DNA from: Leptolyngbya sp. FACHB-261
GTDB taxonomy: Bacteria > Cyanobacteriota > Cyanobacteriia > FACHB-261
NCBI RefSeq assembly: GCF_014696065.1
Contig: NZ_JACJPL010000027.1
Span: 1 to 64,000, forward strand
Reading direction: 5' to 3'
DNA: 64,000 nucleotides
Part shown: positions 1-64,000 of the stretch, piece after piece
How the letters are laid out: the number at the start of each line of letters is the position of its first letter
Position numbering within the stretch: the first letter of the stretch is position 1
The notes under the pieces: generated by a model
What the model was told of the DNA's origin: nothing
Database searches by the model: none
The model's input: only the letters and a program-made list of their open reading frames with translations
Program-made: the position numbers and the translations under genes

Positions 1-1
1 C

Positions 2-338
2 AGTGCCAGCTTCAGCCCAGATGGCCAGACGATTGTTACCGCTTCTTGGGACAGAACGGCCCGCCTCTGGGACCGCTCCGGCAACCAGCTCGCTGAACTC
101 AAGCATCAGGGCAATGTCACCAGTGCCAGCTTCAGCCCAGATGGCCAGACGATTGTTACCGCTTCTTGGGACAAAACGGCCCGCCTCTGGGACCGCTCCG
201 GCAACCAGCTCGCTGAACTCAAGGGACATCAGGGCTCTGTCAACAGTGCCAGCTTCAGCCCAGATGGGCAGACCATTGTTACCGCTTCCGCTGACAACAC
301 TGCTCGTCTCTGGGACCGCTCCGGCAAGCTGTTAGCCG
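2..338 (+). repeat. near-identical tandem WD40-coding repeats
   Basis: Bases 2-103 and 122-223 match over 102 nt with a single visible difference (aga against aaa). A third, more diverged copy follows from 245. The period is about 120-123 nt, one WD40 blade. Identity at third codon positions shows recent duplication or gene conversion. Confidence 0.9.
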
Positions 339-541
339 AGATCAAAGGTGCCAACAGTGCCAGCTTCAGCCCGGATGGCCAGACTATTCTCACCGCTTCT
401 GCTGATGGCACTGCTCGCGTGTGGCCTTATGACAACTTGGATAGACTGCTAACGCGGGGCTGCCAATGGCTTGAAGGTTACTTGATTGCCAGTCCCGAAG
501 ATTTGGAAACACTAAAGGTTTGCCAAAAGCAGGCTCATTAG
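2..541 (+). CDS. WD40-repeat protein, C-terminal end (5' truncated by window)
   Basis: The reading frame is open from the left edge to a TAG at 539-541. It encodes about 3.5 WD40 blades of the form SASFSPDGQTI..TAS.D.TARLWD, followed by a C-terminal tail containing RGCQWLEGYL. That tail resembles the ends of large cyanobacterial WD40 proteins, whose N-termini usually carry a TIR, caspase, peptidase or STAND NTPase effector. The effector here lies outside the window, so the function is unknown. The second blade lacks the Gly codon before His, and the last blade has lost about six residues between LKG and NSASF. The DNA repeats are almost identical, so blade number probably changes by slippage or recombination. 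The WD40 call is firm; the role is not. Confidence 0.85.
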   Translation, partial: SASFSPDGQTIVTASWDRTARLWDRSGNQLAELKHQGNVTSASFSPDGQTIVTASWDKTARLWDRSGNQLAELKGHQGSVNSASFSPDGQTIVTASADNTARLWDRSGKLLAEIKGANSASFSPDGQTILTASADGTARVWPYDNLDRLLTRGCQWLEGYLIASPEDLETLKVCQKQAH

Positions 542-639
542 TTAGAGAACCCGCATTCACTAAGCCCTGACAAGATTTAATCACTGAGTCAAAAAAACTA
601 CTTGCCAAAGCGCTTACTTTGCTCTACTGTTTCATATCA

Positions 640-840
640 GTTCAGTCTTCAAAGCGCCGCCTAGAGGCCGATGCAACAGCCCTAGGCGACTGACCTCCAA
701 GTTGGTGTTGAGCCAACCAGGAAGCTACGGTGGAGTTTAGCACTCCGTCCGGGGCCAACCCCATTCATTGAAAGCCGGTCAGGCAGGGGAGCCTTGAACC
801 TGAAGCGAAGGGGTAATTCCATAACAGAATTACCCCTTTA
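640..840 (+). ncRNA. structured non-coding RNA candidate (possibly HEARO/omega-RNA-like)
   Basis: This GC-rich stretch has no convincing ORF and several stacked hairpins. Arms 658-664 and 682-688 pair perfectly and extend inward with GGC/GCC past a bulged A. Further helices are GTTGG/CCAAC near 701-718, GGAGT/ACTCC near 732-746, and GGGG/CCCC near 751-762. A 12-bp stem closes the stretch (808-819 with 827-838). The layout recalls the structured RNAs of IscB/IS605-type elements, but no IscB or TnpB ORF adjoins it. That link is from general impression only; it could be an unrelated small RNA or leader. Confidence 0.3.
808..838 (+). terminator. 12-bp hairpin, terminator-like
   Basis: Perfect arms at 808-819 and 827-838 enclose a 7-nt loop, with TTTA immediately after. 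It could end the upstream structured transcript before the small gene at 896. Confidence 0.5.
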
Positions 841-895
841 AAAACTGGCTCAACAATTAGCCCCTGCAATGGCTCCAAGCCAAGGATTTTTACTA

Positions 896-1117
896 ATGAC
901 CCAAACCCCAGCCGCAACCTTTAACGAAAGCGACTTCAACATCCTGCTAATCCTAGTCGAGCGCTATACCCTCTCCACCGTCCTTGCCGCCCTCAGTCGC
1001 ATTTGCCTACGCCAAGCCGAACGCTTCGAAACCACACAGCAAAGCCGAGAAACCATCCGCGAATGGCGAGAAGACGCCAGCATTTTGACCAAAGCTTTAA
1101 TCCAACTCAACCATTAA
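896..1117 (+). CDS. small conserved-looking protein of unknown function (73 aa)
   Basis: This small soluble, mostly helical protein has a charged C-terminal half with REWRED and ends in LIQLNH. I chose the ATG at 896, not the in-frame ATG at 869, because an AGGA lies 9 nt upstream of 896 while nothing like a ribosome site precedes 869. No family was recognised. A potential hairpin (arms 1131-1140 and 1180-1189) follows the stop codon. It stands alone between the structured non-coding stretch and trkA. Low-complexity artefact is unlikely given its balanced composition. Confidence 0.55.
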   Translation: MTQTPAATFNESDFNILLILVERYTLSTVLAALSRICLRQAERFETTQQSRETIREWREDASILTKALIQLNH

Positions 1118-1130
1118 AAACCTCACCCAA

Positions 1131-1189
1131 AAAACCTGCCCCCAAAGCTACCGTGCGAAGGCTTAATTAAAGTTGAGGAGGCAGGTTTT
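1131..1189 (+). terminator. inverted repeat downstream of the small gene
   Basis: Arms 1131-1140 and 1180-1189 (AAAACCTGCC and its complement) are perfect but separated by 39 nt. The right arm ends in TTTT. It may be a terminator with a long loop or a small hairpin RNA. Confidence 0.4.
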
Positions 1190-1380
1190 CTTGAAGGATT
1201 TTTTTAAAGATGCCTCTTAAAGAAGAGCCAACCTACAACATGGCAAGACATGCCACACAAAAAACCCCAAAAGATTCTAGTAGAGGTCAAACCCCTCAAC
1301 TGATCCACAACAAGACGGCTCTAGACCTATTGAGGCATGATTACAAAAGAGCACAACCGTAGCTGTGTAAGAGGTAAGCC

Positions 1381-2088
1381 ATGTACGTGTTGATCGGCGG
1401 CGCAGGCATGATGGGACTCCATCTCGCCCAGAAGCTGATGGAAATGGGGCATACCGTTGCGGTTCTCGATACCGATCCCCTGGCCTGTCGTTATGCCCGT
1501 GAGAAAGTCGGCGTCATGGCCTTTGAAGGCAGTGCCGTCAGCACCAGTGTCTTGATCGAAGCAGGCATCCGCAGAGCCGATTCCATCGCCGCAACCCTGG
1601 GCAGCGACGCCATGAACCTGGCCCTAGTCACCCTGGCCAGACACTACGGCGTGCCTCACATCGTTGCGCGCATGAGCGACTCCGACTTCGAAGAGCCTTA
1701 TCGCATTGCTGGCGCCAGCCACGTAATCAGCACCATGGAACTGGCCGTCAACACTATGGCCAACGCCATCGAATACCCCCAAGTCGAATCGATGATGCAC
1801 TTCGAGCAAGGGCAGGTAGAGGTTCTAAAACTGCCAGTCCCAGCCCACTGCTACGTGGTCGGACGCACCGTGGCTCGCATCGCCCAGGATCCCCGTTTTC
1901 CCCAAGGGTCTTTGATTATTGGCTATCAATGCCACGCTTGTGCAGATCTGATCATCCCCAACGGCAGCACCGTCCTGGAGCAGGGCTCCACAATCCTGGT
2001 CGTCACCAAGCCTGAGCTCGTCCACCAGATGATCGACTTCATGGGCATCGACACTAATCGTCTTCCAGCCCCAGCAGTTGCTCGTTGA
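1381..2088 (+). CDS. trkA: TrkA-type NAD-binding potassium transport regulator
   Basis: A 235-aa cytoplasmic protein with an N-terminal Rossmann fold (VLIGGAGMMGLHLA at residues 3-16, acidic residue D30 after the second strand) and a C-terminal TrkA_C/RCK_C domain from about residue 140. The length fits a single-RCK protein like KtrA or bacterial TrkA, which gates K+ channels or transporters by binding nucleotides. The ATG at 1381 has AGAGG 8 nt upstream. The 3' end overlaps the convergent antiporter gene by 35 nt. A two-helix K+-channel-like protein is encoded about 1.8 kb away, a plausible but unproven partner. Domain assignment is confident. Confidence 0.9.
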   Translation: MYVLIGGAGMMGLHLAQKLMEMGHTVAVLDTDPLACRYAREKVGVMAFEGSAVSTSVLIEAGIRRADSIAATLGSDAMNLALVTLARHYGVPHIVARMSDSDFEEPYRIAGASHVISTMELAVNTMANAIEYPQVESMMHFEQGQVEVLKLPVPAHCYVVGRTVARIAQDPRFPQGSLIIGYQCHACADLIIPNGSTVLEQGSTILVVTKPELVHQMIDFMGIDTNRLPAPAVAR

Positions 2089-3679
2089 GGTCTTTGAGAT
2101 AAGCTTGCACGATTTCCTCAGAGACAATGCGCTTGCGCAGAGCATCACTGACCGCCCCCTTTTCAGCCAGAAGCAACCGCCGCCGAATGGCATCGAGTTT
2201 AGAGCGGTCACCAGGAACCGCTAGCGACTGTTCCGACCGTTGGTTATACAAGTCCCGCAAAATTCGTTCAGAAGTCGCCACGCGGGACTGGTAAGCCGCT
2301 CGCATTTCTTCGTAAATTGCTTTCGGTAAAATGCCTGCTTTCAAAAGACTATCCAGCTCATCCTGAGCCGCTTTAGCCGTAATCAGTCGCACCTGAAGCT
2401 CATCGACCTGCTGACGCACACTGGAGAGACTCGCTAACTTCAAGCGTTTCACTAACCAGGGCAGGCTGATCCCCTGGCCCACCAGCGAAACTAACACCGT
2501 ACCAAACACCAGGGCGATCAGTTGCTCCCGCCCCGGTAAAGTTGCCGGCAAGCTCAGTGCCAGAGCCATCGACAGCGAGCCCTTGATGTTGCCCAAAAAC
2601 AGAACATGCTGCCAAACCAGGGGAATCGGACGGTCAAAGAAGCGCAGCAGCGCCAGCAACGGGTAGACAGAGAGCGCCCGCCCCACCTGATAGATCAGAA
2701 CCGCCAACAGTACTGCAGGCAAGGTTTGCCACAGGGTAATCAGATCAACTTCTAAGCCAATCAGCAGAAAGATAAACGTATTCACCCCGAAGCCCGCATA
2801 TTGCCAGAAGCTATACAGGGTGACTTGAGTAGAGGCTGAAGCCGATTGCGATAGGCCAAGATTGCCCACGACTAGCCCCGCCACAACCACCGCAACGGCA
2901 CCTGATACTCCCAAGAGATGACCGACTTGAAATGCACCTAAGGCCACCGCCACCGTCAGCAAAATATCACTGAGGGGATCTTCCGATTGCCGAAACAAAC
3001 CAACACTGAGATAGCCCAAACCCAGCCCGACTAAAGTCCCTCCCATAATCACCACAAACAGCTCTTGTAATCCACCTAAAAAGGTTATTGAGCCAGTGAC
3101 GTGAACATTGGTGAGTAGGGCAAATAGAACTAGCGCAATGCCATCGTTGAGTAAACTTTCGCCCTCAACAATCGTTGATAGCCTAGAGGGAACCGACACT
3201 TCTTTAAAAACAGCAATCACGGAAACAGTATCAGTGATCGCTAGAATCACACCGACAAACAAAGCAGGTAGCCAAGCCAGACCTAAACTGAACTTGATTA
3301 AAACTGCAGTAACCCCCGAGGCCAGTACAACTCCCGGCCCTGCCAAAATTCCGATTGGTTTGATGGTGCTGCGCAGACGGCTGATATCGGTATTGATCGA
3401 CGCTTCAAAAATCAGAATCGGTAAAAAGAGGTTCAGAATTAGTGAAGAATCCAAACCAATTCGACGCGGTAAGAGTTCAGTAATCGCCAATCCTGCCAAT
3501 ACCAAACCGGTCACGTAAGGGACTCGCAGCCGTTGAGTCAGCAGGGCAACGCCCGTAGCAACTAGTAACAAAATAATCAGAATGATCACTAGCCCAGAAA
3601 CATCTCCCTGGCCGTCGCTGACGGAGACAGTAGGGCTTGCTAGAAGCAATGGTTCCAGAGGCTGCATCATGAGTCTCAA
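2054..3679 (-). CDS. Na+/H+ antiporter, CPA1/NhaP type
   Basis: A 541-aa protein with about 12-13 hydrophobic segments over residues 25-425 and a charged helical cytoplasmic tail of about 110 residues. Motifs include the membrane ITDTVSVIAVF segment and VEGESLLNDG, which hold the conserved acidic residues of the CPA1 ion site. It should exchange cytoplasmic Na+ (or K+) for H+ in pH and salt homeostasis. The Asp-Thr in place of the common Asp-Pro is seen, as far as I recall, in cyanobacterial NhaS-type proteins. The start is uncertain among clustered ATGs (3679, 3670, 3667). It is convergent with trkA and divergent from the K+-channel-like gene. Confidence 0.9.
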   Translation of the reverse strand: MRLMMQPLEPLLLASPTVSVSDGQGDVSGLVIILIILLLVATGVALLTQRLRVPYVTGLVLAGLAITELLPRRIGLDSSLILNLFLPILIFEASINTDISRLRSTIKPIGILAGPGVVLASGVTAVLIKFSLGLAWLPALFVGVILAITDTVSVIAVFKEVSVPSRLSTIVEGESLLNDGIALVLFALLTNVHVTGSITFLGGLQELFVVIMGGTLVGLGLGYLSVGLFRQSEDPLSDILLTVAVALGAFQVGHLLGVSGAVAVVVAGLVVGNLGLSQSASASTQVTLYSFWQYAGFGVNTFIFLLIGLEVDLITLWQTLPAVLLAVLIYQVGRALSVYPLLALLRFFDRPIPLVWQHVLFLGNIKGSLSMALALSLPATLPGREQLIALVFGTVLVSLVGQGISLPWLVKRLKLASLSSVRQQVDELQVRLITAKAAQDELDSLLKAGILPKAIYEEMRAAYQSRVATSERILRDLYNQRSEQSLAVPGDRSKLDAIRRRLLLAEKGAVSDALRKRIVSEEIVQAYLKDLNEQLLGLEDD

Positions 3680-3845
3680 TCTAGATGAACGTTACAGGTC
3701 AGACCAGGTTCCAGGATACCGGGTTCAGGCAGCCCCGCAACTTTTGAGGCCATTTCAAGGGTTCAAATTCCAATACAGTATCCCTCCACGCAGCTACAGT
3801 TGCGAGAAGAGATACAATGCAGTCACCTTTGATTTAGCCAAGCCT

Positions 3846-4223
3846 ATGAATTTTAGATCGATAGCTCGCTGGCGTAGCTATTTAATGCAAATAGCACTCA
3901 TTTCTTTGGCGATTGTTATAGGCTTCGCGTTTTGTTACTGGCTTGCTGAGCATCTTGATTGGGGTCATGTATTAACCCGAGAAGGCAAACGAGAAACTGC
4001 ATTTGCTGAGCTTCTCTACTTCAGTATGGGCACCTTTTTTCGCATTGGTTATGGCGACCAGGTGCCTACGGATCTCTCCCGTTGGATCGTCGGTTTAGAA
4101 GCCCTCTGTAATTTTTTGGTTACGTTAGTCTATATTGCTCAATTAGTCGCTGATTCAATGGAACGCTCCATCGTCAATAAGACCAGAGAGCGCCTGGAGA
4201 ATCTATTCGGTCGTTATGAATAG
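3846..4223 (+). CDS. two-helix K+-channel-like protein with atypical filter
   Basis: 125 residues starting MNFRS. It has one transmembrane helix at about 12-35, a pore-helix/filter segment FFRIGYGD at residues 64-71, and a second helix at about 78-100, followed by a short basic tail. This is the Ion_trans_2 (KcsA-like) layout without a cytoplasmic RCK domain, so a separate TrkA protein such as the one at 1381 might regulate it. The Thr that normally precedes the filter (TVGYG) is Arg66. The frame is also open upstream to 3582, but that part lies antisense to the antiporter gene and looks non-protein-like, so I prefer the ATG at 3846. Fold likely, conduction uncertain. Confidence 0.7.
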   Translation: MNFRSIARWRSYLMQIALISLAIVIGFAFCYWLAEHLDWGHVLTREGKRETAFAELLYFSMGTFFRIGYGDQVPTDLSRWIVGLEALCNFLVTLVYIAQLVADSMERSIVNKTRERLENLFGRYE

Positions 4224-4280
4224 CCGTTATGAATAGTCGTTATAAACAAACTATACAAATTTTCTCAATGAGAGCTAAAT

Positions 4281-4330
4281 CAAAACCCCTCCCAACATCT
4301 CCTTGGTGACAGGAGGTTGAGAGGGGTTTG
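4281..4330. terminator. bidirectional hairpin between convergent genes
   Basis: An imperfect stem pairs 4281-4302 with 4309-4330 (CAAA.CCCCT against AGGGGTTTG at the ends). It lies between the channel-like gene and the convergent VapC gene, so it can serve both. Its CCCCTCCCAAC-type arms resemble other hairpins in this window (56239-56281, and a decayed form near 13230). Confidence 0.6.
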
Positions 4331-4441
4331 ATTCAGCAGTTAAAAAGTGAGTTGGTGTTATTCCTTCTGTCTTAGAACCTTTCGGGGACACTCTCTATTG
4401 CACTTGCCCAATTCAACAACAGTCCAGGTTTAGGTCCAGGT

Positions 4442-4930
4442 TCAGCTTTCGAGGTAAGGGGCGAAGTGGTGATTTTCGGAAGCTTGCTCGCTTCTGGACT
4501 CAGTTTTGCTAGAGGTCTGATCTTTGAGGAGAGCATTAAACCCCTCTTGGACAAAATGATTGTCCGCCGTCAGGACATCGGTTAGCTGATGGCTGCGCAT
4601 TGTCTCCATTGTGATGCAGTCAGTCAGGCTATAGCCCTTACTGAGGCGCTGTTCATAGAGTTTAAGGCCCGACAGAAATGAGGCACGGGTTTGCGGCAAG
4701 ACCTGAATCGAAGGATTGTCGAGGATGCTTTGCACCATCAAAACGGCCCGCTGTTTCATCTCAATGCCGTAGGAGGCAAAGAGGCTAAGAAACTCGACCA
4801 GGACTTCATCTGTAGTGATGAGTTGGTGCTGGTAGAGGGACTGGCTGACGGTTTTGGCTTTCCGGTGATATTGGTCTCTGGGATTGGCAAGTGCGACCCA
4901 GTAAAAGGTATCGGCAAAGACAGCTTTCAT
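4442..4930 (-). CDS. vapC: PIN-domain RNase toxin, VapC-like
   Basis: A 162-aa protein with a PIN fold. The acidic Mg2+-site residues are visible as D7 (FADTFYW), E46 (or E42) in TDEVLVE, D104 (SLTDC) and D123 (TADNHF). VapC toxins cleave specific RNAs, often tRNA, when freed from their antitoxin. Its ATG overlaps the stop of the upstream antitoxin gene by 4 nt (ATGA), so the two are translationally coupled. The C-terminal 25 residues are Ser/Glu/His-rich and go beyond the usual PIN fold. Family confidence is high; target RNA unknown. Confidence 0.85.
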   Translation of the reverse strand: MKAVFADTFYWVALANPRDQYHRKAKTVSQSLYQHQLITTDEVLVEFLSLFASYGIEMKQRAVLMVQSILDNPSIQVLPQTRASFLSGLKLYEQRLSKGYSLTDCITMETMRSHQLTDVLTADNHFVQEGFNALLKDQTSSKTESRSEQASENHHFAPYLES

Positions 4931-5265
4931 GCCTCGCGTACGGGTAGACCGTAGAGGTAATGGTCGTGCTGAATCGAGGCGTCTGCCGGCAGTTGGCTCA
5001 ACTCCTCCTCTGGCATACCTGCCATAATCTGGTCAAAGATTTCCCAAATCGGTTGCTTGACTGGTTTGACGAAAGCAATCGTCAACAGTTGCAGCTCGGA
5101 TTCGGTGTCTTCGAGTTGCTCGGCAACTTTACGCAACGCTAGGGCTTGGACTCTGGTAGTGGCTTGGCCTTGGCTTTGACCATAGGCCAGCACGTCAGGC
5201 ATTTCAGCGACTTCTGCTAGCCAACGCCCGTCTGATTCCTGTACTAGCTCGACTGTGAAGTTCAT
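4927..5265 (-). CDS. chimeric antitoxin: HicB-like N-terminus plus VapB-type tail
   Basis: 112 residues. Positions 1-67 follow the HicB-like pattern (MNFTVELVQESDGRWLAEV, then MPDVLAYGQS and VQALALRKVAEQLE). Residues 70-108 (PIWEIFDQI, PEEELSQLP, DHYLYG) follow the short tail of antitoxins that precede PIN toxins in cyanobacteria. It ends in a 4-nt overlap with vapC. I infer that the N-terminal part binds DNA or dimerises while the tail wraps the PIN toxin. Internal ATGs at residues 81 and 84 could give a short tail-only product. The operon order fits a toxin-antitoxin pair; the fusion reading is from motif memory. Confidence 0.75.
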   Translation of the reverse strand: MNFTVELVQESDGRWLAEVAEMPDVLAYGQSQGQATTRVQALALRKVAEQLEDTESELQLLTIAFVKPVKQPIWEIFDQIMAGMPEEELSQLPADASIQHDHYLYGLPVREA

Positions 5266-5795
5266 GGGACCCCAAATTCGTGCTTACACAATCAGCGTTA
5301 ATACGCCTTTTCGCCTTCAGGGAGGCGTCTCGATTTGCCCTGATGCTCTAAGAGTTCAACACAAAAGCTTCACGATCCGGGCTTTTTGCTTCATCGCGCC
5401 AGCAATTACCAGCAGAATCACTCCAATGGGTGACTTTAGAGGCAGCAAGCGGAGACAGAAAAAACCAGATCTGCTCAACGAACAAACCTGCCATGTTAGT
5501 CCCTGATCCAGCCCGGTGATTCAGTATTTTTGTTAACTGGCAGAGCGCTCACTTATTCCTTGAGTTATAAGGAGGCACAGCTTGCAGCTCACTAGGGTTG
5601 ATCTAATGGTGCATTTGACTACCTTGAGAGACTTAATGGAATACAATTCTTTTCGAAAGACTAACCAGATTCATCTAACAGCTCTCGATTCAATTCTCAA
5701 GTAGCTTCTCAGAATCAAGCAGGCTCAAAGTCATAACGGCTTTTGAGCGAACAAGCACACAAGATATTTCCCAGGAAGAAGTCAAGGAATTTAAG
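5266..5795. other. divergent intergenic region, no gene seen
   Basis: About 530 nt between the minus-strand antitoxin and the plus-strand peptidase. Short ORFs here have no protein-like composition. It must hold the promoters of both operons. An AAGGA 9 nt before the ATG at 5796 is the only site I can point to. Confidence 0.5.
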
Positions 5796-7418
5796 ATGAT
5801 GATAGCTACGACAGGGACAAGTCTGACTTCACCTAAGCAGGATGATTCGAAGCTGGCAGATGTCAAGGATGAGAGCAAAAAACCAGTTTCAGTCGCAGCA
5901 ACATTAGTTCAGAACAACGCTTTACCTGAACTAGACAATTGCTTCTATTGTCAGCCCTCGCTTCCCCCACAGCCCTTTCTAGACGCTCTCACAAAAGCAT
6001 TCGGTCAGCACTTCAGTCGAGTAGAAGAATCTGCAGCTTCTCGGGAGCTGATTATTTTCATCGCGAGTAGTGTGGCTCGACTGATTTCACCGATGAGAAC
6101 TCCCGATGGAGAAGCGCGTGAAGGGGCAAAAACAAAGATTAGAGAACTCGAAGAGGATGTCAGCGTCTGTGTTGGTTGCCTCAAAAACATTATCAAGAGC
6201 GATCTGGAGAATTTCCTTAATGCAAGAAAACAGGTTAATGCAGAAAAACAGGACGAGGAAATCAGAAAATATATTAGAGACCTCATTAGAAACCTCGAGA
6301 AATTAATCGAATATTGGATTAAGGAGGATCTCTTTAAGGACTTTATGGCTAGGAAAATAACGGGAGCTGAGATGATCTCCGCAAGCCCGGCAGAGGGAAA
6401 TATTGTGAATTTATTTTCTAAGCCGTCTACTGAAAAGGCAGGTCCGATTCCGAAGACCATACTTCAAATTGCAGCTAACCCTGGTGCAGAGGGACTTGAG
6501 CACAATTATCTACAAGTCCCATACACCGGATTAATCGGATTAATCGAACCAATCAAACCAATCAAATTAAAGGCACAAGACTTTTTAGCTCTACCGAGTT
6601 TCATTGATCTCAGCAGCTGGTGTACGCATCCAGTTTCAGAGCAACCCTCAAACCCCCCCGACGCTTGCGCAGCCTACGCTGGTACAGCGTTGATGGAGTA
6701 TTTCCAAAATAAGAAGGCACCTAAGGAGCAGCCGGGAACTGCCAGCTTTAGGCCCTTTATTGCCTCTAAAGCTTTTCTCTATAAAACCACCAACAATTTA
6801 TTGCCTGAGGGTGTTGGCGCCTCGATTCAAGCCACGATGAAAGCTTTGTCAGAGTTTGGTGTTCCGCCAGAGCAAGCTTGGGCTTCGACAGTAGAGAACT
6901 TTCAGGAATCACCTCCCTCCTCCGTCACCAAACAAGCGCAGAACTACAAAGCAGAGGCTTACTTCCGTCTGGACCGTCCCAGGCTGTCTAAAGAAGAATT
7001 ATTGGCTCAAATCAAAGTTTCGTTAACTGCAGGTTGCCCTTGTCTATTTGGGGTCAGACTCCACGATTCGGTGCCTGAATCCTCAAAAGCAACGGGATAC
7101 CTTTTATATCCAGATAGCACCCTTGAGCTTGCCAAAGACAAAGGCCATGCCTTGCTTGCGGTCGGTTATGATGATGCCAAACAGATCGGCAAGACTTCGC
7201 CAGGGGCTTTGTTGGTTAGAAACTCTTGGGGCGAAGACTGGGGAGTAAAGGGCTACGGTTGGCTCCCCTACGATTACGTCCTGAAAGATTGGCAGGGAGA
7301 ACCCCTGACTGCGGATTGGTGGTCCTTTCTGAAGGCCAAGCAGAATGAGGGTAAGCAGTTTGAGCTGACCTCACTTTCTGACTGGAGGCAACATATTGGC
7401 TGGCCGAAAAGAAGCTAG
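5796..7418 (+). CDS. papain-like (C1A) cysteine peptidase with helical N-terminal domain
   Basis: 540 residues. The N-terminal 230 are charged and helical (two CxxC-like pairs, at NCFYCQ and CVGCLK) and match no family I know. The C-terminal half is a C1A peptidase. C291 is in DACAAYAG, with Q283 in the oxyanion position; H451 is in KGHALLAVGYDD and N476 in RNSWGEDWG, so the catalytic set looks complete. There is no signal peptide, so it should act in the cytoplasm. A TIR-WD40 gene starts 28 nt downstream on the same strand, which suggests one operon and a joint sensor/effector role; that is inference. The start has AAGGA 9 nt upstream. Substrate unknown. Confidence 0.8.
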   Translation: MMIATTGTSLTSPKQDDSKLADVKDESKKPVSVAATLVQNNALPELDNCFYCQPSLPPQPFLDALTKAFGQHFSRVEESAASRELIIFIASSVARLISPMRTPDGEAREGAKTKIRELEEDVSVCVGCLKNIIKSDLENFLNARKQVNAEKQDEEIRKYIRDLIRNLEKLIEYWIKEDLFKDFMARKITGAEMISASPAEGNIVNLFSKPSTEKAGPIPKTILQIAANPGAEGLEHNYLQVPYTGLIGLIEPIKPIKLKAQDFLALPSFIDLSSWCTHPVSEQPSNPPDACAAYAGTALMEYFQNKKAPKEQPGTASFRPFIASKAFLYKTTNNLLPEGVGASIQATMKALSEFGVPPEQAWASTVENFQESPPSSVTKQAQNYKAEAYFRLDRPRLSKEELLAQIKVSLTAGCPCLFGVRLHDSVPESSKATGYLLYPDSTLELAKDKGHALLAVGYDDAKQIGKTSPGALLVRNSWGEDWGVKGYGWLPYDYVLKDWQGEPLTADWWSFLKAKQNEGKQFELTSLSDWRQHIGWPKRS

Positions 7419-7446
7419 GGCTGAACAGAGCTAATTTTAAACCGGC

Positions 7447-10203
7447 ATGACTACATCTAGTTCTCTAGCCTCTGACCCCGATCAAGCAAAAACTAAGCTT
7501 GATGTTTTTGTGTCTTACTCCCGTAAAGACAAGGAGTTTGTTTGGAATTTATGCGAAGCGCTTAAACAGCACAACCGACGGGTTTGGGTTGATTGGGAAG
7601 ATATTCCACCAGGAGCGGACTGGCGCGAGTCAATCGGTTCAGGAATCATCGCAGCCGATACCTGTCTGTTTGTACTGAGCCCGGATTCGGTAGTGTCTAA
7701 GGAATGTCTTGCTGAGCTTGAGTATGCCATCCAACACAACAAGCGCTTAATTCCAGTGGTCTATCGAGACGTCAATGACAGCACTGTCCATCCAGTGTTG
7801 GCAGCGCTAAACTGGGTTGTCTTCCGGGATGGGAATGATTGGCAGCTTGCGCTTCAGACCTTGCTGAATGGGCTAGATACAGACTTGGCTTATGTGCACA
7901 CGCACACTCGTCTGTTGTTGCGGGCTCAGGAGTGGGACCAAAAAGCTCGCAATGACTGCTTCTTACTGCGGGGTCATGACTTAGAACAAGTGGAACGCTG
8001 GCTGGCTCAAGAAACCGCCAAAAATCCTAAGCCTACGCCTCTGCAACGGGAATACGTTATTGCCGGTCGGCTAATTGAAACCAAGCGGCAGAAGCTCATG
8101 TTGGGCAGTGTAACCGCAGCACTCATCCTCTCAACCGCTTTAGGCCTGGTGGCTTTTCGGCAGTACCAGATTGCCGAAGCCCACCGTCAAGAGGCAGTGG
8201 TTCGGGAAATCGAAGCGCTAGGGTTTTCCTCAGAGGCGTTGTTTGCATCTGGCCGCAAGTTTCAGGCGCTAATCCAGGTACTCCGAGCGGGCCGTCAGCT
8301 CCAACGAGCGACTTGGGCTAAAGCGGAAACCCGCGATTCAGTTGTAGCGACGCTGGGGCAGGCGGTGTCTCAGATCCAAGAAGCAAACAGTTTGGTTGGC
8401 GCAGACGACTGGGTTTCTGGGGTAAGTGTCAGCCCTGATGGACAACTGGTTGCCGCTGCTAGCTTTGACAAAACAGTGCGACTCTGGCAACAAAACGGCC
8501 AGTTGCTCCAAACCCTGCGCGGTCACACAGACCATGTCAATGGCGTGAGCTTTAGCCCTGATGGGCAAATGCTGGCCTCCGCCAGTCGGGACAAAACAGT
8601 GAAGCTCTGGCAACGGGACGGCAAGCTGATCAATACCCTGCGCGGGCACGGAGCTGAGGTTTGGGCCACGGCTTTTAGTCCCGATGGGCAAATGTTGGCT
8701 TCGACCAGTGCAGACGGCACGGTCAAACTGTGGCAGAAAGACGGCAAGCTGATCAATACTCTGCGTGGGCACCAGGGCATTGTCTATGCAGTCAGCTTTA
8801 GCCCAGACAGACAAACCCTTACTTCGGCCAGTGCAGATAGCACCGTCAAGCTTTGGCAGAAAAACGGCAGGCTGATCAATACCCTGCGTGGGCACCAGGG
8901 CATTGTCCACGCAGTTAGCTTTAGCCCCGATGGGCAAACCCTGGCTTCTGCAGGGCAGGACGGGACGGTCAAACTTTGGCAGCGGGACGGCAAACTACGC
9001 GCCAGCCTTAGTGGGCACACCGATCGGGTTTATGACATGCGCTTTAGCCCCGATGGGCAAACCCTGGCTTCTGCGGCAGCGGATAAAACCATACGGCTTT
9101 GGAAGCTGGATGGCACACCAATCACAATCCTTAGAGGGCACGATGGCGAGGTTCAATCGCTCAATTTCAGCGCCGACGGCCAATTTCTAGCTTCCAGCAG
9201 TCGGGACAGTACGGTGAAGCTTTGGAAGCTGGATAACCCCTTGCTGACTGTGCTGGCTGGGCACGGAGATGACATTAACAGTGTCAGCTTCAGCCCAGAT
9301 GGGCAAACGCTAGTCTCGGCCAGCACAGACCAAACCATTAGACTGTGGCAACGCAATGGCAAGCTGATCCGAAGCTTTGGCAGCGGACACGGTTGGGTTA
9401 TCAGTGCAGGTTTCAGCCCGGATGGTCGGCGGATTGCTTCGGGCGACGAGGACAATACAGTGAAACTCTGGAACTTGGATGGCACCCTGTCGAGAAGTTT
9501 GGGCGGTCATCAGAGTTGGATCAACAGCATCGCTTTCAGCCGTGATGGGCAAAGGCTGGCCTCTGCTAGCGAGGATGGCACAGTAAGGCTCTGGCGGTCC
9601 GATGGCACACCATTGACTGTTTTGAGAGGGCATCAGGGCGATGTGTTTGATGTCAATTTCAGTCCCGATGGGCAAACCCTGGCTTCTGCCGGTCTCGATT
9701 CAACTGTGAAGCTCTGGCGCTTGGATGGAACGGTCCTGGCTAGCTTAAAGGGGCATGAGGGCATTGTCTACCGGGCTAGCTTTAGCCCTGATGGCAAAAC
9801 TGTGGCCTCGGCGGGAGCGGACCATACCGTCAAGCTTTGGCAACCAGACGGCACTCTCGTGAATACGCTCAAGGGGCACAGTGCTGAGGTTTATAGTGCG
9901 CGGTTCAGCCTGGATGGTAAGACCTTGGCCTCGGCTGGGCAGGACAATTTGATCAAGCTCTGGCGACCTGCTGATGGCAGTTTAGTTGCCACGCTCAAGG
10001 GGCACAGCGCTAATGTTGCTAGCCTGAGTTTTAGCCCTGATGGGGCAATTCTTGCCTCTGCCAGTTCAGATGATAGGGTGCTGCTGTGGCACTGGCAGGA
10101 GTTCGAGCTGGAGAAGCTGCTGGAGCACAGCTGTGCTTGGCTACACGACTATTTGCAAACCAATCCCAATGTGTCTGCGTCTGACCGTCAACTTTGCCAG
10201 TGA
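7447..10203 (+). CDS. TIR domain-transmembrane-WD40 (14 blades) protein
   Basis: 918 residues. Residues 17-140 are a TIR domain (DVFVSYSRKDKEF, VWVDWEDIPPGADW, then SKECLAELEYA). E90 sits where TIR NADases carry their catalytic Glu. A helical linker follows, one transmembrane segment at about 217-236, a second helical stretch to about 312, then 14 WD40 repeats to about 885, enough for two seven-bladed propellers. The end (SCAWLHDYL) matches the tail type of the WD40 protein at the window start. The likely logic is a WD40 sensor at the membrane controlling a TIR effector, with the upstream papain-like peptidase as partner. NADase activity is plausible but unproven; a scaffolding TIR is the alternative. 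Confidence 0.9.
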   Translation: MTTSSSLASDPDQAKTKLDVFVSYSRKDKEFVWNLCEALKQHNRRVWVDWEDIPPGADWRESIGSGIIAADTCLFVLSPDSVVSKECLAELEYAIQHNKRLIPVVYRDVNDSTVHPVLAALNWVVFRDGNDWQLALQTLLNGLDTDLAYVHTHTRLLLRAQEWDQKARNDCFLLRGHDLEQVERWLAQETAKNPKPTPLQREYVIAGRLIETKRQKLMLGSVTAALILSTALGLVAFRQYQIAEAHRQEAVVREIEALGFSSEALFASGRKFQALIQVLRAGRQLQRATWAKAETRDSVVATLGQAVSQIQEANSLVGADDWVSGVSVSPDGQLVAAASFDKTVRLWQQNGQLLQTLRGHTDHVNGVSFSPDGQMLASASRDKTVKLWQRDGKLINTLRGHGAEVWATAFSPDGQMLASTSADGTVKLWQKDGKLINTLRGHQGIVYAVSFSPDRQTLTSASADSTVKLWQKNGRLINTLRGHQGIVHAVSFSPDGQTLASAGQDGTVKLWQRDGKLRASLSGHTDRVYDMRFSPDGQTLASAAADKTIRLWKLDGTPITILRGHDGEVQSLNFSADGQFLASSSRDSTVKLWKLDNPLLTVLAGHGDDINSVSFSPDGQTLVSASTDQTIRLWQRNGKLIRSFGSGHGWVISAGFSPDGRRIASGDEDNTVKLWNLDGTLSRSLGGHQSWINSIAFSRDGQRLASASEDGTVRLWRSDGTPLTVLRGHQGDVFDVNFSPDGQTLASAGLDSTVKLWRLDGTVLASLKGHEGIVYRASFSPDGKTVASAGADHTVKLWQPDGTLVNTLKGHSAEVYSARFSLDGKTLASAGQDNLIKLWRPADGSLVATLKGHSANVASLSFSPDGAILASASSDDRVLLWHWQEFELEKLLEHSCAWLHDYLQTNPNVSASDRQLCQ

Positions 10204-10282
10204 GCGCAGATTTGCCAGTAGACACGAAGAGTAGTGTAGATAGCTGCTTTGGCCCATACTTGGCTGAAATCATTTTGTTTGC

Positions 10283-10317
10283 AAAAAAAGCGCCTCCCAC
10301 TATGGCTTGGGAGGCGC
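10283..10317 (-). terminator. rho-independent terminator for the minus-strand gene
   Basis: A perfect 10-bp GC-rich stem (10290-10299 with 10308-10317) has seven A's on its left (10283-10289), which is a T-tract on the minus strand. It fits termination of the gene at 10367-10744 and may also stop read-through from the TIR-WD40 gene. Confidence 0.8.
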
Positions 10318-10366
10318 GCTGTTCACACGAGGATTATCTAGGAGTCACTCACCAGGTAACACTTGC

Positions 10367-10744
10367 TTAGCTCGTTTGAGCTTCAGCCCCAGTTTTGATT
10401 CTGCCTTTGGCCTGTCGGCGGGCACGCTCACTCTTGCGAACACCACCCGCCATTTCGTATTCGCGGCTGTCTTGACCATAGTGTGAGGCGATGTCAAGCA
10501 GGATTTGCGAACTCAGGGTTGCTAGGGATTTCTCTAGTTCCACAAGCTCTGTCTGAGCTGAATTAACGATTGCTAAATTGATGTTGTAAGCGATTTGCTT
10601 GATCCGCAGTTCATCAATTGCGGTGGTGAACTCGCTGAGAGTCCGTGAGCCGCTAAGGGTGAGGCCCAAACCAATGGCTTTTAGTCCAGCCGAACGTTGC
10701 TCGGCTTTTTCCAACACTTTGGAGCTACGGGTCTTACGTGGCAT
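10367..10744 (-). CDS. cyanobacterial conserved small basic helical protein
   Basis: 125 residues, helical in the middle (AIDELRIKQIAYN through ELVELEKSLATLSSQ) with basic ends: MPRKTRSSK at the N-terminus and RKSERARRQAKGR near the C-terminus. The segment YEMAGGVRKSER recalls a group of uncharacterised cyanobacterial proteins, from memory. The basic termini could bind nucleic acid; no catalytic motif is seen. AGGAGG lies 9 nt before the ATG, an unusually strong ribosome site for this window, and a strong terminator follows, so it should be well expressed as a single gene. Confidence 0.7.
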   Translation of the reverse strand: MPRKTRSSKVLEKAEQRSAGLKAIGLGLTLSGSRTLSEFTTAIDELRIKQIAYNINLAIVNSAQTELVELEKSLATLSSQILLDIASHYGQDSREYEMAGGVRKSERARRQAKGRIKTGAEAQTS

Positions 10745-10882
10745 TTTTATTTACCTCCTACTGGGGTCGCTGATTTTATATTTCCCAGCTTCCTCAAGCG
10801 CCATCTCTGGATAATTTCGGAACTTTTGTCTATGGCAGGCTTGTCCTAGGGGTTTCTTCAGTAGTTTTCCTGAGAAAATAAT

Positions 10883-11056
10883 TTGAGAGCTACCTTCGCA
10901 AATAAATTAGTGGCAAACGTTACGACATTAGTGGCAAACGCTACGACATTAGTGGCAAATGTTACGACGTTACTGGCAAACGCTACAACATTAGTGGCAA
11001 ATGTTACGGCGTTGGTGGCAAACGCTACGACATTGCTGGCAAATATCGATTTTTAG
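10883..11056 (+). CDS. possible small heptapeptide-repeat ORF (TTG start)
   Basis: In one frame the 21-bp repeat reads as alternating LVANVTT and LVANATT heptapeptides, running from a TTG at 10883 to a TAG at 11054. Most differences between units fall at third positions of this frame (ACA/ACG, AAC/AAT, TTA/TTG), as expected if it is or was translated. There is no ATG and no clear ribosome site. It may be a remnant of the repeat-rich N-terminus of a relative of the gene at 11415. Whether it is expressed is open. Confidence 0.3.
   Translation: MRATFANKLVANVTTLVANATTLVANVTTLLANATTLVANVTALVANATTLLANIDF
10906..11045 (+). repeat. 21-bp tandem repeat, about 6.5 copies
   Basis: Units start at 10906, 10927, 10948, 10969, 10990, 11011 and 11032 (partial). 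The consensus is ATTAGTGGCAAACGYTACGA plus C. A gap-free 21-nt period equals seven codons. Copies alternate between GTT and GCT at the variable codon. Confidence 0.95.
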
Positions 11057-11414
11057 CCAATGGCGAGAAGGATGGGGGACACGGCTGTCCAAGCTCAGGG
11101 TTGGCCCAGGTGCGAGGTCACCGGAGCATTCAGAAGTCACAAAGGTGATCTCCAAGTTCTGGATTACTAATATCGAGGAGCCAGCAGTGAGTCTCTAAGG
11201 GACAAATCATAAAGCAAACCTTAAGCAGGTTATCCGTTAAGAGCCTTTTTGGGGCTGTCTGTAGCTAAGAGGCTCAATTTTTTAAGAAGCTATGCTTGCT
11301 GGATTACCTCACTCTGTAGGTCAGTTTAAATGACGTATGTTAGACTCGCGGAAAGCAATTGGCAATAAGCCAAGAATTGAGATCTAATAGACAGCGTTGA
11401 AGGGGGGAGATTTT
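11057..11414. other. intergenic leader, nothing clear
   Basis: No ORF of protein-like composition. It presumably contains the promoter of the gene at 11415. A GGGGGGAGA ribosome site ends 5-6 nt before the TTG at 11415. Confidence 0.4.
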
Positions 11415-12644
11415 TTGAACCATCAGCACGGGTCTTACGGGAAGGTACCAGAATTTGCCAAGTACATTGAGGCTGTGCCTCAAGAATTTGTGCAAGCTTA
11501 TGCTCCATGCAAGGGGATCGAGTTTGCCAAATTTGGCACCGGAGCAATTAGAGCCACACAGGGCATTGAACTGGCTAAAGCAAGAGGCGTTGAATTTGTC
11601 AGAGCGAGTTCCGAATTAGGGAGGATAGCTCAGAGCATTCAGGGTTTGACGAAAGCTTCTGCTACAGCTCAGTGTACGAAGCTTGCCAAAGTGGATTCTG
11701 AACTGTCTGGAGCAAGGCGGAACTTTGTTGAGCTGGCTAAAGAAAAAAAACCAGTTCTTGAGCTAGCTGAGACTAGATCTCAAATCCTCGGAGCAACGCG
11801 AGTTCTTGAGGTAGCAAAGGCTAGCTCTGTGATCAAAAATACGGTCCAGCTTCTCGATCGCGCTTCGATGTCCTTAGCTATATGTAGAGGTTTTACAAAG
11901 GCTTCTGATATGCCTAATCCTGAACGAGCTTTAGCAAGGTTTGATATCCCAGGCATTGAGGAAGTGCTCTCGATGCCTGGTTTGGAACGGACTCTAGCGG
12001 CACTTGCTAAGCCTATCAGGACCGAGCAGATTTTTTCTTCCCCAGGGAGAAGGGTACAGGTACGCTCTGTCCCTGGTCATTTAAAGGTGGAAGAGAACAG
12101 GAGTGGAGAAACTCCTGTCACGTATCTTAATTCTGTAGATGAGAAAGCCTTATCGCGAATCTTTACCGCTATATGGTCCCTAAGGGCTAAATGCAACGAG
12201 GCTTCTAGAATTTCTGGTGGACCGGAGATCTTTAAACCGACAACGAGAAATAGTCTTGAACCGGTTGAAAGGTTACAGAAATTTTGTGAAGATAAAATGT
12301 CTTTTGCAGTTCTTGTAGACGATCTTTATTTTATTTTTTACGAGGGCGCAGGAAAAGATAATTTACGTTTCTTGCAGGAGAACGGGGGTTCCCTTGATAA
12401 AACTGATTGCGAATTCATCTGGTGCATTAAGTACCTCAGAAATAAGTGGTTGCGCCACGATCCTGATCATGGAAAAGAGGCAAAAATTCAGAGCGACTGG
12501 AGCAAAATCCAAGTCGAGCTAAACTGGCTTGGCCTAATGAAATCTCCTATTGATGCAGATCACTTTCGCCATTTAAATTTGCGTCTACTGCAAGAAGCAG
12601 AAGCTTTTTTGAACAAGCTTCTTGAGAGAATGGCTAAAGGATAG
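11415..12644 (+). CDS. repeat-rich protein with C-terminal HEPN-like motif
   Basis: 409 residues. I place the start at TTG 11415 because a purine-rich GGGGGGAGA precedes it at the right distance; the frame also opens at TTG 11397 and no early ATG exists. Residues 15-150 carry degenerate short repeats built on E-[LF]-A-K (for example IEFAKFG, IELAKAR, VELAKEK, VLEVAKA). The C-terminal 150 residues form a helical domain with YLRNKWLRHDPDHG, where R342-N343 and H348 fit the Rx4-6H signature of HEPN RNases. No family was recognised outright. It follows the peptidase/TIR-WD40 pair within a conflict-type island, so an RNA-cleaving effector is a reasonable hypothesis. A perfect 24-bp hairpin begins 2 nt after the stop. 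Confidence 0.6.
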   Translation: MNHQHGSYGKVPEFAKYIEAVPQEFVQAYAPCKGIEFAKFGTGAIRATQGIELAKARGVEFVRASSELGRIAQSIQGLTKASATAQCTKLAKVDSELSGARRNFVELAKEKKPVLELAETRSQILGATRVLEVAKASSVIKNTVQLLDRASMSLAICRGFTKASDMPNPERALARFDIPGIEEVLSMPGLERTLAALAKPIRTEQIFSSPGRRVQVRSVPGHLKVEENRSGETPVTYLNSVDEKALSRIFTAIWSLRAKCNEASRISGGPEIFKPTTRNSLEPVERLQKFCEDKMSFAVLVDDLYFIFYEGAGKDNLRFLQENGGSLDKTDCEFIWCIKYLRNKWLRHDPDHGKEAKIQSDWSKIQVELNWLGLMKSPIDADHFRHLNLRLLQEAEAFLNKLLERMAKG

Positions 12645-12760
12645 AGCAAAATCTAGCAGTGGCTCAGCTAGAAGATTTAGCTGAGCCACTGCTAGATTTT
12701 GCCGATGCTACCGACTTAGTGAACTGGTTGCAGACTGCGCAGGCTCAAGAATCAGGCTAG
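12638..12760 (+). pseudogene. DUF4351 C-terminal fragment (Rpn-type nuclease family remnant)
   Basis: One frame ending at TAG 12758-12760 reads AQLEDLAEPLLDF followed by ADATDLVNWLQ. This matches the C-terminal DUF4351 pattern (QLE.L.EALLDF....DL..WL) that ends many cyanobacterial Rpn/PD-(D/E)XK recombination-promoting nucleases. The frame closes with TAA at 12635, so the nuclease domain is gone. It overlaps the end of the HEPN-like gene in another frame. A relic of a mobile nuclease is the simplest reading. Confidence 0.6.
12646..12702 (+). terminator. perfect 24-bp inverted repeat directly after the stop codon
   Basis: Arms 12646-12669 and 12679-12702 are exact reverse complements with a 9-nt loop. 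The right arm includes TTTT before GC, so it can act as a terminator. It is longer than needed and overlaps a decayed coding fragment (12638-12760), which suggests an inverted duplication of part of that fragment. Confidence 0.7.
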
Positions 12761-12763
12761 CGC

Positions 12764-13168
12764 CTATCGCGTCGATTCCAGCTTGCGGAGCCGCTCTCGC
12801 AGTTCCAGCTCCTCACTACTCACAATCTCTTCTAAGTTGGCAACTCGCTGCTCTAAGGCTTCAGGCAAAGCCAAACTACTTTCAGAACGCTTATTAGTAG
12901 AACGCCAGACTAAAGCTGTACTGATTGCTGTGCCAACCACAATCGTGGAAGGCAACGCCACACTGTTCTTAACAGGCCCGAAGATTAGACTCAGAGCCAG
13001 CATTCCGGTTCCATAGGCCCAAATCTTTTGGGTAGCAGCAAGCCGAACATCTTTGGGCTCTTTCGCGTGTTTGCCAGCCATAAAGCTACCTGAGTACTGG
13101 ATCCGTTCTAATCCTGTCAGGAAGCTCTCAAACACTGAATCACCCGACTGGGTGAGCCAAAGGCACAA
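12764..13168 (-). CDS. small membrane protein with C-terminal coiled coil
   Basis: The frame allows 134 residues. Two hydrophobic segments (around IWAYGTGMLALSLIFG and STIVVGTAISTALVW) are followed by a charged coiled coil (ALEQRVANLEEIVSSEELEL). It probably sits in the membrane with the coiled coil in the cytoplasm. The ATG encoding MAGKHAKE at 13081 gives 105 residues and is an alternative start with a weak AGGT upstream; the longer form has no better ribosome site. No family was recognised, and it may stand alone. Confidence 0.5.
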   Translation of the reverse strand: MCLWLTQSGDSVFESFLTGLERIQYSGSFMAGKHAKEPKDVRLAATQKIWAYGTGMLALSLIFGPVKNSVALPSTIVVGTAISTALVWRSTNKRSESSLALPEALEQRVANLEEIVSSEELELRERLRKLESTR

Positions 13169-13307
13169 AATCTAGAGACAAGCTGGAGCGAAACTGATAC
13201 CTACTCACTGTTTAATCGCTACCCATTTGACCTCTCCCAACTTCCCCTTGCTAACTAAGCAGGAGAGGTGCCGTAGGCGGTGAGGTAAGTTTTTATTCGT
13301 CAAGCTG

Positions 13308-15131
13308 TCACCGTGCGGAGAGAGGTAGCTCTAGGGTGAAACAAGTTTGACTCGCGCTGCTCCTCACTCGGATAGAGCCGTTGAGACGGTGGACGAGTTT
13401 CTGGACCAGTGCCAGCCCCAGCCCAGTTCCCCCTTGTCGCCAAGGGTCAGTGCTAGGAACGCGATAGAACTTCTCCCAGATATGACCTAGTTCAGAGGCA
13501 GGAATCTCTACCCCTGAGTTAATCACCTGGATCTGAATGTTGCTTGAGCTAAGCCGGACTCGAAGAGTGATTCGTTCTCCTGGGGGCGTGTACTTGCAGG
13601 CATTATTCAATAACTCGGTCAGAATTCGCTCTAGGGACGAGGAGTCACAGATCAGTGGTGGAAGGTGGTCAGGTAAATCAACGAGCAGAGCCTGCTGGCG
13701 CTTTTGGACTCGCTCCTCGAAGGGGAAAATTATTTGGCGCAACCAGTTCTGAAGCTGAATTGGGGCCAGAACTAAAGGTTCAGAGTCTGACTCCAATCGT
13801 TGCAGGTCGAGGAGGGTGTTGATAAGGTTTATTTCTCGCTTACACTCATCTTGCAAAACTTCGAGGTACCTACTTACTTTGTGCTTGTCTACCTCTGTCT
13901 GATCTGTCCCAGAAGAAGCTGAGCCTTTCCGCTCTAGGGTGGCCTTGAGCATCTCAATAGCCATTCTCATGTTGGTGATGGGAGTGCGTAGCTCGTGAGA
14001 AACCGTGCTCAGAAAGTCATCTTTGAGTTGATTAAGCTTTCTAAGTTCTGCCACATTGCTGTGGAGAGCCTGTTCTGCTTGTTTACGCTGAGTAATGTCT
14101 TGAAAATAGACAGACAAACCTTGACGGGCCGGGTAGGCATGGACTTCAAACCAACGGTTAAGGGGAGTGTAGAACTCCTCAAAGGCAACGCTGATCCGTT
14201 GTGAAACTACCCGCTCATACTGCTGATAAACAGACAGCCCCATTGCCTCAGGAAATGTTTCCCAGATATTCTTGCCCATCAATTCGTTCTGGCTTCTCTG
14301 CAACAATTGCTCTGCTTGCGGGTTGAGATAAGTAAATCTCCACTCATCATCAAGAGCAAAGAAAGCATCGGTAATGCTTTCGAGAATGTCAGTAATTTGC
14401 TGATTTGCGGCTAGCAACAGTGCTTCATTGCGCCGACGCTCCGCCAGCTCTGCTCGTCGTTCAGCCCTACTCTGCAACTCCCGCCGGACTCGCTCTTGGT
14501 AATGCGCAAAAAACTCAGCTAGACCTGGTTCATCAGCCACCAAGGCTCCTAGATGATCTTTCACTCGCTGGTCGGCTTCATAGACCAATTGGGGGTGAGC
14601 CTCCACCCAGCCATGGCACATCTTGACATAGGTGATGAATACCACCAAGTGCTGGTAGTTTAGAGACCCGAGCAAGCGTCCCAATTCTCTTCGACAGCGC
14701 TCAGCTTCCTCTCGCTCCAGCCAGATCCAGATGGCACAAGCCAGTAAGCTTGCTTCAAGTTCTGAATTCGCTGCTGGCCAAAGCGATAGGATGTCCGATT
14801 TGCACTCCAGCACTTGCAGATGTTGCTCAATATCTGTTTCTGTTGGTGGCGGTGCTTCCAGGAGAGCTAGCACCTCTTGAGCCTTCATACTCAAAGGGCG
14901 CAGGACGCAACTGTGGCAGACCACACAGTATGGAACTGTGCAATAGCGCGAGAGGTAGGCAAAGAGCTTTTCCTTAAACAGGGCAGGCAGAGGGTTGTTC
15001 AAATAGGCAAACAGCGTTTGTTGCCAGAGATTTTCCAGCACCTCAGGGTTTTGAAAGGCTGGCTCGAAGAAAGGGGGGACAAAGCCAGATCGAGCCTTAA
15101 TTTCCGCCTGAATTTGCTCGCTGGTCCGCAT
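13308..15131 (-). CDS. AhpD-like domain-PAS-histidine kinase
   Basis: About 607 residues from the ATG that begins MRTSEQIQAEI; the frame also opens at a TTG at 15221 with less protein-like sequence. Residues 1-200 resemble carboxymuconolactone decarboxylase/AhpD proteins with a Cys cluster C64, C69, C72, C75 (in YCVVCHSC). A coiled linker leads to a PAS domain at about 250-360, then HisKA (TVSHELRTPITN) and HATPase_c with the N-box LLNNACKYTP and GGTGLGLALV. AhpD uses a CxxC pair in peroxide defence, so this kinase may sense redox state through it. It has no receiver and no response regulator next to it. Soluble, no membrane segment. Confidence 0.85.
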   Translation of the reverse strand: MRTSEQIQAEIKARSGFVPPFFEPAFQNPEVLENLWQQTLFAYLNNPLPALFKEKLFAYLSRYCTVPYCVVCHSCVLRPLSMKAQEVLALLEAPPPTETDIEQHLQVLECKSDILSLWPAANSELEASLLACAIWIWLEREEAERCRRELGRLLGSLNYQHLVVFITYVKMCHGWVEAHPQLVYEADQRVKDHLGALVADEPGLAEFFAHYQERVRRELQSRAERRAELAERRRNEALLLAANQQITDILESITDAFFALDDEWRFTYLNPQAEQLLQRSQNELMGKNIWETFPEAMGLSVYQQYERVVSQRISVAFEEFYTPLNRWFEVHAYPARQGLSVYFQDITQRKQAEQALHSNVAELRKLNQLKDDFLSTVSHELRTPITNMRMAIEMLKATLERKGSASSGTDQTEVDKHKVSRYLEVLQDECKREINLINTLLDLQRLESDSEPLVLAPIQLQNWLRQIIFPFEERVQKRQQALLVDLPDHLPPLICDSSSLERILTELLNNACKYTPPGERITLRVRLSSSNIQIQVINSGVEIPASELGHIWEKFYRVPSTDPWRQGGTGLGLALVQKLVHRLNGSIRVRSSASQTCFTLELPLSAR

Positions 15132-15517
15132 TGAGGGCAAGGGTAGGAGGAGGAAGGGTTCACACTTGCGCTCAGCATAATCCAGTAGCAAATGACTTGT
15201 AAGCCTTTGCCCGAATATCAAACGGCTTCGTGACCTAGGTTAAGGTCTCTAATGGTTTCAGGAGAGAAATACCCAGTTGACCTAGATCATCAACTAAACC
15301 TTGATGCTTGATGCCTTAATGCTTGATGGTGATGCGATAGAGGCAAAGCCTAAGCTTGAGCAATCCTCAGAGATCAGGAAAAACACTCTGGTAACACCAA
15401 TTCTCCAAATGAGAGCTACCCATCAAAACCTCACCACCTATACGGCGAAGTTTAGCATTTCGCTAGGGCAACTGTTCTAGAACTCTACACAGAGGCAGCA
15501 AGTTTCAACTTTGTTGC
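15132..15517. other. intergenic region, nothing clear
   Basis: About 390 nt upstream of the kinase and downstream of the sulfur cluster. Both genes are on the minus strand, so this holds the kinase promoter and possibly the end of the sulfur transcript. I see no strong hairpin or ORF. Confidence 0.4.
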
Positions 15518-16522
15518 TTAATGCTCATCCTGCCAAAGTCCAATCCCGTCATACAATCCCGGAGCCATCAAAAACACTTGGACCCAGAGAATATTGAACC
15601 ACCAGTAAAGACCTTGAATGATATTGTCTTGACCGAATATGGACACCGTCAAAGCGTAGAGCACAATTGTCAGAACCAAACTGGCAACCGTTGAAACAAT
15701 GCCTTTAAGCGGCTGAGCTAACTGCGCGAAAGGCCACATATTGAACTGCCAGAGCAACCCTAGCCCCACCGTTGTCCAAATTGCCGCAAAAGTTGGCCCT
15801 GTTGTGGTTGTAAATAAATCCAACCCAGCTTGCTTCAGGAACAGCGCCATAATCAGGGTGAGCAAAATTACCGCACCCGTGTGGATTAGCCCTAAACGAG
15901 GTTGCTCCAGATCTAGCTTACTGAGCGGCCAGCGCTCAAAGAAACTGCCGAAAACCGTTGAAGTTGGATACCAATACCAGGGGATGTAAAACGGCTGGAG
16001 ACCCCAGATTTGAGGCAAGAAAGTGAGCGCTGGCGCAATGAAAAATACGGCGAAAAAGATATTGAGAAAGCCGCTGACCGGGTGCCAGTTACGCACTTTA
16101 TCGGTGGTGACAATCGTATTGTCAAAAAAGAACAGACTGGCAGCCACCGCAATGATCGCCGTCTGTCCCCACAGCCCCGCAGGCGTATCCGCCAGATTGC
16201 CCTGACCAGAAATGTATTTCCAAACTTCTCCCGTCAGGTACGACAGAACCAACAGCACTGTCAAGTTAACGCTTCCCCGTCCCCAACGAGTCGTTGAAAA
16301 GCGGTCTCCAGGATAACCGTTCAACGAGAATCCCAAGTGCCACCACCAAACAAAAAAGATGGTGATATAGAGCAACTTCGACGTGACATCGAGCCGCAAA
16401 ATGGGACCCAGCACGACATCAAAGATCAGACTAACCGCACCAATTACAGCGATAAACAGAATCCCTTTAAACGGCTGACTTTTCCAAAGGGATTGCCTGA
16501 GGGCGGAATTGCTAACACTCAT
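15518..16522 (-). CDS. multipass membrane protein, last gene of the sfn-type cluster
   Basis: 334 residues with roughly nine to ten hydrophobic helices and many aromatic residues (FFVWWWHLGFSLNG, WYWYPTSTVFG). No transporter signature or known family was recognised. AGGAGA lies 6 nt before the ATG. It follows the isochorismatase-like gene by 31 nt on the same strand, so it is probably cotranscribed with sfnG and sfnB. A role in uptake or handling of a volatile organosulfur compound is a guess from context only. Confidence 0.65.
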   Translation of the reverse strand: MSVSNSALRQSLWKSQPFKGILFIAVIGAVSLIFDVVLGPILRLDVTSKLLYITIFFVWWWHLGFSLNGYPGDRFSTTRWGRGSVNLTVLLVLSYLTGEVWKYISGQGNLADTPAGLWGQTAIIAVAASLFFFDNTIVTTDKVRNWHPVSGFLNIFFAVFFIAPALTFLPQIWGLQPFYIPWYWYPTSTVFGSFFERWPLSKLDLEQPRLGLIHTGAVILLTLIMALFLKQAGLDLFTTTTGPTFAAIWTTVGLGLLWQFNMWPFAQLAQPLKGIVSTVASLVLTIVLYALTVSIFGQDNIIQGLYWWFNILWVQVFLMAPGLYDGIGLWQDEH

Positions 16523-16553
16523 TGATTTTCTCCTGCCCGCTTAATGCGTTCCT

Positions 16554-17330
16554 TTAATGAGCGGCTGAGGCTAGTCTGCGATTGGCTGTCCGCAGTTCAA
16601 CCGACCGCCCCAACAACTCAACAGCAGTCTCCGCTGAGATTACCGGCGCAAAGAACGTGTTAATCCGTCGCAGTGCGGCAGGTTCATCTTCCTGGTTCTG
16701 GCAGGCACAGGCATCCCCAATCACGATGGGTAAGAAACCGTGGTCCCGCGCCGCTCGCGCATTGCCTTCAATGCACCAATCGAGATGAATGCCCGTGATT
16801 AGAAGGTTCCGAATGCCCCACCGACTTAGATAAAGCGGCAGAGTAGTGCCAATAAACGAGGACTGATGGGCAGTCTCAAAAAACTCAACATCATCCGGTC
16901 GTTTGAGCGATTTCAACTCATCTACCAATTCCCCGTCCCAGCGTTTTTGCTCCTCGCTCCAGTCACGGTAGGGCTCGTACCAGGTGCGATATTGAGCTTC
17001 ATCAAAGACAGTTTTAGGGTAGCTTTGCCGAAACACGTCGTAACCAATCCAGAAGAACTTCGCGTCTGCGCTTCGTGCAGCCTCAGCGACTTTGATTGTG
17101 TTTTCCAAGCTCGGGCGTTCCCATTGTTTTTCCCGAGCCTGAGCCCCTTTAGGGCTGTAGAGACTATTGTTCTGGCTGATTGAAAGAAAGGCAGTTGGCT
17201 CCGCCAAAATCGCAGCCAGATCCAGGCTCTGCCATTGCGGATGGAGTTCAGGCAAAGGGGTTGCCAATTTCTGAGTGCCATTAGTGCTGAGTGGGGTAGT
17301 CTCAGAAGCTGGCCGTTTGAGTTGTGACAT
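16554..17330 (-). CDS. isochorismatase-like cysteine hydrolase family, catalytic Asp/Lys apparently replaced
   Basis: 258 residues with the isochorismatase-like fold. The nucleophile motif LLITGIHLDWCIEGNARAA is well conserved. The usual catalytic Asp in the first strand (VIDMQN) reads LSISQNN here, and the usual Lys before SAF.GT appears as Thr in ETAHQSSFIGT. If that alignment holds, two of the three catalytic residues are missing, so it may be non-hydrolytic or use a different mechanism. It lies between sfnB (91-nt gap) and the membrane protein (31-nt gap). Fold confident, activity doubtful. Confidence 0.75.
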   Translation of the reverse strand: MSQLKRPASETTPLSTNGTQKLATPLPELHPQWQSLDLAAILAEPTAFLSISQNNSLYSPKGAQAREKQWERPSLENTIKVAEAARSADAKFFWIGYDVFRQSYPKTVFDEAQYRTWYEPYRDWSEEQKRWDGELVDELKSLKRPDDVEFFETAHQSSFIGTTLPLYLSRWGIRNLLITGIHLDWCIEGNARAARDHGFLPIVIGDACACQNQEDEPAALRRINTFFAPVISAETAVELLGRSVELRTANRRLASAAH

Positions 17331-17421
17331 GGCTAATTCTTCTTACGAGTGTTGGGTGATTAGTATCAATTCAAAATTGAGCGCTCAATTTATAGATTGA
17401 TCAGTGAAGGAAGTGCGGCTC

Positions 17422-18636
17422 CTAAAGCCAGGGATGACGAGGCGGATTCACGCCATTGAGGAAGTAATTACCAACCGCGTAGTATTTCCAACGCACCGGA
17501 TCGTGCAGCGTATGAGCGCGGGCATTGCGCCAGTGACGGTCGTAGTTGTACTCCTGCAAAGTCGATTTAGTACCCGCCAATTCAAACAGCTTATTCGTTG
17601 CTAATAAAGCGGCTTCTGTGGCTAGCGCTTTAGCTTCGGCTACGGCAATAGAGGCTTCTACAACCTTGGCTTCCTCCAAGCCAGGGGCATAGGCGAGATC
17701 AATAAATTCACCTGCCCGGCGCAGCAGTCCCTCCGCTGCATGCACCTGAATCACGATGTTGCCCAGGTTATAGAGGGTGAGCGGGTCTTCGTAGCCATGC
17801 TCCTGATTGCTGTCCACCCAGGGGCGAGTGTAATTGCGCACAAAATACAAAGTATCGCGCAGGGCTGCTTTGGCAATGCCCACATCTACAGCGGCCTGGA
17901 TAATCTGAGCAACAGCACCCATTGGCGTCGCCCGTTCAAAGGCCAGATAGTGGGGAATCACATGGTCTGGTTTTACCTTGACGTTCTCCAAAATTGTGGT
18001 GCCGCTGGCTGTGGTGCGTTGGCCAAAGCTTGTCCAGTCATCCAACAGGGTCAAGCCTTCGGCATCCCGCTCGATAAAGGCAACCACTGTGCGACCCTCT
18101 TCATCAGCCGCAATAGTCGGAATCCAATGGGCTAACAGGGCTCCGGCAGAATAATATTTGCGCCCATTGAGTACGTAGCCATCGCTGGAACGGGTTAGCT
18201 TCGTCTGCACATCAGTGACAGATTTCGTGCCAATTTCTGAAAAGGCATTGCCAAATCGCTTACCTTGCAGCACCAGATCGAAGAAAAAGCGCTTCTGCTC
18301 TTCTGTCCCATCCAGGCGAATCGCTTCCACCATGTACAGGTGGTTCTGAGGAATTTGTCCCAAGCTGGGGTCAGCCTCAGAAACGATTTTGATCATTTCC
18401 GCTAGCGTGGCATTTGATACGCCTGCACCACCGTATTCTTTGGGCACAATGATGCCCCACAGCCCACTTTGCGAGAACTTTTTCACCTCTTCTAAAGGCA
18501 GGCGTCGCGTGCGATCTCGCTCAGAATCACCCTTCAGAAACTCAGCCGCAAGTTCCCTGGCAATCGTGATTGCCTCTTCGTCACTCTGAACGACATGGGC
18601 CTTGGGCTCAACCCCAATATTGACTAGAGTCGTCAT
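17422..18636 (-). CDS. sfnB: SfnB-family sulfur acquisition oxidoreductase (acyl-CoA dehydrogenase fold)
   Basis: 404 residues from MTTLVNIGVEP. It has the full acyl-CoA dehydrogenase-like fold: a helical N-domain with GIIVPKEYGGAG, a central beta domain (FSEIGTKSV, LNGRKYYSAGALLAHW), and a C-terminal helical domain ending in YNYDRHWRNARAHTLHDPVRWK. That ending is typical of the SfnB/DszC-type flavin monooxygenase branch, not of fatty-acid dehydrogenases. In Pseudomonas, SfnB belongs to the dimethyl sulfone utilisation system. The neighbour sfnG, on the same strand upstream, supports this strongly. The frame extends to 18696, but the ATG at 18636 is preferred. Confidence 0.85.
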   Translation of the reverse strand: MTTLVNIGVEPKAHVVQSDEEAITIARELAAEFLKGDSERDRTRRLPLEEVKKFSQSGLWGIIVPKEYGGAGVSNATLAEMIKIVSEADPSLGQIPQNHLYMVEAIRLDGTEEQKRFFFDLVLQGKRFGNAFSEIGTKSVTDVQTKLTRSSDGYVLNGRKYYSAGALLAHWIPTIAADEEGRTVVAFIERDAEGLTLLDDWTSFGQRTTASGTTILENVKVKPDHVIPHYLAFERATPMGAVAQIIQAAVDVGIAKAALRDTLYFVRNYTRPWVDSNQEHGYEDPLTLYNLGNIVIQVHAAEGLLRRAGEFIDLAYAPGLEEAKVVEASIAVAEAKALATEAALLATNKLFELAGTKSTLQEYNYDRHWRNARAHTLHDPVRWKYYAVGNYFLNGVNPPRHPWL

Positions 18637-18683
18637 CCTGGTACTTCCCTGTATTGTGGATTGCTTGATTATTTGTTTGCTGC

Positions 18684-18734
18684 TGACCGTTTGCACTCAC
18701 TGGCCGTTTGCACTCACTGGCCGTTTGCGCTCAT
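18684..18734 (-). repeat. three tandem 17-bp repeats in the sfnG-sfnB gap
   Basis: Units 18684-18700, 18701-18717 and 18718-18734 share TGGCCGTTTGCACTCAC with one to two differences. They sit upstream of sfnB in the 133-nt gap after sfnG and could be a regulator array or plain slippage. Confidence 0.85.
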
Positions 18735-18769
18735 TGGGTATTCATTGCAGCACTAGTCATTGCAGCGAT

Positions 18770-19867
18770 TTAGACAGACACTAACTCTTCAGCAGGACGG
18801 CGACGGGATTCTAACTGCCGGACTAATGGAATCACATCGCGGCCAAAAGCTGACAAGTCATCGGAGTAGTGCAGGAAGCCGCCCAAAATTAGATCCACAC
18901 CCGCTTCATGGAATTTCTGAATCCGTTCAGCCACCTGTTCTTTGGTGCCAATTAATCCAGATCGGAAACCATCGTTGTACTGCACCAGATCTTCGAAGTT
19001 GGAGTTGGCCCACATGCCCACTTTCTCGCGAGTCGAAGAGCCAGCCTGTTTTACGGCTTCACCAAATCCTTCGACTGCTTCCTTATCAGCTTTAGCAATG
19101 ATTTCGCGGAGTACTTCATGAGCTTCCTGCTCAGTATCCCGCACCAAAACAAAGGCATTCAGGCCAAATTTAATCTGACGTCCTTCCTCACGGGCCAAAG
19201 CAGAAACTTCTGCAACTTGCTCCCGCACACCATCGATTGTATTGCCGTTCATGAAATACCAATCGGAGACCCGACCGGCCATCCGTCGCGCTGCCTTAGA
19301 ATTGCCCCCTTGAAAGATTTCCGGGTGCGGATTCTGATTCACGGGCCTGGGTTTCACCCAGCCGCCATTAATGCGATAGAAATCACCTTTAAAGTGGAAC
19401 TCATCTTCAGTCCACAAGCCTTTGAGAACCCGAATAAATTCTTCCGAACGCCGATAGCGCTCATCGTGATCGAGCCAGGGTTCACCATAGATCGTGAATT
19501 CACCCTTGAACCAGCCACTGACCACATTTAGGGCAAATCGCCCTTTAGAAATGTAATCAATCGTGGCCCCCATCTTGGCAACGACACCCGGATGCCACAG
19601 CCCAGGGTGAACAGCAGCAATCAACTTCAGCTTCTTCGTCACTGATGCTAGCGCCGCCACGGTTGTCAGAGCTTCCAACTGGTACTCTGCGCCGTAACTA
19701 GCAATAAATCGGGCTTGTGCCAGGGCATAGTCAAAGCCCACTTCCTCAGCAGTTTGCGCCAACCAGGTGTTGTAGTCATAAGTCCAATCAGTATTCTGAG
19801 GAATTTTGCTGACTACCAACCCACCACTGACATTAGGAACCCAATAGGCAAACTTGACATCTACCAT
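18770..19867 (-). CDS. sfnG: dimethyl sulfone monooxygenase SfnG (FMNH2-dependent)
   Basis: 365 residues of the bacterial luciferase-like (LLM) family. The opening KFAYWVPNVSGGLVVSKI, the VSGWFKGEF motif, DHDERYRRSEEFI, EIFQGGNS and FEDLVQYNDGF follow SfnG of Pseudomonas closely. The enzyme oxidises dimethyl sulfone with FMNH2 and O2 to methanesulfinate, releasing usable sulfur during sulfate limitation. It is the first gene of the minus-strand cluster and has GGAGG 7 nt before its ATG. No flavin reductase or sulfonate transporter lies in this window, so FMNH2 must come from elsewhere. Confidence 0.92.
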   Translation of the reverse strand: MVDVKFAYWVPNVSGGLVVSKIPQNTDWTYDYNTWLAQTAEEVGFDYALAQARFIASYGAEYQLEALTTVAALASVTKKLKLIAAVHPGLWHPGVVAKMGATIDYISKGRFALNVVSGWFKGEFTIYGEPWLDHDERYRRSEEFIRVLKGLWTEDEFHFKGDFYRINGGWVKPRPVNQNPHPEIFQGGNSKAARRMAGRVSDWYFMNGNTIDGVREQVAEVSALAREEGRQIKFGLNAFVLVRDTEQEAHEVLREIIAKADKEAVEGFGEAVKQAGSSTREKVGMWANSNFEDLVQYNDGFRSGLIGTKEQVAERIQKFHEAGVDLILGGFLHYSDDLSAFGRDVIPLVRQLESRRRPAEELVSV

Positions 19868-20571
19868 GACCCATCCTCCACGTTATAAACCGACTGATGA
19901 TTCTCGGATTTATTTCTGATCCTTAAGAATTCCACCCAAAACAGTTAGGTATGCCGATGGAATTCTATTTAGAGACAGAGCAATCCACGAAAAGTCAATC
20001 AAGATAATGTGTTTTTCAGCTGGGAGGTAACTTAACACGGCACTTTTTGGAAAGCAAGTAACTTCTACTACATTTTTTGCTTGCTTTCTTTGAGGCTCAC
20101 CGAACAGACAGTTCAATGAGCCAAATCGTGATTATTAGGCTTACTATGTAATTCTTCAAAAAAGTGGCAGATAGTCCCAATGAACCATCTGCCACACCTA
20201 GTGGAGGTTGGACAAAGCTATGGGATTGCTCGAACTAGCCGGCCTGAACTAGTTCTTTAGAAACTGGCTTAGCTCTTGTCATTGTTTTTACAAAGCCAGC
20301 CAGTGAATACTTCAGTAGATCAACTTCATCTACCAAGCAGGCATAGTCACATGTTCCCTTACGGAAAGCAAGTCTCCCCAACTACAATTGCACTGTTAAA
20401 AAAGTTAACAAAGAAGCTTGGGCCTGAATAAAATTTCTGAACAGGATTTCTGAATAGGGTTATAGATAAAGATAGGTTCAAACCTGACTCAGCCTCCTCA
20501 ACAGTCAGGAGGGCAAAGCAGCTAGACAGCGCCTAGATTAGGTCAACCATCTATAGTTCAAGGCGTAGACG
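19868..20571. other. divergent intergenic region between sfnG and the ankyrin gene
   Basis: About 700 nt of AT-rich DNA with no convincing ORF; a 68-codon minus-strand frame at 19910-20116 has no ribosome site. It should hold the sulfur-responsive promoter of sfnG and the promoter of the ankyrin gene. No known operator was recognised. Confidence 0.4.
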
Positions 20572-21735
20572 ATGAAGCTCGTCGCCCCTGTGTTGTGGCT
20601 GGTTGCTAGTCTAGGAGCTACCACTGTGGCTGCCGCTGGTGTGCCCAGTTACCGCTCAGCCCTCTTAAGCCGCTTGGGGTTTCAGGCTGATCCTAGCCTC
20701 TGCCAAGACGCGGCTGGCATGGGCAATTACCTGAGCGTTGGTGGCAACCCCAATAGCTCGATTCAGGTCGGCATTGGTACCGCCGCAGGTAAAATGTCTT
20801 TGCTGCAATGTGCCAAGCCAGAAGTTGCAAAGTTGCTTCTGGCTCGGTCCGATTTGGATATTTACACAGCTTTATTTGAGGCAATTTCAACCTATAACAA
20901 TCAAGCCAATGTTGAGAAGTTGCTCAAGCGCGGTGCCGATGTCAATCATCAGTTTCCAGACGGCAAAACACCGCTGCACCTTGTTAGCACAATAGGCATT
21001 GGTCAATTACTGGTTACCAATGGAGCCGAGATCAATGCTCTGGATCAAGAAGGGCAAACCCCCTTACACACTGCTGCCGCATACTCAACCAACCGCAATA
21101 TCGTCAAACTACTCTTAGCCAAAGGTGCAACTGTAAACGCCAGAGATCGTCAGGGGAAAACCCCACTACACCTAGCAACCTCAAGTCCTCAGAATACAGA
21201 AACTGTCCGGCTGTTATTAGCCAACGGCGCGGAGGCAACTGCCAAAGATAAAGAAGGTAATACGCCCCTACACGGCGCATTCCGGCAAGATATCATTGCC
21301 TTACTGCTTGACAAGGGTGCGGACGCTCAGGCCAGGCGCAGAGATGGCAGAACACCGCTATCGCTGGCGGCGCAATATGCCTACCCAAATGCAGTCGAAT
21401 TGTTGCTTTCACAGGGCGCAGATGTCAATGCTCAAGATGCCTACGGCATGACCCTGTTGCACTGGGCTGCTCGGGCTCCCAATCCCGGTGTGATCAAACT
21501 GCTGCTGGACAAAGGAGCCAATATCAATGCCCAGGATAAAAAAGGTAGAACGCCACTTCACACCGCAGCCGTTGCCAGTCCCTATAATACGCAAGAAGCG
21601 CTTGAATTACTGGTAAAAAATGGCGCTAATCTTCAGGCCAGAGACAAAGAGGGTAACACGCCAGCGCGTTTAGCTCGAAAGGCTAATTTCAGTGAGATTG
21701 TAAAATTTCTCAAGAACCACGGGGCACCCGAATGA
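20572..21735 (+). CDS. secreted or periplasmic ankyrin-repeat protein
   Basis: 387 residues. It has an N-terminal signal peptide (MKLVAPVLWLVASLGATTVA, cleavage near AAAG) and then about eight to nine ankyrin repeats from residue 90 to the end, with the pattern G.TPLH.A....VKLLL..GA.VNA.D. Ankyrin arrays bind proteins, so this is probably an exported binding or scaffold protein; the partner is unknown. It is a single gene; PsiE is encoded about 450 nt downstream on the same strand. Confidence 0.9.
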   Translation: MKLVAPVLWLVASLGATTVAAAGVPSYRSALLSRLGFQADPSLCQDAAGMGNYLSVGGNPNSSIQVGIGTAAGKMSLLQCAKPEVAKLLLARSDLDIYTALFEAISTYNNQANVEKLLKRGADVNHQFPDGKTPLHLVSTIGIGQLLVTNGAEINALDQEGQTPLHTAAAYSTNRNIVKLLLAKGATVNARDRQGKTPLHLATSSPQNTETVRLLLANGAEATAKDKEGNTPLHGAFRQDIIALLLDKGADAQARRRDGRTPLSLAAQYAYPNAVELLLSQGADVNAQDAYGMTLLHWAARAPNPGVIKLLLDKGANINAQDKKGRTPLHTAAVASPYNTQEALELLVKNGANLQARDKEGNTPARLARKANFSEIVKFLKNHGAPE

Positions 21736-21827
21736 TTACACAAATCGGCATTGAATAGTACGCATAGCTTCCAGAGCGACAAATTAGCAACTTGACAATA
21801 TCGGGATGGATTGGTTAGGCGGTACTC

Positions 21828-21950
21828 TCAGACTGAGCTACGCCGTGCCAGAGCCCAACCCTTGAGAAGTGCAGCTAGCCAGGCTGTCCACTCATCCGCA
21901 CCCTGCGGTTGCAGATAGAAACAATACCAGTTGCATAATGTAAAGATCAT
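21828..21950 (-). pseudogene. Trp-rich 40-residue ORF, possible coding remnant
   Basis: A short minus-strand frame from ATG 21950 to TGA 21828 contains NWYCFYLQPQGADEWTAW and is unusually rich in Trp and aromatic residues for a chance ORF. There is no ribosome site. It looks like the tail of a longer protein, but no family was identified. Treat as tentative. Confidence 0.2.
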
Positions 21951-22184
21951 GAGCACTATGAACTGCGTAAGTGCTTATCGATTTTCTATCTGAGTTCTAA
22001 ATTGTGAGGTATAGTGCTGGCAGCCTGTCCACACGCACCTCTCAGAAGGATGACTACAGCACGGATGGTTCTCGTTCTCACATAATATTCTCTTTGATAT
22101 TTGTCAACCGGCCTAACTTAGTTGGCCTGCTTCAGTTGGTCTACTTCTCAATTCTTGGTCAAAGGTAGCACTGGGTCGCGCAGC

Positions 22185-22655
22185 ATGTCGTTAAAGCAGG
22201 GATTTAGTAGAAAATTGGCGCTTGCCTTTAGCGATGACAATTTTCTCAGCGTCATTAAGAAGATAGAGGGCTTTGTCTCTAAAGTTCTCTCCCTTGCGAT
22301 GATTGCTGTGATTCTAGTTGCGATTTTTGACTTGATCTTATTGTTAGGTCAGGAACTATTTTCGCCCCCCTTAGGCTTCTTTAACCGCACTTTAATCGAG
22401 GTCTTCGGGCTTTTTCTGAATGTCCTAATTGCTCTTGAAATCTTAGAAAATATCACGGCCTATCTTCGTAAGCACGTCGTCCAGGTTGAACTCGTGGTTG
22501 TGACTTCTCTAACCGCAGTTGCGCGTAAGATTATCATTTTCGATTTCAGCAAAGCGACGGGAATCGACTTGATAGGTCTAGCGGTAGCGATTCTATCGCT
22601 TGCCGTCAGCTATTGGCTGCTACGCCGAACCAACGATAGGCATCAGGCCCACTAG
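22185..22655 (+). CDS. psiE: PsiE-family phosphate-starvation-inducible membrane protein
   Basis: 156 residues from MSLKQGFSRK with four hydrophobic helices. The family pattern is visible: a first helix in VSKVLSLAMIAVILVAIFDL, the segment FGLFLNVLIALEILENITAYL, then VVQVELVVVTSLTAVARKIIIFD. PsiE proteins are small inner-membrane proteins induced by phosphate starvation in E. coli, with unknown biochemical activity. The ATG at 22185 begins the protein-like part; the frame is open to 22122 but lacks sense upstream. No Pho box was identified. Confidence 0.8.
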   Translation: MSLKQGFSRKLALAFSDDNFLSVIKKIEGFVSKVLSLAMIAVILVAIFDLILLLGQELFSPPLGFFNRTLIEVFGLFLNVLIALEILENITAYLRKHVVQVELVVVTSLTAVARKIIIFDFSKATGIDLIGLAVAILSLAVSYWLLRRTNDRHQAH

Positions 22656-22771
22656 AGGGACAATTCAGCTATTCGTGTGTGGCAGTTCAGTTGGGACTGG
22701 AATGCAGGCGACTTCGTCCCGACCTATGGCATCCTGAAATCCGTGCGCTCATTTCCCTGCCAGTTAACTTT

Positions 22772-24055
22772 ATGGCCTCCTTGCCGTTCCTCGCTGCCCG
22801 TCGCCGTTTTCTCGTAAGTCTGTTGTGCTGTACCATTGCGCTGGCTGGATGCCGCTCCGGCTCAGCGGGTCAGCCCGGTAGCACCGGCAAGGCTGAGGTT
22901 GAATTTTGGACGATGCAACTCAAGCCAGATCTGGATCCCTACATGACTAAGGTGATTCAGGAGTTTGAAGCTCAAAATCCCAACGTTGAGGTCCGTTGGG
23001 TTGACGTACCTTGGGCCGATATGGAGCGCAAAATCCTGGCAGCAGTCGCAGCCGGTACAGCCCCCGATGTCGTGAATCTCAATCCGCCATTCGCAATCAA
23101 GTTGGCAGAGCGTAACACCTTACTCGATATGGATAAGGCGGTGCCTGGCGGCGAGAAAGCGCTCTACTTTCCCAACATCTGGAGTGCCAGTTCTCTAAAC
23201 CAAAAGACCTTTGGCATTCCCTGGTATCTCTCCACCGCCGTCACAATCTACAACGCAGATCTGTTCAAGAAAGCGGGGCTTACCCGGCCGCCCACAACCT
23301 ACGCCGAGTTAGCCACTACAGCCCGTCAGATTAAGGACAAGACGGGCAAATACGCGTTCATGCCTGCCTTCGATGGCGCTCAGATTTTAGAATCGCTGGT
23401 GCAGATGGGCGTAACCCTCACCGACGACCAAGGCCGTGCTGCTTTCAATACCCCAGCGGGTCGGGCGGCTTTTGAATACTGGGTTGCTCTCTACAAAAAT
23501 GGGCTGATTCCCCGCGACTCCCTGACTGAAGGCCACCGCCGCGCCATCGAAATGTATCAGGCTGGTGAGCTAGCAATGCTGACTTCCGGTGCCCAGTTTT
23601 TGCGCATCGTGGCTCAGAACGCGCCTGATATTGCCAAAGTCTCGACCACTGCACCTGCGATTACGGGAGACACTGGGCTCAAAAATGTCAGCGTCATGAA
23701 CATCGTGATTCCAGCCAGTTCTGACCAGCAGGACAGTGCCCTCAAATTTGCCCTATTCCTAACTAACGACGCCAACCAGCTTGAGTTCTCGCGGCAAGCC
23801 AATACGCTGCCCTCGACCGTCAAAGCAGCTCAAGACAAGTTCTTTACGCAGTTGCCAGGTGGGGCAGGCCCAATGGACCAGGCTCGTCTGGTCAGTGCCT
23901 CACAACTCAAAGCAGCGCGGGTACTAGTACCCCCAATCAAAGATCTGGCCCGCCTGGAAAAAACGGTTTACGACAATTTGCAGGCCGCAATGTTGGGGCA
24001 GAAAAGCGTTGATCAGGCCCTCAAAGATGCCGAGAGCCAGTGGAATGGTGGCTGA
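22772..24055 (+). CDS. ABC transporter sugar-binding lipoprotein (family 1)
   Basis: 427 residues from MASLPFLAARRRF. A lipoprotein signal ends in LAGC, with C27 the lipidated residue. The mature protein follows the MalE-type extracellular solute-binding fold (VEFWTMQLKPDLDPY, AGTAPDVVNLNP, GIPWYLSTAVTIYN, ALKFALFLTN). It should capture a sugar or sugar-like solute in the periplasm. No permease or ATPase genes follow, so its transporter is encoded elsewhere. The frame is open up to 22679 but the lipoprotein signal fixes the start. It starts 117 nt after psiE. Confidence 0.9.
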   Translation: MASLPFLAARRRFLVSLLCCTIALAGCRSGSAGQPGSTGKAEVEFWTMQLKPDLDPYMTKVIQEFEAQNPNVEVRWVDVPWADMERKILAAVAAGTAPDVVNLNPPFAIKLAERNTLLDMDKAVPGGEKALYFPNIWSASSLNQKTFGIPWYLSTAVTIYNADLFKKAGLTRPPTTYAELATTARQIKDKTGKYAFMPAFDGAQILESLVQMGVTLTDDQGRAAFNTPAGRAAFEYWVALYKNGLIPRDSLTEGHRRAIEMYQAGELAMLTSGAQFLRIVAQNAPDIAKVSTTAPAITGDTGLKNVSVMNIVIPASSDQQDSALKFALFLTNDANQLEFSRQANTLPSTVKAAQDKFFTQLPGGAGPMDQARLVSASQLKAARVLVPPIKDLARLEKTVYDNLQAAMLGQKSVDQALKDAESQWNGG

Positions 24056-24119
24056 GCCCAGTACAGCCTAATAAAAAACAAGCCTAATCAGCTCAAGCCC
24101 TTGGCCTGCCTCCATCCGG

Positions 24120-25868
24120 CTAGGGCTGGATCAGATGCCGCTCGCGGCGACGATGGTCCACGAGGAGGCTAGTGCGTCGTAGCAACGGCTGGAGCACCAG
24201 AGCTGCCAAGGGCAGGCCAGTCAGCAACAGCGCAACCCCAACTTGGATGCTGAGATAACCGGGAGCAAGGCTAATCCCCAAGCCAATACCCAACAGAGCT
24301 GTTAGTAGGGCAATGCTAATGGCGAGAGCATGACTAAAGCCTCGCTCTACTAACTGCTCACCAACTAGTCCTAGACCTGCGCCTGTCAGGCCACCTATCA
24401 CGGCTCCAGTTCCCGCGCCCATGGCTGTGAGGGTCCCTCCGACTGTGGATACACCTGTGACCAAGGCCAGCATCGCTGCTGCCGAGATGGCACCTAGACC
24501 AGCAACCACAGAGGTCGCTGCACCGACCTCAGCACCAGCTGTAGCCAGAGCCCCTGCAGCTGCGCCAAAGCTGACAGCAGCACTAGCTGCGACCGCCACG
24601 CCGAGTCCTGCGCCTGCCATCGCCACAGCAAGCGCTGTCACCCAAGCCATTGCCCCCGAACCGGTAAGCAGTAAGCCCCAGAACAGATAGGGAAGTTGCA
24701 CTATTGGAACCGGAACCGGGGCAGTTTGCACTTTGAGCACGAGCGAGTGCGTTTCTAGTGCTGAGTTGGTATGCAACAGCAGTTTGCGAACATAGGTCTT
24801 GTCCGCCATCAGCTGGACCGTGTCCACAGTGATTGTGCATTCTGCTTGATCGCTCACAAACTGCGGCGGGTCAAAGGCGATCCAGGTGTGAGAGTCAGGG
24901 GTGTGGGGTGGGTCGCTGAAGTGGGGAGCCACCACCTAGGTTCCCGTCAGCACGCTTTTGGTTGGTGTGGGGTTGCTAATGGTTACTGTTTGACGCAGTT
25001 CTTCACCCAGTTTGGTCGCCCTAAATTCCAGGCAGGCCAAACTAATCTTGGCCTCTGGAAGGCGATAGGTGGAGAGCGGCTTAAGCGCTTCGAGGGCAGT
25101 GGTGGCGTCAGCATAGCGATCTTTAGGCCGGGGCTGTACCATTTTTTCCAGCCAATCTGCCCAACGGGGATTGAGTTTAGGCAGTAGAGATCGAAACTGG
25201 AAGCGATAGTTGTGATCGACTAAGTTGCCAACATCGACAGATTTAGTACGAGTGAGCAGACGAATGAGGGTGGCTCCCAAGCCATATAAATCTGAAGCCT
25301 CTGTCAGTTGACGATTGAGCAACTGCTCGGGTGGCATAAAACCCAAAGTGCCCTGAACCACACTACTCACAGCAACTTCACCATCACCGATACGGGCAAA
25401 GCCGAAATCAATTAGATAAACTCGAATCTGGTCATCCACCAAAATATTTTCAGGTTTAATATCGCGATGGACAATGACAGGAATACGGTTCTGTAGATAA
25501 ACCAGAATTTCCAGGACTGCAATTGCAATCTGCTTAATCTCATCCGGGTCGAAGCTGCGTAAAACGGCTAGAGAAGGTGTATATTTGTATTCCTGAACCA
25601 CACAAAACCCATCATCAGTGTGAAAGGAGTGCAGATAGCGGGGAATACCAGGATGGTTAAGGCCCCGAAGCACTTGAATCTCCCGTTCATAGGCGACATA
25701 TCCAGACTAGTCGGAGTTGGATTTCACAAATTGAAATTGCTTGATCACAACGGATTCTTGTAGCTTCAGATCTTCAGCCAGGTAGGTTATGCGACCACCA
25801 CCGCGGTTGTGACCTAGCTCCCTCTGAATGCGGTAGCCCTAGCTGGTGAAATCTGCGAGCTCGTTCAT
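24120..25868 (-). pseudogene. Ser/Thr protein kinase interrupted by three in-frame TAG codons
   Basis: A single frame of 582 codons runs from ATG 25868 to TAG 24120, broken only by TAG at codons 10 (25841-25839), 54 (25709-25707) and 311 (24938-24936); there are no frameshifts. All kinase signatures survive: a Gly-rich loop LGHNRGGGRITYLAED, K43 in VVIKQFQF, HRDIKPEN at 134-141, DFG at 154-156 and GTLGFMPPEQ. After codon 311 come an Ig-like segment (APHFSDPPHTPDSHTW) and a Gly/Ala-rich membrane region of about 130 residues. The TAGs probably replace Gln (codon 10) and Trp (54 and 311), each one transition away. Separate shorter ORFs start at 25673 (GTG) and 24935 (GTG). Recent nonsense pseudogene is likeliest; readthrough is possible. 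Confidence 0.8.
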
Positions 25869-26138
25869 AATGCTCAAGCTGGAGATAATCAGGCTAAAAA
25901 GCAAATCCTGGTCATTTTAAAAGCTCCAAGTATTGCAAACCTGCCAAATTGTCAAAAGGTCAATTCTTGCTCTAGTAGAAAGCTGATTTACCAGGCTCGA
26001 ATCAGCTTATCGGCTATCCTAAATTGCCGCAAATAGAGCCAAGTAACACAATCGCAGTGAGATCTGCGCCTCGATGACAAGACGCTCCGTAGTTTAGAAT
26101 TGTCAGGGGCAGAGTCCTCCTCAATTGGCTAGGTATCG

Positions 26139-28214
26139 GTGAAGTTCGAACCGCTCCACCACAAATATCGCCCGCAGGTGTTTGCGGACTTGGTCGGGCA
26201 AGAGGCCATTACGACCACGCTCAGCAACGCCCTACGCACCCAGCGCATTGCTCCCGCTTATCTGTTTTGTGGCCCTCGAGGTACAGGCAAAACTAGCTCG
26301 GCCCGCATTCTGGCTCGCTCCCTCAATTGCCTGAGCAGCCAGGTTCCTACGACTGCTCCCTGTGGCACTTGTGAGCTATGCCGGGGGATTGCTGGCGGCT
26401 CAGCGTTAGATATTGTCGAAATTGATGCTGCCAGCAATACTGGCGTTGATAACATCCGTGAACTCATCGAACGAGCGCAATTCTCGCCCGTTCAGGCTCG
26501 TTACAAGGTCTACATCATTGACGAAGTTCATATGCTCAGCGTCGCAGCGTTTAATGCGTTGCTTAAGACGTTAGAAGAGCCCCCCGCGCAAGTCGTTTTT
26601 GTCCTAGCGACCACCGATCCGCAGCGAGTTTTGCCTACGATTATTTCTCGCTGTCAACGGTTCGATTTTCGCCGCATTCGTTTAGATGCGATGGTGGCAC
26701 ATTTAAGCCACATTGCCAGACTGGAGAAGATTGCAATTACAGACGAGGCCCTGCAACTGGTAGCGCAGGTAGCACAGGGGGGTCTGCGCGATGCTGAGAG
26801 CTTGCTAGACCAGTTGAGCTTGCTAGAAGGCGAGATCACGGCTGAAGCTGTGTGGGACTTAGTAGGTGCGGTGCCTGAGCGGGATCTATTGGCGCTTTTG
26901 CAGGCGATTGGCAGCGACCAACCAGAAGCCGTCCTGACCAGTGCCCGTCACTTGCTCGATCGAGGCCGAGAGCCATTAATTGTTCTGCAAAATCTCACCA
27001 GTTTCTACCGTGATCTGTTGATTGCCAAGACGGCTCCAGAACGTCGCGATTTAGTTGTGATCACGCCACCGACCTGGGAGCAACTGTGTGCCCATGCGGC
27101 TCCCCTCAGTACCAGCGCCATCCTGGCTAGCCAAAAGCATCTCAAAGACAGCGAACTCCAAATCAAAAACACAACTCAGCCGCGTCTGTGGCTAGAGGTG
27201 ACCCTGCTGGGCTTGTTGCCCTCAGCGCTCAGCCCAGCTCTGGCAGATACTCCAGCGCCACAGGTCTTAACCGTACCCCGCGCCGCATCACTAGCCACTA
27301 GCCCCAGCCTCCAGCTTCCTGCCCCCAACTCCCAGTCCCAATCCCAATCCCAATCGGCAGTCCCCAATGCAGCCACAGCTCAGAACCCAGGTGTTCAAGC
27401 CCAACCTCAACCTCAAGCCCAACCCCACATAGAACTGCCGCCCGAGCGACTGCCGGATGAGGAAGAGGACTCACTGCCGCAGATAGCGGACCCCGTTCCT
27501 GTGCAGGTTCCCATGCAGCCCAAAGCGCAGGCAGATGCGCCATTGCCTCTAGCGGTCGACCCTGTGGCAGCAGAGATTAGGGAAGCGATCTCTGGCAACT
27601 TAGACCGTCATTGGCAAAACTTCCTAGGCCATCCCAAGCTCATGCGCTTTGTGAAAGGGCTGCTCTCTAAGGATGGTTACCTATCTGAGGTCTCAAGTAC
27701 CAAGGCAATCGTCGGGGTTCCGCCTGGGCTGAACATTATCCTGTCCAAGCCGCAACACCTGGCAAACGTGCGGGAGGTGTTGAGTGCGGTTTTGGGCTAT
27801 CCAATCGAGGTGAGGCTCACGATTGCACCTAAGCTTCACCGCCCAGAAAGCAACGTGACGGCTCTTGTCGAGCCTGCACCAGCTCCGGTTGTGCCTCGCG
27901 TGCCGCCCCCTTTCACTCGGTCACCTCAGCCAGGACCAATTGCCCCAAGCAATGGCAGCTCAGCTAGTGTTCTAAGCCCTTCCAGCTCTGCGCCTACCTC
28001 CCGATCAGAAGCACCTGGACAAGCTCCTATCGTTTCCCGTTCTGATGATCTTGATGAGGTTGCAGTGGCAGCCAAACGACTAGCCGAATTCTTCAACGGC
28101 GCAGTTGTGAATTTGGACAGTGATGAAGACAGCTTGCCCTGGTATCTGCAGACTTCTAAAACAGCCTCTGAGATTTATGCTGAGGACGAGGACGAAGACG
28201 ATCTGCCCTTTTAA
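26139..28214 (+). CDS. dnaX: DNA polymerase III subunit gamma/tau
   Basis: 691 residues from a GTG with AGGT close upstream. It is the clamp-loader ATPase of replication. The N-terminus reads FEPLHHKYRPQVFADLVGQ; Walker A GPRGTGKT is at 45-52, a Zn module uses C64, C75, C78 and C81, and the Walker B is IIDEVHML. Domain III is followed by a long Pro/Gln/Ser-rich linker (about 360-470) and a conserved C-terminal domain ending in DEDDLPF. I see no intein, unlike some cyanobacterial dnaX genes, and no obvious gamma-type slippery site. It is divergent from the broken kinase gene, 270 nt away. Confidence 0.95.
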   Translation: MKFEPLHHKYRPQVFADLVGQEAITTTLSNALRTQRIAPAYLFCGPRGTGKTSSARILARSLNCLSSQVPTTAPCGTCELCRGIAGGSALDIVEIDAASNTGVDNIRELIERAQFSPVQARYKVYIIDEVHMLSVAAFNALLKTLEEPPAQVVFVLATTDPQRVLPTIISRCQRFDFRRIRLDAMVAHLSHIARLEKIAITDEALQLVAQVAQGGLRDAESLLDQLSLLEGEITAEAVWDLVGAVPERDLLALLQAIGSDQPEAVLTSARHLLDRGREPLIVLQNLTSFYRDLLIAKTAPERRDLVVITPPTWEQLCAHAAPLSTSAILASQKHLKDSELQIKNTTQPRLWLEVTLLGLLPSALSPALADTPAPQVLTVPRAASLATSPSLQLPAPNSQSQSQSQSAVPNAATAQNPGVQAQPQPQAQPHIELPPERLPDEEEDSLPQIADPVPVQVPMQPKAQADAPLPLAVDPVAAEIREAISGNLDRHWQNFLGHPKLMRFVKGLLSKDGYLSEVSSTKAIVGVPPGLNIILSKPQHLANVREVLSAVLGYPIEVRLTIAPKLHRPESNVTALVEPAPAPVVPRVPPPFTRSPQPGPIAPSNGSSASVLSPSSSAPTSRSEAPGQAPIVSRSDDLDEVAVAAKRLAEFFNGAVVNLDSDEDSLPWYLQTSKTASEIYAEDEDEDDLPF

Positions 28215-28256
28215 AAGCGGAGGTTTTCTGAAGTTTTAAGGCTTGAAGCGACAAGC

Positions 28257-28649
28257 TTAGAGCAACCACTCTTGAGCAATCACATAGGCGCGACAGTAGT
28301 AGTCGGCCAAGGTCGGCAGGTCCTGATCATCCATGTAATCGTCTACTAGCAGATACAAATAGTTAAGGGGGAGGCCAACGGCCTTGCAGTAGATATGAGC
28401 TTCCCAAGACAGCTGATAGAAGTCCTCAAACGAGCGATGCTTCACGGCAAAGAATACTAAAGCGGCAAACACCTGCTGCTCTTCGTCTGCCTCCTCCCAC
28501 CAGTTTTGGGGCATGAAGGCTTCTTCCCACCAGTCGGGTCGATGATAGCCCTCAGGAGTTTTGGCTCCTGGACAGAATTCAACGCCTCGTTGCGTAATGC
28601 AATAAGGCGTCAAGTTAATCTTCTCTAAAACTTCTAGAGGGCCTTCCAT
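28257..28649 (-). CDS. hypothetical protein, acidic and aromatic-rich (130 aa)
   Basis: Starts at MEGPLEVLEK (ATG 28649); the frame is open to 28703 but that part is less protein-like. It is a soluble acidic protein rich in Trp, Tyr and Asp (HRPDWWEEAF, NWWEEADEEQQ, LVDDYMDDQDLPTLADYYCRAY). Two Cys near the N-terminus (PYCITQRGVEFCPG) could bind metal or form a disulfide. No family was recognised. It is convergent with dnaX, 42 nt away. Confidence 0.6.
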   Translation of the reverse strand: MEGPLEVLEKINLTPYCITQRGVEFCPGAKTPEGYHRPDWWEEAFMPQNWWEEADEEQQVFAALVFFAVKHRSFEDFYQLSWEAHIYCKAVGLPLNYLYLLVDDYMDDQDLPTLADYYCRAYVIAQEWLL

Positions 28650-28849
28650 GCTGTGAATTCCAAGATTAATTAGTAGCTTGTAGATGCATTGGTAAACGCA
28701 CAAGCTAGTTGGGCATGCCCAGACTAGGCTCGTGGCTAATTCTGTAGCTGATAGTGTAGAAGCAACTGTAAGGGGTTCAAGTACAACCCGAGTTATGCAA
28801 GCTCTAAAGCTTTGCTCCGGACCCGAACTTTCGATACTGCCGCACTGGT

Positions 28850-29029
28850 TTAAGCCACACTCAATTCACAGGTCACGGTCTGTTTCTGGAAGCGAGTAGA
28901 CTTGCTATCCCGCGCTTGCAACCCCTCTAGCCAGCCAATCCAGGAGAATAACGAGAACGCTTCATCGGGCAAATCTACACCCTGCCTACCATAGTGCCAG
29001 CCAACCATGTATGGGTCTTTCAGTGTCAT
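28850..29029 (-). CDS. very small protein (59 aa), RMF-like pattern
   Basis: From MTLKDPYMVGWHYG. The spacing G-W-x-x-G-R-x-G, a 12-residue gap, then W-I-G-W-L-E-G recalls ribosome modulation factor (GYxAGxxG ... WLGGWREAM), the small protein that dimerises ribosomes in stationary phase. The resemblance is by eye only. The ATG at 29029 gives the compact protein; the frame continues to 29089. No neighbour points to a role. Confidence 0.4.
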   Translation of the reverse strand: MTLKDPYMVGWHYGRQGVDLPDEAFSLFSWIGWLEGLQARDSKSTRFQKQTVTCELSVA

Positions 29030-29551
29030 GATGGGGGAACCTCGGTCTTTGGGGGATGGGACGGCGAACCCGGCCAGGTGCCGTCCCATAAACTTTACAC
29101 TTCTTTACGAAATCTGAAAACTTTGTTTTTGGCTACTCCCCCAGGAGTAGTCTTTGAAGTTACCCTGAAGGTGATGGTGATAACACTAGGCTGAATTGAG
29201 CGCTGGGTCTGGAACGTCGCAAATCTCTTCAGGATGTCAGCTCAAAACATAGCCTCATACTAGTAAGTAATATTACTCACTAACTGCTTGCCGATCTTGT
29301 TGAAGAGGTACCAGAAGTTTCAACAAAGCACTAGGGGGACAGCTCGGCTTCCCGGTTACGGATCCCCTCACTGTTAAATCAAATTAACAAAGTTAAATTA
29401 GTAAACATGAAACCACAGGAAGTCGCTGTTCAGTGAAGGGTTGTGTGGTTTCGCTTGCCTCGTTGGTCCCTGGTTGGCTGCTACTTGAAACGACTCTCAA
29501 CTCCAACCATTGCACAACTGGCGTTCCCCCCTCTAGTGAGAGGAATTTATA
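29030..29551. other. long leader upstream of clpC
   Basis: About 520 nt with no gene. It contains a dyad GTAAGTAATATTAC at 29263-29276 (the GTA-N8-TAC form used by NtcA), but no matching -10 box at the canonical distance, so I do not call it an NtcA site with confidence. GAGAGGAATT lies just before the clpC ATG. Confidence 0.35.
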
Positions 29552-32002
29552 ATGTTTGAACGCTTCACCGAACAATCTATCAAAGCAATCATGCTGGCCC
29601 AGGAGGAAGCTCGTCGCCTGGGGCATAACTTCGTCGGCACTGAGCAAATCCTGCTGGGTGTAATTGGCGAAGGAACCAGTGTGGCTGCCAAGGTTTTAAA
29701 AACGATGGGCGTTAACCTTAAAAACGCCCGCATTGAAGTTGAGAAGATTATTGGTCGGGGTTTTGGCTCTGTGCCACCTGAAATTCCGGTTACCCCAAGG
29801 GCCAAGCAAGTTCTGGAGTTGTCCGTCGCAGAAGCCAATCAGCTCGGGCAAGCAGCGGTCAGTCCCGAACACTTAGTTCTGGCTCTGATCCGCTCTGGTG
29901 AAGGCGTTGCCGTCAAGGTTTTGGAGAATCTGGGCGTTGATCCGGCCCAAGTTCGTACTGAGCTAGCTCAAGATCTAGACAGCAAACCCAAAGCGACAGC
30001 AGGCAGTCGTCAAGGCCGCAGCAAAACAGCAACTCTTGACGAGTTCAGTACTGATTTAGCGAAACAGGCGGCGGACGGCAAACTCGATCCTGTAGTTGGA
30101 CGCCAAGCTGAAATTGAGCGGGTAATCCAAATTTTGGCTCGACGCACTAAGAACAATCCAGTGCTGGTTGGCGAACCCGGCGTAGGTAAAACCGCTATTG
30201 CTGAAGGCCTAGCTCAGCGCATTGTTGCTCGCGAAGTGCCTGACTTTTTGTTCGACAAGCGAGTGGTTAGCCTAGATATGGGCTCACTGGTTGCGGGCAC
30301 TAAATTCCGGGGCGACTTTGAAGAGCGGCTCAAAGGCATCATGGCTGAGGTTCAAGCGGCTGGCAATGTCATTTTGGTCATCGACGAAGTGCATACCTTA
30401 TTGGGTGCAGGTGCAGTCGAGGGCAGTATGGATGCAGCCAACATGCTTAAGCCGGCCCTGGCTCGGGGTGACTTCCAGTGCATTGGCGCTACCACTCTGG
30501 ACGAGTACCGCAAGCATATCGAGCGTGATGCTGCTCTAGAGCGGCGTTTCCAACCCGTGACGGTAGGTGCACCCAATGTCGAGGACACCATTGCGATCCT
30601 CTACGGTCTGCGCGAGCGCTACGAGCAACACCACAAACTCAAGATCGCCGATGAAGCGATTGAGGCAGCAGCGCGGTTGTCTGACCGTTATATTGCCGAC
30701 CGCTACTTACCCGACAAGGCCATTGACTTGATCGATGAGGCGGGTTCGCGAGTGCGGTTGCGGCACTCCCAGCCCTCACCTGAAGCCCGTCAGCTAGAGC
30801 TAGAGCTACGCCAAGTTCTGCGGCAGAAGGATGATGCCCTGCGGACTCAGGACTTCGACCAGGCAGGCCAATTGCGCGACCGCGAGTTAGCAATTCAGGC
30901 CGAGCTCAAGCAGATTGCCCAGAACAAACCGACTGAAACCCCGGTGGTTGATCCTGAGGACATTGCTCAGATTGTGGCGTCCTGGACTGGTGTTCCCGTG
31001 CAGAAGCTAACCGAATCTGAGTCAGAGAAACTCCTGCACATGGAGACCACGCTGCACGAGCGACTGATTGGTCAGCACGAGGCTGTACAAGCGGTTTCAC
31101 GCGCCATTCGTCGGGCCCGTGTTGGCCTCAAGAATCCCAACCGTCCAATTGCCAGCTTCGTCTTCTCCGGTCCTACGGGTGTAGGTAAGACTGAGTTGGC
31201 CAAGTCCCTAGCTGCTTACTTCTTCGGCTCAGAAGAAGCTATGATCCGCCTGGATATGTCGGAGTTCATGGAGCGTCATACCGTTTCCAAGCTGATTGGC
31301 TCGCCCCCTGGCTATGTCGGGTACGACGAAGGTGGACAGCTCACCGAAGCAGTGCGGCGCAAGCCCTATACCGTGGTTCTGTTCGACGAAATCGAGAAGG
31401 CCCACCCCGACGTGTTCAATATGCTCCTGCAAATCTTGGAGGATGGTCGCCTGACCGATGCCAAGGGACGCACAGTGAGCTTTAAGAACACTCTGCTAAT
31501 CATGACCTCGAACATTGGCTCGAAGGTGATCGAAAAAGGTGGCGGTGGTTTAGGCTTCGAGTTCGCCAGCCATGCCGGTGATGCCCAGTACAGCCGCATT
31601 CGCTCTCTGGTGAATGAAGAGCTGAAAGGCGCCTTCCGGCCTGAGTTCATCAACCGACTTGACGAGATTATCGTCTTCCGTCAGTTGACTCGTGAAGAAG
31701 TCACTCAAATCGCTGACATCATGCTGCAAGAAGTCTTTGGGCGTCTAGCAGAACAGGGCATGACCCTAGAGGTCAGCCAACGCTTCAAGGACCGCCTGGT
31801 TCAAGAAGGCTACAACCCCAGCTACGGTGCTCGCCCCTTGCGCCGAGCGATTATGCGCCTCCTAGAGGACAGCTTGGCTGAGGCGATGTTGACCGGTCGC
31901 ATCCGGAGCGGAGACACCGCGCTCGTGGACGTGGATGACGACAATCAGATTGTTGTACATCCCACTGAGCAGCGAGAGTTGCTTCCCCTGGCAAGGGCCT
32001 AG
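29552..32002 (+). CDS. clpC: ClpC AAA+ unfoldase of the Clp protease
   Basis: 816 residues, standard length for ClpC. Domain order: Clp N-domain repeats (1-145), first AAA+ module with Walker A GEPGVGKT near 208-215 and [12 protein letters not shown], a UVR-containing middle region ([12 protein letters not shown]), second AAA+ module with [15 protein letters not shown] and the sensor region, then the C-terminal D2-small domain. It unfolds substrates for ClpP in the cytoplasm or at the thylakoid and is usually essential in cyanobacteria. A strong terminator follows at 32050. Confidence 0.97.
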
Positions 32003-32049
32003 CGCACCGCGTAAGTGCACGGCATAGCGCTCTAAAGCGCTAAACTTTG

Positions 32050-32077
32050 CCCCCCTGACATTGGCTTGTCAGGGGGG
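32050..32077 (+). terminator. terminator of clpC
   Basis: An 11-bp GC-rich stem (32050-32060 with 32067-32077), 6-nt loop, then TTATTT. It lies 48 nt after the clpC stop and also faces the convergent hybrid kinase gene. Confidence 0.85.
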
Positions 32078-32141
32078 TTATTTCGTGGTCAGGTCACACA
32101 CCTATTCAAGCCAGACTCATAGTCAGACTGAACAGATCAGG

Positions 32142-34100
32142 TCAGACCAAATTACGACCGACCAAGCGGGCAATCACCGCAGCTAGATTCAAGGGTTCGA
32201 CTGGTTTAGAGACGTGCACTTGAAAGCCTGCTGAAATTGCTCTAGCACGATCTTCTTCGCGCGCGTGAGCCGTCAGGGCAGCAGCAGGAACGTTGCCCCC
32301 TCGCTCCAGGGGCAAGTCTCTCACCCGCTGAATCAAGCTGTAGCCGTCCTCATCTGGCATGCTGATGTCACTGAGCAACACATCTGGCTTGACCTGTTCA
32401 AGCTGCCGCAAGGCCTCATGCGCCGAAGCAACTGCCGTGACCTTAGCGCCCCACTGCTCTAGTGCTGTTGTGAGCAGCAGTCGGGCGTCTGCCTCATCGT
32501 CTACCACCAGAACCAGCACCCCATCCAGCACTGGCGCTTGCGACGAGGGGGGGGAGTAAGCACTGGGAACGGCTTGCCCAGCCTCTAGCAGAGGTAACTT
32601 TACAGTGAAGGCCGCTCCCTGTGACTCTCCACGGCTAGTGGCCTCCACAGTTCCACCCTGAAGCTCTACCAGGTGACGGACAATCGCCAGCCCTAGGCCA
32701 AGCCCTCCATGTAGGCGTGTCATCGTGCCATCTGCCTGACGGAAACGGTCGAACACATAGGGCAGAAAGTCGGAGCTGATGCCCTTGCCTGTGTCACTTA
32801 CACAAATTTGTGCCTGAGGGCCAAGCTTGGTAAGGCTTACCTCGATCTGCCCACCCTCAGGCGTGAATTTGATCGCATTCGCCAACAGGTTCCAGACCAC
32901 TTGTTGGAGACGGTCGGAGTCACCAAGAACTGAGCCAACCAAAGGCTCTAAGCTCGCCTCAAGACGAATGGCCTTAGCCTCAGCACTCGGGCGCACCGTA
33001 TCCAGCGCTGCCTCGATTACCGTGACTAGATCGACAGGGCCAACTTGAAGGGAGAGCTTGCCGGTGATGATGCGCGAAACGTCGAGCAAATCCTCGATCA
33101 GCTTAGTTTGAGCGCGGGTATTGCGCTCGATTGTCTCTAAGGCGCGGACTGTAGTGGCCTCATCTAGCTTGCCCCGACGCAATAACTGCGTCCAGCCCAA
33201 CATGGCATTGAGCGGCGAGCGCAACTCGTGGGACACCGTCGCCAGAAATTCGTCCTTGGCACGATTGGCAGCCTCAGCCTCTTTTCGGGCCTGTTCAGCG
33301 GCACTGCGAGCGGCCTGCTCCCGCTTCAGTAGCGCCGTCCGTTCTGCTTCTGCCAGCTTACGCTCAGTGATATCTGACCAGACATAAGCAACGCTAACCA
33401 GCTGAGCTTGGTCATCCAGCACCGGGTCAGCACTGACACGGAACCAACGCTCCCCCACCCGCAGCTCAACCCTTTGGCGTTGCTGAAGCTGATCAAAGGG
33501 AGGCAACACAGGAACCTCAATGGGCCCCAGCGTGTTTTGCACCAGCTTGTGATGCAGGCAACCTTGAATCTCGCTCAGAGGTTTGTTGAGCAACTGCGCC
33601 ATTGCTCGGTTACAACGCAGAATCCGACCCTCTGCGTTGAGGAGACAGACACCATCTCCAATGGCATCGAAGGTGGTCTGCCATTCCCAAGCTAAAACCC
33701 GCGCTGACTCTTCTGCCTGCCGAATCCGTAGCAGGGCTCTAACCGTAGCCACCAGTTCTCGGGGTTCTACGGGTTGGGTTAAGTAGCTGTCTGCTCCCCC
33801 TTCCAAGCCCTGTACCTTGTCTTCACTCGAGGTCGAGCTAGCGGACAAATGCAGGACCGGGATCGAAGCGGTGGTCGGATTAACTTTGATGCTGCGGCAA
33901 ACCTCGAAGCCGCTGATGTCGGGCAGGTTAATGTCAAGAATGACTAGGCTAGCCTGGACGGTTTTCAGTAGCTGTAGGGCTTCTGAGCCACTAGCAGCCT
34001 CTTGTACCGCAAACCCTGCTCTTTTGAGCACTCGAGTGACGGCGTAACGATTAGCAGCATCGTCGTCCACATTCAGAATGAGGGTTTGCAGCTCAGACAT
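32142..34100 (-). CDS. hybrid histidine kinase: REC-PAS-HisKA-HATPase-REC
   Basis: About 652 residues from MSELQTLILNVDDD. An N-terminal receiver (phospho-Asp in SLVILDINLPD) is followed by PAS (about 140-260), coiled coil, HisKA with TVSHELRSPLNAMLGW, HATPase_c (NLLANAIKFTPEG, DTGKGI, GGLGLGLAIV), and a C-terminal receiver (DVLLSDISMPDEDG). It is the last gene of the stressosome operon, 143 nt after the previous gene on the same strand, and is its likely phosphorelay output. No DNA-binding domain. The frame extends to 34121, but the ATG at 34100 fits receiver starts better. Confidence 0.9.
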   Translation of the reverse strand: MSELQTLILNVDDDAANRYAVTRVLKRAGFAVQEAASGSEALQLLKTVQASLVILDINLPDISGFEVCRSIKVNPTTASIPVLHLSASSTSSEDKVQGLEGGADSYLTQPVEPRELVATVRALLRIRQAEESARVLAWEWQTTFDAIGDGVCLLNAEGRILRCNRAMAQLLNKPLSEIQGCLHHKLVQNTLGPIEVPVLPPFDQLQQRQRVELRVGERWFRVSADPVLDDQAQLVSVAYVWSDITERKLAEAERTALLKREQAARSAAEQARKEAEAANRAKDEFLATVSHELRSPLNAMLGWTQLLRRGKLDEATTVRALETIERNTRAQTKLIEDLLDVSRIITGKLSLQVGPVDLVTVIEAALDTVRPSAEAKAIRLEASLEPLVGSVLGDSDRLQQVVWNLLANAIKFTPEGGQIEVSLTKLGPQAQICVSDTGKGISSDFLPYVFDRFRQADGTMTRLHGGLGLGLAIVRHLVELQGGTVEATSRGESQGAAFTVKLPLLEAGQAVPSAYSPPSSQAPVLDGVLVLVVDDEADARLLLTTALEQWGAKVTAVASAHEALRQLEQVKPDVLLSDISMPDEDGYSLIQRVRDLPLERGGNVPAAALTAHAREEDRARAISAGFQVHVSKPVEPLNLAAVIARLVGRNLV

Positions 34101-34242
34101 GCTCTGTATGACCAGGCACACCTGGTTCTAACCTACGTTTTGCTAGGGTTCCCGTAATACTAGCGTGTTTGTCTGGTAGCGCTCTTCTACGTGCGAGTCT
34201 GCGGTAGAAGCGACGGCAGAAAGCTAGAGCGTGGGGCTGGTC

Positions 34243-36027
34243 TTACACTGGGTCTTGAGCTGGGTTTTGGATCTGGGTTAGCTGCTGGAGCTTCTCGAGC
34301 AGCCAGGTGCGCTCGACTGGTTTGATACAAAAGGCATCCGCTCCCAAGGACAAAGCTTTGGCTTGGTTGTCAACTAAAGTTGCAACTAAGACAGGAATGC
34401 CTCGGGTCGCCTCGTTCTCCTTGAGTTCGCTCATAAAGCCCCAAGAGTTCTCACCCTGAAGCAGGATATCAAGAATCACCACAGCGGGCCGCAATCGCGG
34501 CAATAAAGCCCGAGCTTCTTTAAGGGTGGCAGCTGCGATGATTTGAAAGTCTGATCCTTGCAAGTATTTTTCGTACAGAAATAGCGTTTCACGATTGTCT
34601 TCAACAATCAGAACTGTAGCCCGGCCCTCATCCAAGGATTGCAGGATTTCTGGACGGTAATACACTTCAGCCAAACCTGCGTAGTGGCTGGGAATAGCAG
34701 CAAAAAAGCTAGAGCCCACCCCCAACTCACTCTTGACCCAAACCGTTCCGCCCAAAAGTTCCGCTAACCGGCGCGAGAGCGGTAGACCCAGACCAGTACC
34801 CTTCAGTTTGGCTTGAACAGGACTCTCGATTTGGGTGAATTCTTCAAAGATACGCCTCTGATCCTCAGGCTCAATGCCAATGCCAGTATCCGCCACCGCA
34901 AATACAATCATCTGGTCTGGACCTAAGGTTGCGCTAATTCTGATTTCGCCTTGCTCAGTAAACTTCAAGGCATTCGAGATAAAGTTTCTCAAGATCTGAG
35001 ACACACGGCTTTCGTCCGTATAAAGCGCTGGTAAATCGCTTGGTTCTTCAAAAATCAGATTGATAGCTGCATTTTGACTGAGCAAGGGACGTAGCATGCC
35101 TCTCAGCACACTAAACAAATCAGCCACTTCAAATTCACTGGGGCGAATCGTGATCTTGCCTGCCTCAACTTTGGCTAAGTCCAAAAGGTCATTGACCAAA
35201 TCAGACAATGACTGGGCCGACTGGCTAACGAAGGTAACTTGCTTCTCTTGTTCAGACGTCAGTTCACCATCGCTACGCTCCAGCAATAGCTGCGACAAAC
35301 TCAGAATCGCGTTTAGGGGCGTGCGGAACTCATGACTCATATTGGAGAGGAAGTGAGACTTCAGCTCACTCGCCCGCTGCAAATAATCAGCTCGATCGTC
35401 TAATTCAGCGTAGAGGGCAACCACACCACGGTTGGTATCTTCCAGCTCGCGGTTGAGCTGAGCTAGCTCGGTCTGCTGCCGTTGTAGCTCCTCCAGCGTG
35501 TGCAAGAGCTCCCGGTTCTGCCGCTGGATCTCCTCCAAGGGGCTCTCTGGCGCACAACGAGCCAACGCCTCAGTGATACGGGCGAGTTGCTGCCTGCTGG
35601 GATAGGTCCCTGGTTGGGGCAAGGCTTTCCCGAAGCGCACAGTTGTCCCCTGGCCAGGCGCAGATTCAATCTGGAACTGATCCATTAACCGCTGAGTGCC
35701 GCTAATCCCTAAACCTGCCCCTGCCCCTACGCTTGCCGGAGAAGCAAAACGCCCCTCCAGAATTGCCTGCACATCAACAATACCAGGTCCTTGGTCTTGC
35801 ACCGTGGTCACAAAGCTGGCTGGGGAGCCGTCCCGCACCTGAAACTCCACTTTGCCAGTGCCCGCATACTGGAAGGCATTGCGAGCGATCTCAGAGACAG
35901 CAGTCGCAATACGGGTTTGATCTTGAAGCGCGAACCCCAACAGTTGAGCGAGCTGACGCGCCCGCTGACGGGCCAGCACGACATCCTGTTCACAGCGCAC
36001 CTTGAGCGTGAGAATCACAGGTTCCAC
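34243..36027 (-). CDS. RsbT-like ATPase-histidine kinase-receiver fusion
   Basis: 594 residues. Residues 1-135 form an anti-sigma/RsbT-type HATPase (N-box AVSEIARNAFQYAG, then DQGPGIVD and GAGLGISGTQRLM). A coiled coil (about 160-215) leads to HisKA with NMSHEFRTPLNA, a second HATPase_c (NFISNALKFTEQG, DTGIGIEPED, GTGLGLPLSRRL), and a C-terminal receiver (VVILDILLQGEN). The N-terminal domain links the protein to the RsbR-S-T switch encoded just upstream, and the rest makes it a two-component output. It overlaps the SpoIIE-type gene by 13 nt. Domain calls are strong; coupling is inferred. Confidence 0.9.
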   Translation of the reverse strand: MEPVILTLKVRCEQDVVLARQRARQLAQLLGFALQDQTRIATAVSEIARNAFQYAGTGKVEFQVRDGSPASFVTTVQDQGPGIVDVQAILEGRFASPASVGAGAGLGISGTQRLMDQFQIESAPGQGTTVRFGKALPQPGTYPSRQQLARITEALARCAPESPLEEIQRQNRELLHTLEELQRQQTELAQLNRELEDTNRGVVALYAELDDRADYLQRASELKSHFLSNMSHEFRTPLNAILSLSQLLLERSDGELTSEQEKQVTFVSQSAQSLSDLVNDLLDLAKVEAGKITIRPSEFEVADLFSVLRGMLRPLLSQNAAINLIFEEPSDLPALYTDESRVSQILRNFISNALKFTEQGEIRISATLGPDQMIVFAVADTGIGIEPEDQRRIFEEFTQIESPVQAKLKGTGLGLPLSRRLAELLGGTVWVKSELGVGSSFFAAIPSHYAGLAEVYYRPEILQSLDEGRATVLIVEDNRETLFLYEKYLQGSDFQIIAAATLKEARALLPRLRPAVVILDILLQGENSWGFMSELKENEATRGIPVLVATLVDNQAKALSLGADAFCIKPVERTWLLEKLQQLTQIQNPAQDPV

Positions 36028-37058
36028 GGTGCAAGCTCCTCATTAGCCATTGCTCGGGCTACCAGAACAGCTACATCATCGCGGCCCCGGCTGAAATCTC
36101 GATATAACACGCCAGCTACCAAGCTAGGGTGGCGAGCGACTAGGCCTACATAACGCTCGAGCTGCCAACGAGCGGTTAGCCCATCAGAATGCATCACTAA
36201 AAGTGCCCCTGCTGGCCAGGGATAGACGAATTCCTGAACCCTGTGCATCTCGTATCCTACGGTCCCGTGGTGGGAGACTAGACCGCAGTTTTTATGGGGT
36301 GAGAGGATTGTACCGGCAATATTGCCAACCCCCGCAAAGCGTACTACTCGCTCCTGCAGATCCACCTCAGCTACGGCGATAGCGGCACCCCGGGTGCTGC
36401 GCAATACCGGATGAGCGGCTTCCAGAAATGCCTTCGGGCTCAAGTCCGTCTGCTCGTGAAACAGCTTGACTGCGGCGGTAGCCGCTTGAGCTGCTGCTAA
36501 GCCATGCCCTAAGCCATCCACAACCAGGAACAGGCTACGACCTAAGCGGTGCTCCACTGCCCAAGCATCGCCGCTGCTCTCCTCACCGGCCATCGGCAAG
36601 CAGACCGCGCTACATTCTAAACCTGCCAACTGCTGTCCCAGTAATGGCTTGGGCCAGAACTGAGATAGCAGAGCCGTGCCAACTTGAGGGAGGGAATACC
36701 AATCAAAAAAAGTTGAGAGGCGATTGATTGCTCCCAAACCATTGCCCGAGGTTCCCACTGTGGAGAAGCCATCTTGCAAACACTCAGTGAGATCTCGCAT
36801 GCCTGGCCCCCGGTCCAACGCTAAGAGTTCCAGACCCGTAGTCTTATCGCGGCTCAAGGGCTGCAAGAGCAATTCCCCATGAGTGGCAAACTTCACTAAA
36901 TTCTGAGCCATCTCAGTTGCAACAATCGCCACTCTCTCCCGTTCAGTGGCATCGAAGCCCAGGCTGGTAGCCAGAGCCAGCGCTGTTCGCCGGGCAGCGC
37001 TAGTTTGGCTAGATTCCGTGATCGGCAGCGCAATCGTCTGGCTCATCATCACTTCCAT
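36015..37058 (-). CDS. HATPase-SpoIIE/RsbX-type phosphatase fusion
   Basis: 347 residues. Residues 10-135 are an RsbT/RsbW-type ATPase (VAIVATEMAQNLVKFA, DRGPGMRD, NGLGAINRL). Residues 150-345 are a PP2C-type SpoIIE/RsbX phosphatase (GDAWAV, LVVDGLGHGLAAAQAA, LVMHSDGL, RDDVAVLVAR). RsbX dephosphorylates RsbR and RsbS to reset the stressosome. The gene overlaps rsbT by 10 nt from ATG 37058, or less from the internal ATGs at 37049/37046. The phosphatase metal-binding Asp residues appear intact. Confidence 0.88.
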   Translation of the reverse strand: MEVMMSQTIALPITESSQTSAARRTALALATSLGFDATERERVAIVATEMAQNLVKFATHGELLLQPLSRDKTTGLELLALDRGPGMRDLTECLQDGFSTVGTSGNGLGAINRLSTFFDWYSLPQVGTALLSQFWPKPLLGQQLAGLECSAVCLPMAGEESSGDAWAVEHRLGRSLFLVVDGLGHGLAAAQAATAAVKLFHEQTDLSPKAFLEAAHPVLRSTRGAAIAVAEVDLQERVVRFAGVGNIAGTILSPHKNCGLVSHHGTVGYEMHRVQEFVYPWPAGALLVMHSDGLTARWQLERYVGLVARHPSLVAGVLYRDFSRGRDDVAVLVARAMANEELAPWNL

Positions 37059-37459
37059 TTTGTGATTGACACCCGCGTGCCTTTACCGGGCTTAGAGTCA
37101 ATTTCAAACTCGCTCGCTAGCCGTCTAGCCCCCCCTAACCCCATGCCCATACCGTGGCCAGTGGTGTAACCGTCCTGTAGCGCTAACTCGACATTGGCAA
37201 TGCCTGGTCCCTGATCGATGAAGGTCAGTCGCAGACCTCGTCGGGTCCCTTCTTCTAGGGTTTCTAGGTGTAGGCTACCGCCGCCGCCATGCTCTAGTGT
37301 GTTACGGGCTAACTCGCTGGCCGCTGTCACTATTTTAGTTTGGTCTACCAGCTTAAGCCCCAACTTCACTGTGCAAGCGCGCACAGTTTGGCGCACTAGA
37401 ACAATGTCTGCAGTGGAGCGAATACTGATAGTCCCAGGCTCATACATGCTCGTCGACAC
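37049..37459 (-). CDS. rsbT: RsbT serine-protein kinase of the stressosome
   Basis: 136 residues forming one HATPase_c domain of the anti-sigma type: N-box TAASELARNTLEHGG, G1 DQGPGIANVE, G2 GMGMGLGGARRL. RsbT phosphorylates RsbS and RsbR on stress and is then released to activate a downstream partner. It begins 5 nt after the rsbS stop and overlaps the next gene, so translation is coupled. In this operon no RsbU is seen; the HATPase-SpoIIE and kinase fusions are the likely downstream partners. Confidence 0.92.
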   Translation of the reverse strand: MSTSMYEPGTISIRSTADIVLVRQTVRACTVKLGLKLVDQTKIVTAASELARNTLEHGGGGSLHLETLEEGTRRGLRLTFIDQGPGIANVELALQDGYTTGHGMGMGLGGARRLASEFEIDSKPGKGTRVSITKWK

Positions 37460-37464
37460 GCTCT

Positions 37465-37827
37465 TTAGAGCGGCCCCAATGACGCCCGTAAGAGGGCTAT
37501 TCCCTTTTCGACATTTAAGGCAGTTCGAACCCCAGTTAAGGAAAGACCTAACTCCACTAAGGTAATGGCAACAGCGGGCTGCATACCTACGACCACCGTT
37601 TGAGCATCCAGAACCCGTGACATCAGGGCAATGTTGCTTAAGATGCGGCCGATAAAGGAATCAACAATGTCCAGACTAGTAATATCAATCAGCACACCTC
37701 GGGCGCTAGCTTGGACAATTCGATCGGTTAAGTCATCCTGTAGCGTAGTTGCTAGTTGATCGTGCATGTCTACCTGGATGGTGACCAGGAGAAACTCGCC
37801 CATCTCAAGTATGGGAATCCGTTCCAT
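37465..37827 (-). CDS. rsbS: RsbS, single-STAS stressosome protein
   Basis: 120 residues, STAS fold only. The phosphorylation site is clear: S57 in DIVDSFIGR, as in Bacillus RsbS. In the resting stressosome RsbS and RsbR hold RsbT; phosphorylation at this Ser frees it. It lies 14 nt after rsbR and 5 nt before rsbT. Confidence 0.93.
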   Translation of the reverse strand: MERIPILEMGEFLLVTIQVDMHDQLATTLQDDLTDRIVQASARGVLIDITSLDIVDSFIGRILSNIALMSRVLDAQTVVVGMQPAVAITLVELGLSLTGVRTALNVEKGIALLRASLGPL

Positions 37828-37841
37828 GACATCCTCTCAGC

Positions 37842-38717
37842 TCAAGACTTAATCTGGGCACTACTCACCTTGAGCCCCAGACGCTGTAGGGCTAGCTCAA
37901 AGGCATCTGCCAGGGTGGCTTTGGTCACCACATCGGTCAAGTCAATCCCCAGATAAACGATGGTTTGAGCGATTTGAGGCCGGATTCCACTGAGAATGCA
38001 CTCGGCTCCCATTAAGCGGGCTGCCGCGACTGTCTTAAGCAGATTTTGAGCGGTGAGTGTATCCACGGTGGGAACCCCTGTGATGTCAATAATCGCAACC
38101 TGGGAACCAGTCTCCACGATGGTCTGCAAGAGGGACTCCATCACGCTCTGAGTCCGCGTGCTATCTAGGGTGCCGATCACTGGCAGGGCTAAAACCCCAT
38201 CCCATAGTTTTACGACTGGCGTTGAGAGTTCCAGCAACTCCTCCTGCTGACGACTGATAACTGCCTCACGCACCTTCTGATGAACTTCAGCAGCCCAAAG
38301 TCCGAACTGATCGAGAAGCTCATCGATAGCCCAAGTTTCAGCCAGTAAGGTCTCAGGGTTGGACTCTAATTCCTGATGCAAACGAGCAAGCAGAGGCTTC
38401 TTGAGAGAGAACACGAAAGCGATTGTCTCGGCGGACGTGCAGCCCTGTTGACTCCAGGTTCTCGAAATACTTTCTAACAAGGTACGAATACCCTGCCACT
38501 CGGCGGACTGAGGGTCAGGGTGATTGCTGCGACGCAAGGTCTCACGCAGCAGGGTGAGAAACTCTGTACATTGCTCCCGTATCTCTCCTACGGACATCAG
38601 ATTACGCTGTCTGCGAACCGGTTGTTGCTGCAGCCAATCTGCTATGAGTTCTGCTTCGTACTGATCAAGAATCTTCAAGATCTCACTACTTTCACCGCTC
38701 AAGCTCCCCCCCCTCAC
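37842..38717 (-). CDS. rsbR: RsbR-type stressosome sensor
   Basis: About 292 residues. The N-terminal half is helical (ILKILDQYEAELIADWLQQQ onward) and probably the sensory non-haem-globin-like or RsbR_N domain. The C-terminal half is a STAS domain with Thr in the RsbT phosphorylation position (PTVDTLTAQNLL) and a second Thr in DVVTKATL, matching both RsbR sites. The start is uncertain: GTG 38717 or TTG 38702 fit better than the open frame to 38867, and a GGGGGGGG run lies between them. It heads the minus-strand stressosome operon. Confidence 0.88.
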   Translation of the reverse strand: MRGGSLSGESSEILKILDQYEAELIADWLQQQPVRRQRNLMSVGEIREQCTEFLTLLRETLRRSNHPDPQSAEWQGIRTLLESISRTWSQQGCTSAETIAFVFSLKKPLLARLHQELESNPETLLAETWAIDELLDQFGLWAAEVHQKVREAVISRQQEELLELSTPVVKLWDGVLALPVIGTLDSTRTQSVMESLLQTIVETGSQVAIIDITGVPTVDTLTAQNLLKTVAAARLMGAECILSGIRPQIAQTIVYLGIDLTDVVTKATLADAFELALQRLGLKVSSAQIKS

Positions 38718-38964
38718 CCGCCAACACAACAGGAACAACTTAGACGATACCGTGGAAGCCGCAAACTCAGTGCAGCGACTGAACACTATCACTATCAGGT
38801 TGAATCTCATCCTAGGAGCACTACCCGCCCTATGCTGGCCTGATCGAGTGCCTAGGCAATTCACCATCTATGGCACTGTTAAGTCGCTATTCGCTACCTC
38901 TATCATCCTGAGGATTCCAGGCCCAACCACTCTCGCTAAAGTGATTCTGGATACAAATTTTAGG

Positions 38965-39732
38965 ATGGTTAGGGTGTCTCAAGATCAGCCAAAACCAGAG
39001 GAGCAAGCGATTAGCAAGGCTGTGGAGTTGGGCCTTGCCAATCAGCTAAACGACGCTGAGCACTTAGATGTCGAAGTCCGGACCGACCTGCTCAAGGCTG
39101 TCCAAGGACAAGTTGCCTCAGTGTCAATTAGTGGCGAAGGCTTGGTAACATCACAAGACCTACGCATAGAAAAAATAGACTTCCAAACTGGCGAAGTTGC
39201 CATTAACCCGCTCTCAGCACTGCTGGGCAAGCTGGAACTGCGACATGCAACGGCTGCTGTGGGTCACGTCGTTATAACGGAAGCAGACCTCAACCACGCT
39301 CTAAACTCTGCCTATCTACGCGAGCAGTTACAGAATTTCCCCCTCACCCTTCAAGACCAAGATCTAACTCTAGAAATAGAACAGGTCCAAATGCAGCTAC
39401 TGGCGGAAAACCGCATGGCCGTTGAGGCCGCTGTTCGGCTTTGTGGGGCTGAGCAGTCTCACTTCTTGGCTTTCAAGGGTCTTCTAAAGTTAACGCCTCA
39501 GGGACAAAGTACCCAAGTCGAGCAGATTCAGTCCCTTAAGGGTCAGAATTTACCCCTGAATCTGACCGGAGCTCTACTGGACAAAATCGACGAATTGCTC
39601 AACCTGCGCACCATCCACTTAGACGACATGGTACTCAATCTTCACGCTATGACGGTCACTCAGGGCCAGCTCACCCTCGAAACCACAGCTTATATCAACC
39701 AACTCCCCTCCAACCTAAAACCTGAGCCTTAG
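38965..39732 (+). CDS. LmeA/DUF2993-family lipid-binding protein
   Basis: About 255 residues from MVRVSQDQPKPEEQAISKAVE; the frame is open to 38752 but that part runs through the divergent promoter region. The pattern LDVEVRTDLLKAVQGQVASVSISGEGL, then DLRIEKIDFQTGEVAINPLSALLGK, is typical of cyanobacterial DUF2993 proteins, related to the mycobacterial phospholipid-binding LmeA. No clear signal peptide with this start. It is divergent from the stressosome operon. Role in membrane lipid or pigment handling is speculative. Confidence 0.8.
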   Translation: MVRVSQDQPKPEEQAISKAVELGLANQLNDAEHLDVEVRTDLLKAVQGQVASVSISGEGLVTSQDLRIEKIDFQTGEVAINPLSALLGKLELRHATAAVGHVVITEADLNHALNSAYLREQLQNFPLTLQDQDLTLEIEQVQMQLLAENRMAVEAAVRLCGAEQSHFLAFKGLLKLTPQGQSTQVEQIQSLKGQNLPLNLTGALLDKIDELLNLRTIHLDDMVLNLHAMTVTQGQLTLETTAYINQLPSNLKPEP

Positions 39733-39891
39733 GGACACAGATAGCGGTAGAGGTATAAAAACCAAGCAAGAGTTTAGTCTCACAAGCTACGTAGTAATAC
39801 TGAGCAGAAATCGAACTCATTCAGTAGTTTTAGCACTGTGGTTTATCGTGCAGTGCTCTAAGCTAAGGACATACGAGTTCAAACCCCGCCT

Positions 39892-40098
39892 GTGTTCATC
39901 GCAATTGAATCAAAAGTAGAGCGTAATGCCAGCGACGCCAATCTCTTTGTCAAGGTGGCTCAGGCTGTAACCTATTTCATAAGCTCAAACAAATTAATTA
40001 TGGCTTCCAGTCGAACGATTGAAGAGACATCTGAATCTACTGATGTTAGTGATGTCGACCAACGCAATCTTCAGGCGTGGCATTTGCTGAACAATTAA
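39892..40098 (+). CDS. possible small protein (up to 68 aa)
   Basis: A GTG-started frame, with an internal ATG at 40000 that gives 32 residues (MASSRTIEETSESTDVSDVD). It is polar and acidic, with no motif. The only support is a strong terminator 45 nt downstream, which implies a transcript here. Could be non-coding. Confidence 0.3.
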   Translation: MFIAIESKVERNASDANLFVKVAQAVTYFISSNKLIMASSRTIEETSESTDVSDVDQRNLQAWHLLNN

Positions 40099-40143
40099 GT
40101 GGTAGGTTCCTGAACTCAATATAAGTATTCCTTAAGAAACTAT

Positions 40144-40174
40144 CGCCCTTCTTTTCTAGTAGAAAAGAAGGGCG
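40144..40174. terminator. 14-bp perfect hairpin terminator
   Basis: Arms 40144-40157 and 40161-40174 are exact complements with a 3-nt loop, flanked by T-rich sequence. It could terminate transcription from either side. Confidence 0.8.
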
Positions 40175-40415
40175 TTCTTCGTCAACTTCTGTCGTTAAGT
40201 GCTAGTTCTAGAACTGTAGAGACAGCAATTCAAGTTCAACAGTTTAACTAACTGTCTATCCTAGCCGTGTCCTCATTAGAAACAGCACTTGCAGAAGCTC
40301 CATTTTCAAAGCTAATTTTAGCCAAATAAAGACCGTGACTGCTCTCTACAGACACGGCACAACTTATCCTTTTTCCTAGCTCTTGCAGAACGTTAAGCGT
40401 TAGTGACTAACCTAG

Positions 40416-40895
40416 CTATATAACCCCCTCGCGAGGCTGAGTTCCCATTGGAAATACAGCCTTACGCACCAAAGCAATTTGTTCTTCAAAGTCTAGAGAC
40501 TTGAAAGTATCGAATAGGTTCTGAGCCTCATCAGGTAACTTGTAATTAGCTGGCACTGGCACCACAGTCCCTTGCTCAATTTCTTGGCTGAGCCGATACC
40601 AGAATGCTAACTTAGCACTGGCACTGAAAGAACCATAGGTACGGCTAATTTGGTTGTCGGTGCGGTTTACAACATCCCGCTGGGCTTGAAGCTGTTCATC
40701 AGCAGATAACTGCTGCACTTGGTGGATCAAGGCATTAGCCAGATCCATCCCCGTATCAATAGCATTTCCTGGTCTTAGCTTGTCCTTAATATCGGTGTAG
40801 AAAAACCATAGTAGGGCTAGTTGATCATCTGCGTTGAGACGCTGAATGCTTTCTACAGTTGGGTCAAGGTTTTCAGAGGCATTGGTGAATGTCAT
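40416..40895 (-). CDS. hcp: helical carotenoid protein (OCP N-terminal-domain homologue)
   Basis: 159 residues from MTFTNASENLDPTVE, the length of the all-helical domain of orange carotenoid protein without its sensor domain. Residues W30 and Y33 (LLWFFYTD), W99 (AKLAFWYRL) and R144 (LVRKAVFPMG) have the same spacing as OCP W41, Y44, W110 and R155. HCPs bind carotenoid and act as singlet-oxygen quenchers or, in some clades, phycobilisome quenchers. GGAG lies 7 nt upstream of the ATG. No CTDH or FRP gene is nearby. Clade cannot be told by eye. Confidence 0.93.
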   Translation of the reverse strand: MTFTNASENLDPTVESIQRLNADDQLALLWFFYTDIKDKLRPGNAIDTGMDLANALIHQVQQLSADEQLQAQRDVVNRTDNQISRTYGSFSASAKLAFWYRLSQEIEQGTVVPVPANYKLPDEAQNLFDTFKSLDFEEQIALVRKAVFPMGTQPREGVI

Positions 40896-41205
40896 AAAAA
40901 GCTCCAAAGTCAGGCCAAATTTCAAACGGGTTCAGCAGTTACATACCGTCTTAAATGACGCCAGCAACTACTGCTACCTGGTTAAAAAGTTAGTAGCGAA
41001 CAGATGGGGCTGAACCTGACTCAAGACAGAGATGCTAAGCCATGCTAAGGAGAGACGTATTCGCTACTGACCTGCCTTAAAAGCTGAGACAACTGCCGAA
41101 TCTCGAGCAAGTAACCAGAGCAAAAAATCAGCCGAAAAAGCGGGGCAGAAACTCCTGCCCCACTATCAATTAGCCAAGACTTGTCAACCTAACTGCGCTT
41201 GATTT

Positions 41206-42372
41206 CTAGCGCCCAAAGCCTTTAGCTTTGGGGCGAACAGGCGCAACCTCACTAATGCAAGCATTGAGCTGTTCGCGTAACGCATCGTGATCCAAGTTCT
41301 GACCAATTAAAACCAGCTGATTTTTCCTGGGTCCTTTCCATTCCGTGTCATCTAGCGAGAACCGCTTGCCACTGAGGTGAAAAACGTGGCGGTGAGGGCT
41401 TTCTGCAAACCAAAGAATCCCCTTAGCACGGAAGACACTATCTGGTAACTGTCGATCCAGAAAAGTCTGGAACTGCTTAACACCCAACGGCTTATCAGTC
41501 TCGAATGAGAGCGAGGTAAAACCATCATTCTCTAAGTGATTGGAATGGTGATGATGGTCATGATCGTCGTGATCGCAATGTCCGTGTTCATGGTCGCAGT
41601 GCGCGTGGTCATGGGCATGTTCGTGTTCGTGCCCATGGTCATGGTCGTGACCATGCTCCTCAGCCTGGCTGTTGGTCTGCGTATTAGCCTGGTCATCAAA
41701 ATATTGATCTGACTGAAACAGCCCCACACTTAGGATGAGAGGCAGAGGAACTTCAGAGTTGGTGGTGCGCAAGATTCGCGCTCCTGGCTTCATTTCACGA
41801 ACCCGCACTTCCAGCAGGTCGAGGTCTGCCTCATCCACGAGGTCTGCTTTGTTCAGTAGCAGGATATCGCCGTAGTTGATCTGACTCAGGGCCGCCTCAC
41901 TATTGAACAAATCTAGGCTGAAGTTGGCCGCATCAACCACGGTCACAATCGAGTCCAACCGAGTCAGATCCCGCAGCTCAGTTCCTAAGAAAGTCATTGC
42001 CACCGGGAGTGGATCCGCTAGGCCTGTGGTTTCCACCACCAGATAATCTACGCGCTCCTCACGTTCAAGCACCTTATAGACCGCTTCTCGCAGGTCATTG
42101 TTGATCGTGCAGCAGACGCAGCCGTTGTTCAGCTCTACCATGTCATCGCCAGTTGTCACTAGCAGCTCGTTGTCGATGCCGATCTCACCAAACTCATTAA
42201 CCAGCACAGCCGTCTTCAACCCCTCCTGGTTGGTGAGGATGTGGTTGAGCAGTGTTGTCTTACCACTGCCTAGGAAGCCAGTAATGATCGTGACCGGCAG
42301 GCCACTCTTGGGAGCCTCCATCTTGGAGACCACTGCTGTGGGGGCTGGGGTAGAGTTTGTGTCGGGTGCCAT
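41206..42372 (-). CDS. COG0523 (CobW/P47K) metallochaperone GTPase, His-rich
   Basis: 388 residues. GTP-binding loop GFLGSGKTT at 32-40, the metal-binding CxCC motif C85-x-C87-C88 (NGCVCCTI), NKAD guanine motif, and a C-terminal CobW_C domain. Between them (about residues 238-280) lies a dense run of His and Asp with a few Cys, a metal store or sensor. These proteins deliver zinc, cobalt or other metals to client proteins; the His-rich loop favours zinc or nickel. It is not near cobalamin genes. No Zur box was recognised upstream. Confidence 0.9.
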   Translation of the reverse strand: MAPDTNSTPAPTAVVSKMEAPKSGLPVTIITGFLGSGKTTLLNHILTNQEGLKTAVLVNEFGEIGIDNELLVTTGDDMVELNNGCVCCTINNDLREAVYKVLEREERVDYLVVETTGLADPLPVAMTFLGTELRDLTRLDSIVTVVDAANFSLDLFNSEAALSQINYGDILLLNKADLVDEADLDLLEVRVREMKPGARILRTTNSEVPLPLILSVGLFQSDQYFDDQANTQTNSQAEEHGHDHDHGHEHEHAHDHAHCDHEHGHCDHDDHDHHHHSNHLENDGFTSLSFETDKPLGVKQFQTFLDRQLPDSVFRAKGILWFAESPHRHVFHLSGKRFSLDDTEWKGPRKNQLVLIGQNLDHDALREQLNACISEVAPVRPKAKGFGR

Positions 42373-42751
42373 GGCTCGGACAGTTAAGTTGCTTTCTCTC
42401 TAGTATCTCCTGTTTCTGAGGTTTCTAAAGACCATCATCCGCAGCAGTACGGACTGAACCTAGCAAACCTCAGCCTTTGCTAGGACAACCAAGCGCAAAA
42501 GCACTGAATTCCAGCGTCTAAATCTCATACCTATAGCCTAATTTTTGCGGCCGTAATTTCAACATACTGTCTTGAATTCCGTAGAATTACGTGCAATTTG
42601 TCTGTCGTTTTTTAACCTTTCACCAAGTTTGAATTCGCCTCACAATACCAACATCATTATTCGCGAAAACAGGGGCGTAGCAGGGTCATCAATAATAATT
42701 CAATGAAGACAGCAAAAAACCGCTGACTTCGTTTTTAAGGCTGTGGTAGCA

Positions 42752-43300
42752 ATGAATAACAAGCAAGTTTTAGCGCCACATTCGCTCCTAAAGATCATGA
42801 ACAACCAACAGCCAGCCAATCAAACCAATTCTCTTCAAGATGTCCAAGATGTCGCAGTAGCTGCTGGCGTTGGAGCCGTTGCAGGTGCAGGACTTTCTAC
42901 CATCACAGTCGGCAGTATCAGCCTTGTAACCGCGACCACAGCTGTTGGCTTAAGCATGACTCCTCTAGCCATCGCTGGCGCCGTTGTGGGGCTCAGTGTC
43001 TACGGTGCAAAGCAAGTCATGGCTGACTTGCAAAAAGGTAAGCTTTCTGGCTTAGGTGCAACCGCAGCAGGCGCTGTTAGTGGCGCTGGGGTATCAGCAA
43101 CGGTCGGCGGAGTTTCCCTGGCAGCTGCAGGAATTGTAGTTAGCTACGGGGCCGCTTCAATAGTCTCCGCTGGCGCCGTCGTTGGCCTAGCAGGCTATGG
43201 CCTTAAAACAGTGTTTGATAAAGCGATGAAGCGTGACGGTAAGAGAACAGATGTGGCAGATGTGGTGGAACCTCAGCAATTTCAACGAGCAAATCAATAA
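42752..43300 (+). CDS. glycine-zipper membrane-associated protein
   Basis: About 182 residues from MNNKQVLAPHS; a GTG 9 nt earlier is in frame. Residues 35-150 are Gly/Ala/Val-rich with repeated GxxxG and AxxxG spacing (AAGVGAVAGAGLSTITVG, GAVVGLSVYGAKQV), implying packed membrane helices or insertion. Two similar halves (each GAVVGL..YG.K.V) suggest internal duplication. The ends are polar. Function unknown. A textbook terminator follows 58 nt after the stop, so it is a single-gene transcript. Confidence 0.7.
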   Translation: MNNKQVLAPHSLLKIMNNQQPANQTNSLQDVQDVAVAAGVGAVAGAGLSTITVGSISLVTATTAVGLSMTPLAIAGAVVGLSVYGAKQVMADLQKGKLSGLGATAAGAVSGAGVSATVGGVSLAAAGIVVSYGAASIVSAGAVVGLAGYGLKTVFDKAMKRDGKRTDVADVVEPQQFQRANQ

Positions 43301-43358
43301 CTTTATAAGCTCTAGATATTGACGTAAGTTCTATAAATCTTGATAGTCATTGGAGCGA

Positions 43359-43386
43359 GAGACGTGGTGAACCACGTCTCTTTTTT
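43359..43386 (+). terminator. rho-independent terminator
   Basis: A 9-bp stem (43359-43367 with 43372-43380), loop TGAA, then six T's at 43381-43386. It closes the glycine-zipper gene. Confidence 0.92.
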
Positions 43387-43505
43387 GCTGGATTTTTCTT
43401 TTACTGACTTCTCTGCGGGATCCAGGCCGTGAGCCTGCCTTGCAAATGCTTACAAATGCCTAGTCAGGACTGAACAACTTAGTCGGGACTGAACCAATGG
43501 TGGGC

Positions 43506-43546
43506 TTGACGCTCCTGTAACCCCAATGTAGTATTTCAATACTACA
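43506..43546 (+). promoter_or_regulatory. sigma70-type promoter with palindromic operator over the -10
   Basis: TTGACG at 43506-43511 and TAGTAT at 43529-43534 are spaced 17 nt. A perfect dyad of 9-bp arms with a 2-nt centre covers 43527-43546 (TGTAGTATT and its complement), so a repressor bound here would block the -10. It lies about 95 nt upstream of the ABC exporter gene. The regulator is unknown. Confidence 0.7.
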
Positions 43547-43640
43547 AACCCGACGGCCTCAAACTCGGTGTCTGAGTTGGGTCAGAACAGGACCTCATGC
43601 CAAGCTGGAGTTATCGGGGTGGACAGGAGTTGAACGGTAC

Positions 43641-44546
43641 ATGCAACTAAGGGCTCACAGCTTATCAAAAAGATACGGCACGTCCGAGGTGGTGCGAGAC
43701 ATCAACCTCGTCCTAGAGCCAGGTCAAGTGCTGGGGTTGTTAGGACCCAACGGAGCCGGTAAAAGCACCACGTTGGGGATGCTGTATGGCATGGTCATCC
43801 CCAGCAGTGGGTTTGTGCGATTGGGCAATTGGGATGTGCAAACCCAAGGACCACAAGCACGGCAGCATATGGGCATTGTCACGCAGGACGACAACCTTGA
43901 TCCGGATTTCAGTGTTCTGGACAATTTGATTTACTTCGCCCGCCACTACCGGCTGACTGGGCTACCTGCCCGACGCCGAGCGGCAGAGGTCTTGCATCTA
44001 GTGGGCTTGGAGGGGCGAGAACAAAGCCGCGTCGAGGAATTGTCTGGAGGCCTCAAGCGACGCCTGGTTCTGGCTAGAGCCCTGCTCAACCAACCGGAAA
44101 TCGTGTTTCTCGATGAACCGACCACAGGGCTGGACCCAGATGCCCGGCAAGACTTTTGGAAACTGGTCACGCAACTCAAGCTATCAGGTTGCGGTTTACT
44201 GTTGACCACGCACTACATGGACGAGGCTGAACGCCTGTGCGATCACCTCATGCTCGTCCAACAGGGTGAAGTCGTGGACCAAGGAACACCACAAGAATTG
44301 ATTGATCGCATTATTGGGCGTGAAGTGGTGGAAGTTGAGGGAGTTTCTATAGAACTCCTCAAACAGCTCGCAGAGGCAGCAGGCAGTTGGTCCCGGCCCT
44401 TCAGTAATGGTTATCTCATTGTGCTGCCAGAGAGAAATGCTCAAGCCTTGCTTAACCAGATTGATCAGGAGCAACCAACGCGCTTGAATCGTCGCCGGGC
44501 CAACTTAGAAGACGTTTTTTTACGACTCACAGGGGCACTACTGTAA
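43641..44546 (+). CDS. ABC-2 exporter ATP-binding protein (NodI/CcmA type)
   Basis: 301 residues. Walker A GPNGAGKST, Q-loop in IVTQDDNLDPDF, signature LSGGLKRRL, Walker B VFLDEPTTGLDPD and the H-loop TTHYMDE are all present, with a C-terminal regulatory extension. It pairs with the permease whose ATG overlaps its stop by one base (TAATG). The pair resembles NodI/NodJ-type drug, polysaccharide or lipo-oligosaccharide exporters. It is preceded by a promoter with a palindromic operator, so probably inducible. Substrate unknown. Confidence 0.92.
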   Translation: MQLRAHSLSKRYGTSEVVRDINLVLEPGQVLGLLGPNGAGKSTTLGMLYGMVIPSSGFVRLGNWDVQTQGPQARQHMGIVTQDDNLDPDFSVLDNLIYFARHYRLTGLPARRRAAEVLHLVGLEGREQSRVEELSGGLKRRLVLARALLNQPEIVFLDEPTTGLDPDARQDFWKLVTQLKLSGCGLLLTTHYMDEAERLCDHLMLVQQGEVVDQGTPQELIDRIIGREVVEVEGVSIELLKQLAEAAGSWSRPFSNGYLIVLPERNAQALLNQIDQEQPTRLNRRRANLEDVFLRLTGALL

Positions 44547-45322
44547 TGAAATGGTCCATTTCTCCCTGGGGAGTTTATTCAGTTTGGCGGCGACATGCCA
44601 AGGTTTATCAAAATACCTGGCTGGTCAATTTTCTGCCGCCAGTTTCTGAACCATTGCTGTATCTCATCGCCTTTGGCTACGGCCTGACGCCGATTGTCGG
44701 TAAGCTAAATTATCACGGTCAATCTTTGACCTATCTGCAATTTATTGCCCCTGGCATGATTGCGGTTGGGGTTTTATTTCAAGCCTTCTTTGAAGGTGCC
44801 TATGGCAGTTTTATTCGGCTCAACTTCCAACGAACTTGGCAGGCATTGCTGACGGCTCCACTGAGCTTTAGTGATGTCTTTGTGGGGGACTGGCTGTGGG
44901 CCGCAACGCGGGGCATGATTGCTGCTTTGATCACCGGTGTCGTAACGGTCCTGTTGGGGTTTTATCCTTGGTCAGGGCTGCTGGTTGCGCTGCCGTTGTT
45001 GATGCTGGGCGCACTTCTATTTAGCGCGATGGGATTGTTAACAGCAGGGTTGGTGCAAACTATTGACCAGGTTAATGTGCCGATTTTCATGCTGATTGTG
45101 CCCATGTTTACGCTGTGTGGCACCTATTTTCCTCGCGAAAATCTGCCCTGGGTATTGCGCACAATCGCATCCCTGCTGCCACTTTCACCAGTAGTCGATC
45201 TAATGCGTTGGCCCTACGGTCTGGCGTTGCTTTGGCCACTGCAAATTCTTTGGCTGTTAGTGTTGATGGTAGTTGCAGCATTCTTGGCCTGGCGACAGAT
45301 TCGCCGCAAGCTGTTTAGCTGA
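44546..45322 (+). CDS. ABC-2 type permease (NodJ family)
   Basis: 258 residues with six hydrophobic helices, ABC2_membrane family. Motifs include SEPLLYLIAFGYGLTPIVG and the conserved FSGTYFP-like region, here TLCGTYFPRENLP. It forms the membrane half of the exporter with the preceding ATPase and is translationally coupled to it. No third component (membrane-fusion protein) follows. Confidence 0.9.
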   Translation: MKWSISPWGVYSVWRRHAKVYQNTWLVNFLPPVSEPLLYLIAFGYGLTPIVGKLNYHGQSLTYLQFIAPGMIAVGVLFQAFFEGAYGSFIRLNFQRTWQALLTAPLSFSDVFVGDWLWAATRGMIAALITGVVTVLLGFYPWSGLLVALPLLMLGALLFSAMGLLTAGLVQTIDQVNVPIFMLIVPMFTLCGTYFPRENLPWVLRTIASLLPLSPVVDLMRWPYGLALLWPLQILWLLVLMVVAAFLAWRQIRRKLFS

Positions 45323-45529
45323 ACGCTCTGCACTTTCAGATCGGACTAGCTCAGGTAGATCAGGCTTTAGGTCAGCAGAATAATAAGTTCACCTCCTACC
45401 CTCTGGGAGCTAGAACTGGCCTCTCTCAGTGCCTCTCCCAATCAGTTTCTCAATAAGGCTTCCCAATACAGGTTGAGCCTGGCCTGATAATCTGTATTTC
45501 CTGTTTCAGCCTCGAAGTCGAGAATTTCT

Positions 45530-46927
45530 ATGGGTCGTGCTATCTCAAAACTACAATTAACCGCTGAGGTGCAGGCCTGCCTCACACTCGCAGTTCCCTT
45601 GGTTGGAGCCAGACTGGCCGAAGTCGCCACAGGCTTCACGGACACAGTCATGATGGGATTGTTAGGCAGCGAGGTTTTGGCGGGGGGAGCTCTGGGCTCC
45701 ATTGTCTTTACCTGGCTGCTGTATGCCTGTGTGGGTGTGACGACAGCCGTGACCCCTTTGGTAGCCGAGGCGCACGGGGCTCAGCAGCCAGCAGAGGTTG
45801 GTCGAGTGGCTTCCCAGTCTTTGTGGCTTCTGCTAGTTCTGGCGATTCCGGCCATCCTGCTGCTCTGGAACATGGGGCCAGTGCTACGGCTATTGGGTCA
45901 AGATGCCAAGATTGTGGCCTTGGCGGAAACCTATTTGCAGGCGATTGCCTGCGGCTTTTTGCCTGCAATTGCCTTTGCAATCTTGAGCAATATTGTGGCG
46001 GCCCTATCACGGCCTCAATCGATTCTGATCATCACAGTTGCTGGCGTGCTGCTTAATGTTGCCGCTAACTATGTCTTGATGTTTGGCAAATTCGGTTTGC
46101 CCGCCTTGGGTCTGGCAGGCATTGGTTGGGGCAGTACCCTGTCTTACTGGGCTATGTTTGCCACTCTAGCCATTTACGTGATGCGCCGACCAGACTTAAA
46201 AGCCTATGGCTTGTTTCAACATCTGCAACGGTTGCGGTGGCCGATGCTGCGCGAAATTCTGCGGTTGGGCTGGCCCAGCGGTGTAGTGACAGCGGCAGAA
46301 ACAGGTCTGTTTACGATTACCGGTTTCTTTATGGGCTACTTGGGCACCGATGTCTTGGCGGCCCACCAAATTGCCCTGCAAACCGCAGCAGTGACGTTCA
46401 TGGTTCCCAGCGGCATCGCTCGGGCTACAGCCGTACGAGTGAGTCAAACCTTAGGTGGCGGTGATGCCAGCCGCAGTCGTTTGGCAGGCTATGTTGCCTT
46501 GGGCATGGGCATAGCGTTTATGGGCTGTATGACCCTATTGTTCTGGCTTTGCCCTGCCAACATTGTTGGTCTGTATCTTGATATTGGCAATCCCGATAAC
46601 TTTCAGGTCACGCAAATTGCGATTGCCCTACTCAGAGTGGGGGCAGTCTTTCAGATATTTGATGCGGTGCAAATCATTGCCACTGGCGCCTTACGAGGTC
46701 TGAAAGATACTCACATCCCCATGGTGATTGCCATCTTCACCTACTGGTGCGTGGGTCTTACTAGTGGTTACCTGCTAGGCATCCAATTCAACCTTGGCGG
46801 CGTTGGTTTCTGGTGGGGTTTAGTCCTTGGGCTTGCTTCAGCTGGAACCATTCTCACTTGGCGCTTCCATGCCCTGATCTCCCCCTTAGTCCGCCGCCAA
46901 CAGTTGCTGGAAATGGGTAGCTACTAG
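45530..46927 (+). CDS. MATE-family multidrug/metabolite exporter
   Basis: 465 residues with 12 predicted helices in two similar halves. Family patterns such as the opening LAVPLVGARLAEVATGFTD, the second-half GWPSGVVTAAETGLF, and ALRGLKDTHIPM near the end fit the DinF/NorM group. Exports cationic drugs or organic metabolites using a Na+ or H+ gradient. ATG 45530 follows the ABC genes by about 200 nt; it may have its own promoter. It is convergent with the formamidase gene. Confidence 0.92.
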   Translation: MGRAISKLQLTAEVQACLTLAVPLVGARLAEVATGFTDTVMMGLLGSEVLAGGALGSIVFTWLLYACVGVTTAVTPLVAEAHGAQQPAEVGRVASQSLWLLLVLAIPAILLLWNMGPVLRLLGQDAKIVALAETYLQAIACGFLPAIAFAILSNIVAALSRPQSILIITVAGVLLNVAANYVLMFGKFGLPALGLAGIGWGSTLSYWAMFATLAIYVMRRPDLKAYGLFQHLQRLRWPMLREILRLGWPSGVVTAAETGLFTITGFFMGYLGTDVLAAHQIALQTAAVTFMVPSGIARATAVRVSQTLGGGDASRSRLAGYVALGMGIAFMGCMTLLFWLCPANIVGLYLDIGNPDNFQVTQIAIALLRVGAVFQIFDAVQIIATGALRGLKDTHIPMVIAIFTYWCVGLTSGYLLGIQFNLGGVGFWWGLVLGLASAGTILTWRFHALISPLVRRQQLLEMGSY

Positions 46928-46944
46928 CCTCTACTAGCCCACCC

Positions 46945-47937
46945 TTAACCCTTATAGGTGCGAGTGGGGGCAGGGAAGCCACAGGATGTACCGTCCTTGT
47001 GTAGAACTTCCTCTTCCCAAGGCAAACGATATTCTCCTTTGACTAGATCTTGCATGTAGGTATAGGGGCAATCCTGCGCGCCACCCTGGACAGCGACATA
47101 GCCCCGGTGTCCGAACTGGTAAGGATTGTTCTCGACGCCCCACAGACGCCGCGCCTCCTGCACCAGTTTGGGCCGTACTTCCCCAGTGATGATTTCGTCG
47201 GCCAAACTATTGCCCGTGACTAGGGGTGTGCCATCAAAGTTGATGATTGTGCCCTCGCCCATCGAGTTAAAGGTGCCATCACTGCCGCACATGCAAACCG
47301 AGGCGGTATAGATCAAATTGCAGAAGGCATTGGCCTGGTTGGTAATATTCCAGGCGTGACGGATAGGGGCAGTGTAACCGGCGGTGCGGAGCATGATGTC
47401 TGCTCCTTTGTAGGCACATTCCCGTGCCATCTCTGGGAACATGCCGTCGTGGCAGATGATCAGGGCCAAGGTGCTGCCATTGGGACCTTTGCAGACTGGA
47501 ATGCCCAGGTTTCCGGGCTCCCAGGGCTCAACTGGCACCCAGGGATGCAGTTTGCGGTAGTAGAGCTGGATTTCGCCCGTGTCGTCAATAATGATGCCGC
47601 TGTTGTAGGGATTGCCGTTGGGGTTATATTCCATCAGCGAAAAGCAGCCCCAGATCTTGTGCTGGCGGCAGGCGGCTTGAAAAGCAGCAACCTCAGGCCC
47701 GTCCAGCCGACACATACTCTCTGGGTTGGTGTCCATCGACAGCCCGTGCAGCGAATACTCTGGAAACACCACCAGGTCCATGCTCGGTAGGTTACGCCGC
47801 GCCTTGGCGACCATGTCGCAGATACGCCCGGTTTGAGTGACCAGATCCTCTGGCGTTGCCACTACTGGCAACTGCAACTGCACTAAACCAATCACGACGC
47901 CATCCGGCGATTTATTTAAGCCACCCAAGCCGCTCAT
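46945..47937 (-). CDS. amiF: formamidase (nitrilase superfamily)
   Basis: 330 residues from MSGLGGLNKSPDGVVIGLVQ; the frame is open to 47970. The nitrilase triad is E60 (VFPEYSLHG), K129 (YYRKLHPW) and C162 (IICHDGMFPE), spaced as in Helicobacter AmiF. The sequence follows AmiF throughout (EPWEPGNLGIPVC, NSMGEGTIINFDGTPL, FGHRGYVAVQGG). It hydrolyses formamide to formate and ammonia, a nitrogen-scavenging step. Aliphatic amidase AmiE is the near alternative. It follows the GAF gene by 120 nt on the same strand. Confidence 0.9.
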   Translation of the reverse strand: MSGLGGLNKSPDGVVIGLVQLQLPVVATPEDLVTQTGRICDMVAKARRNLPSMDLVVFPEYSLHGLSMDTNPESMCRLDGPEVAAFQAACRQHKIWGCFSLMEYNPNGNPYNSGIIIDDTGEIQLYYRKLHPWVPVEPWEPGNLGIPVCKGPNGSTLALIICHDGMFPEMARECAYKGADIMLRTAGYTAPIRHAWNITNQANAFCNLIYTASVCMCGSDGTFNSMGEGTIINFDGTPLVTGNSLADEIITGEVRPKLVQEARRLWGVENNPYQFGHRGYVAVQGGAQDCPYTYMQDLVKGEYRLPWEEEVLHKDGTSCGFPAPTRTYKG

Positions 47938-48057
47938 GCTGCAAGCCCCGTGTACCCCAACTACAGGCAACGATTGAACACCGCTCTCGGGTCTGGGTTT
48001 GTACCTTTAAGCACAAGGTGTGAGCACAAGCGTTGGCTGGAGACGCGAAAACAGACG

Positions 48058-50379
48058 TTAAGGCGCCGGTAATACCTTGGCACGCGCAAATCTTAAACCG
48101 CTAACGCCTTGGAGGGGCTCGATATTACCAGACTCAATCAAAGGCTCAATCCAGCCTTCGCGCATGAGATAACGCAGATATCCCTGGTACTCCTGCTGCT
48201 CTTCATCCGTGGAGTAAACCAGGGTCAGCATTCCCGGCTGCGTAATTCGCATCTGTGTGTGTTCAGCTACGGCTTTTTCGATGCGCTTTTTGACAATTTC
48301 GTAGCGCGTATCGTGGGTGCCACGCACATCGAACAGACGCTCGGCTTTTTCGTTGTGGTAAATCTCTACCGTTGAATCTTGCACCAGCACCAAATGGGCT
48401 ACCCCCATCTCGGCATTAGTATTGCGGATCTCCAAAGTCGCCCGCGCACAGTCGCACATGGCTCGCAATTGCTCGTAGCGCAGACTATGCAAATGGAACT
48501 GACAGAACTGCTGGTCAATTGCAGCCCCGGCATAGATCATGTGGTCGATGCCATCTGTGATCTGGACATCACAGTAATGGGGCGTAATGTGCTGCATGCG
48601 TTGCTGCCAACGCTCCCAAACGTCCCGCAGCAAATGATTGATCTCGTTAACTGCTTGGTCGTAGTGAGCCCGCGCTACATAAACCGCCTGATGCTCATTG
48701 GCACAGGCTGAGCGGTAAGTCTCGACCGCAGTGCGGGCCGCAGCGCTACAGCGACTGAAGTAGTCGAAATGGGCTTCTAGCTGGTGGCTTAAGTAATGGG
48801 CAGCAGTGACCTCAACATCAACTGTGACGCCAGCCCGCAGCTTCTCCAGATGGTCTAGCAGGTCTAGGCGTAGTTGTTCGCCAAACGCCGTTTCTTGAGC
48901 TGCACACACTGTATCTAGAACCTTAAGCCCCAACTTGAATTGGTGCAGCAAGTCGGCCTGGATCGCCCGGTTGCGCTCCTGCGAAGAGCCCCGGATATCG
49001 GAGATGCCGTAAAGCGGATAGACATTGGAGAAGACAATCGGCTCCGGTGGCAGCCCCCAGGTGCGTCGCTCTGACTCCTGTAAAAAGCGCCACTCTACAG
49101 CCGGGTGAATGTTGCTGAAGCGCTGCCGAATCGCTTGACTGACTGCTGTGATAAACGAAGGAATCAGCTGTTTGGCATGGCGACAATCGACCCGGTCGAA
49201 GTGGTTAGGCCGGTCACTGGTCAGACCTACCAAGCCCAGAACCTGTCGATGCCCTGTCCCCGACTCCGCCGCAGGCACAACCAGCGGAATCAACAGCAGC
49301 GAATGCACCCCCTGCTCTAGCAGTTGCCGCTCGCAGTCAGTCTGGCAATCCAACGCCAAGTCGGTCACAGTCCAAACCTGATTGGCTTCTAGGGCGCGCA
49401 CGAACTGAGAGCCCTGCAAAGCTCGCATGGAGTGGGCGGTAACCTCTAATTGCTGATCGGCGTGCCTGAACAGCTTTGCCTGATCGCCTTCGGCACTGAG
49501 AATAATGCTGTTGCTGGCGCGAAACAACGCACGCATCAACTGGTTGAGCTGCTGAAACTTTTCGGGGTGCAGAATCGAATCCCGGTCAATCAACAACTGG
49601 TTGATGCGCCGAATCGTTTCGCGCACCGTCACATCGGATCCTTCAAACAAAATCGATCCCTGAATGCGCCCAAACCGATAGCGCTCTAGATGCAGGTGAC
49701 GCGCAAAGGCATGCAGTTGCTCCGGATCCCGCAGCTTTTCCTCTAGTTCACCCAGGGGCATGCGTTTAGGATCCCAAGCGCCCAACTCCGGCACAGGCGC
49801 CTCTGACTGGGAAATCTTCAGCTCGTCCGGGTGCAGCCAAAACTCTACTAGACGCGGCTCGGGGTAGAGGGGACTGGAGACAGAGGCGACTAGGGGCTCC
49901 TCGAAGGGGCGCAACTCCGACAGCTCTACCTGATACACATCCCGCAGAATCAGATAGAGAATGTGCCGCAGATAAAGATCATGCGCGGGGCGACCATCTA
50001 ACTCATGCAACAGATCGACTAAGCGGGTTTTTACACCCTGACTGGGAGCCAGAACTTCCAATCCCGTAAACTGACAGAAGTAGTCATTGGCATAGCGAAC
50101 GGCCCAGGTGCCCGGTTCAATCACCGCAATCAGCAAACGGCTGCGGCGCTTGAAGCTGTCGAGCCAAGCTAGACGGCGCTTCGCTCCAGACAGCAGTGAG
50201 CTAGGATCAAGATCCCGTTTCGCCCACAGCTCTGGGGCAGGCTGTTCTGTCTGAGCTAGAGATACATCCCCATCGGCTTGGAAACCTGCTTGAAGCGAGT
50301 CCAAACCGCTATCGCCTTCTGTCAACTGGTCTGTGTGGTGCGGAGCAGTCTGATCTTGAGTCGGTAGATGGTCGCTCAT
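48058..50379 (-). CDS. GAF-domain sensory protein without recognised output domain
   Basis: About 773 residues from MSDHLPTQDQTAPHH. After a disordered N-terminus there is a PAS-like segment (about 85-130, VIEPGTWAVRYANDYFCQFTGLE cut by a linker), then a GAF domain at about 270-430. A long C-terminal region contains YPLYGISDIRGSS and several helical stretches, and I cannot assign it. No histidine kinase, cyclase or GGDEF motif is seen. It is upstream of formamidase on the same strand. Soluble; presumably binds a small ligand or senses light/redox. Confidence 0.7.
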   Translation of the reverse strand: MSDHLPTQDQTAPHHTDQLTEGDSGLDSLQAGFQADGDVSLAQTEQPAPELWAKRDLDPSSLLSGAKRRLAWLDSFKRRSRLLIAVIEPGTWAVRYANDYFCQFTGLEVLAPSQGVKTRLVDLLHELDGRPAHDLYLRHILYLILRDVYQVELSELRPFEEPLVASVSSPLYPEPRLVEFWLHPDELKISQSEAPVPELGAWDPKRMPLGELEEKLRDPEQLHAFARHLHLERYRFGRIQGSILFEGSDVTVRETIRRINQLLIDRDSILHPEKFQQLNQLMRALFRASNSIILSAEGDQAKLFRHADQQLEVTAHSMRALQGSQFVRALEANQVWTVTDLALDCQTDCERQLLEQGVHSLLLIPLVVPAAESGTGHRQVLGLVGLTSDRPNHFDRVDCRHAKQLIPSFITAVSQAIRQRFSNIHPAVEWRFLQESERRTWGLPPEPIVFSNVYPLYGISDIRGSSQERNRAIQADLLHQFKLGLKVLDTVCAAQETAFGEQLRLDLLDHLEKLRAGVTVDVEVTAAHYLSHQLEAHFDYFSRCSAAARTAVETYRSACANEHQAVYVARAHYDQAVNEINHLLRDVWERWQQRMQHITPHYCDVQITDGIDHMIYAGAAIDQQFCQFHLHSLRYEQLRAMCDCARATLEIRNTNAEMGVAHLVLVQDSTVEIYHNEKAERLFDVRGTHDTRYEIVKKRIEKAVAEHTQMRITQPGMLTLVYSTDEEQQEYQGYLRYLMREGWIEPLIESGNIEPLQGVSGLRFARAKVLPAP

Positions 50380-50607
50380 AGGCCTTCGGCAATGGAGCAT
50401 TGCCCTCATCTTCTTCTACTTATGACCTTTGCTTCTGGCTGGCCTTTGCTTCTGAGATCAAAGGGGTTTGCCTGGGCCTAGCCTGCCCACTTCATTGCGG
50501 CAGACACCCAGCTGACTGCGGCAGAGATTAAAGGGCACCCCGTTTCTGTTTTCTCCTCACAACCCTAGCCCGCTGCGATAGACTCTCAACCAGTCCTTTT
50601 GCGATTC

Positions 50608-51204
50608 ATGGTTTACACTCGCCCTCTAGCCCGCCTGATCGAACAGCTCCAACGTCTGCCTGGCATTGGTCCCAAGACGGCTCAGCGCTTGGCCTTACAT
50701 CTATTGAAACGCCCAGCGGCTGAAGTCGAAACTCTGGCTCAGGCTTTGTTAGAAGCCCGTGAGCAAGTGGGCTTATGTACCACCTGCTTTCACTTATCTG
50801 CCCAGAACCCCTGCGAAATCTGCCGCGCCAGTAACCGGGACTCGCACGTGCTCTGTGTGGTCGCCGACTCCCGGGATTTGATTGCCATTGAACGCACCCG
50901 CGAGTTCCGAGGGCAATACCACGTGCTGGGCGGGGTGCTGTCGCCAATGGATGGCATTGGTCCTGAACAGTTGCATATCAACGAACTCGTGCATCGAGTC
51001 AGCAAGAACTCGGTTGAAGAGGTCATTCTGGCAATTAGTCCTAGCGTTGAAGGCGACACTACCACTCTCTATGTCGGCAAGTTGATTAAGCCTTTCACTC
51101 GCGTCACCCGCATTGCTTCTGGTGTACCAATGGGCGGCGATTTGGAATATGCCGACGAAGTGACCCTCATACGGGCTTTGGAGGGACGACGGGAATTGGA
51201 TTAG
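50608..51204 (+). CDS. recR: recombination mediator RecR
   Basis: 198 residues from [19 protein letters not shown]; a TTG 9 nt earlier is in frame but unlikely. It has the N-terminal helix-hairpin-helix ([17 protein letters not shown]), the Cys4 zinc site ([16 protein letters not shown]), the Toprim domain ([14 protein letters not shown]) and the C-terminal Walker-B-like [14 protein letters not shown]. With RecO it loads RecA at gaps. Single gene, standard length. Confidence 0.97.
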
Positions 51205-51362
51205 GGGCATTGCTCACTGCCGCCTAGATAAAGAGGTCAGATAGCTCTAGCGGGCCTTCTAGTGTCAGTCTGTTGCCGGTCTCTTATCAGCCCTCGCTTG
51301 TTTTGTGAGCTTGCCCCAGCGCAACGGATCAGCAGGTAGCCCAGTTCAGGGAATGGTGGGTG

Positions 51363-52229
51363 ATGCAGACACAAACAAGGGTGCAGCCCAATGTGCAGGT
51401 TCTCGGTCGGCGGTTCGGTGCGTTTGTCATTGATGCCGCAGTTCTCAACTTGCTGCGAATCGTGGTGGGGAATGTCTTTGGTGTTGAACGGTTCACCCAG
51501 GGTTCGCCCTGGGCAGCTACAGTCGGCGGTGCTGCTTGGTTTTCCAGTTCGGTTCAGCTGGACTGGCCCTGGCAGCTATTGCTGTTAGTGACCTACTTCA
51601 TGTTGCAGGAGGCGCTCTTTGGCGCGACCTTAGGCAAGTGGGCTGTGCGCTTACGGGTGGTTGATCTGTCGGGTCGGCGCGTCCGTTGGCTGGGGGCTTT
51701 GGGACGGAATCTGCTGCGCCCAGTCGATTATTGGTTTGCTCTAGGGGCTCTGGTGATGGCACGCTCGCCTAAACGTCAGCGCCTGGGTGATTATCTCGCA
51801 AGTACCTTGGTCGTGGATGCAGACTCAGTGCCTCAGGGTCTTTGTCCACGCGCAGAGGTTCGCCGCAACCGCATAGCGCTGCTGGTGCTGATGCTGCTGT
51901 TTACTGGCTTCTGTGCGGGTTTCTCGTACTATGGCCGTCCGCCTTTGCTGATTCGAAGCTGGGCCAATACGGGCCAATTCTTGTTCAGAGAGCGCGTGGA
52001 CCCATATAGCTTAGGTAAGCCTAGTTCCTACAGACCCACTTCCTACAACTTGGGTAAGCCTAGTCGAGGCAGGGGCAGCATCACTTATCCCATTCGCTAT
52101 CAGCGCACAGGCAGCAATACACCTTGTGAAGGCAAGCTCACCTTGAGGTGGATGAACTTCTGGGAGGGCTGGCGACCGGAAAGCGTTGAGAGCACTTGCG
52201 GTCAGCAGAGAAATCCTGAATCGTTTTAG
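51363..52229 (+). CDS. RDD-family membrane protein with extended C-terminus
   Basis: About 288 residues from MQTQTRVQPNVQ (GTG one codon earlier is possible). The RDD domain has the first Arg in LGRRFGAFVIDAAVL and the double Asp replaced in part, two to three transmembrane helices and GKWAVRLRVVDLSGRRV. A further helix (ALLVLMLLFTGFCAGFSYYG) leads to a polar C-terminal region of about 90 residues with two Cys, probably on the far side of the membrane. Transport function is proposed for the family but not established. A hairpin follows. Confidence 0.8.
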   Translation: MQTQTRVQPNVQVLGRRFGAFVIDAAVLNLLRIVVGNVFGVERFTQGSPWAATVGGAAWFSSSVQLDWPWQLLLLVTYFMLQEALFGATLGKWAVRLRVVDLSGRRVRWLGALGRNLLRPVDYWFALGALVMARSPKRQRLGDYLASTLVVDADSVPQGLCPRAEVRRNRIALLVLMLLFTGFCAGFSYYGRPPLLIRSWANTGQFLFRERVDPYSLGKPSSYRPTSYNLGKPSRGRGSITYPIRYQRTGSNTPCEGKLTLRWMNFWEGWRPESVESTCGQQRNPESF

Positions 52230-52268
52230 CGGCCTATGGCTCGTCTCTTTTCAGAAACAGTTGTTAGC

Positions 52269-52308
52269 TTTTCCTGGCTTGGAGTCGCTCAACTCCAAGC
52301 TAGGGGAA
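52269..52308 (+). terminator. hairpin after the RDD gene
   Basis: A 9-bp core stem (52277-52285 with 52292-52300), extended outward by partial pairing of TTCC and GGGGAA. It has no T-tract, so termination is only probable. Confidence 0.5.
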
Positions 52309-52483
52309 GCGAGGTTTTAGGCGCACTTTTCCGGACAACCTCAAGCTAGGGCTGCAAACCCTAGTGTCTAGATCCAATCTAGATCCAATTAAATTCAGCA
52401 TCTACGGTTACAGCTCTGGCTCAAGCGGCGCTTCATACCGCAAACTCAGCCAGGATTTTCTGAACCACTAGAGGCACACAAAA

Positions 52484-53107
52484 ATGTTTAATCTCAAGCA
52501 CGCAGCCCAGGCTGCGGCCGTTAGCGTTTTGTTGACTGTAACGGCTGGAATTCCGGCTCAAGCTGCAATCATCAGCGGCAAGATTTCGGGAACCGTGACT
52601 CAGCTGATCGGAGGTTATGTTCCCCAAACGGTTCAGCTCGGTAGCCCGATCAGAGGCAGCTATAGTTACGACTCTGAATCAGCTGGAGCATGGGGTCGCG
52701 CATCACTCACAGCGTTTGACCTATCCATTGGCGATAATCCCTTCCGCTTTGACTTGAGCAGCGTGATGGGAGTGGTCCTTCTAGGCGCAGGGTCTGGTGG
52801 AAGCGATCTGCTCAGCGTAGATTTTCGAAACGACGAAGCTGGGACCTTCTTTGGGTTTCCTGGTCCTATTGGTTATGGCTCCCTGAGAGCATCTGCAACT
52901 GAGGGTGACGGAATTTTTTCTCTCATGGCAGGTCGATATGATGACCTTGAATACTATGGCTATATCGAGTCGGACAACATAGTTGCTCGCCCTGATGGTT
53001 CTACGCCTGCCATCCCTGCACCTGCCTTAATGCCCGGTTTAGTTGGCTTGGGCATGGCTGCTTGGCGTAAACAACGCCAGAATCAAGACACTATCGAAGT
53101 TTCCTAA
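52484..53107 (+). CDS. PEP-CTERM-type exported protein, copy 1
   Basis: 207 residues. Signal peptide to about AQAA, a beta-rich middle (LGSPIRGSYSYDSE, TAFDLSIGDNPFRF), and a sorting tail with AIPAPALMPGLVGLGMAAW followed by RKQRQ. Such tails are recognised by an exosortase and processed for surface display or export into extracellular polymer. It is the first of three paralogues in tandem on the plus strand, all starting ISGKISGTVT or close to it after the signal. Function beyond export unknown. Confidence 0.85.
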   Translation: MFNLKHAAQAAAVSVLLTVTAGIPAQAAIISGKISGTVTQLIGGYVPQTVQLGSPIRGSYSYDSESAGAWGRASLTAFDLSIGDNPFRFDLSSVMGVVLLGAGSGGSDLLSVDFRNDEAGTFFGFPGPIGYGSLRASATEGDGIFSLMAGRYDDLEYYGYIESDNIVARPDGSTPAIPAPALMPGLVGLGMAAWRKQRQNQDTIEVS

Positions 53108-53180
53108 ACCAACAGGGAATGGTTGCTTGGCGTAAACAACGCCAAGCAACCAAGGCATTATCAAAGTTTCTTGAACCAAC
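53108..53180 (+). pseudogene. 3' scar of a lost PEP-CTERM paralogue
   Basis: Bases 53118-53176 repeat the last codons and 3' flank of copy 1 (ATGGNTGCTTGGCGTAAACA, then a matching ATCAAAGTTTC and an ACCAACA flank) without the rest of a gene. A perfect 13-bp stem (53121-53133 with 53139-53151) has formed there. It marks a deleted or recombined fourth copy. Confidence 0.7.
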
Positions 53181-53196
53181 AGCAGTGGAAGCCAAA

Positions 53197-53853
53197 ATGT
53201 TTTCTTTAAAACCTGTCCTACTAGCTGCTGTTGGCAGTTTCTTACTGGTAGCAACGGCTGGTGTCCCAGCTCAGGCAGCCATTATCAGTGGCAAGATTTC
53301 GGGGACAGTAACTCGCTTGATCGGAGGTTATGTTCCCGAAACGGTTAAGCTCGGTAGCCCAATCAGAGGCAGCTACAGCTACGACACGGAAATTCTCGCT
53401 GACTCCTCTGGTAAGCGAATCACAGCGTTTGACCTATCCATTGGCGATAATCCGTTCCGCTTTAGCATGGATGGCTTTTCCTACGGTGGGGAAGGTTCTG
53501 TGGACCCAGGGGCAGGGCATGACGGAAGCGATCTGCTCAGAGTAACTTTTGGACTACTCGAAGCGGGGGCTTTCTTTTACTATCCTGGTCTCATTGGTTT
53601 TGGCGGCCTGACTGCATCTGCATCTAGGGAAAGCGGATTTCTTTACCTCGAGTCAGGTCCGCGAATCCCTGAGCTGTTCGAGCTTTTTGGCTATATCGAG
53701 TCAAACAACATAGTTGCTGGCCCGAATGTTCCAGATGTCCCTGATGTCCCCGCAATCCCTGCACCGGGCTTAGCAACGGGCTTAATTGGCTTGGCAATCG
53801 CAGGTTGGCGTAAACAGCAACGCCAAGAGCAGGGCACTACCAAGGTTTCTTAG
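53197..53853 (+). CDS. PEP-CTERM-type exported protein, copy 2
   Basis: About 218 residues from MFSLKPVLLAAVGSFLL, where the signal peptide starts; the frame is open to 53119 but that part is the scar of another copy. The middle is near-identical in pattern to copy 1 (LIGGYVPETVKLGSPIRGSY). The linker VPDVPDVPAIPAPG is longer than in copy 1, and the tail has LATGLIGLAIAGWRKQQRQ. Same predicted export and surface location. Confidence 0.85.
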   Translation: MFSLKPVLLAAVGSFLLVATAGVPAQAAIISGKISGTVTRLIGGYVPETVKLGSPIRGSYSYDTEILADSSGKRITAFDLSIGDNPFRFSMDGFSYGGEGSVDPGAGHDGSDLLRVTFGLLEAGAFFYYPGLIGFGGLTASASRESGFLYLESGPRIPELFELFGYIESNNIVAGPNVPDVPDVPAIPAPGLATGLIGLAIAGWRKQQRQEQGTTKVS

Positions 53854-53888
53854 TTTCACCTGCTTAAATCGGACTTAACAGAGGCAAG

Positions 53889-54515
53889 ATGTTCTCTTTC
53901 AATCACGCATTGCAGGTTGCTGTTAGCAGCCTAGTGCTAGCAGCGGCAGTTGGAATTCCGGCTCAAGCTGCGCTCATCAGCGGCAGGATTTCAGGAACAG
54001 TGACTCGGGTTGAAGGACTTCCCCAACTCCCTGAGGGAATCAAGCTGGGTAGCCTGATTCAAGGAACCTATAGCTACGATACTGACCAGCTTTTAGATGG
54101 AATACCCCAAAGTAAGGTCATCACAGCCTTTAATTTATCTATCGGCGATAACCCCTTCAACTTTGACCTAAGCACTCTTGATCCTAGTTCTTCAGTGGAT
54201 ATAGGTGCGGGGACTGGCGGTACGGATCTGGTACGGGCATTTTTCCGAGGTGACGCAGTTTCGCAGTTTATCTTTGGTGTAGATCAGGAACCGACCAGCT
54301 TTGGCAGCCTTTTTGCTTCTCCAGTCAACGGGAATGGGTTTCTTTCTCTTGCATCGGGCCGTGGTGACTTCTTCGGCTATGTCGAGTCAGATAACATCGT
54401 TGCTGGCTCTGATGTTCCTGCGATTCCAGTACCGGGGTTGGCTCCGGGCTTAGTTGGCTTGGGAGTTGCCTGGTCTAGACGGCGGCGCTTGCAGAAAGCT
54501 GAGGCGACTCGCTAG
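53889..54515 (+). CDS. PEP-CTERM-type exported protein, copy 3
   Basis: 208 residues from MFSFNHALQVAVSSLVL, 35 nt after copy 2. It is the most diverged copy: ISGRISGTVTRVEGLP, then KLGSLIQGTYSYDTDQ and SIGDNPFNFDLS. The sorting tail is VPAIPVPGLAPGLVGLGVAW with a SRRRR cluster. A 9-bp hairpin at 54547-54569 may end the transcript of the whole set. Confidence 0.85.
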   Translation: MFSFNHALQVAVSSLVLAAAVGIPAQAALISGRISGTVTRVEGLPQLPEGIKLGSLIQGTYSYDTDQLLDGIPQSKVITAFNLSIGDNPFNFDLSTLDPSSSVDIGAGTGGTDLVRAFFRGDAVSQFIFGVDQEPTSFGSLFASPVNGNGFLSLASGRGDFFGYVESDNIVAGSDVPAIPVPGLAPGLVGLGVAWSRRRRLQKAEATR

Positions 54516-54546
54516 CTTCGCCTAGTGACTACCTTGAGAGGTGCTG

Positions 54547-54569
54547 GGGGCTTGGCAATGCCAAGCCCC
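54547..54569 (+). terminator. hairpin after the PEP-CTERM set
   Basis: Arms 54547-54555 and 54561-54569 (GGGGCTTGG and its complement) with a 5-nt loop. It has no T-tract, so terminator activity is uncertain. Confidence 0.45.
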
Positions 54570-54739
54570 TACGTGCATTGGGTTGCAGGCAAGGGGGAAG
54601 GGCTCTATCAAGGGCTCTGGAACCGTTACAAAAACTGAAACCTTAGGGTGTAGAACTCTTCCCAGGCGCTACGGTCTAACCAAGTGAAGGTTGCTGAACG
54701 CCTTCTATGTTGGCCTTTGAAGCTTTGGGAGTAGGAAAC

Positions 54740-56218
54740 ATGCGAACGGTTGTGCCAGTCTTGGCTTGCGTTATGCCTCTAGGCTTGCTGGCGGCTTATA
54801 CCCTGTTAACTTTTCGAACTCCCGAGGCTATTGCTGTTCCTGTAACCCCTGAACCCATGCCAAGCTCACAACCGGCTCGCGAGCAGCCCTTGACGCCTGA
54901 AGCCTATCGGCGCTACCAGCAGGTGGTTAGCCAAACCGTTGGTATGGTCCGGGACCAGGCGGCGCAGAAGCTAGCCCAGAGCTTTGGTCTGCGTGTTCTA
55001 GACCTCACCTGGGAGGATACTGGGCGCTATAAGAACTCGGCGGTGGGGCCAAATATCAGCGATATGACGATTCAGGTGCAGCAGCGCAATCCGCAGACGG
55101 GGCAATACGAGCTGAGCCTGATGCCGGTGATTCGTCATCCCAACTTCTCGGATGAGTCGGCGGATGTGCCCTTAGATCGCTTCTTTCTGCTGGTGGGTAA
55201 TGAGAAAGGCCGGTCGCTGGAGCGGGTGTCGCTGCGGCAGTTCTTGGGCAATCCCCGGCGCTATTTGAGTCAGCCAAACTCCTGGCGGGGGTCACGGAAT
55301 TCGCTGCTGGCGGAGCGAGATACGCACGCGTTGGTCAGTGCTCAGGCTTGTTTTCTGCCGATTCCCAGTGGCGGCAAGGCGCAGTTTAACCCGGTCCTGT
55401 TCAACTACCAGTCTTATTCAGGGGACCCAGCGGTCTTAACAATTTTGGCAACGCGGGAAGGCACCAGCGTCACAGTGATCGACAATCAGCGCGACAACTT
55501 TGAGGCGGGGCGAACCTGGGGACAGCGCTTGTTCTTCAATCAGAACGGCGAACGGGCCAGTTTGACGGGGCAGCGCGAGAGCGACTTTAGCACGACCGGA
55601 GCGGGCAACCGTCCGACGCCTCAATCACCGGTAGTGACTGCTGCAGGGCAGGAGGGCTTGAATATGGTGATGCTAATTCAGGTGCCTCTGAAGCAGAAAC
55701 AGCCGATGCGAACGCCGATGCCGATGGCCGCACCCATGGGCGCCGCTACTGCCGAGATGGCACCCCAACGGCGACGCAGCGATGTGGAAGCAGCCGTGAT
55801 TGGTCACGGTGCAGTAGAGGGGCCATTCACTGAGATTGACAACTTGGAGATCGAGCGGGATCCTCAGTTCCCGGTGCGGGTAACGGTGCAGTTTTATAAG
55901 GCCACCAGCAATGGTGTGGTGGCTGAGCAGGATATGCGGGAGATTCAGCGGCAGATTGCGCGAGTCTATGCCGATGCTGACTATGTGGGCAGTTTGGTCA
56001 CGGGCGGGGAGACAAGCCGCCCCACCGAGTACGAAGGCCCGAAGCAAGAGCCGCGCGGCTGGTGGGATGCCTTCTGGCGTCGTCATGAAGCCAATACTGG
56101 GCAATCACGGTTAGAGGCGCTAGAGATGTTGCGGCGTCTGCGTGGTCAGAACTGGATGCCCAATTCCGAGGAGGAGCTGCGGCGAGCGTTGGAAGAGTCG
56201 AGGAGGCAACCCGACTAG
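54740..56218 (+). CDS. membrane-anchored or exported protein of unknown function
   Basis: 492 residues from MRTVVPVLACVMPLG; AGGA lies 5 nt upstream, better than the ATG at 54707. An N-terminal hydrophobic helix is followed by a Pro-rich linker. A large domain (about 65-330) includes LRVLDLTWEDTGRYKNSAVGP and LVSAQACFLPIPSGGKAQFNP. The C-terminal part has a Met/Pro stretch and a charged coiled segment (SRLEALEMLRRLRGQ). I do not recognise the family. A perfect 20-bp hairpin follows 20 nt after the stop. Confidence 0.7.
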   Translation: MRTVVPVLACVMPLGLLAAYTLLTFRTPEAIAVPVTPEPMPSSQPAREQPLTPEAYRRYQQVVSQTVGMVRDQAAQKLAQSFGLRVLDLTWEDTGRYKNSAVGPNISDMTIQVQQRNPQTGQYELSLMPVIRHPNFSDESADVPLDRFFLLVGNEKGRSLERVSLRQFLGNPRRYLSQPNSWRGSRNSLLAERDTHALVSAQACFLPIPSGGKAQFNPVLFNYQSYSGDPAVLTILATREGTSVTVIDNQRDNFEAGRTWGQRLFFNQNGERASLTGQRESDFSTTGAGNRPTPQSPVVTAAGQEGLNMVMLIQVPLKQKQPMRTPMPMAAPMGAATAEMAPQRRRSDVEAAVIGHGAVEGPFTEIDNLEIERDPQFPVRVTVQFYKATSNGVVAEQDMREIQRQIARVYADADYVGSLVTGGETSRPTEYEGPKQEPRGWWDAFWRRHEANTGQSRLEALEMLRRLRGQNWMPNSEEELRRALEESRRQPD

Positions 56219-56238
56219 ACCCGCTCAACCAAAACCCT

Positions 56239-56281
56239 ACCCCTCCCGACCTCCCCTTGTTAAGGGGAGGTCGGGAGGGGT
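56239..56281. repeat. perfect 20-bp hairpin, dispersed-repeat type
   Basis: Arms 56239-56258 and 56262-56281 are exact complements with a 3-nt loop (CCCCTCCCGACCTCCCCTT in the left arm). It lies between convergent genes and can terminate both. The composition matches hairpin repeats scattered in cyanobacterial genomes and partly the one at 4281-4330. Confidence 0.8.
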
Positions 56282-56297
56282 CAATGGGTAGCGCCTG

Positions 56298-56516
56298 TTA
56301 GCCATCTGGCTTACTAGACTCACTCAACAGAAACGTCAGGGTACTGAGGGTTGCGTTGAGTTTGCGGATGTCGCTACTTAAGGCTGTGAGTTGCATCAGC
56401 ATCTCCTGGCGGGTCGCGCTGATTGCTTGCATTTGGCGACAGTGGCAATCGTCAACCAGTTGACCTAGACGCTGCTCCAGCGCCTCTAGTGTGTCAGTCC
56501 CCGTGTGCGAAGTCAT
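56298..56516 (-). CDS. small coiled-coil protein (72 aa)
   Basis: From MTSHTGTDTLEALEQRLGQLV; the frame extends to 56645 with a basic, less convincing N-terminus. Heptad-like Leu spacing runs through LEALEQRLGQLVDD and LMQLTALSSDIRKLNATL. It has a CHCR motif at about 26. No family was recognised; it might be an oligomerising partner or regulator. Confidence 0.45.
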   Translation of the reverse strand: MTSHTGTDTLEALEQRLGQLVDDCHCRQMQAISATRQEMLMQLTALSSDIRKLNATLSTLTFLLSESSKPDG

Positions 56517-56969
56517 GGTAATAAATCTCGCAAGAATAAAATGCACCCAGCGCAACCGCAGCAAATGTCCCAGCCTTGGCTTTTGGCAAGCCGCAGGAGT
56601 TTCTCCTGGGACTTGAAGGTTAGCTTTTGGGTCATCTGCTTCCACGATAGGAAGGGGGGTTAAAGATCGCCCTCACCTGTTAGCAGGATTGGAGTTTGAT
56701 TTCTGTGCTAGCCAATTAGAAGGACAAGGCAAGATTCTATTGGGGTAGGGACAAGGCAAGACCTTGTCCCTACAGGGGTTTTGCGTTTATTTTGGGTAGA
56801 TTGAATTGCGGATCTTTAGGGTTGGCTGTGCAGGGGAACTAGCTTTTAGTAGCTACTTTTAATGACCCTATTTTGGCTGTTGAGTTTGCAGTAGAAATGA
56901 TTAACTCAAGGCTCAACTCTATTGCTGTTAGCGGTATCACAGCCTTGAGTTGTTTTGTCTCTCGCCGGG
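56517..56969. other. intergenic region with a palindromic repeat
   Basis: About 450 nt. A 12-bp hairpin pairs 56745-56756 with 56762-56773 (GTAGGGACAAGG and its complement), the same type as the palindromes at 62451-62691. No gene was identified. Confidence 0.5.
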
Positions 56970-57989
56970 CTATGACTGTGCTTGTGGATCAAGAGATAAC
57001 TGCTGTAGAACAACTGGCAAATCTGGGGTCAAACGCTTTAGCCAACCTCGCTCTGCAAGCACTTGCTCAAGGCTGCGTCCCTGCTTCACTTCGGCTGCTA
57101 ATTGCTGTAATTCCTGGCTGGTGAAATCGCTTTGCAGGTAGGCGCGTGTCAGGCTAATCAGCAAGTACTCATAGTCATTGCCATCGACTTCGCGCATCAT
57201 TGTGTGCGGCACTTTGAGCTTCTGGTCGAAGCAGGCATACCAACTGTGGGGCTGTGCTTGCACTGCATTCTCAAACAAAGCCTGATGCTCGCTATTGCTG
57301 GCGGACCAGTCGCTTTCACTGGAGACTAGCAGCAAGGGGGCACCGCGTTGGGTCTGGGCCAATTGCAACACTTCACGGCCTAAATCTAGAAAGATTTGCA
57401 GAGCCGAGAGGCGAAAGCCGGGGTAACCATGCTGAGTGACTGTATCTGGAGCCTTAAGCCAGGGCAGGTAAATCAGATGATCTAGGGGTTTGGCGGCTTC
57501 GATCGCCCAATTGAGCACCTTGGGGCTGGAGCCCAGATAGGGCGCGTAGAGCATGGCCCGCTCCACCTCAGCCGCGTGGGTGAAGGCGAGCCAGGCTGCT
57601 AGCGTACCGCCACTGGAGAGGCCCGACACAATCACCTGCTCGCCCAAGGCCTGGGCCTGCCGGAGCCAGTGCTCTGCAAACTCCAGATAGGGCTCAATGA
57701 GATCGGACAAAGGCGGTGGCTGGTCGGCTCCCCAATCGCCCTGGCAACCGTGACCAGGCTGCAAGGGTGCAACCACGTTGTAGCCCAGGTCGTACAAGGC
57801 TGGTCCCACAGAATCGAATTGCTCAGGGCAGGCGGTGAAGCCATGAAAGAACAGCACCACCCGCTCTGTCTTGCGGTCCTGCAACCAGAAGCGCGAACGG
57901 CAGCCCTCGTTTAAGGACTGCTCATCTTCTTGGTGACGGATGGTTTGCCGCAATTCAGCCGCGAACTGGGGGTAAGAAGTGCTGGTCAT
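56970..57989 (-). CDS. alpha/beta hydrolase (esterase/lipase-like)
   Basis: 339 residues from MTSTSYPQFAAELRQ; the frame is open to 58019. The alpha/beta fold has the oxyanion HGFTACP, the nucleophile elbow GLSSGG, a late Asp region (SSESDWSASN) and catalytic His in KVPHTMMREVDGNDY. There is no signal peptide. A C-terminal helical extension of about 50 residues follows. Substrate unknown; a small ester or lipid is likely. It is divergent from the FAD oxidase. Confidence 0.85.
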   Translation of the reverse strand: MTSTSYPQFAAELRQTIRHQEDEQSLNEGCRSRFWLQDRKTERVVLFFHGFTACPEQFDSVGPALYDLGYNVVAPLQPGHGCQGDWGADQPPPLSDLIEPYLEFAEHWLRQAQALGEQVIVSGLSSGGTLAAWLAFTHAAEVERAMLYAPYLGSSPKVLNWAIEAAKPLDHLIYLPWLKAPDTVTQHGYPGFRLSALQIFLDLGREVLQLAQTQRGAPLLLVSSESDWSASNSEHQALFENAVQAQPHSWYACFDQKLKVPHTMMREVDGNDYEYLLISLTRAYLQSDFTSQELQQLAAEVKQGRSLEQVLAERGWLKRLTPDLPVVLQQLSLDPQAQS

Positions 57990-58166
57990 AGGCAGACGGT
58001 TTGCAGACGAGTGGGCCAAATCATTGGGACAGGGCTAGATTCGAGCGGAGCTGATTGGCAAGTGAGCGGGTTCGAGCTGAGAGTAGTCTAATCAGAACAG
58101 GGCTGGAATCTATCTGGAGTCTTTGAGCGGCCCTAAAGGGAGCGGGCCAGTGAAGGGAGAGGTGTA

Positions 58167-59303
58167 GTGAAGGTCATTGTTGTTGGGGCTGGCATCATGG
58201 GTCTGGCAGCAGCCTGGGCTCTACATTGCCACGGGCACCAAGTTGAGGTTTATGAGCAAGGCTCGATTCCTAACCCTTTGGGCTCCTCAGTTGACCAGCA
58301 CCGCCTGATCCGCTTTCCCTACGGCAGCGAGCGGGGCTATACGCGTATGGTGGCTGAGGCTTACCAGGCTTGGGAGCAGCTGTGGGCTGATCTAGAAGGT
58401 GCAAACGACCTAGGCGAAAGGGATCCAGGCAAGGGGCTCTATGCAACCACGGGCACGCTGGTTCTGGTGAGCAATGCTGAGCAGTGGGCAGCAGAGTCCG
58501 CCGCCACGATGGAGCAACTAGGTCTGCCGGTGTCCTGGCTCAGCCCTGACCAGGTGAGACAGGCCTTTCCGCTGCTAGAGCTGGATGGTGTGAGCCGTGC
58601 TTTTCATCTTCAGAGTGGCGGGGTGCTGCTGGCAGAACGGATTGTTGCGGCGCTGGCTCAGCACTTAGCGCGGCAGGGCGTAGCTCTGCATTCGCATCAG
58701 GCAGTGTGGGAGTTGGACCCGGAGCGGGCGCGGCTGGTTCTAGCGGATGGCTCAGTGGTGGGAGCCGACAGGCTGGTGATTGCGGCAGGGCCTTGGGTCA
58801 GTCGGCTGCTACCGGATCTAGCTAAGCGGGTGACGCCTTCGCGCCAAGTGGTGGTTTACCTGGAGCCACCGGCGGAGCTGGCTTCTGCCTGGGCTGCAAT
58901 GCCAATGGTGCTGGATATTGACCCCCAGTCTGGGCTCTATCTGGTGCCGCCGGTTTTGGGGACAGGGCTGAAGCTGGGCAACCACTGCTTTACGCTGGCT
59001 GGCGACCCAGATTGCGAACGCATACCGACTGCGGCGGAAGCCCAAGCCATGTTTGAGCAGGGTCGGCATCGGCTCAAAGACTTTGACCGCTATCGCCTCC
59101 AGAGCACCCGCACCTGCTTCTACACGGTGGAGGCGAACGAGCAGTTTATTCTTGAGCCCGTAGGCAACGCTTGGTTGATGACTGGCTTCTCCGGCCACGG
59201 CTTCAAGTTTGCCTCAGTGTTGGGCTTGGCGCTGGCGGAAACGCTGGCAGGTAAACGAACGGCAGCAGAGCTGAGTCAGTGGGCAGCAGGTCAGGCAGAC
59301 TGA
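58167..59303 (+). CDS. FAD-dependent amine oxidase, MSOX/MTOX (sarcosine oxidase-like)
   Basis: 378 residues from a GTG. The FAD-binding motif GAGIMGLAAAWALHCHGH begins the protein, followed by the DAO fold (QHRLIRFPYGSERGYTRM, LQSGGVLLAERIV, VIAAGPWVSRLLP, GFSGHGFKFA). The pattern QHR.IR and the length fit monomeric sarcosine oxidase or N-methyltryptophan oxidase. The conserved Cys that would hold the flavin covalently appears absent at GFSGHGFKFA but sits in TRTCFYTVEANEQF. Substrate is an N-methyl amino acid by family; the exact one is unknown. Confidence 0.85.
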   Translation: MKVIVVGAGIMGLAAAWALHCHGHQVEVYEQGSIPNPLGSSVDQHRLIRFPYGSERGYTRMVAEAYQAWEQLWADLEGANDLGERDPGKGLYATTGTLVLVSNAEQWAAESAATMEQLGLPVSWLSPDQVRQAFPLLELDGVSRAFHLQSGGVLLAERIVAALAQHLARQGVALHSHQAVWELDPERARLVLADGSVVGADRLVIAAGPWVSRLLPDLAKRVTPSRQVVVYLEPPAELASAWAAMPMVLDIDPQSGLYLVPPVLGTGLKLGNHCFTLAGDPDCERIPTAAEAQAMFEQGRHRLKDFDRYRLQSTRTCFYTVEANEQFILEPVGNAWLMTGFSGHGFKFASVLGLALAETLAGKRTAAELSQWAAGQAD

Positions 59304-59342
59304 GGGCCGAGGGCTGGTCTGGAAGCGCAGATGCTTAGCGAG

Positions 59343-59570
59343 GAAGGGGCAGACCCTTCTGCCGGATGCACCAGACCCCTCCGGGAAAGGGTCGTACCCC
59401 TCCGGCAAGGGGTTGGGTGCTAGGCAAACTAGGGCTTGACCCCTCCGCGGAAGGGTTAGGTGCTTAACCGGGAAGGGTGCAACCCCTCCGTGGAAGGGTG
59501 CGACCCATAGCTCGGAAGGGTGTGACCCCTCCGTGGAGGGGTACGACCCATAAAAATAAGGGTCAATGCC
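59343..59570. repeat. array of short GACCCCTCC-type palindromes
   Basis: About eight imperfect copies of a 16-21 bp palindrome, core ACCCCTCCGNGGAAGGGGT, follow one another from about 59343 to 59570. Clear copies start near 59371, 59395, 59439, 59489 and 59526. It has no coding potential and lies between the oxidase and the STAND-like gene. Confidence 0.8.
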
Positions 59571-59748
59571 TGTTTAGGAAAGGGCAGAGCCTGATCAAGA
59601 AATGTCGATGTCTAATTGGGAAGGGCGCTCCTCTGAGCAACAGGCGTTGATGCCTTTGGGTGCAAAAAAGGCCCTGATCTGTTGGGCTAGGGATGGACAG
59701 GTGGTCAGTGAGTACACTGACGCTTAAGCCACCGGGTCCTGCCAGTAG

Positions 59749-61476
59749 ATGAGCATTCAAGTTAGCGTTGACGCACTAGAGCCAGAAGACAGGGCACGCT
59801 ATTTAGACTTTGCCGTCTTTCCTGAAGACACGTTGATTCCTGAAGCAGTCTTGCAGACGTTTTGGGCACCCGAAGGGCTGGATCAGCATGGCACTCAGGC
59901 TGTCATAAACCGACTGGTGAAGCGGTCACTGTTACAGAGAAACGAGCAAGGGAAATTAAGCCTGCAAAACCTTCAACGGAATTATGTGCGTAAGCAAGTG
60001 AGTGACTTGCTTGCATTGCATAACCGTTTACTAAATGCTTATTGGGCAAAGTGTGAGGATAGCTGGTCTTCTGGCCCCAATGATGGTTATTTCTTTGAGC
60101 ATCTGGCCGCTCACCTTAAAGCAGCAGGACGAAACGAGGAGCTTTACCGGTTGCTCACTGAGTCAGCTGATTGGATGGAGGCTAAGCTCGTAGCTTGCGC
60201 TGGAGAGAGTGCTTATGTTGCTGACCTGGAACTGGCAATTAGCAGCTTTACTGATCCACTAGAGCCCGATCAACTCCTAACGCTCAGCCAACTGTACACG
60301 GCACGGCAGGCGGTACAGCAACGCGTCAGCCCTCACACAGATGCTGCTTTAAAAACGCTGGTCTGGCTGGGACGAGAAGCAGAGGCCCTCAGCCATGCCC
60401 GGCTGCGACCAGATGCAAAAAGCAGATTTGTGAGCTTGATGACGGTTTACCAGGGGCTTTGGCAGAAAGGAGCGCACAACCCTAACCTGCTAAAAGAAGC
60501 AGAACCAGTAGCTCTAGCCATTAAGGACAGTACCCACCGGGGATGGGCATTAAGGGATCTCGCTACAGCAATGGCTCAAGCTGGGCAACCGCAGCAGGCA
60601 GCAGATGTCTTTAGCCAAGCTCAGCAAGTCGCTCTAGGCATTGAGCCCAATCACAACCAGGCAGGGGTATTAAGTCAGCTGGCTACAGCAATGGCTCAAG
60701 CCGGGCTGTTTAGCCAAGCTCAGCAAGTCGCTCTAGGCATTAAGCGCAGTGAAGACCAGGCAGGGGCATTAAGGGACCTCGCTACAGCACTAGCTCAAGC
60801 TGGGCAACCACAGCAGGCAGCAGATGTCTTTAGCCAAGCTCAGCAAGTCGCTTTAGGCATTAAGTCCGGTAAATCCCGGGCAGGGGTATTAAGTCAGCTG
60901 GCTACAGCAATGGCTCAAGCTGGACAGTTTAGCCAAGCTCAGCAAGTCGCTCTAGGCATTGAGGTCAGTACCGACCGGGCACGGGCATTAAGTCGGGTCG
61001 CTGTAGCAATGGCTCAAGCTGGGCAACCGCAGCAGGCGGCAGATGTCTTCAACCAAGCTCGGCAAGTGGCTCGAGGTATTAAACGCAGTTACAGGCGGGC
61101 AGAGGCATTAAGGGAGCTTGCTACGGCAATGGCTCAAGTGGGGCAGGTTCGCCAAGCTCAGCAAGTCGCTCTAGGCATTGAGCCCAGTAACAGCGCAGGG
61201 GTATTTAGTGACATCGCTACAGCGCTGGCCCAAGCGATGAGATTCGCGGAAGCGTTCGCCACAATGAGGCCACGAGAGCTTAATGTTTTTCTGTCTACTG
61301 TAGAGACTTGGACACCTGCATTTGAAAAGCTTGAGCCAGGGCTATCGGCCAAAGTTTTAGGCGAAGCTGTGCGCATTGCGAACTGGGTAAGCCTAAGCCA
61401 GCAGAAGATTCATGAGCTGCTGCGTGTGACTGATACTGGAACAGAGGTATCCAGGGAAAAGGAAACGCCATGCTAA
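59749..61476 (+). CDS. STAND (NB-ARC) protein lacking its NTPase: winged-helix plus TPR-like repeats
   Basis: 575 residues. Residues 1-100 match the winged-helix part that follows NB-ARC domains in cyanobacterial AP-ATPases (RARYLDFAVFPEDTLIPE, then INRLVKRSLLQRNEQGKLSL). There is no P-loop or other NTPase motif. Residues 260-510 contain TPR-like repeats of alternating length, about 40 and 33 aa (LATAMAQAGQPQQAADVF, then LATAMAQAGLFSQAQQVA), which pair into a 73-aa super-repeat. The upstream 450 nt shows no NTPase remains. It may be a 5'-truncated remnant or a real stand-alone regulator. Its stop overlaps the antitoxin gene by 7 nt. Confidence 0.7.
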   Translation: MSIQVSVDALEPEDRARYLDFAVFPEDTLIPEAVLQTFWAPEGLDQHGTQAVINRLVKRSLLQRNEQGKLSLQNLQRNYVRKQVSDLLALHNRLLNAYWAKCEDSWSSGPNDGYFFEHLAAHLKAAGRNEELYRLLTESADWMEAKLVACAGESAYVADLELAISSFTDPLEPDQLLTLSQLYTARQAVQQRVSPHTDAALKTLVWLGREAEALSHARLRPDAKSRFVSLMTVYQGLWQKGAHNPNLLKEAEPVALAIKDSTHRGWALRDLATAMAQAGQPQQAADVFSQAQQVALGIEPNHNQAGVLSQLATAMAQAGLFSQAQQVALGIKRSEDQAGALRDLATALAQAGQPQQAADVFSQAQQVALGIKSGKSRAGVLSQLATAMAQAGQFSQAQQVALGIEVSTDRARALSRVAVAMAQAGQPQQAADVFNQARQVARGIKRSYRRAEALRELATAMAQVGQVRQAQQVALGIEPSNSAGVFSDIATALAQAMRFAEAFATMRPRELNVFLSTVETWTPAFEKLEPGLSAKVLGEAVRIANWVSLSQQKIHELLRVTDTGTEVSREKETPC

Positions 61477-61727
61477 ATGGATTGCGGCAAAAGGTTGTCA
61501 TACAGCCCGGCGGCGTCATCGAGATTCGTTCGCTAGAACTTCCAGCTGGGGCAACCGCAGAGGTCATTGTGCTTCTAGATTCCCCCACTTCTGCCCCACA
61601 AACTGAGACACCTGAAGACCGAGGTTGGCCCCCGGGTTTCTTTGAAAGAACCGCAGGCGCTTGGCAAGGGGAACCTCTAACTCGTGGTGAGCAGGGGGAG
61701 TTTGAGCAACGGGATGAGCTTGTGTGA
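61470..61727 (+). CDS. vapB: VapB-like antitoxin
   Basis: 85 residues (MLNGLRQKVVIQPGGVIEI). The N-terminus resembles a short AbrB-like strand pattern, and the C-terminal tail (PPGFFERTAGAWQGEPLTRG) has the form of cyanobacterial antitoxins that precede PIN toxins. It overlaps the STAND-like gene by 7 nt upstream and the PIN gene by 4 nt downstream, so all three are coupled. It should bind and block the PIN toxin and repress the operon. Confidence 0.75.
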   Translation: MLNGLRQKVVIQPGGVIEIRSLELPAGATAEVIVLLDSPTSAPQTETPEDRGWPPGFFERTAGAWQGEPLTRGEQGEFEQRDELV

Positions 61728-62125
61728 CCTACCTGTTAGACACCAATGCTTGCATTGGCTATCTCACCCGTCGCAGCTCACCGATTGTGCAAAAGTTAGC
61801 GTTGCTGACGCCCCAGGATATTGTTCTCTGCGAGATTGTGAAGGCAGAACTTTACTATGGAGCCTACAAAGGCTCACGTCTAGAAAGCAATTTAGCAGTG
61901 CTGGACGAATTCTTCAGTCGCTTTGTTAGCCTGCCTTTTAACCAGGAAGCAGCCCAAGAGTATGGTCGTGTCCGCTCACACTTGGAGGCATTGGGTCTGC
62001 CCATTGGCCCACTAGATTTGCAGATTGCTGCAATTGCACTTGCCCACAACGTAACTCTGGTCACTCACAACACACGCGAATTCAGCCGTATTTCACAGCT
62101 GCGAATCGAAGACTGGGAGGCTTGA
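61724..62125 (+). CDS. vapC: VapC-family PIN RNase toxin
   Basis: 133 residues from GTG 61724. The PIN residues are D6 (LLDTNACI), E42 (KAELYYGA), D98 (GPLDLQIAA) and the THNTREF motif near 114-120. The THNTREF end marks the well-studied VapC group that cleaves initiator tRNA or 23S rRNA in other bacteria. It is translated from a GTGA overlap with vapB. Confidence 0.88.
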   Translation: MTYLLDTNACIGYLTRRSSPIVQKLALLTPQDIVLCEIVKAELYYGAYKGSRLESNLAVLDEFFSRFVSLPFNQEAAQEYGRVRSHLEALGLPIGPLDLQIAAIALAHNVTLVTHNTREFSRISQLRIEDWEA

Positions 62126-62447
62126 GCGGGGCGAGTAGCAATAGCTCTGCTCATGCCCAATCTTCCATTAAAGTTAGAGGCTGCTTGTTATGCTATTTCT
62201 TTAGGTATTGCACAGCGCCATTGCTTCTGATACCTTGATTCAATCAACAACTTAGGAGGACTTGCTTATTCAAAAAGCCCCGAACAACTTAAGCGCTACC
62301 TAGAAGCTAAACCAACTTCTAGATAGCTAACCCCCAAACTGCGACAGAGGCAGTCCGGCGGCTGACAGGTGATTTTAACACCTACTTAGCCACCCCGGCT
62401 TGCTATGCAAACCTCTCCGGGGTGGCTAACTCTTTGGCGGCCCGAAG
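62126..62447. other. intergenic region with a coding scar and a hairpin
   Basis: A frame at 62231-62326 reads YLDSINNLGGLAYSKSPEQL and then KRYLEAKPTSR before a TAG. It looks like the tail of a lost protein but has no start. A 13-bp stem pairs 62386-62398 with 62417-62429. Nothing else was seen. Confidence 0.35.
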
Positions 62448-62572
62448 GTAGGGCAGGGAAACCCTGCCCCTACCCACGACCGTGAATTGTAAACCCCTCA
62501 ATTTTCAATGACCAATTCCGTAGGGGCAGGGTTTCCCTGCCCAATGCAACATACCCGCAAACACAAGCAATT
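62448..62572. repeat. palindromic element, copy A of two
   Basis: The inverted ends 62451-62473 and 62520-62542 (GTAGGGGCAGGG type) flank about 46 nt, followed by a conserved tail CATACCCGCAAACACAAGCA. It is non-coding. It matches copy B at 62599-62721 over its whole length. A small non-autonomous MITE-like element is the likely identity. Confidence 0.75.
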
Positions 62573-62598
62573 AGCCCCTAACAATTCCCATTCTCCCA

Positions 62599-62721
62599 TC
62601 AGGGCGGGGAAACCCTGCCCCTACCCACACACTGCATTTTGAGGTCCCCAATTTCAACGATCAATTTCGTAGGGGCAGGGTCTCCCTGCCCGGTGCAGCA
62701 TACCCGCAAACATAAGCAATT
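62599..62721. repeat. palindromic element, copy B of two
   Basis: The same structure as copy A: inverted ends 62602-62624 and 62669-62691, and a tail CATACCCGCAAACATAAGCA. The two copies sit in direct orientation about 27 nt apart. Differences are scattered, so the duplication is not brand new. Confidence 0.75.
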
Positions 62722-62743
62722 CCTTTGCCAATTCTCCTCTCCC

Positions 62744-63055
62744 ATGCGCCATCTTCTGCACCTAATCAATCTCCGCCAATTCGAGATCTCCCTCAGCTAT
62801 CTCGCCACCTATTTAGGCATTATCCAAGACTGTATTTTGCGCTTCGAACAATGGGCCAACGTCCTCTTTGTCCATCGCAAAGATCGCGGCGGCCAGTTCA
62901 TTAGTTACCGCAACCTCATCCACTGGCTTGAAGCCTACGTCCAAGCCATTCGCAACAGCCCAACCCATCAAACCCTGAAAGAACTCGGCCAACTCCTCAA
63001 AGCCGAAACCCAACGCTTCACCTACGCTGCCGACACCATCGCTTACCTGCAATGA
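62744..63055 (+). CDS. small protein of unknown function (103 aa)
   Basis: From MRHLLHLINLRQFEISLSYL. A helical soluble protein (LATYLGIIQDCILRFEQWANVL, cut here for length, then IHWLEAYVQAIRNS). The ATG at 62744 is directly downstream of repeat copy B. Its TGA overlaps the next ATG (ATGA at 63052-63055), so the two are a coupled pair. The family was not recognised; it looks like a cyanobacterial conserved small protein. Confidence 0.6.
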   Translation: MRHLLHLINLRQFEISLSYLATYLGIIQDCILRFEQWANVLFVHRKDRGGQFISYRNLIHWLEAYVQAIRNSPTHQTLKELGQLLKAETQRFTYAADTIAYLQ

Positions 63056-63372
63056 ACCCGTCATAAACCCGACTAATATTCTGGGACTACATCACTCGCA
63101 GCCTCAATCTCTCCTCACCCTCCAAACTCCTGCTCCTCGTCATCGCCAACTACATCGACCCTCGCAGCCTCAAAGCCAGCGTCCCACTCTCCCTGCTTGT
63201 CCTTCAGTGCAACCTCAAAGAGCCTGAAGTTACCCGCCTACTGCTGCCTCCTGAAGGCTGCCACTACACCGAACGCCAGCGTGTGCTCACCGACGCTGGA
63301 CGCTCCGTCACCCTCTGCAACTTGACGCCTCAACTGATTCAGCGAGCCTTGCAGTCAGTTCCAACTAGTTAA
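63052..63372 (+). pseudogene. small coupled gene with TAA at codon 5
   Basis: The ATG at 63052 overlaps the preceding stop, but codon 5 is TAA (63064-63066). The same frame then runs on for 101 more codons of protein-like sequence (IFWDYITRSLNLSSPSKLL, later LLLPPEGCHYTERQRVL) to TAA 63370. No later ATG, GTG or TTG restarts it. It is therefore a 5'-broken gene, or relies on a rare start such as ATA or CTG just after the stop. Function unknown. Confidence 0.6.
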
Positions 63373-63650
63373 CCCAGAACAGCTAGCCAAACACGATAAA
63401 CATCGACACAAATCCCTCTCAGAATTCAAGTTCCGATGCTGCTAAGCAAAAGACAACGATAGGAATTCTTGCCGATGCTTTTTTGAGCTAGCTTGACTAA
63501 GTACCAGCGCGGCTGTGTTTAAACACACAGCTCAAATCTTGTTGCAAACTTATCAATATTTTCCCTCTAGCCTGTGGCAGAGGAAAAACCATTTTTAGTT
63601 TTCTAATCTAACAGCCGTGCCCGTTACAAAGCGCAAAAAAGGATTAACCC
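63373..63650. other. intergenic region before the last gene
   Basis: About 280 nt with no gene. A possible -35 TTGACT at 63493-63498 has a poor -10 (TGTTTA) 17 nt further on. AAGGATT precedes the ATG at 63651. Confidence 0.3.
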
Positions 63651-64000
63651 ATGACAACTGAAAACGAAAAGAAGAAGCACAACACTGCCGCCAACGACCA
63701 TAAAAACGACCACAAAACAGCATCCAAGCAGGACAACCACCAGCTAGAGATTTCTGAGATTCCAGACCTCGACACTCTGCTGAAGACCGTCCAAGGCAAC
63801 CTCACTGATGTAGATGCAGACACCGCGATTGCCAGTATTGACCAGTGGACCGAAGTCCTCAGTCAGTTCAAAGACAAAGACTTGAAGCAGATCGCCAACG
63901 GTCTCAAAGAACTCAAAAAACTGCTGAGCAGTGGCGAGGCCGAAGCTGCTGATATTGGCGATGTCCTCTCACAACTAGGTCAGGAAACCGCAGGCGCCGC
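63651..64000 (+). CDS. hypothetical protein, 3' end cut by window
   Basis: At least 116 residues from MTTENEKKKHNTAAND. The start is a Lys/His/Asn-rich disordered segment, then a helical domain (DLDTLLKTVQGNLTDVDAD, LKQIANGLKELKKLL). AAGGATT gives a ribosome site 5-9 nt before the ATG. No family was recognised. It runs off the right edge. Confidence 0.6.
   Translation, partial: MTTENEKKKHNTAANDHKNDHKTASKQDNHQLEISEIPDLDTLLKTVQGNLTDVDADTAIASIDQWTEVLSQFKDKDLKQIANGLKELKKLLSSGEAEAADIGDVLSQLGQETAGA

Follow-up and report, generated by a model that had tools for sequence, protein, structure and literature searches.

A gene for a Ser/Thr protein kinase in Leptolyngbya sp. FACHB-261 is very probably a recent nonsense pseudogene. 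It lies in the window analysed here (positions 1 to 64,000 of contig NZ_JACJPL010000027.1, 64,000 nt in all) and its frame runs along the minus strand from 25868 to 24120, beginning at an ATG (codon 1) and containing no frameshift. TAG codons at positions 10, 54 and 311 are the only stops inside the frame, and its natural end is the TAG at codon 583, which aligns with the C-terminus of the orthologues. The first-pass annotation had reported the three internal stops and the absence of a frameshift, and both hold on the frame, although it omitted the strand. In the scheme we favour, an ancestral 582-residue membrane-attached Ser/Thr kinase would have gained three nonsense point mutations, probably in two Trp codons and one Gln (or Tyr) codon. 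The first TAG would halt translation ahead of the kinase domain, and reinitiation downstream would yield only a fragment from codon 66 that lacks the ATP-binding loop and lysine. From the sequence we infer that kinase function has probably been lost. Two observations place the locus among pseudogenes: the frame is broken relative to intact orthologues, and the genome offers no means of decoding the stop.

The interrupted frame and its domains

The features of the locus are as follows.

24120..25868, minus strand: entire interrupted frame of the kinase (582 codons, then the final TAG)
25839..25841, minus strand: in-frame TAG, codon 10 (His/Tyr/Gln in orthologues)
25707..25709, minus strand: in-frame TAG, codon 54 (Trp in 50/51 orthologues)
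24936..24938, minus strand: in-frame TAG, codon 311 (Trp in 48/51 orthologues)
25110..25826, minus strand: Ser/Thr protein kinase domain, residues 15-253 (Pfam PF00069)
24936..25673, minus strand: open fragment between codon 66 and the TAG at 311, without glycine loop and beta-3 lysine

When read through, the frame matches Pfam Pkinase over residues 15-253 (E 1.6e-33), and the solved structures nearest to it by sequence are Ser/Thr kinases (E 1e-17); an NCBIfam search gave no model above its cut-off. The catalytic motifs were said at first pass to be intact, and all are present: the glycine loop, the lysine in VVIKQF, HRDIKPEN and DFG. The domain and motifs that mark a Hanks-type Ser/Thr kinase (Pkinase domain, glycine loop, Lys, HRD, DFG) are thus found in the read-through frame only. 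The last 200 residues are hydrophobic and compatible with membrane regions, in line with the layout first proposed; the putative Ig-like part of that layout (about residues 270-390) gained no support, as a Pfam search gave no match there in the kinase frame or in two orthologues. Since the open fragment between codons 66 and 311 lacks both the glycine loop and the beta-3 lysine, it is predicted to be inactive as a kinase on its own. The neighbouring genes, for an extracellular solute-binding protein and DnaX, are both on the opposite strand and both open. The nearest paralogue in the genome is only 40% identical and aligns in the kinase domain alone, so there is no second copy of the gene in the genome.

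Orthologues and the age of the probable loss

Searching ~390 genomes of the class, together with public genomes in a further scan, we assembled 52 full-length cyanobacterial orthologues, 39-56% identical to the FACHB-261 kinase; no relative closer than 56% was found in this search. Orthologues of the same length and layout occur in Coleofasciculus, Symploca and Symplocastrum. All but one (51/52) are free of stops, and a stop at codon 10, 54 or 311 is common to none of the 52. The remaining one (G317, four stops) looks frameshifted and was rejected as a gene interrupted by stops only, a short stretch of it being read in another frame. A kinase orthologue at L174 1001-2761, from another cyanobacterium, has a short stretch in a shifted frame, through either two compensating shifts or assembly errors. 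The ancestral residues proposed at first pass were Trp at 54 and 311, which the orthologues bear out, and Gln at 10, which proved to be one of several: codon 10 is variable across 51 orthologues (H 17, Y 15, Q 13), so that this stop may instead have arisen from a Tyr codon (TAC/TAT).

That all three stops are of one kind had been called unusual, a view the gene's own codons do not sustain. A random nonsense change in this gene gives TAG 45-49% of the time, and three TAGs therefore have a probability of 0.09-0.12. That the three stops are alike gives no evidence of an altered genetic code. The lack of any frameshift among three lesions is mildly unusual, and to that degree counts against a recent pseudogene.

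The rest of the protein is well kept. Under neutrality, three nonsense changes should be accompanied by ~50-70 missense changes. Among 96 near-invariant positions (at least 95% conserved; 94 when two of the stops are excluded), the kinase copy departs at 3/94 (A97T, C203R, N340D) in addition to the two stops, while intact orthologues depart at 3.08 on average, and the branch leading to the copy is of ordinary length, not long. That damage at these positions equals that of healthy orthologues despite the neutral expectation is in weak tension with a recent pseudogene: the missense shortfall has P 0.01-0.2, according to the number of these three changes that postdate the loss, which makes it a weak test. 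The near-invariant columns thus show no excess damage, at a power too low to separate a recent, unlucky gene from residual selection. As damage outside the stops is not in excess, the loss would be recent, and three stops without a frameshift in an otherwise well-kept protein suggest the same. This fits with other pseudogenes of the genome, with the kinase at the early end of their range of damage: a response-regulator pseudogene (C27:569103-569637, L107) has a frameshift in its receiver domain and a TAG in its DNA-binding domain, and a remnant of a Usp-domain gene (C27 ~247200-247900, near 247330; L091) has an in-frame TAA and lies in a decayed stretch without intact frames.

Decoding of TAG and alternative readings

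We looked for a means of translating TAG in the genome. ARAGORN typing of the 42 tRNA matches above the Rfam cut-off gave a standard set complete save for Ile-GAT and Ala-TGC, which usually sit in rRNA operons and are often missing from draft assemblies. A tRNA with a CTA anticodon, the suppressor suggested at first pass as worth seeking, was not among the 42 (Rfam tRNA model, ARAGORN; genome estimated 97.7% complete). A CTA-loop pattern matched 55 times genome-wide, fewer than the 135 matches in the reversed control; the only tRNA among 30 of these matches with loci is a known Leu tRNA, and a stem-aware scan of 1.66 Mb returned a single match, not a tRNA. In the window, 39857-39885 carries a CTA-loop and a T-loop-like pattern, where ARAGORN finds no tRNA. 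RF1 is present and intact, and TAG terminates 173/514 long frames (in 1.66 Mb of the 6.95 Mb genome).

Other genes with an internal TAG had also been proposed as a sign of suppression. As a sample of conserved domains we took 151 receiver (PF00072), 107 ABC ATPase (PF00005) and 150 histidine-kinase ATPase (PF02518) copies, ~48,000 codons in which ~250 stops would be expected at the rate of the kinase (3 in 582 codons). No internal stop occurs in these ~400 copies among the matches listed, nor did any further intact frame with a TAG inside it turn up among them. An ab initio scan for interrupted frames, an insensitive method, brought up mostly neighbouring genes. Another kinase, flagged for a TAG and a TAA (C31:540765-541565), turned out to be intact, the match having run past the natural end of the gene.

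Assembly errors, with sense codons as the true bases at the three stops, are unlikely. All three stops lie in a C-TAG context (CCAG to CTAG on one strand), and at two of the three the original sequence would have been a CCWGG site; methylated bases at CCWGG-type sites can mislead long reads. Against this, the ~400 domain copies hold no stop among the matches listed, so there is no systematic error; the genomic frequencies of CTAG, CCAGG and CCTGG are close to normal (observed/expected 0.92-0.97), and the common context of the three stops has a chance of ~0.13 given the gene's codons. A methylation hot spot was rejected on the same figures, the stop context not being significant and the CTAG frequency ordinary.

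We consider it highly unlikely that amber readthrough still sustains low-level expression of the kinase, the second of two options left open at first pass; the other, a very recent pseudogene with multiple hits, is the one that stands. Expression of this sort has been proposed for certain conserved stops within bacterial frames. At ~1% readthrough per stop, three serial stops multiply the loss to about one in a million. Nor does the genome have a CTA tRNA or, as far as found, another intact frame with an internal TAG, while it does have RF1, and the stops are common to no orthologue. In favour of readthrough, the remainder of the protein has no excess of damaging changes, and in-frame stops with dN/dS < 1 are reported from many bacterial genes (Belinky et al. 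2021, PMC7918605). More doubtful still is a kinase gene that is almost silent yet remains under selection, with only traces of product made by amber readthrough. A genome-wide recoding of TAG as an amino acid, for which no evidence was found and against which the first-pass annotation had rightly argued, is refuted by the frame ends (173/514 in TAG), the tRNA set (no CTA anticodon), RF1 and the domain copies (no TAG in ~48,000 conserved codons among the matches listed).

Comparison with known systems

Cyanobacterial Hanks-type Ser/Thr kinases with a C-terminal hydrophobic region share the length and layout of this protein at 39-56% identity, but lack in-frame stops. Belinky et al. 2021 (PMC7918605) describe in-frame stop codons in genes with retained purifying selection; as in the kinase, a TAG can interrupt an otherwise intact gene, but in their cases the stop occurs in at least two genomes, whereas the kinase stops occur in no relative. 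The locus should carry a pseudogene label, and would gain in importance only with the discovery of a full-length product. Unlike a typical bacterial nonsense pseudogene, the kinase combines three stops with no frameshift and a well-kept protein; like bacterial nonsense pseudogenes in general, it has unconserved stops, in a gene with intact orthologues and in a genome with no suppressor.
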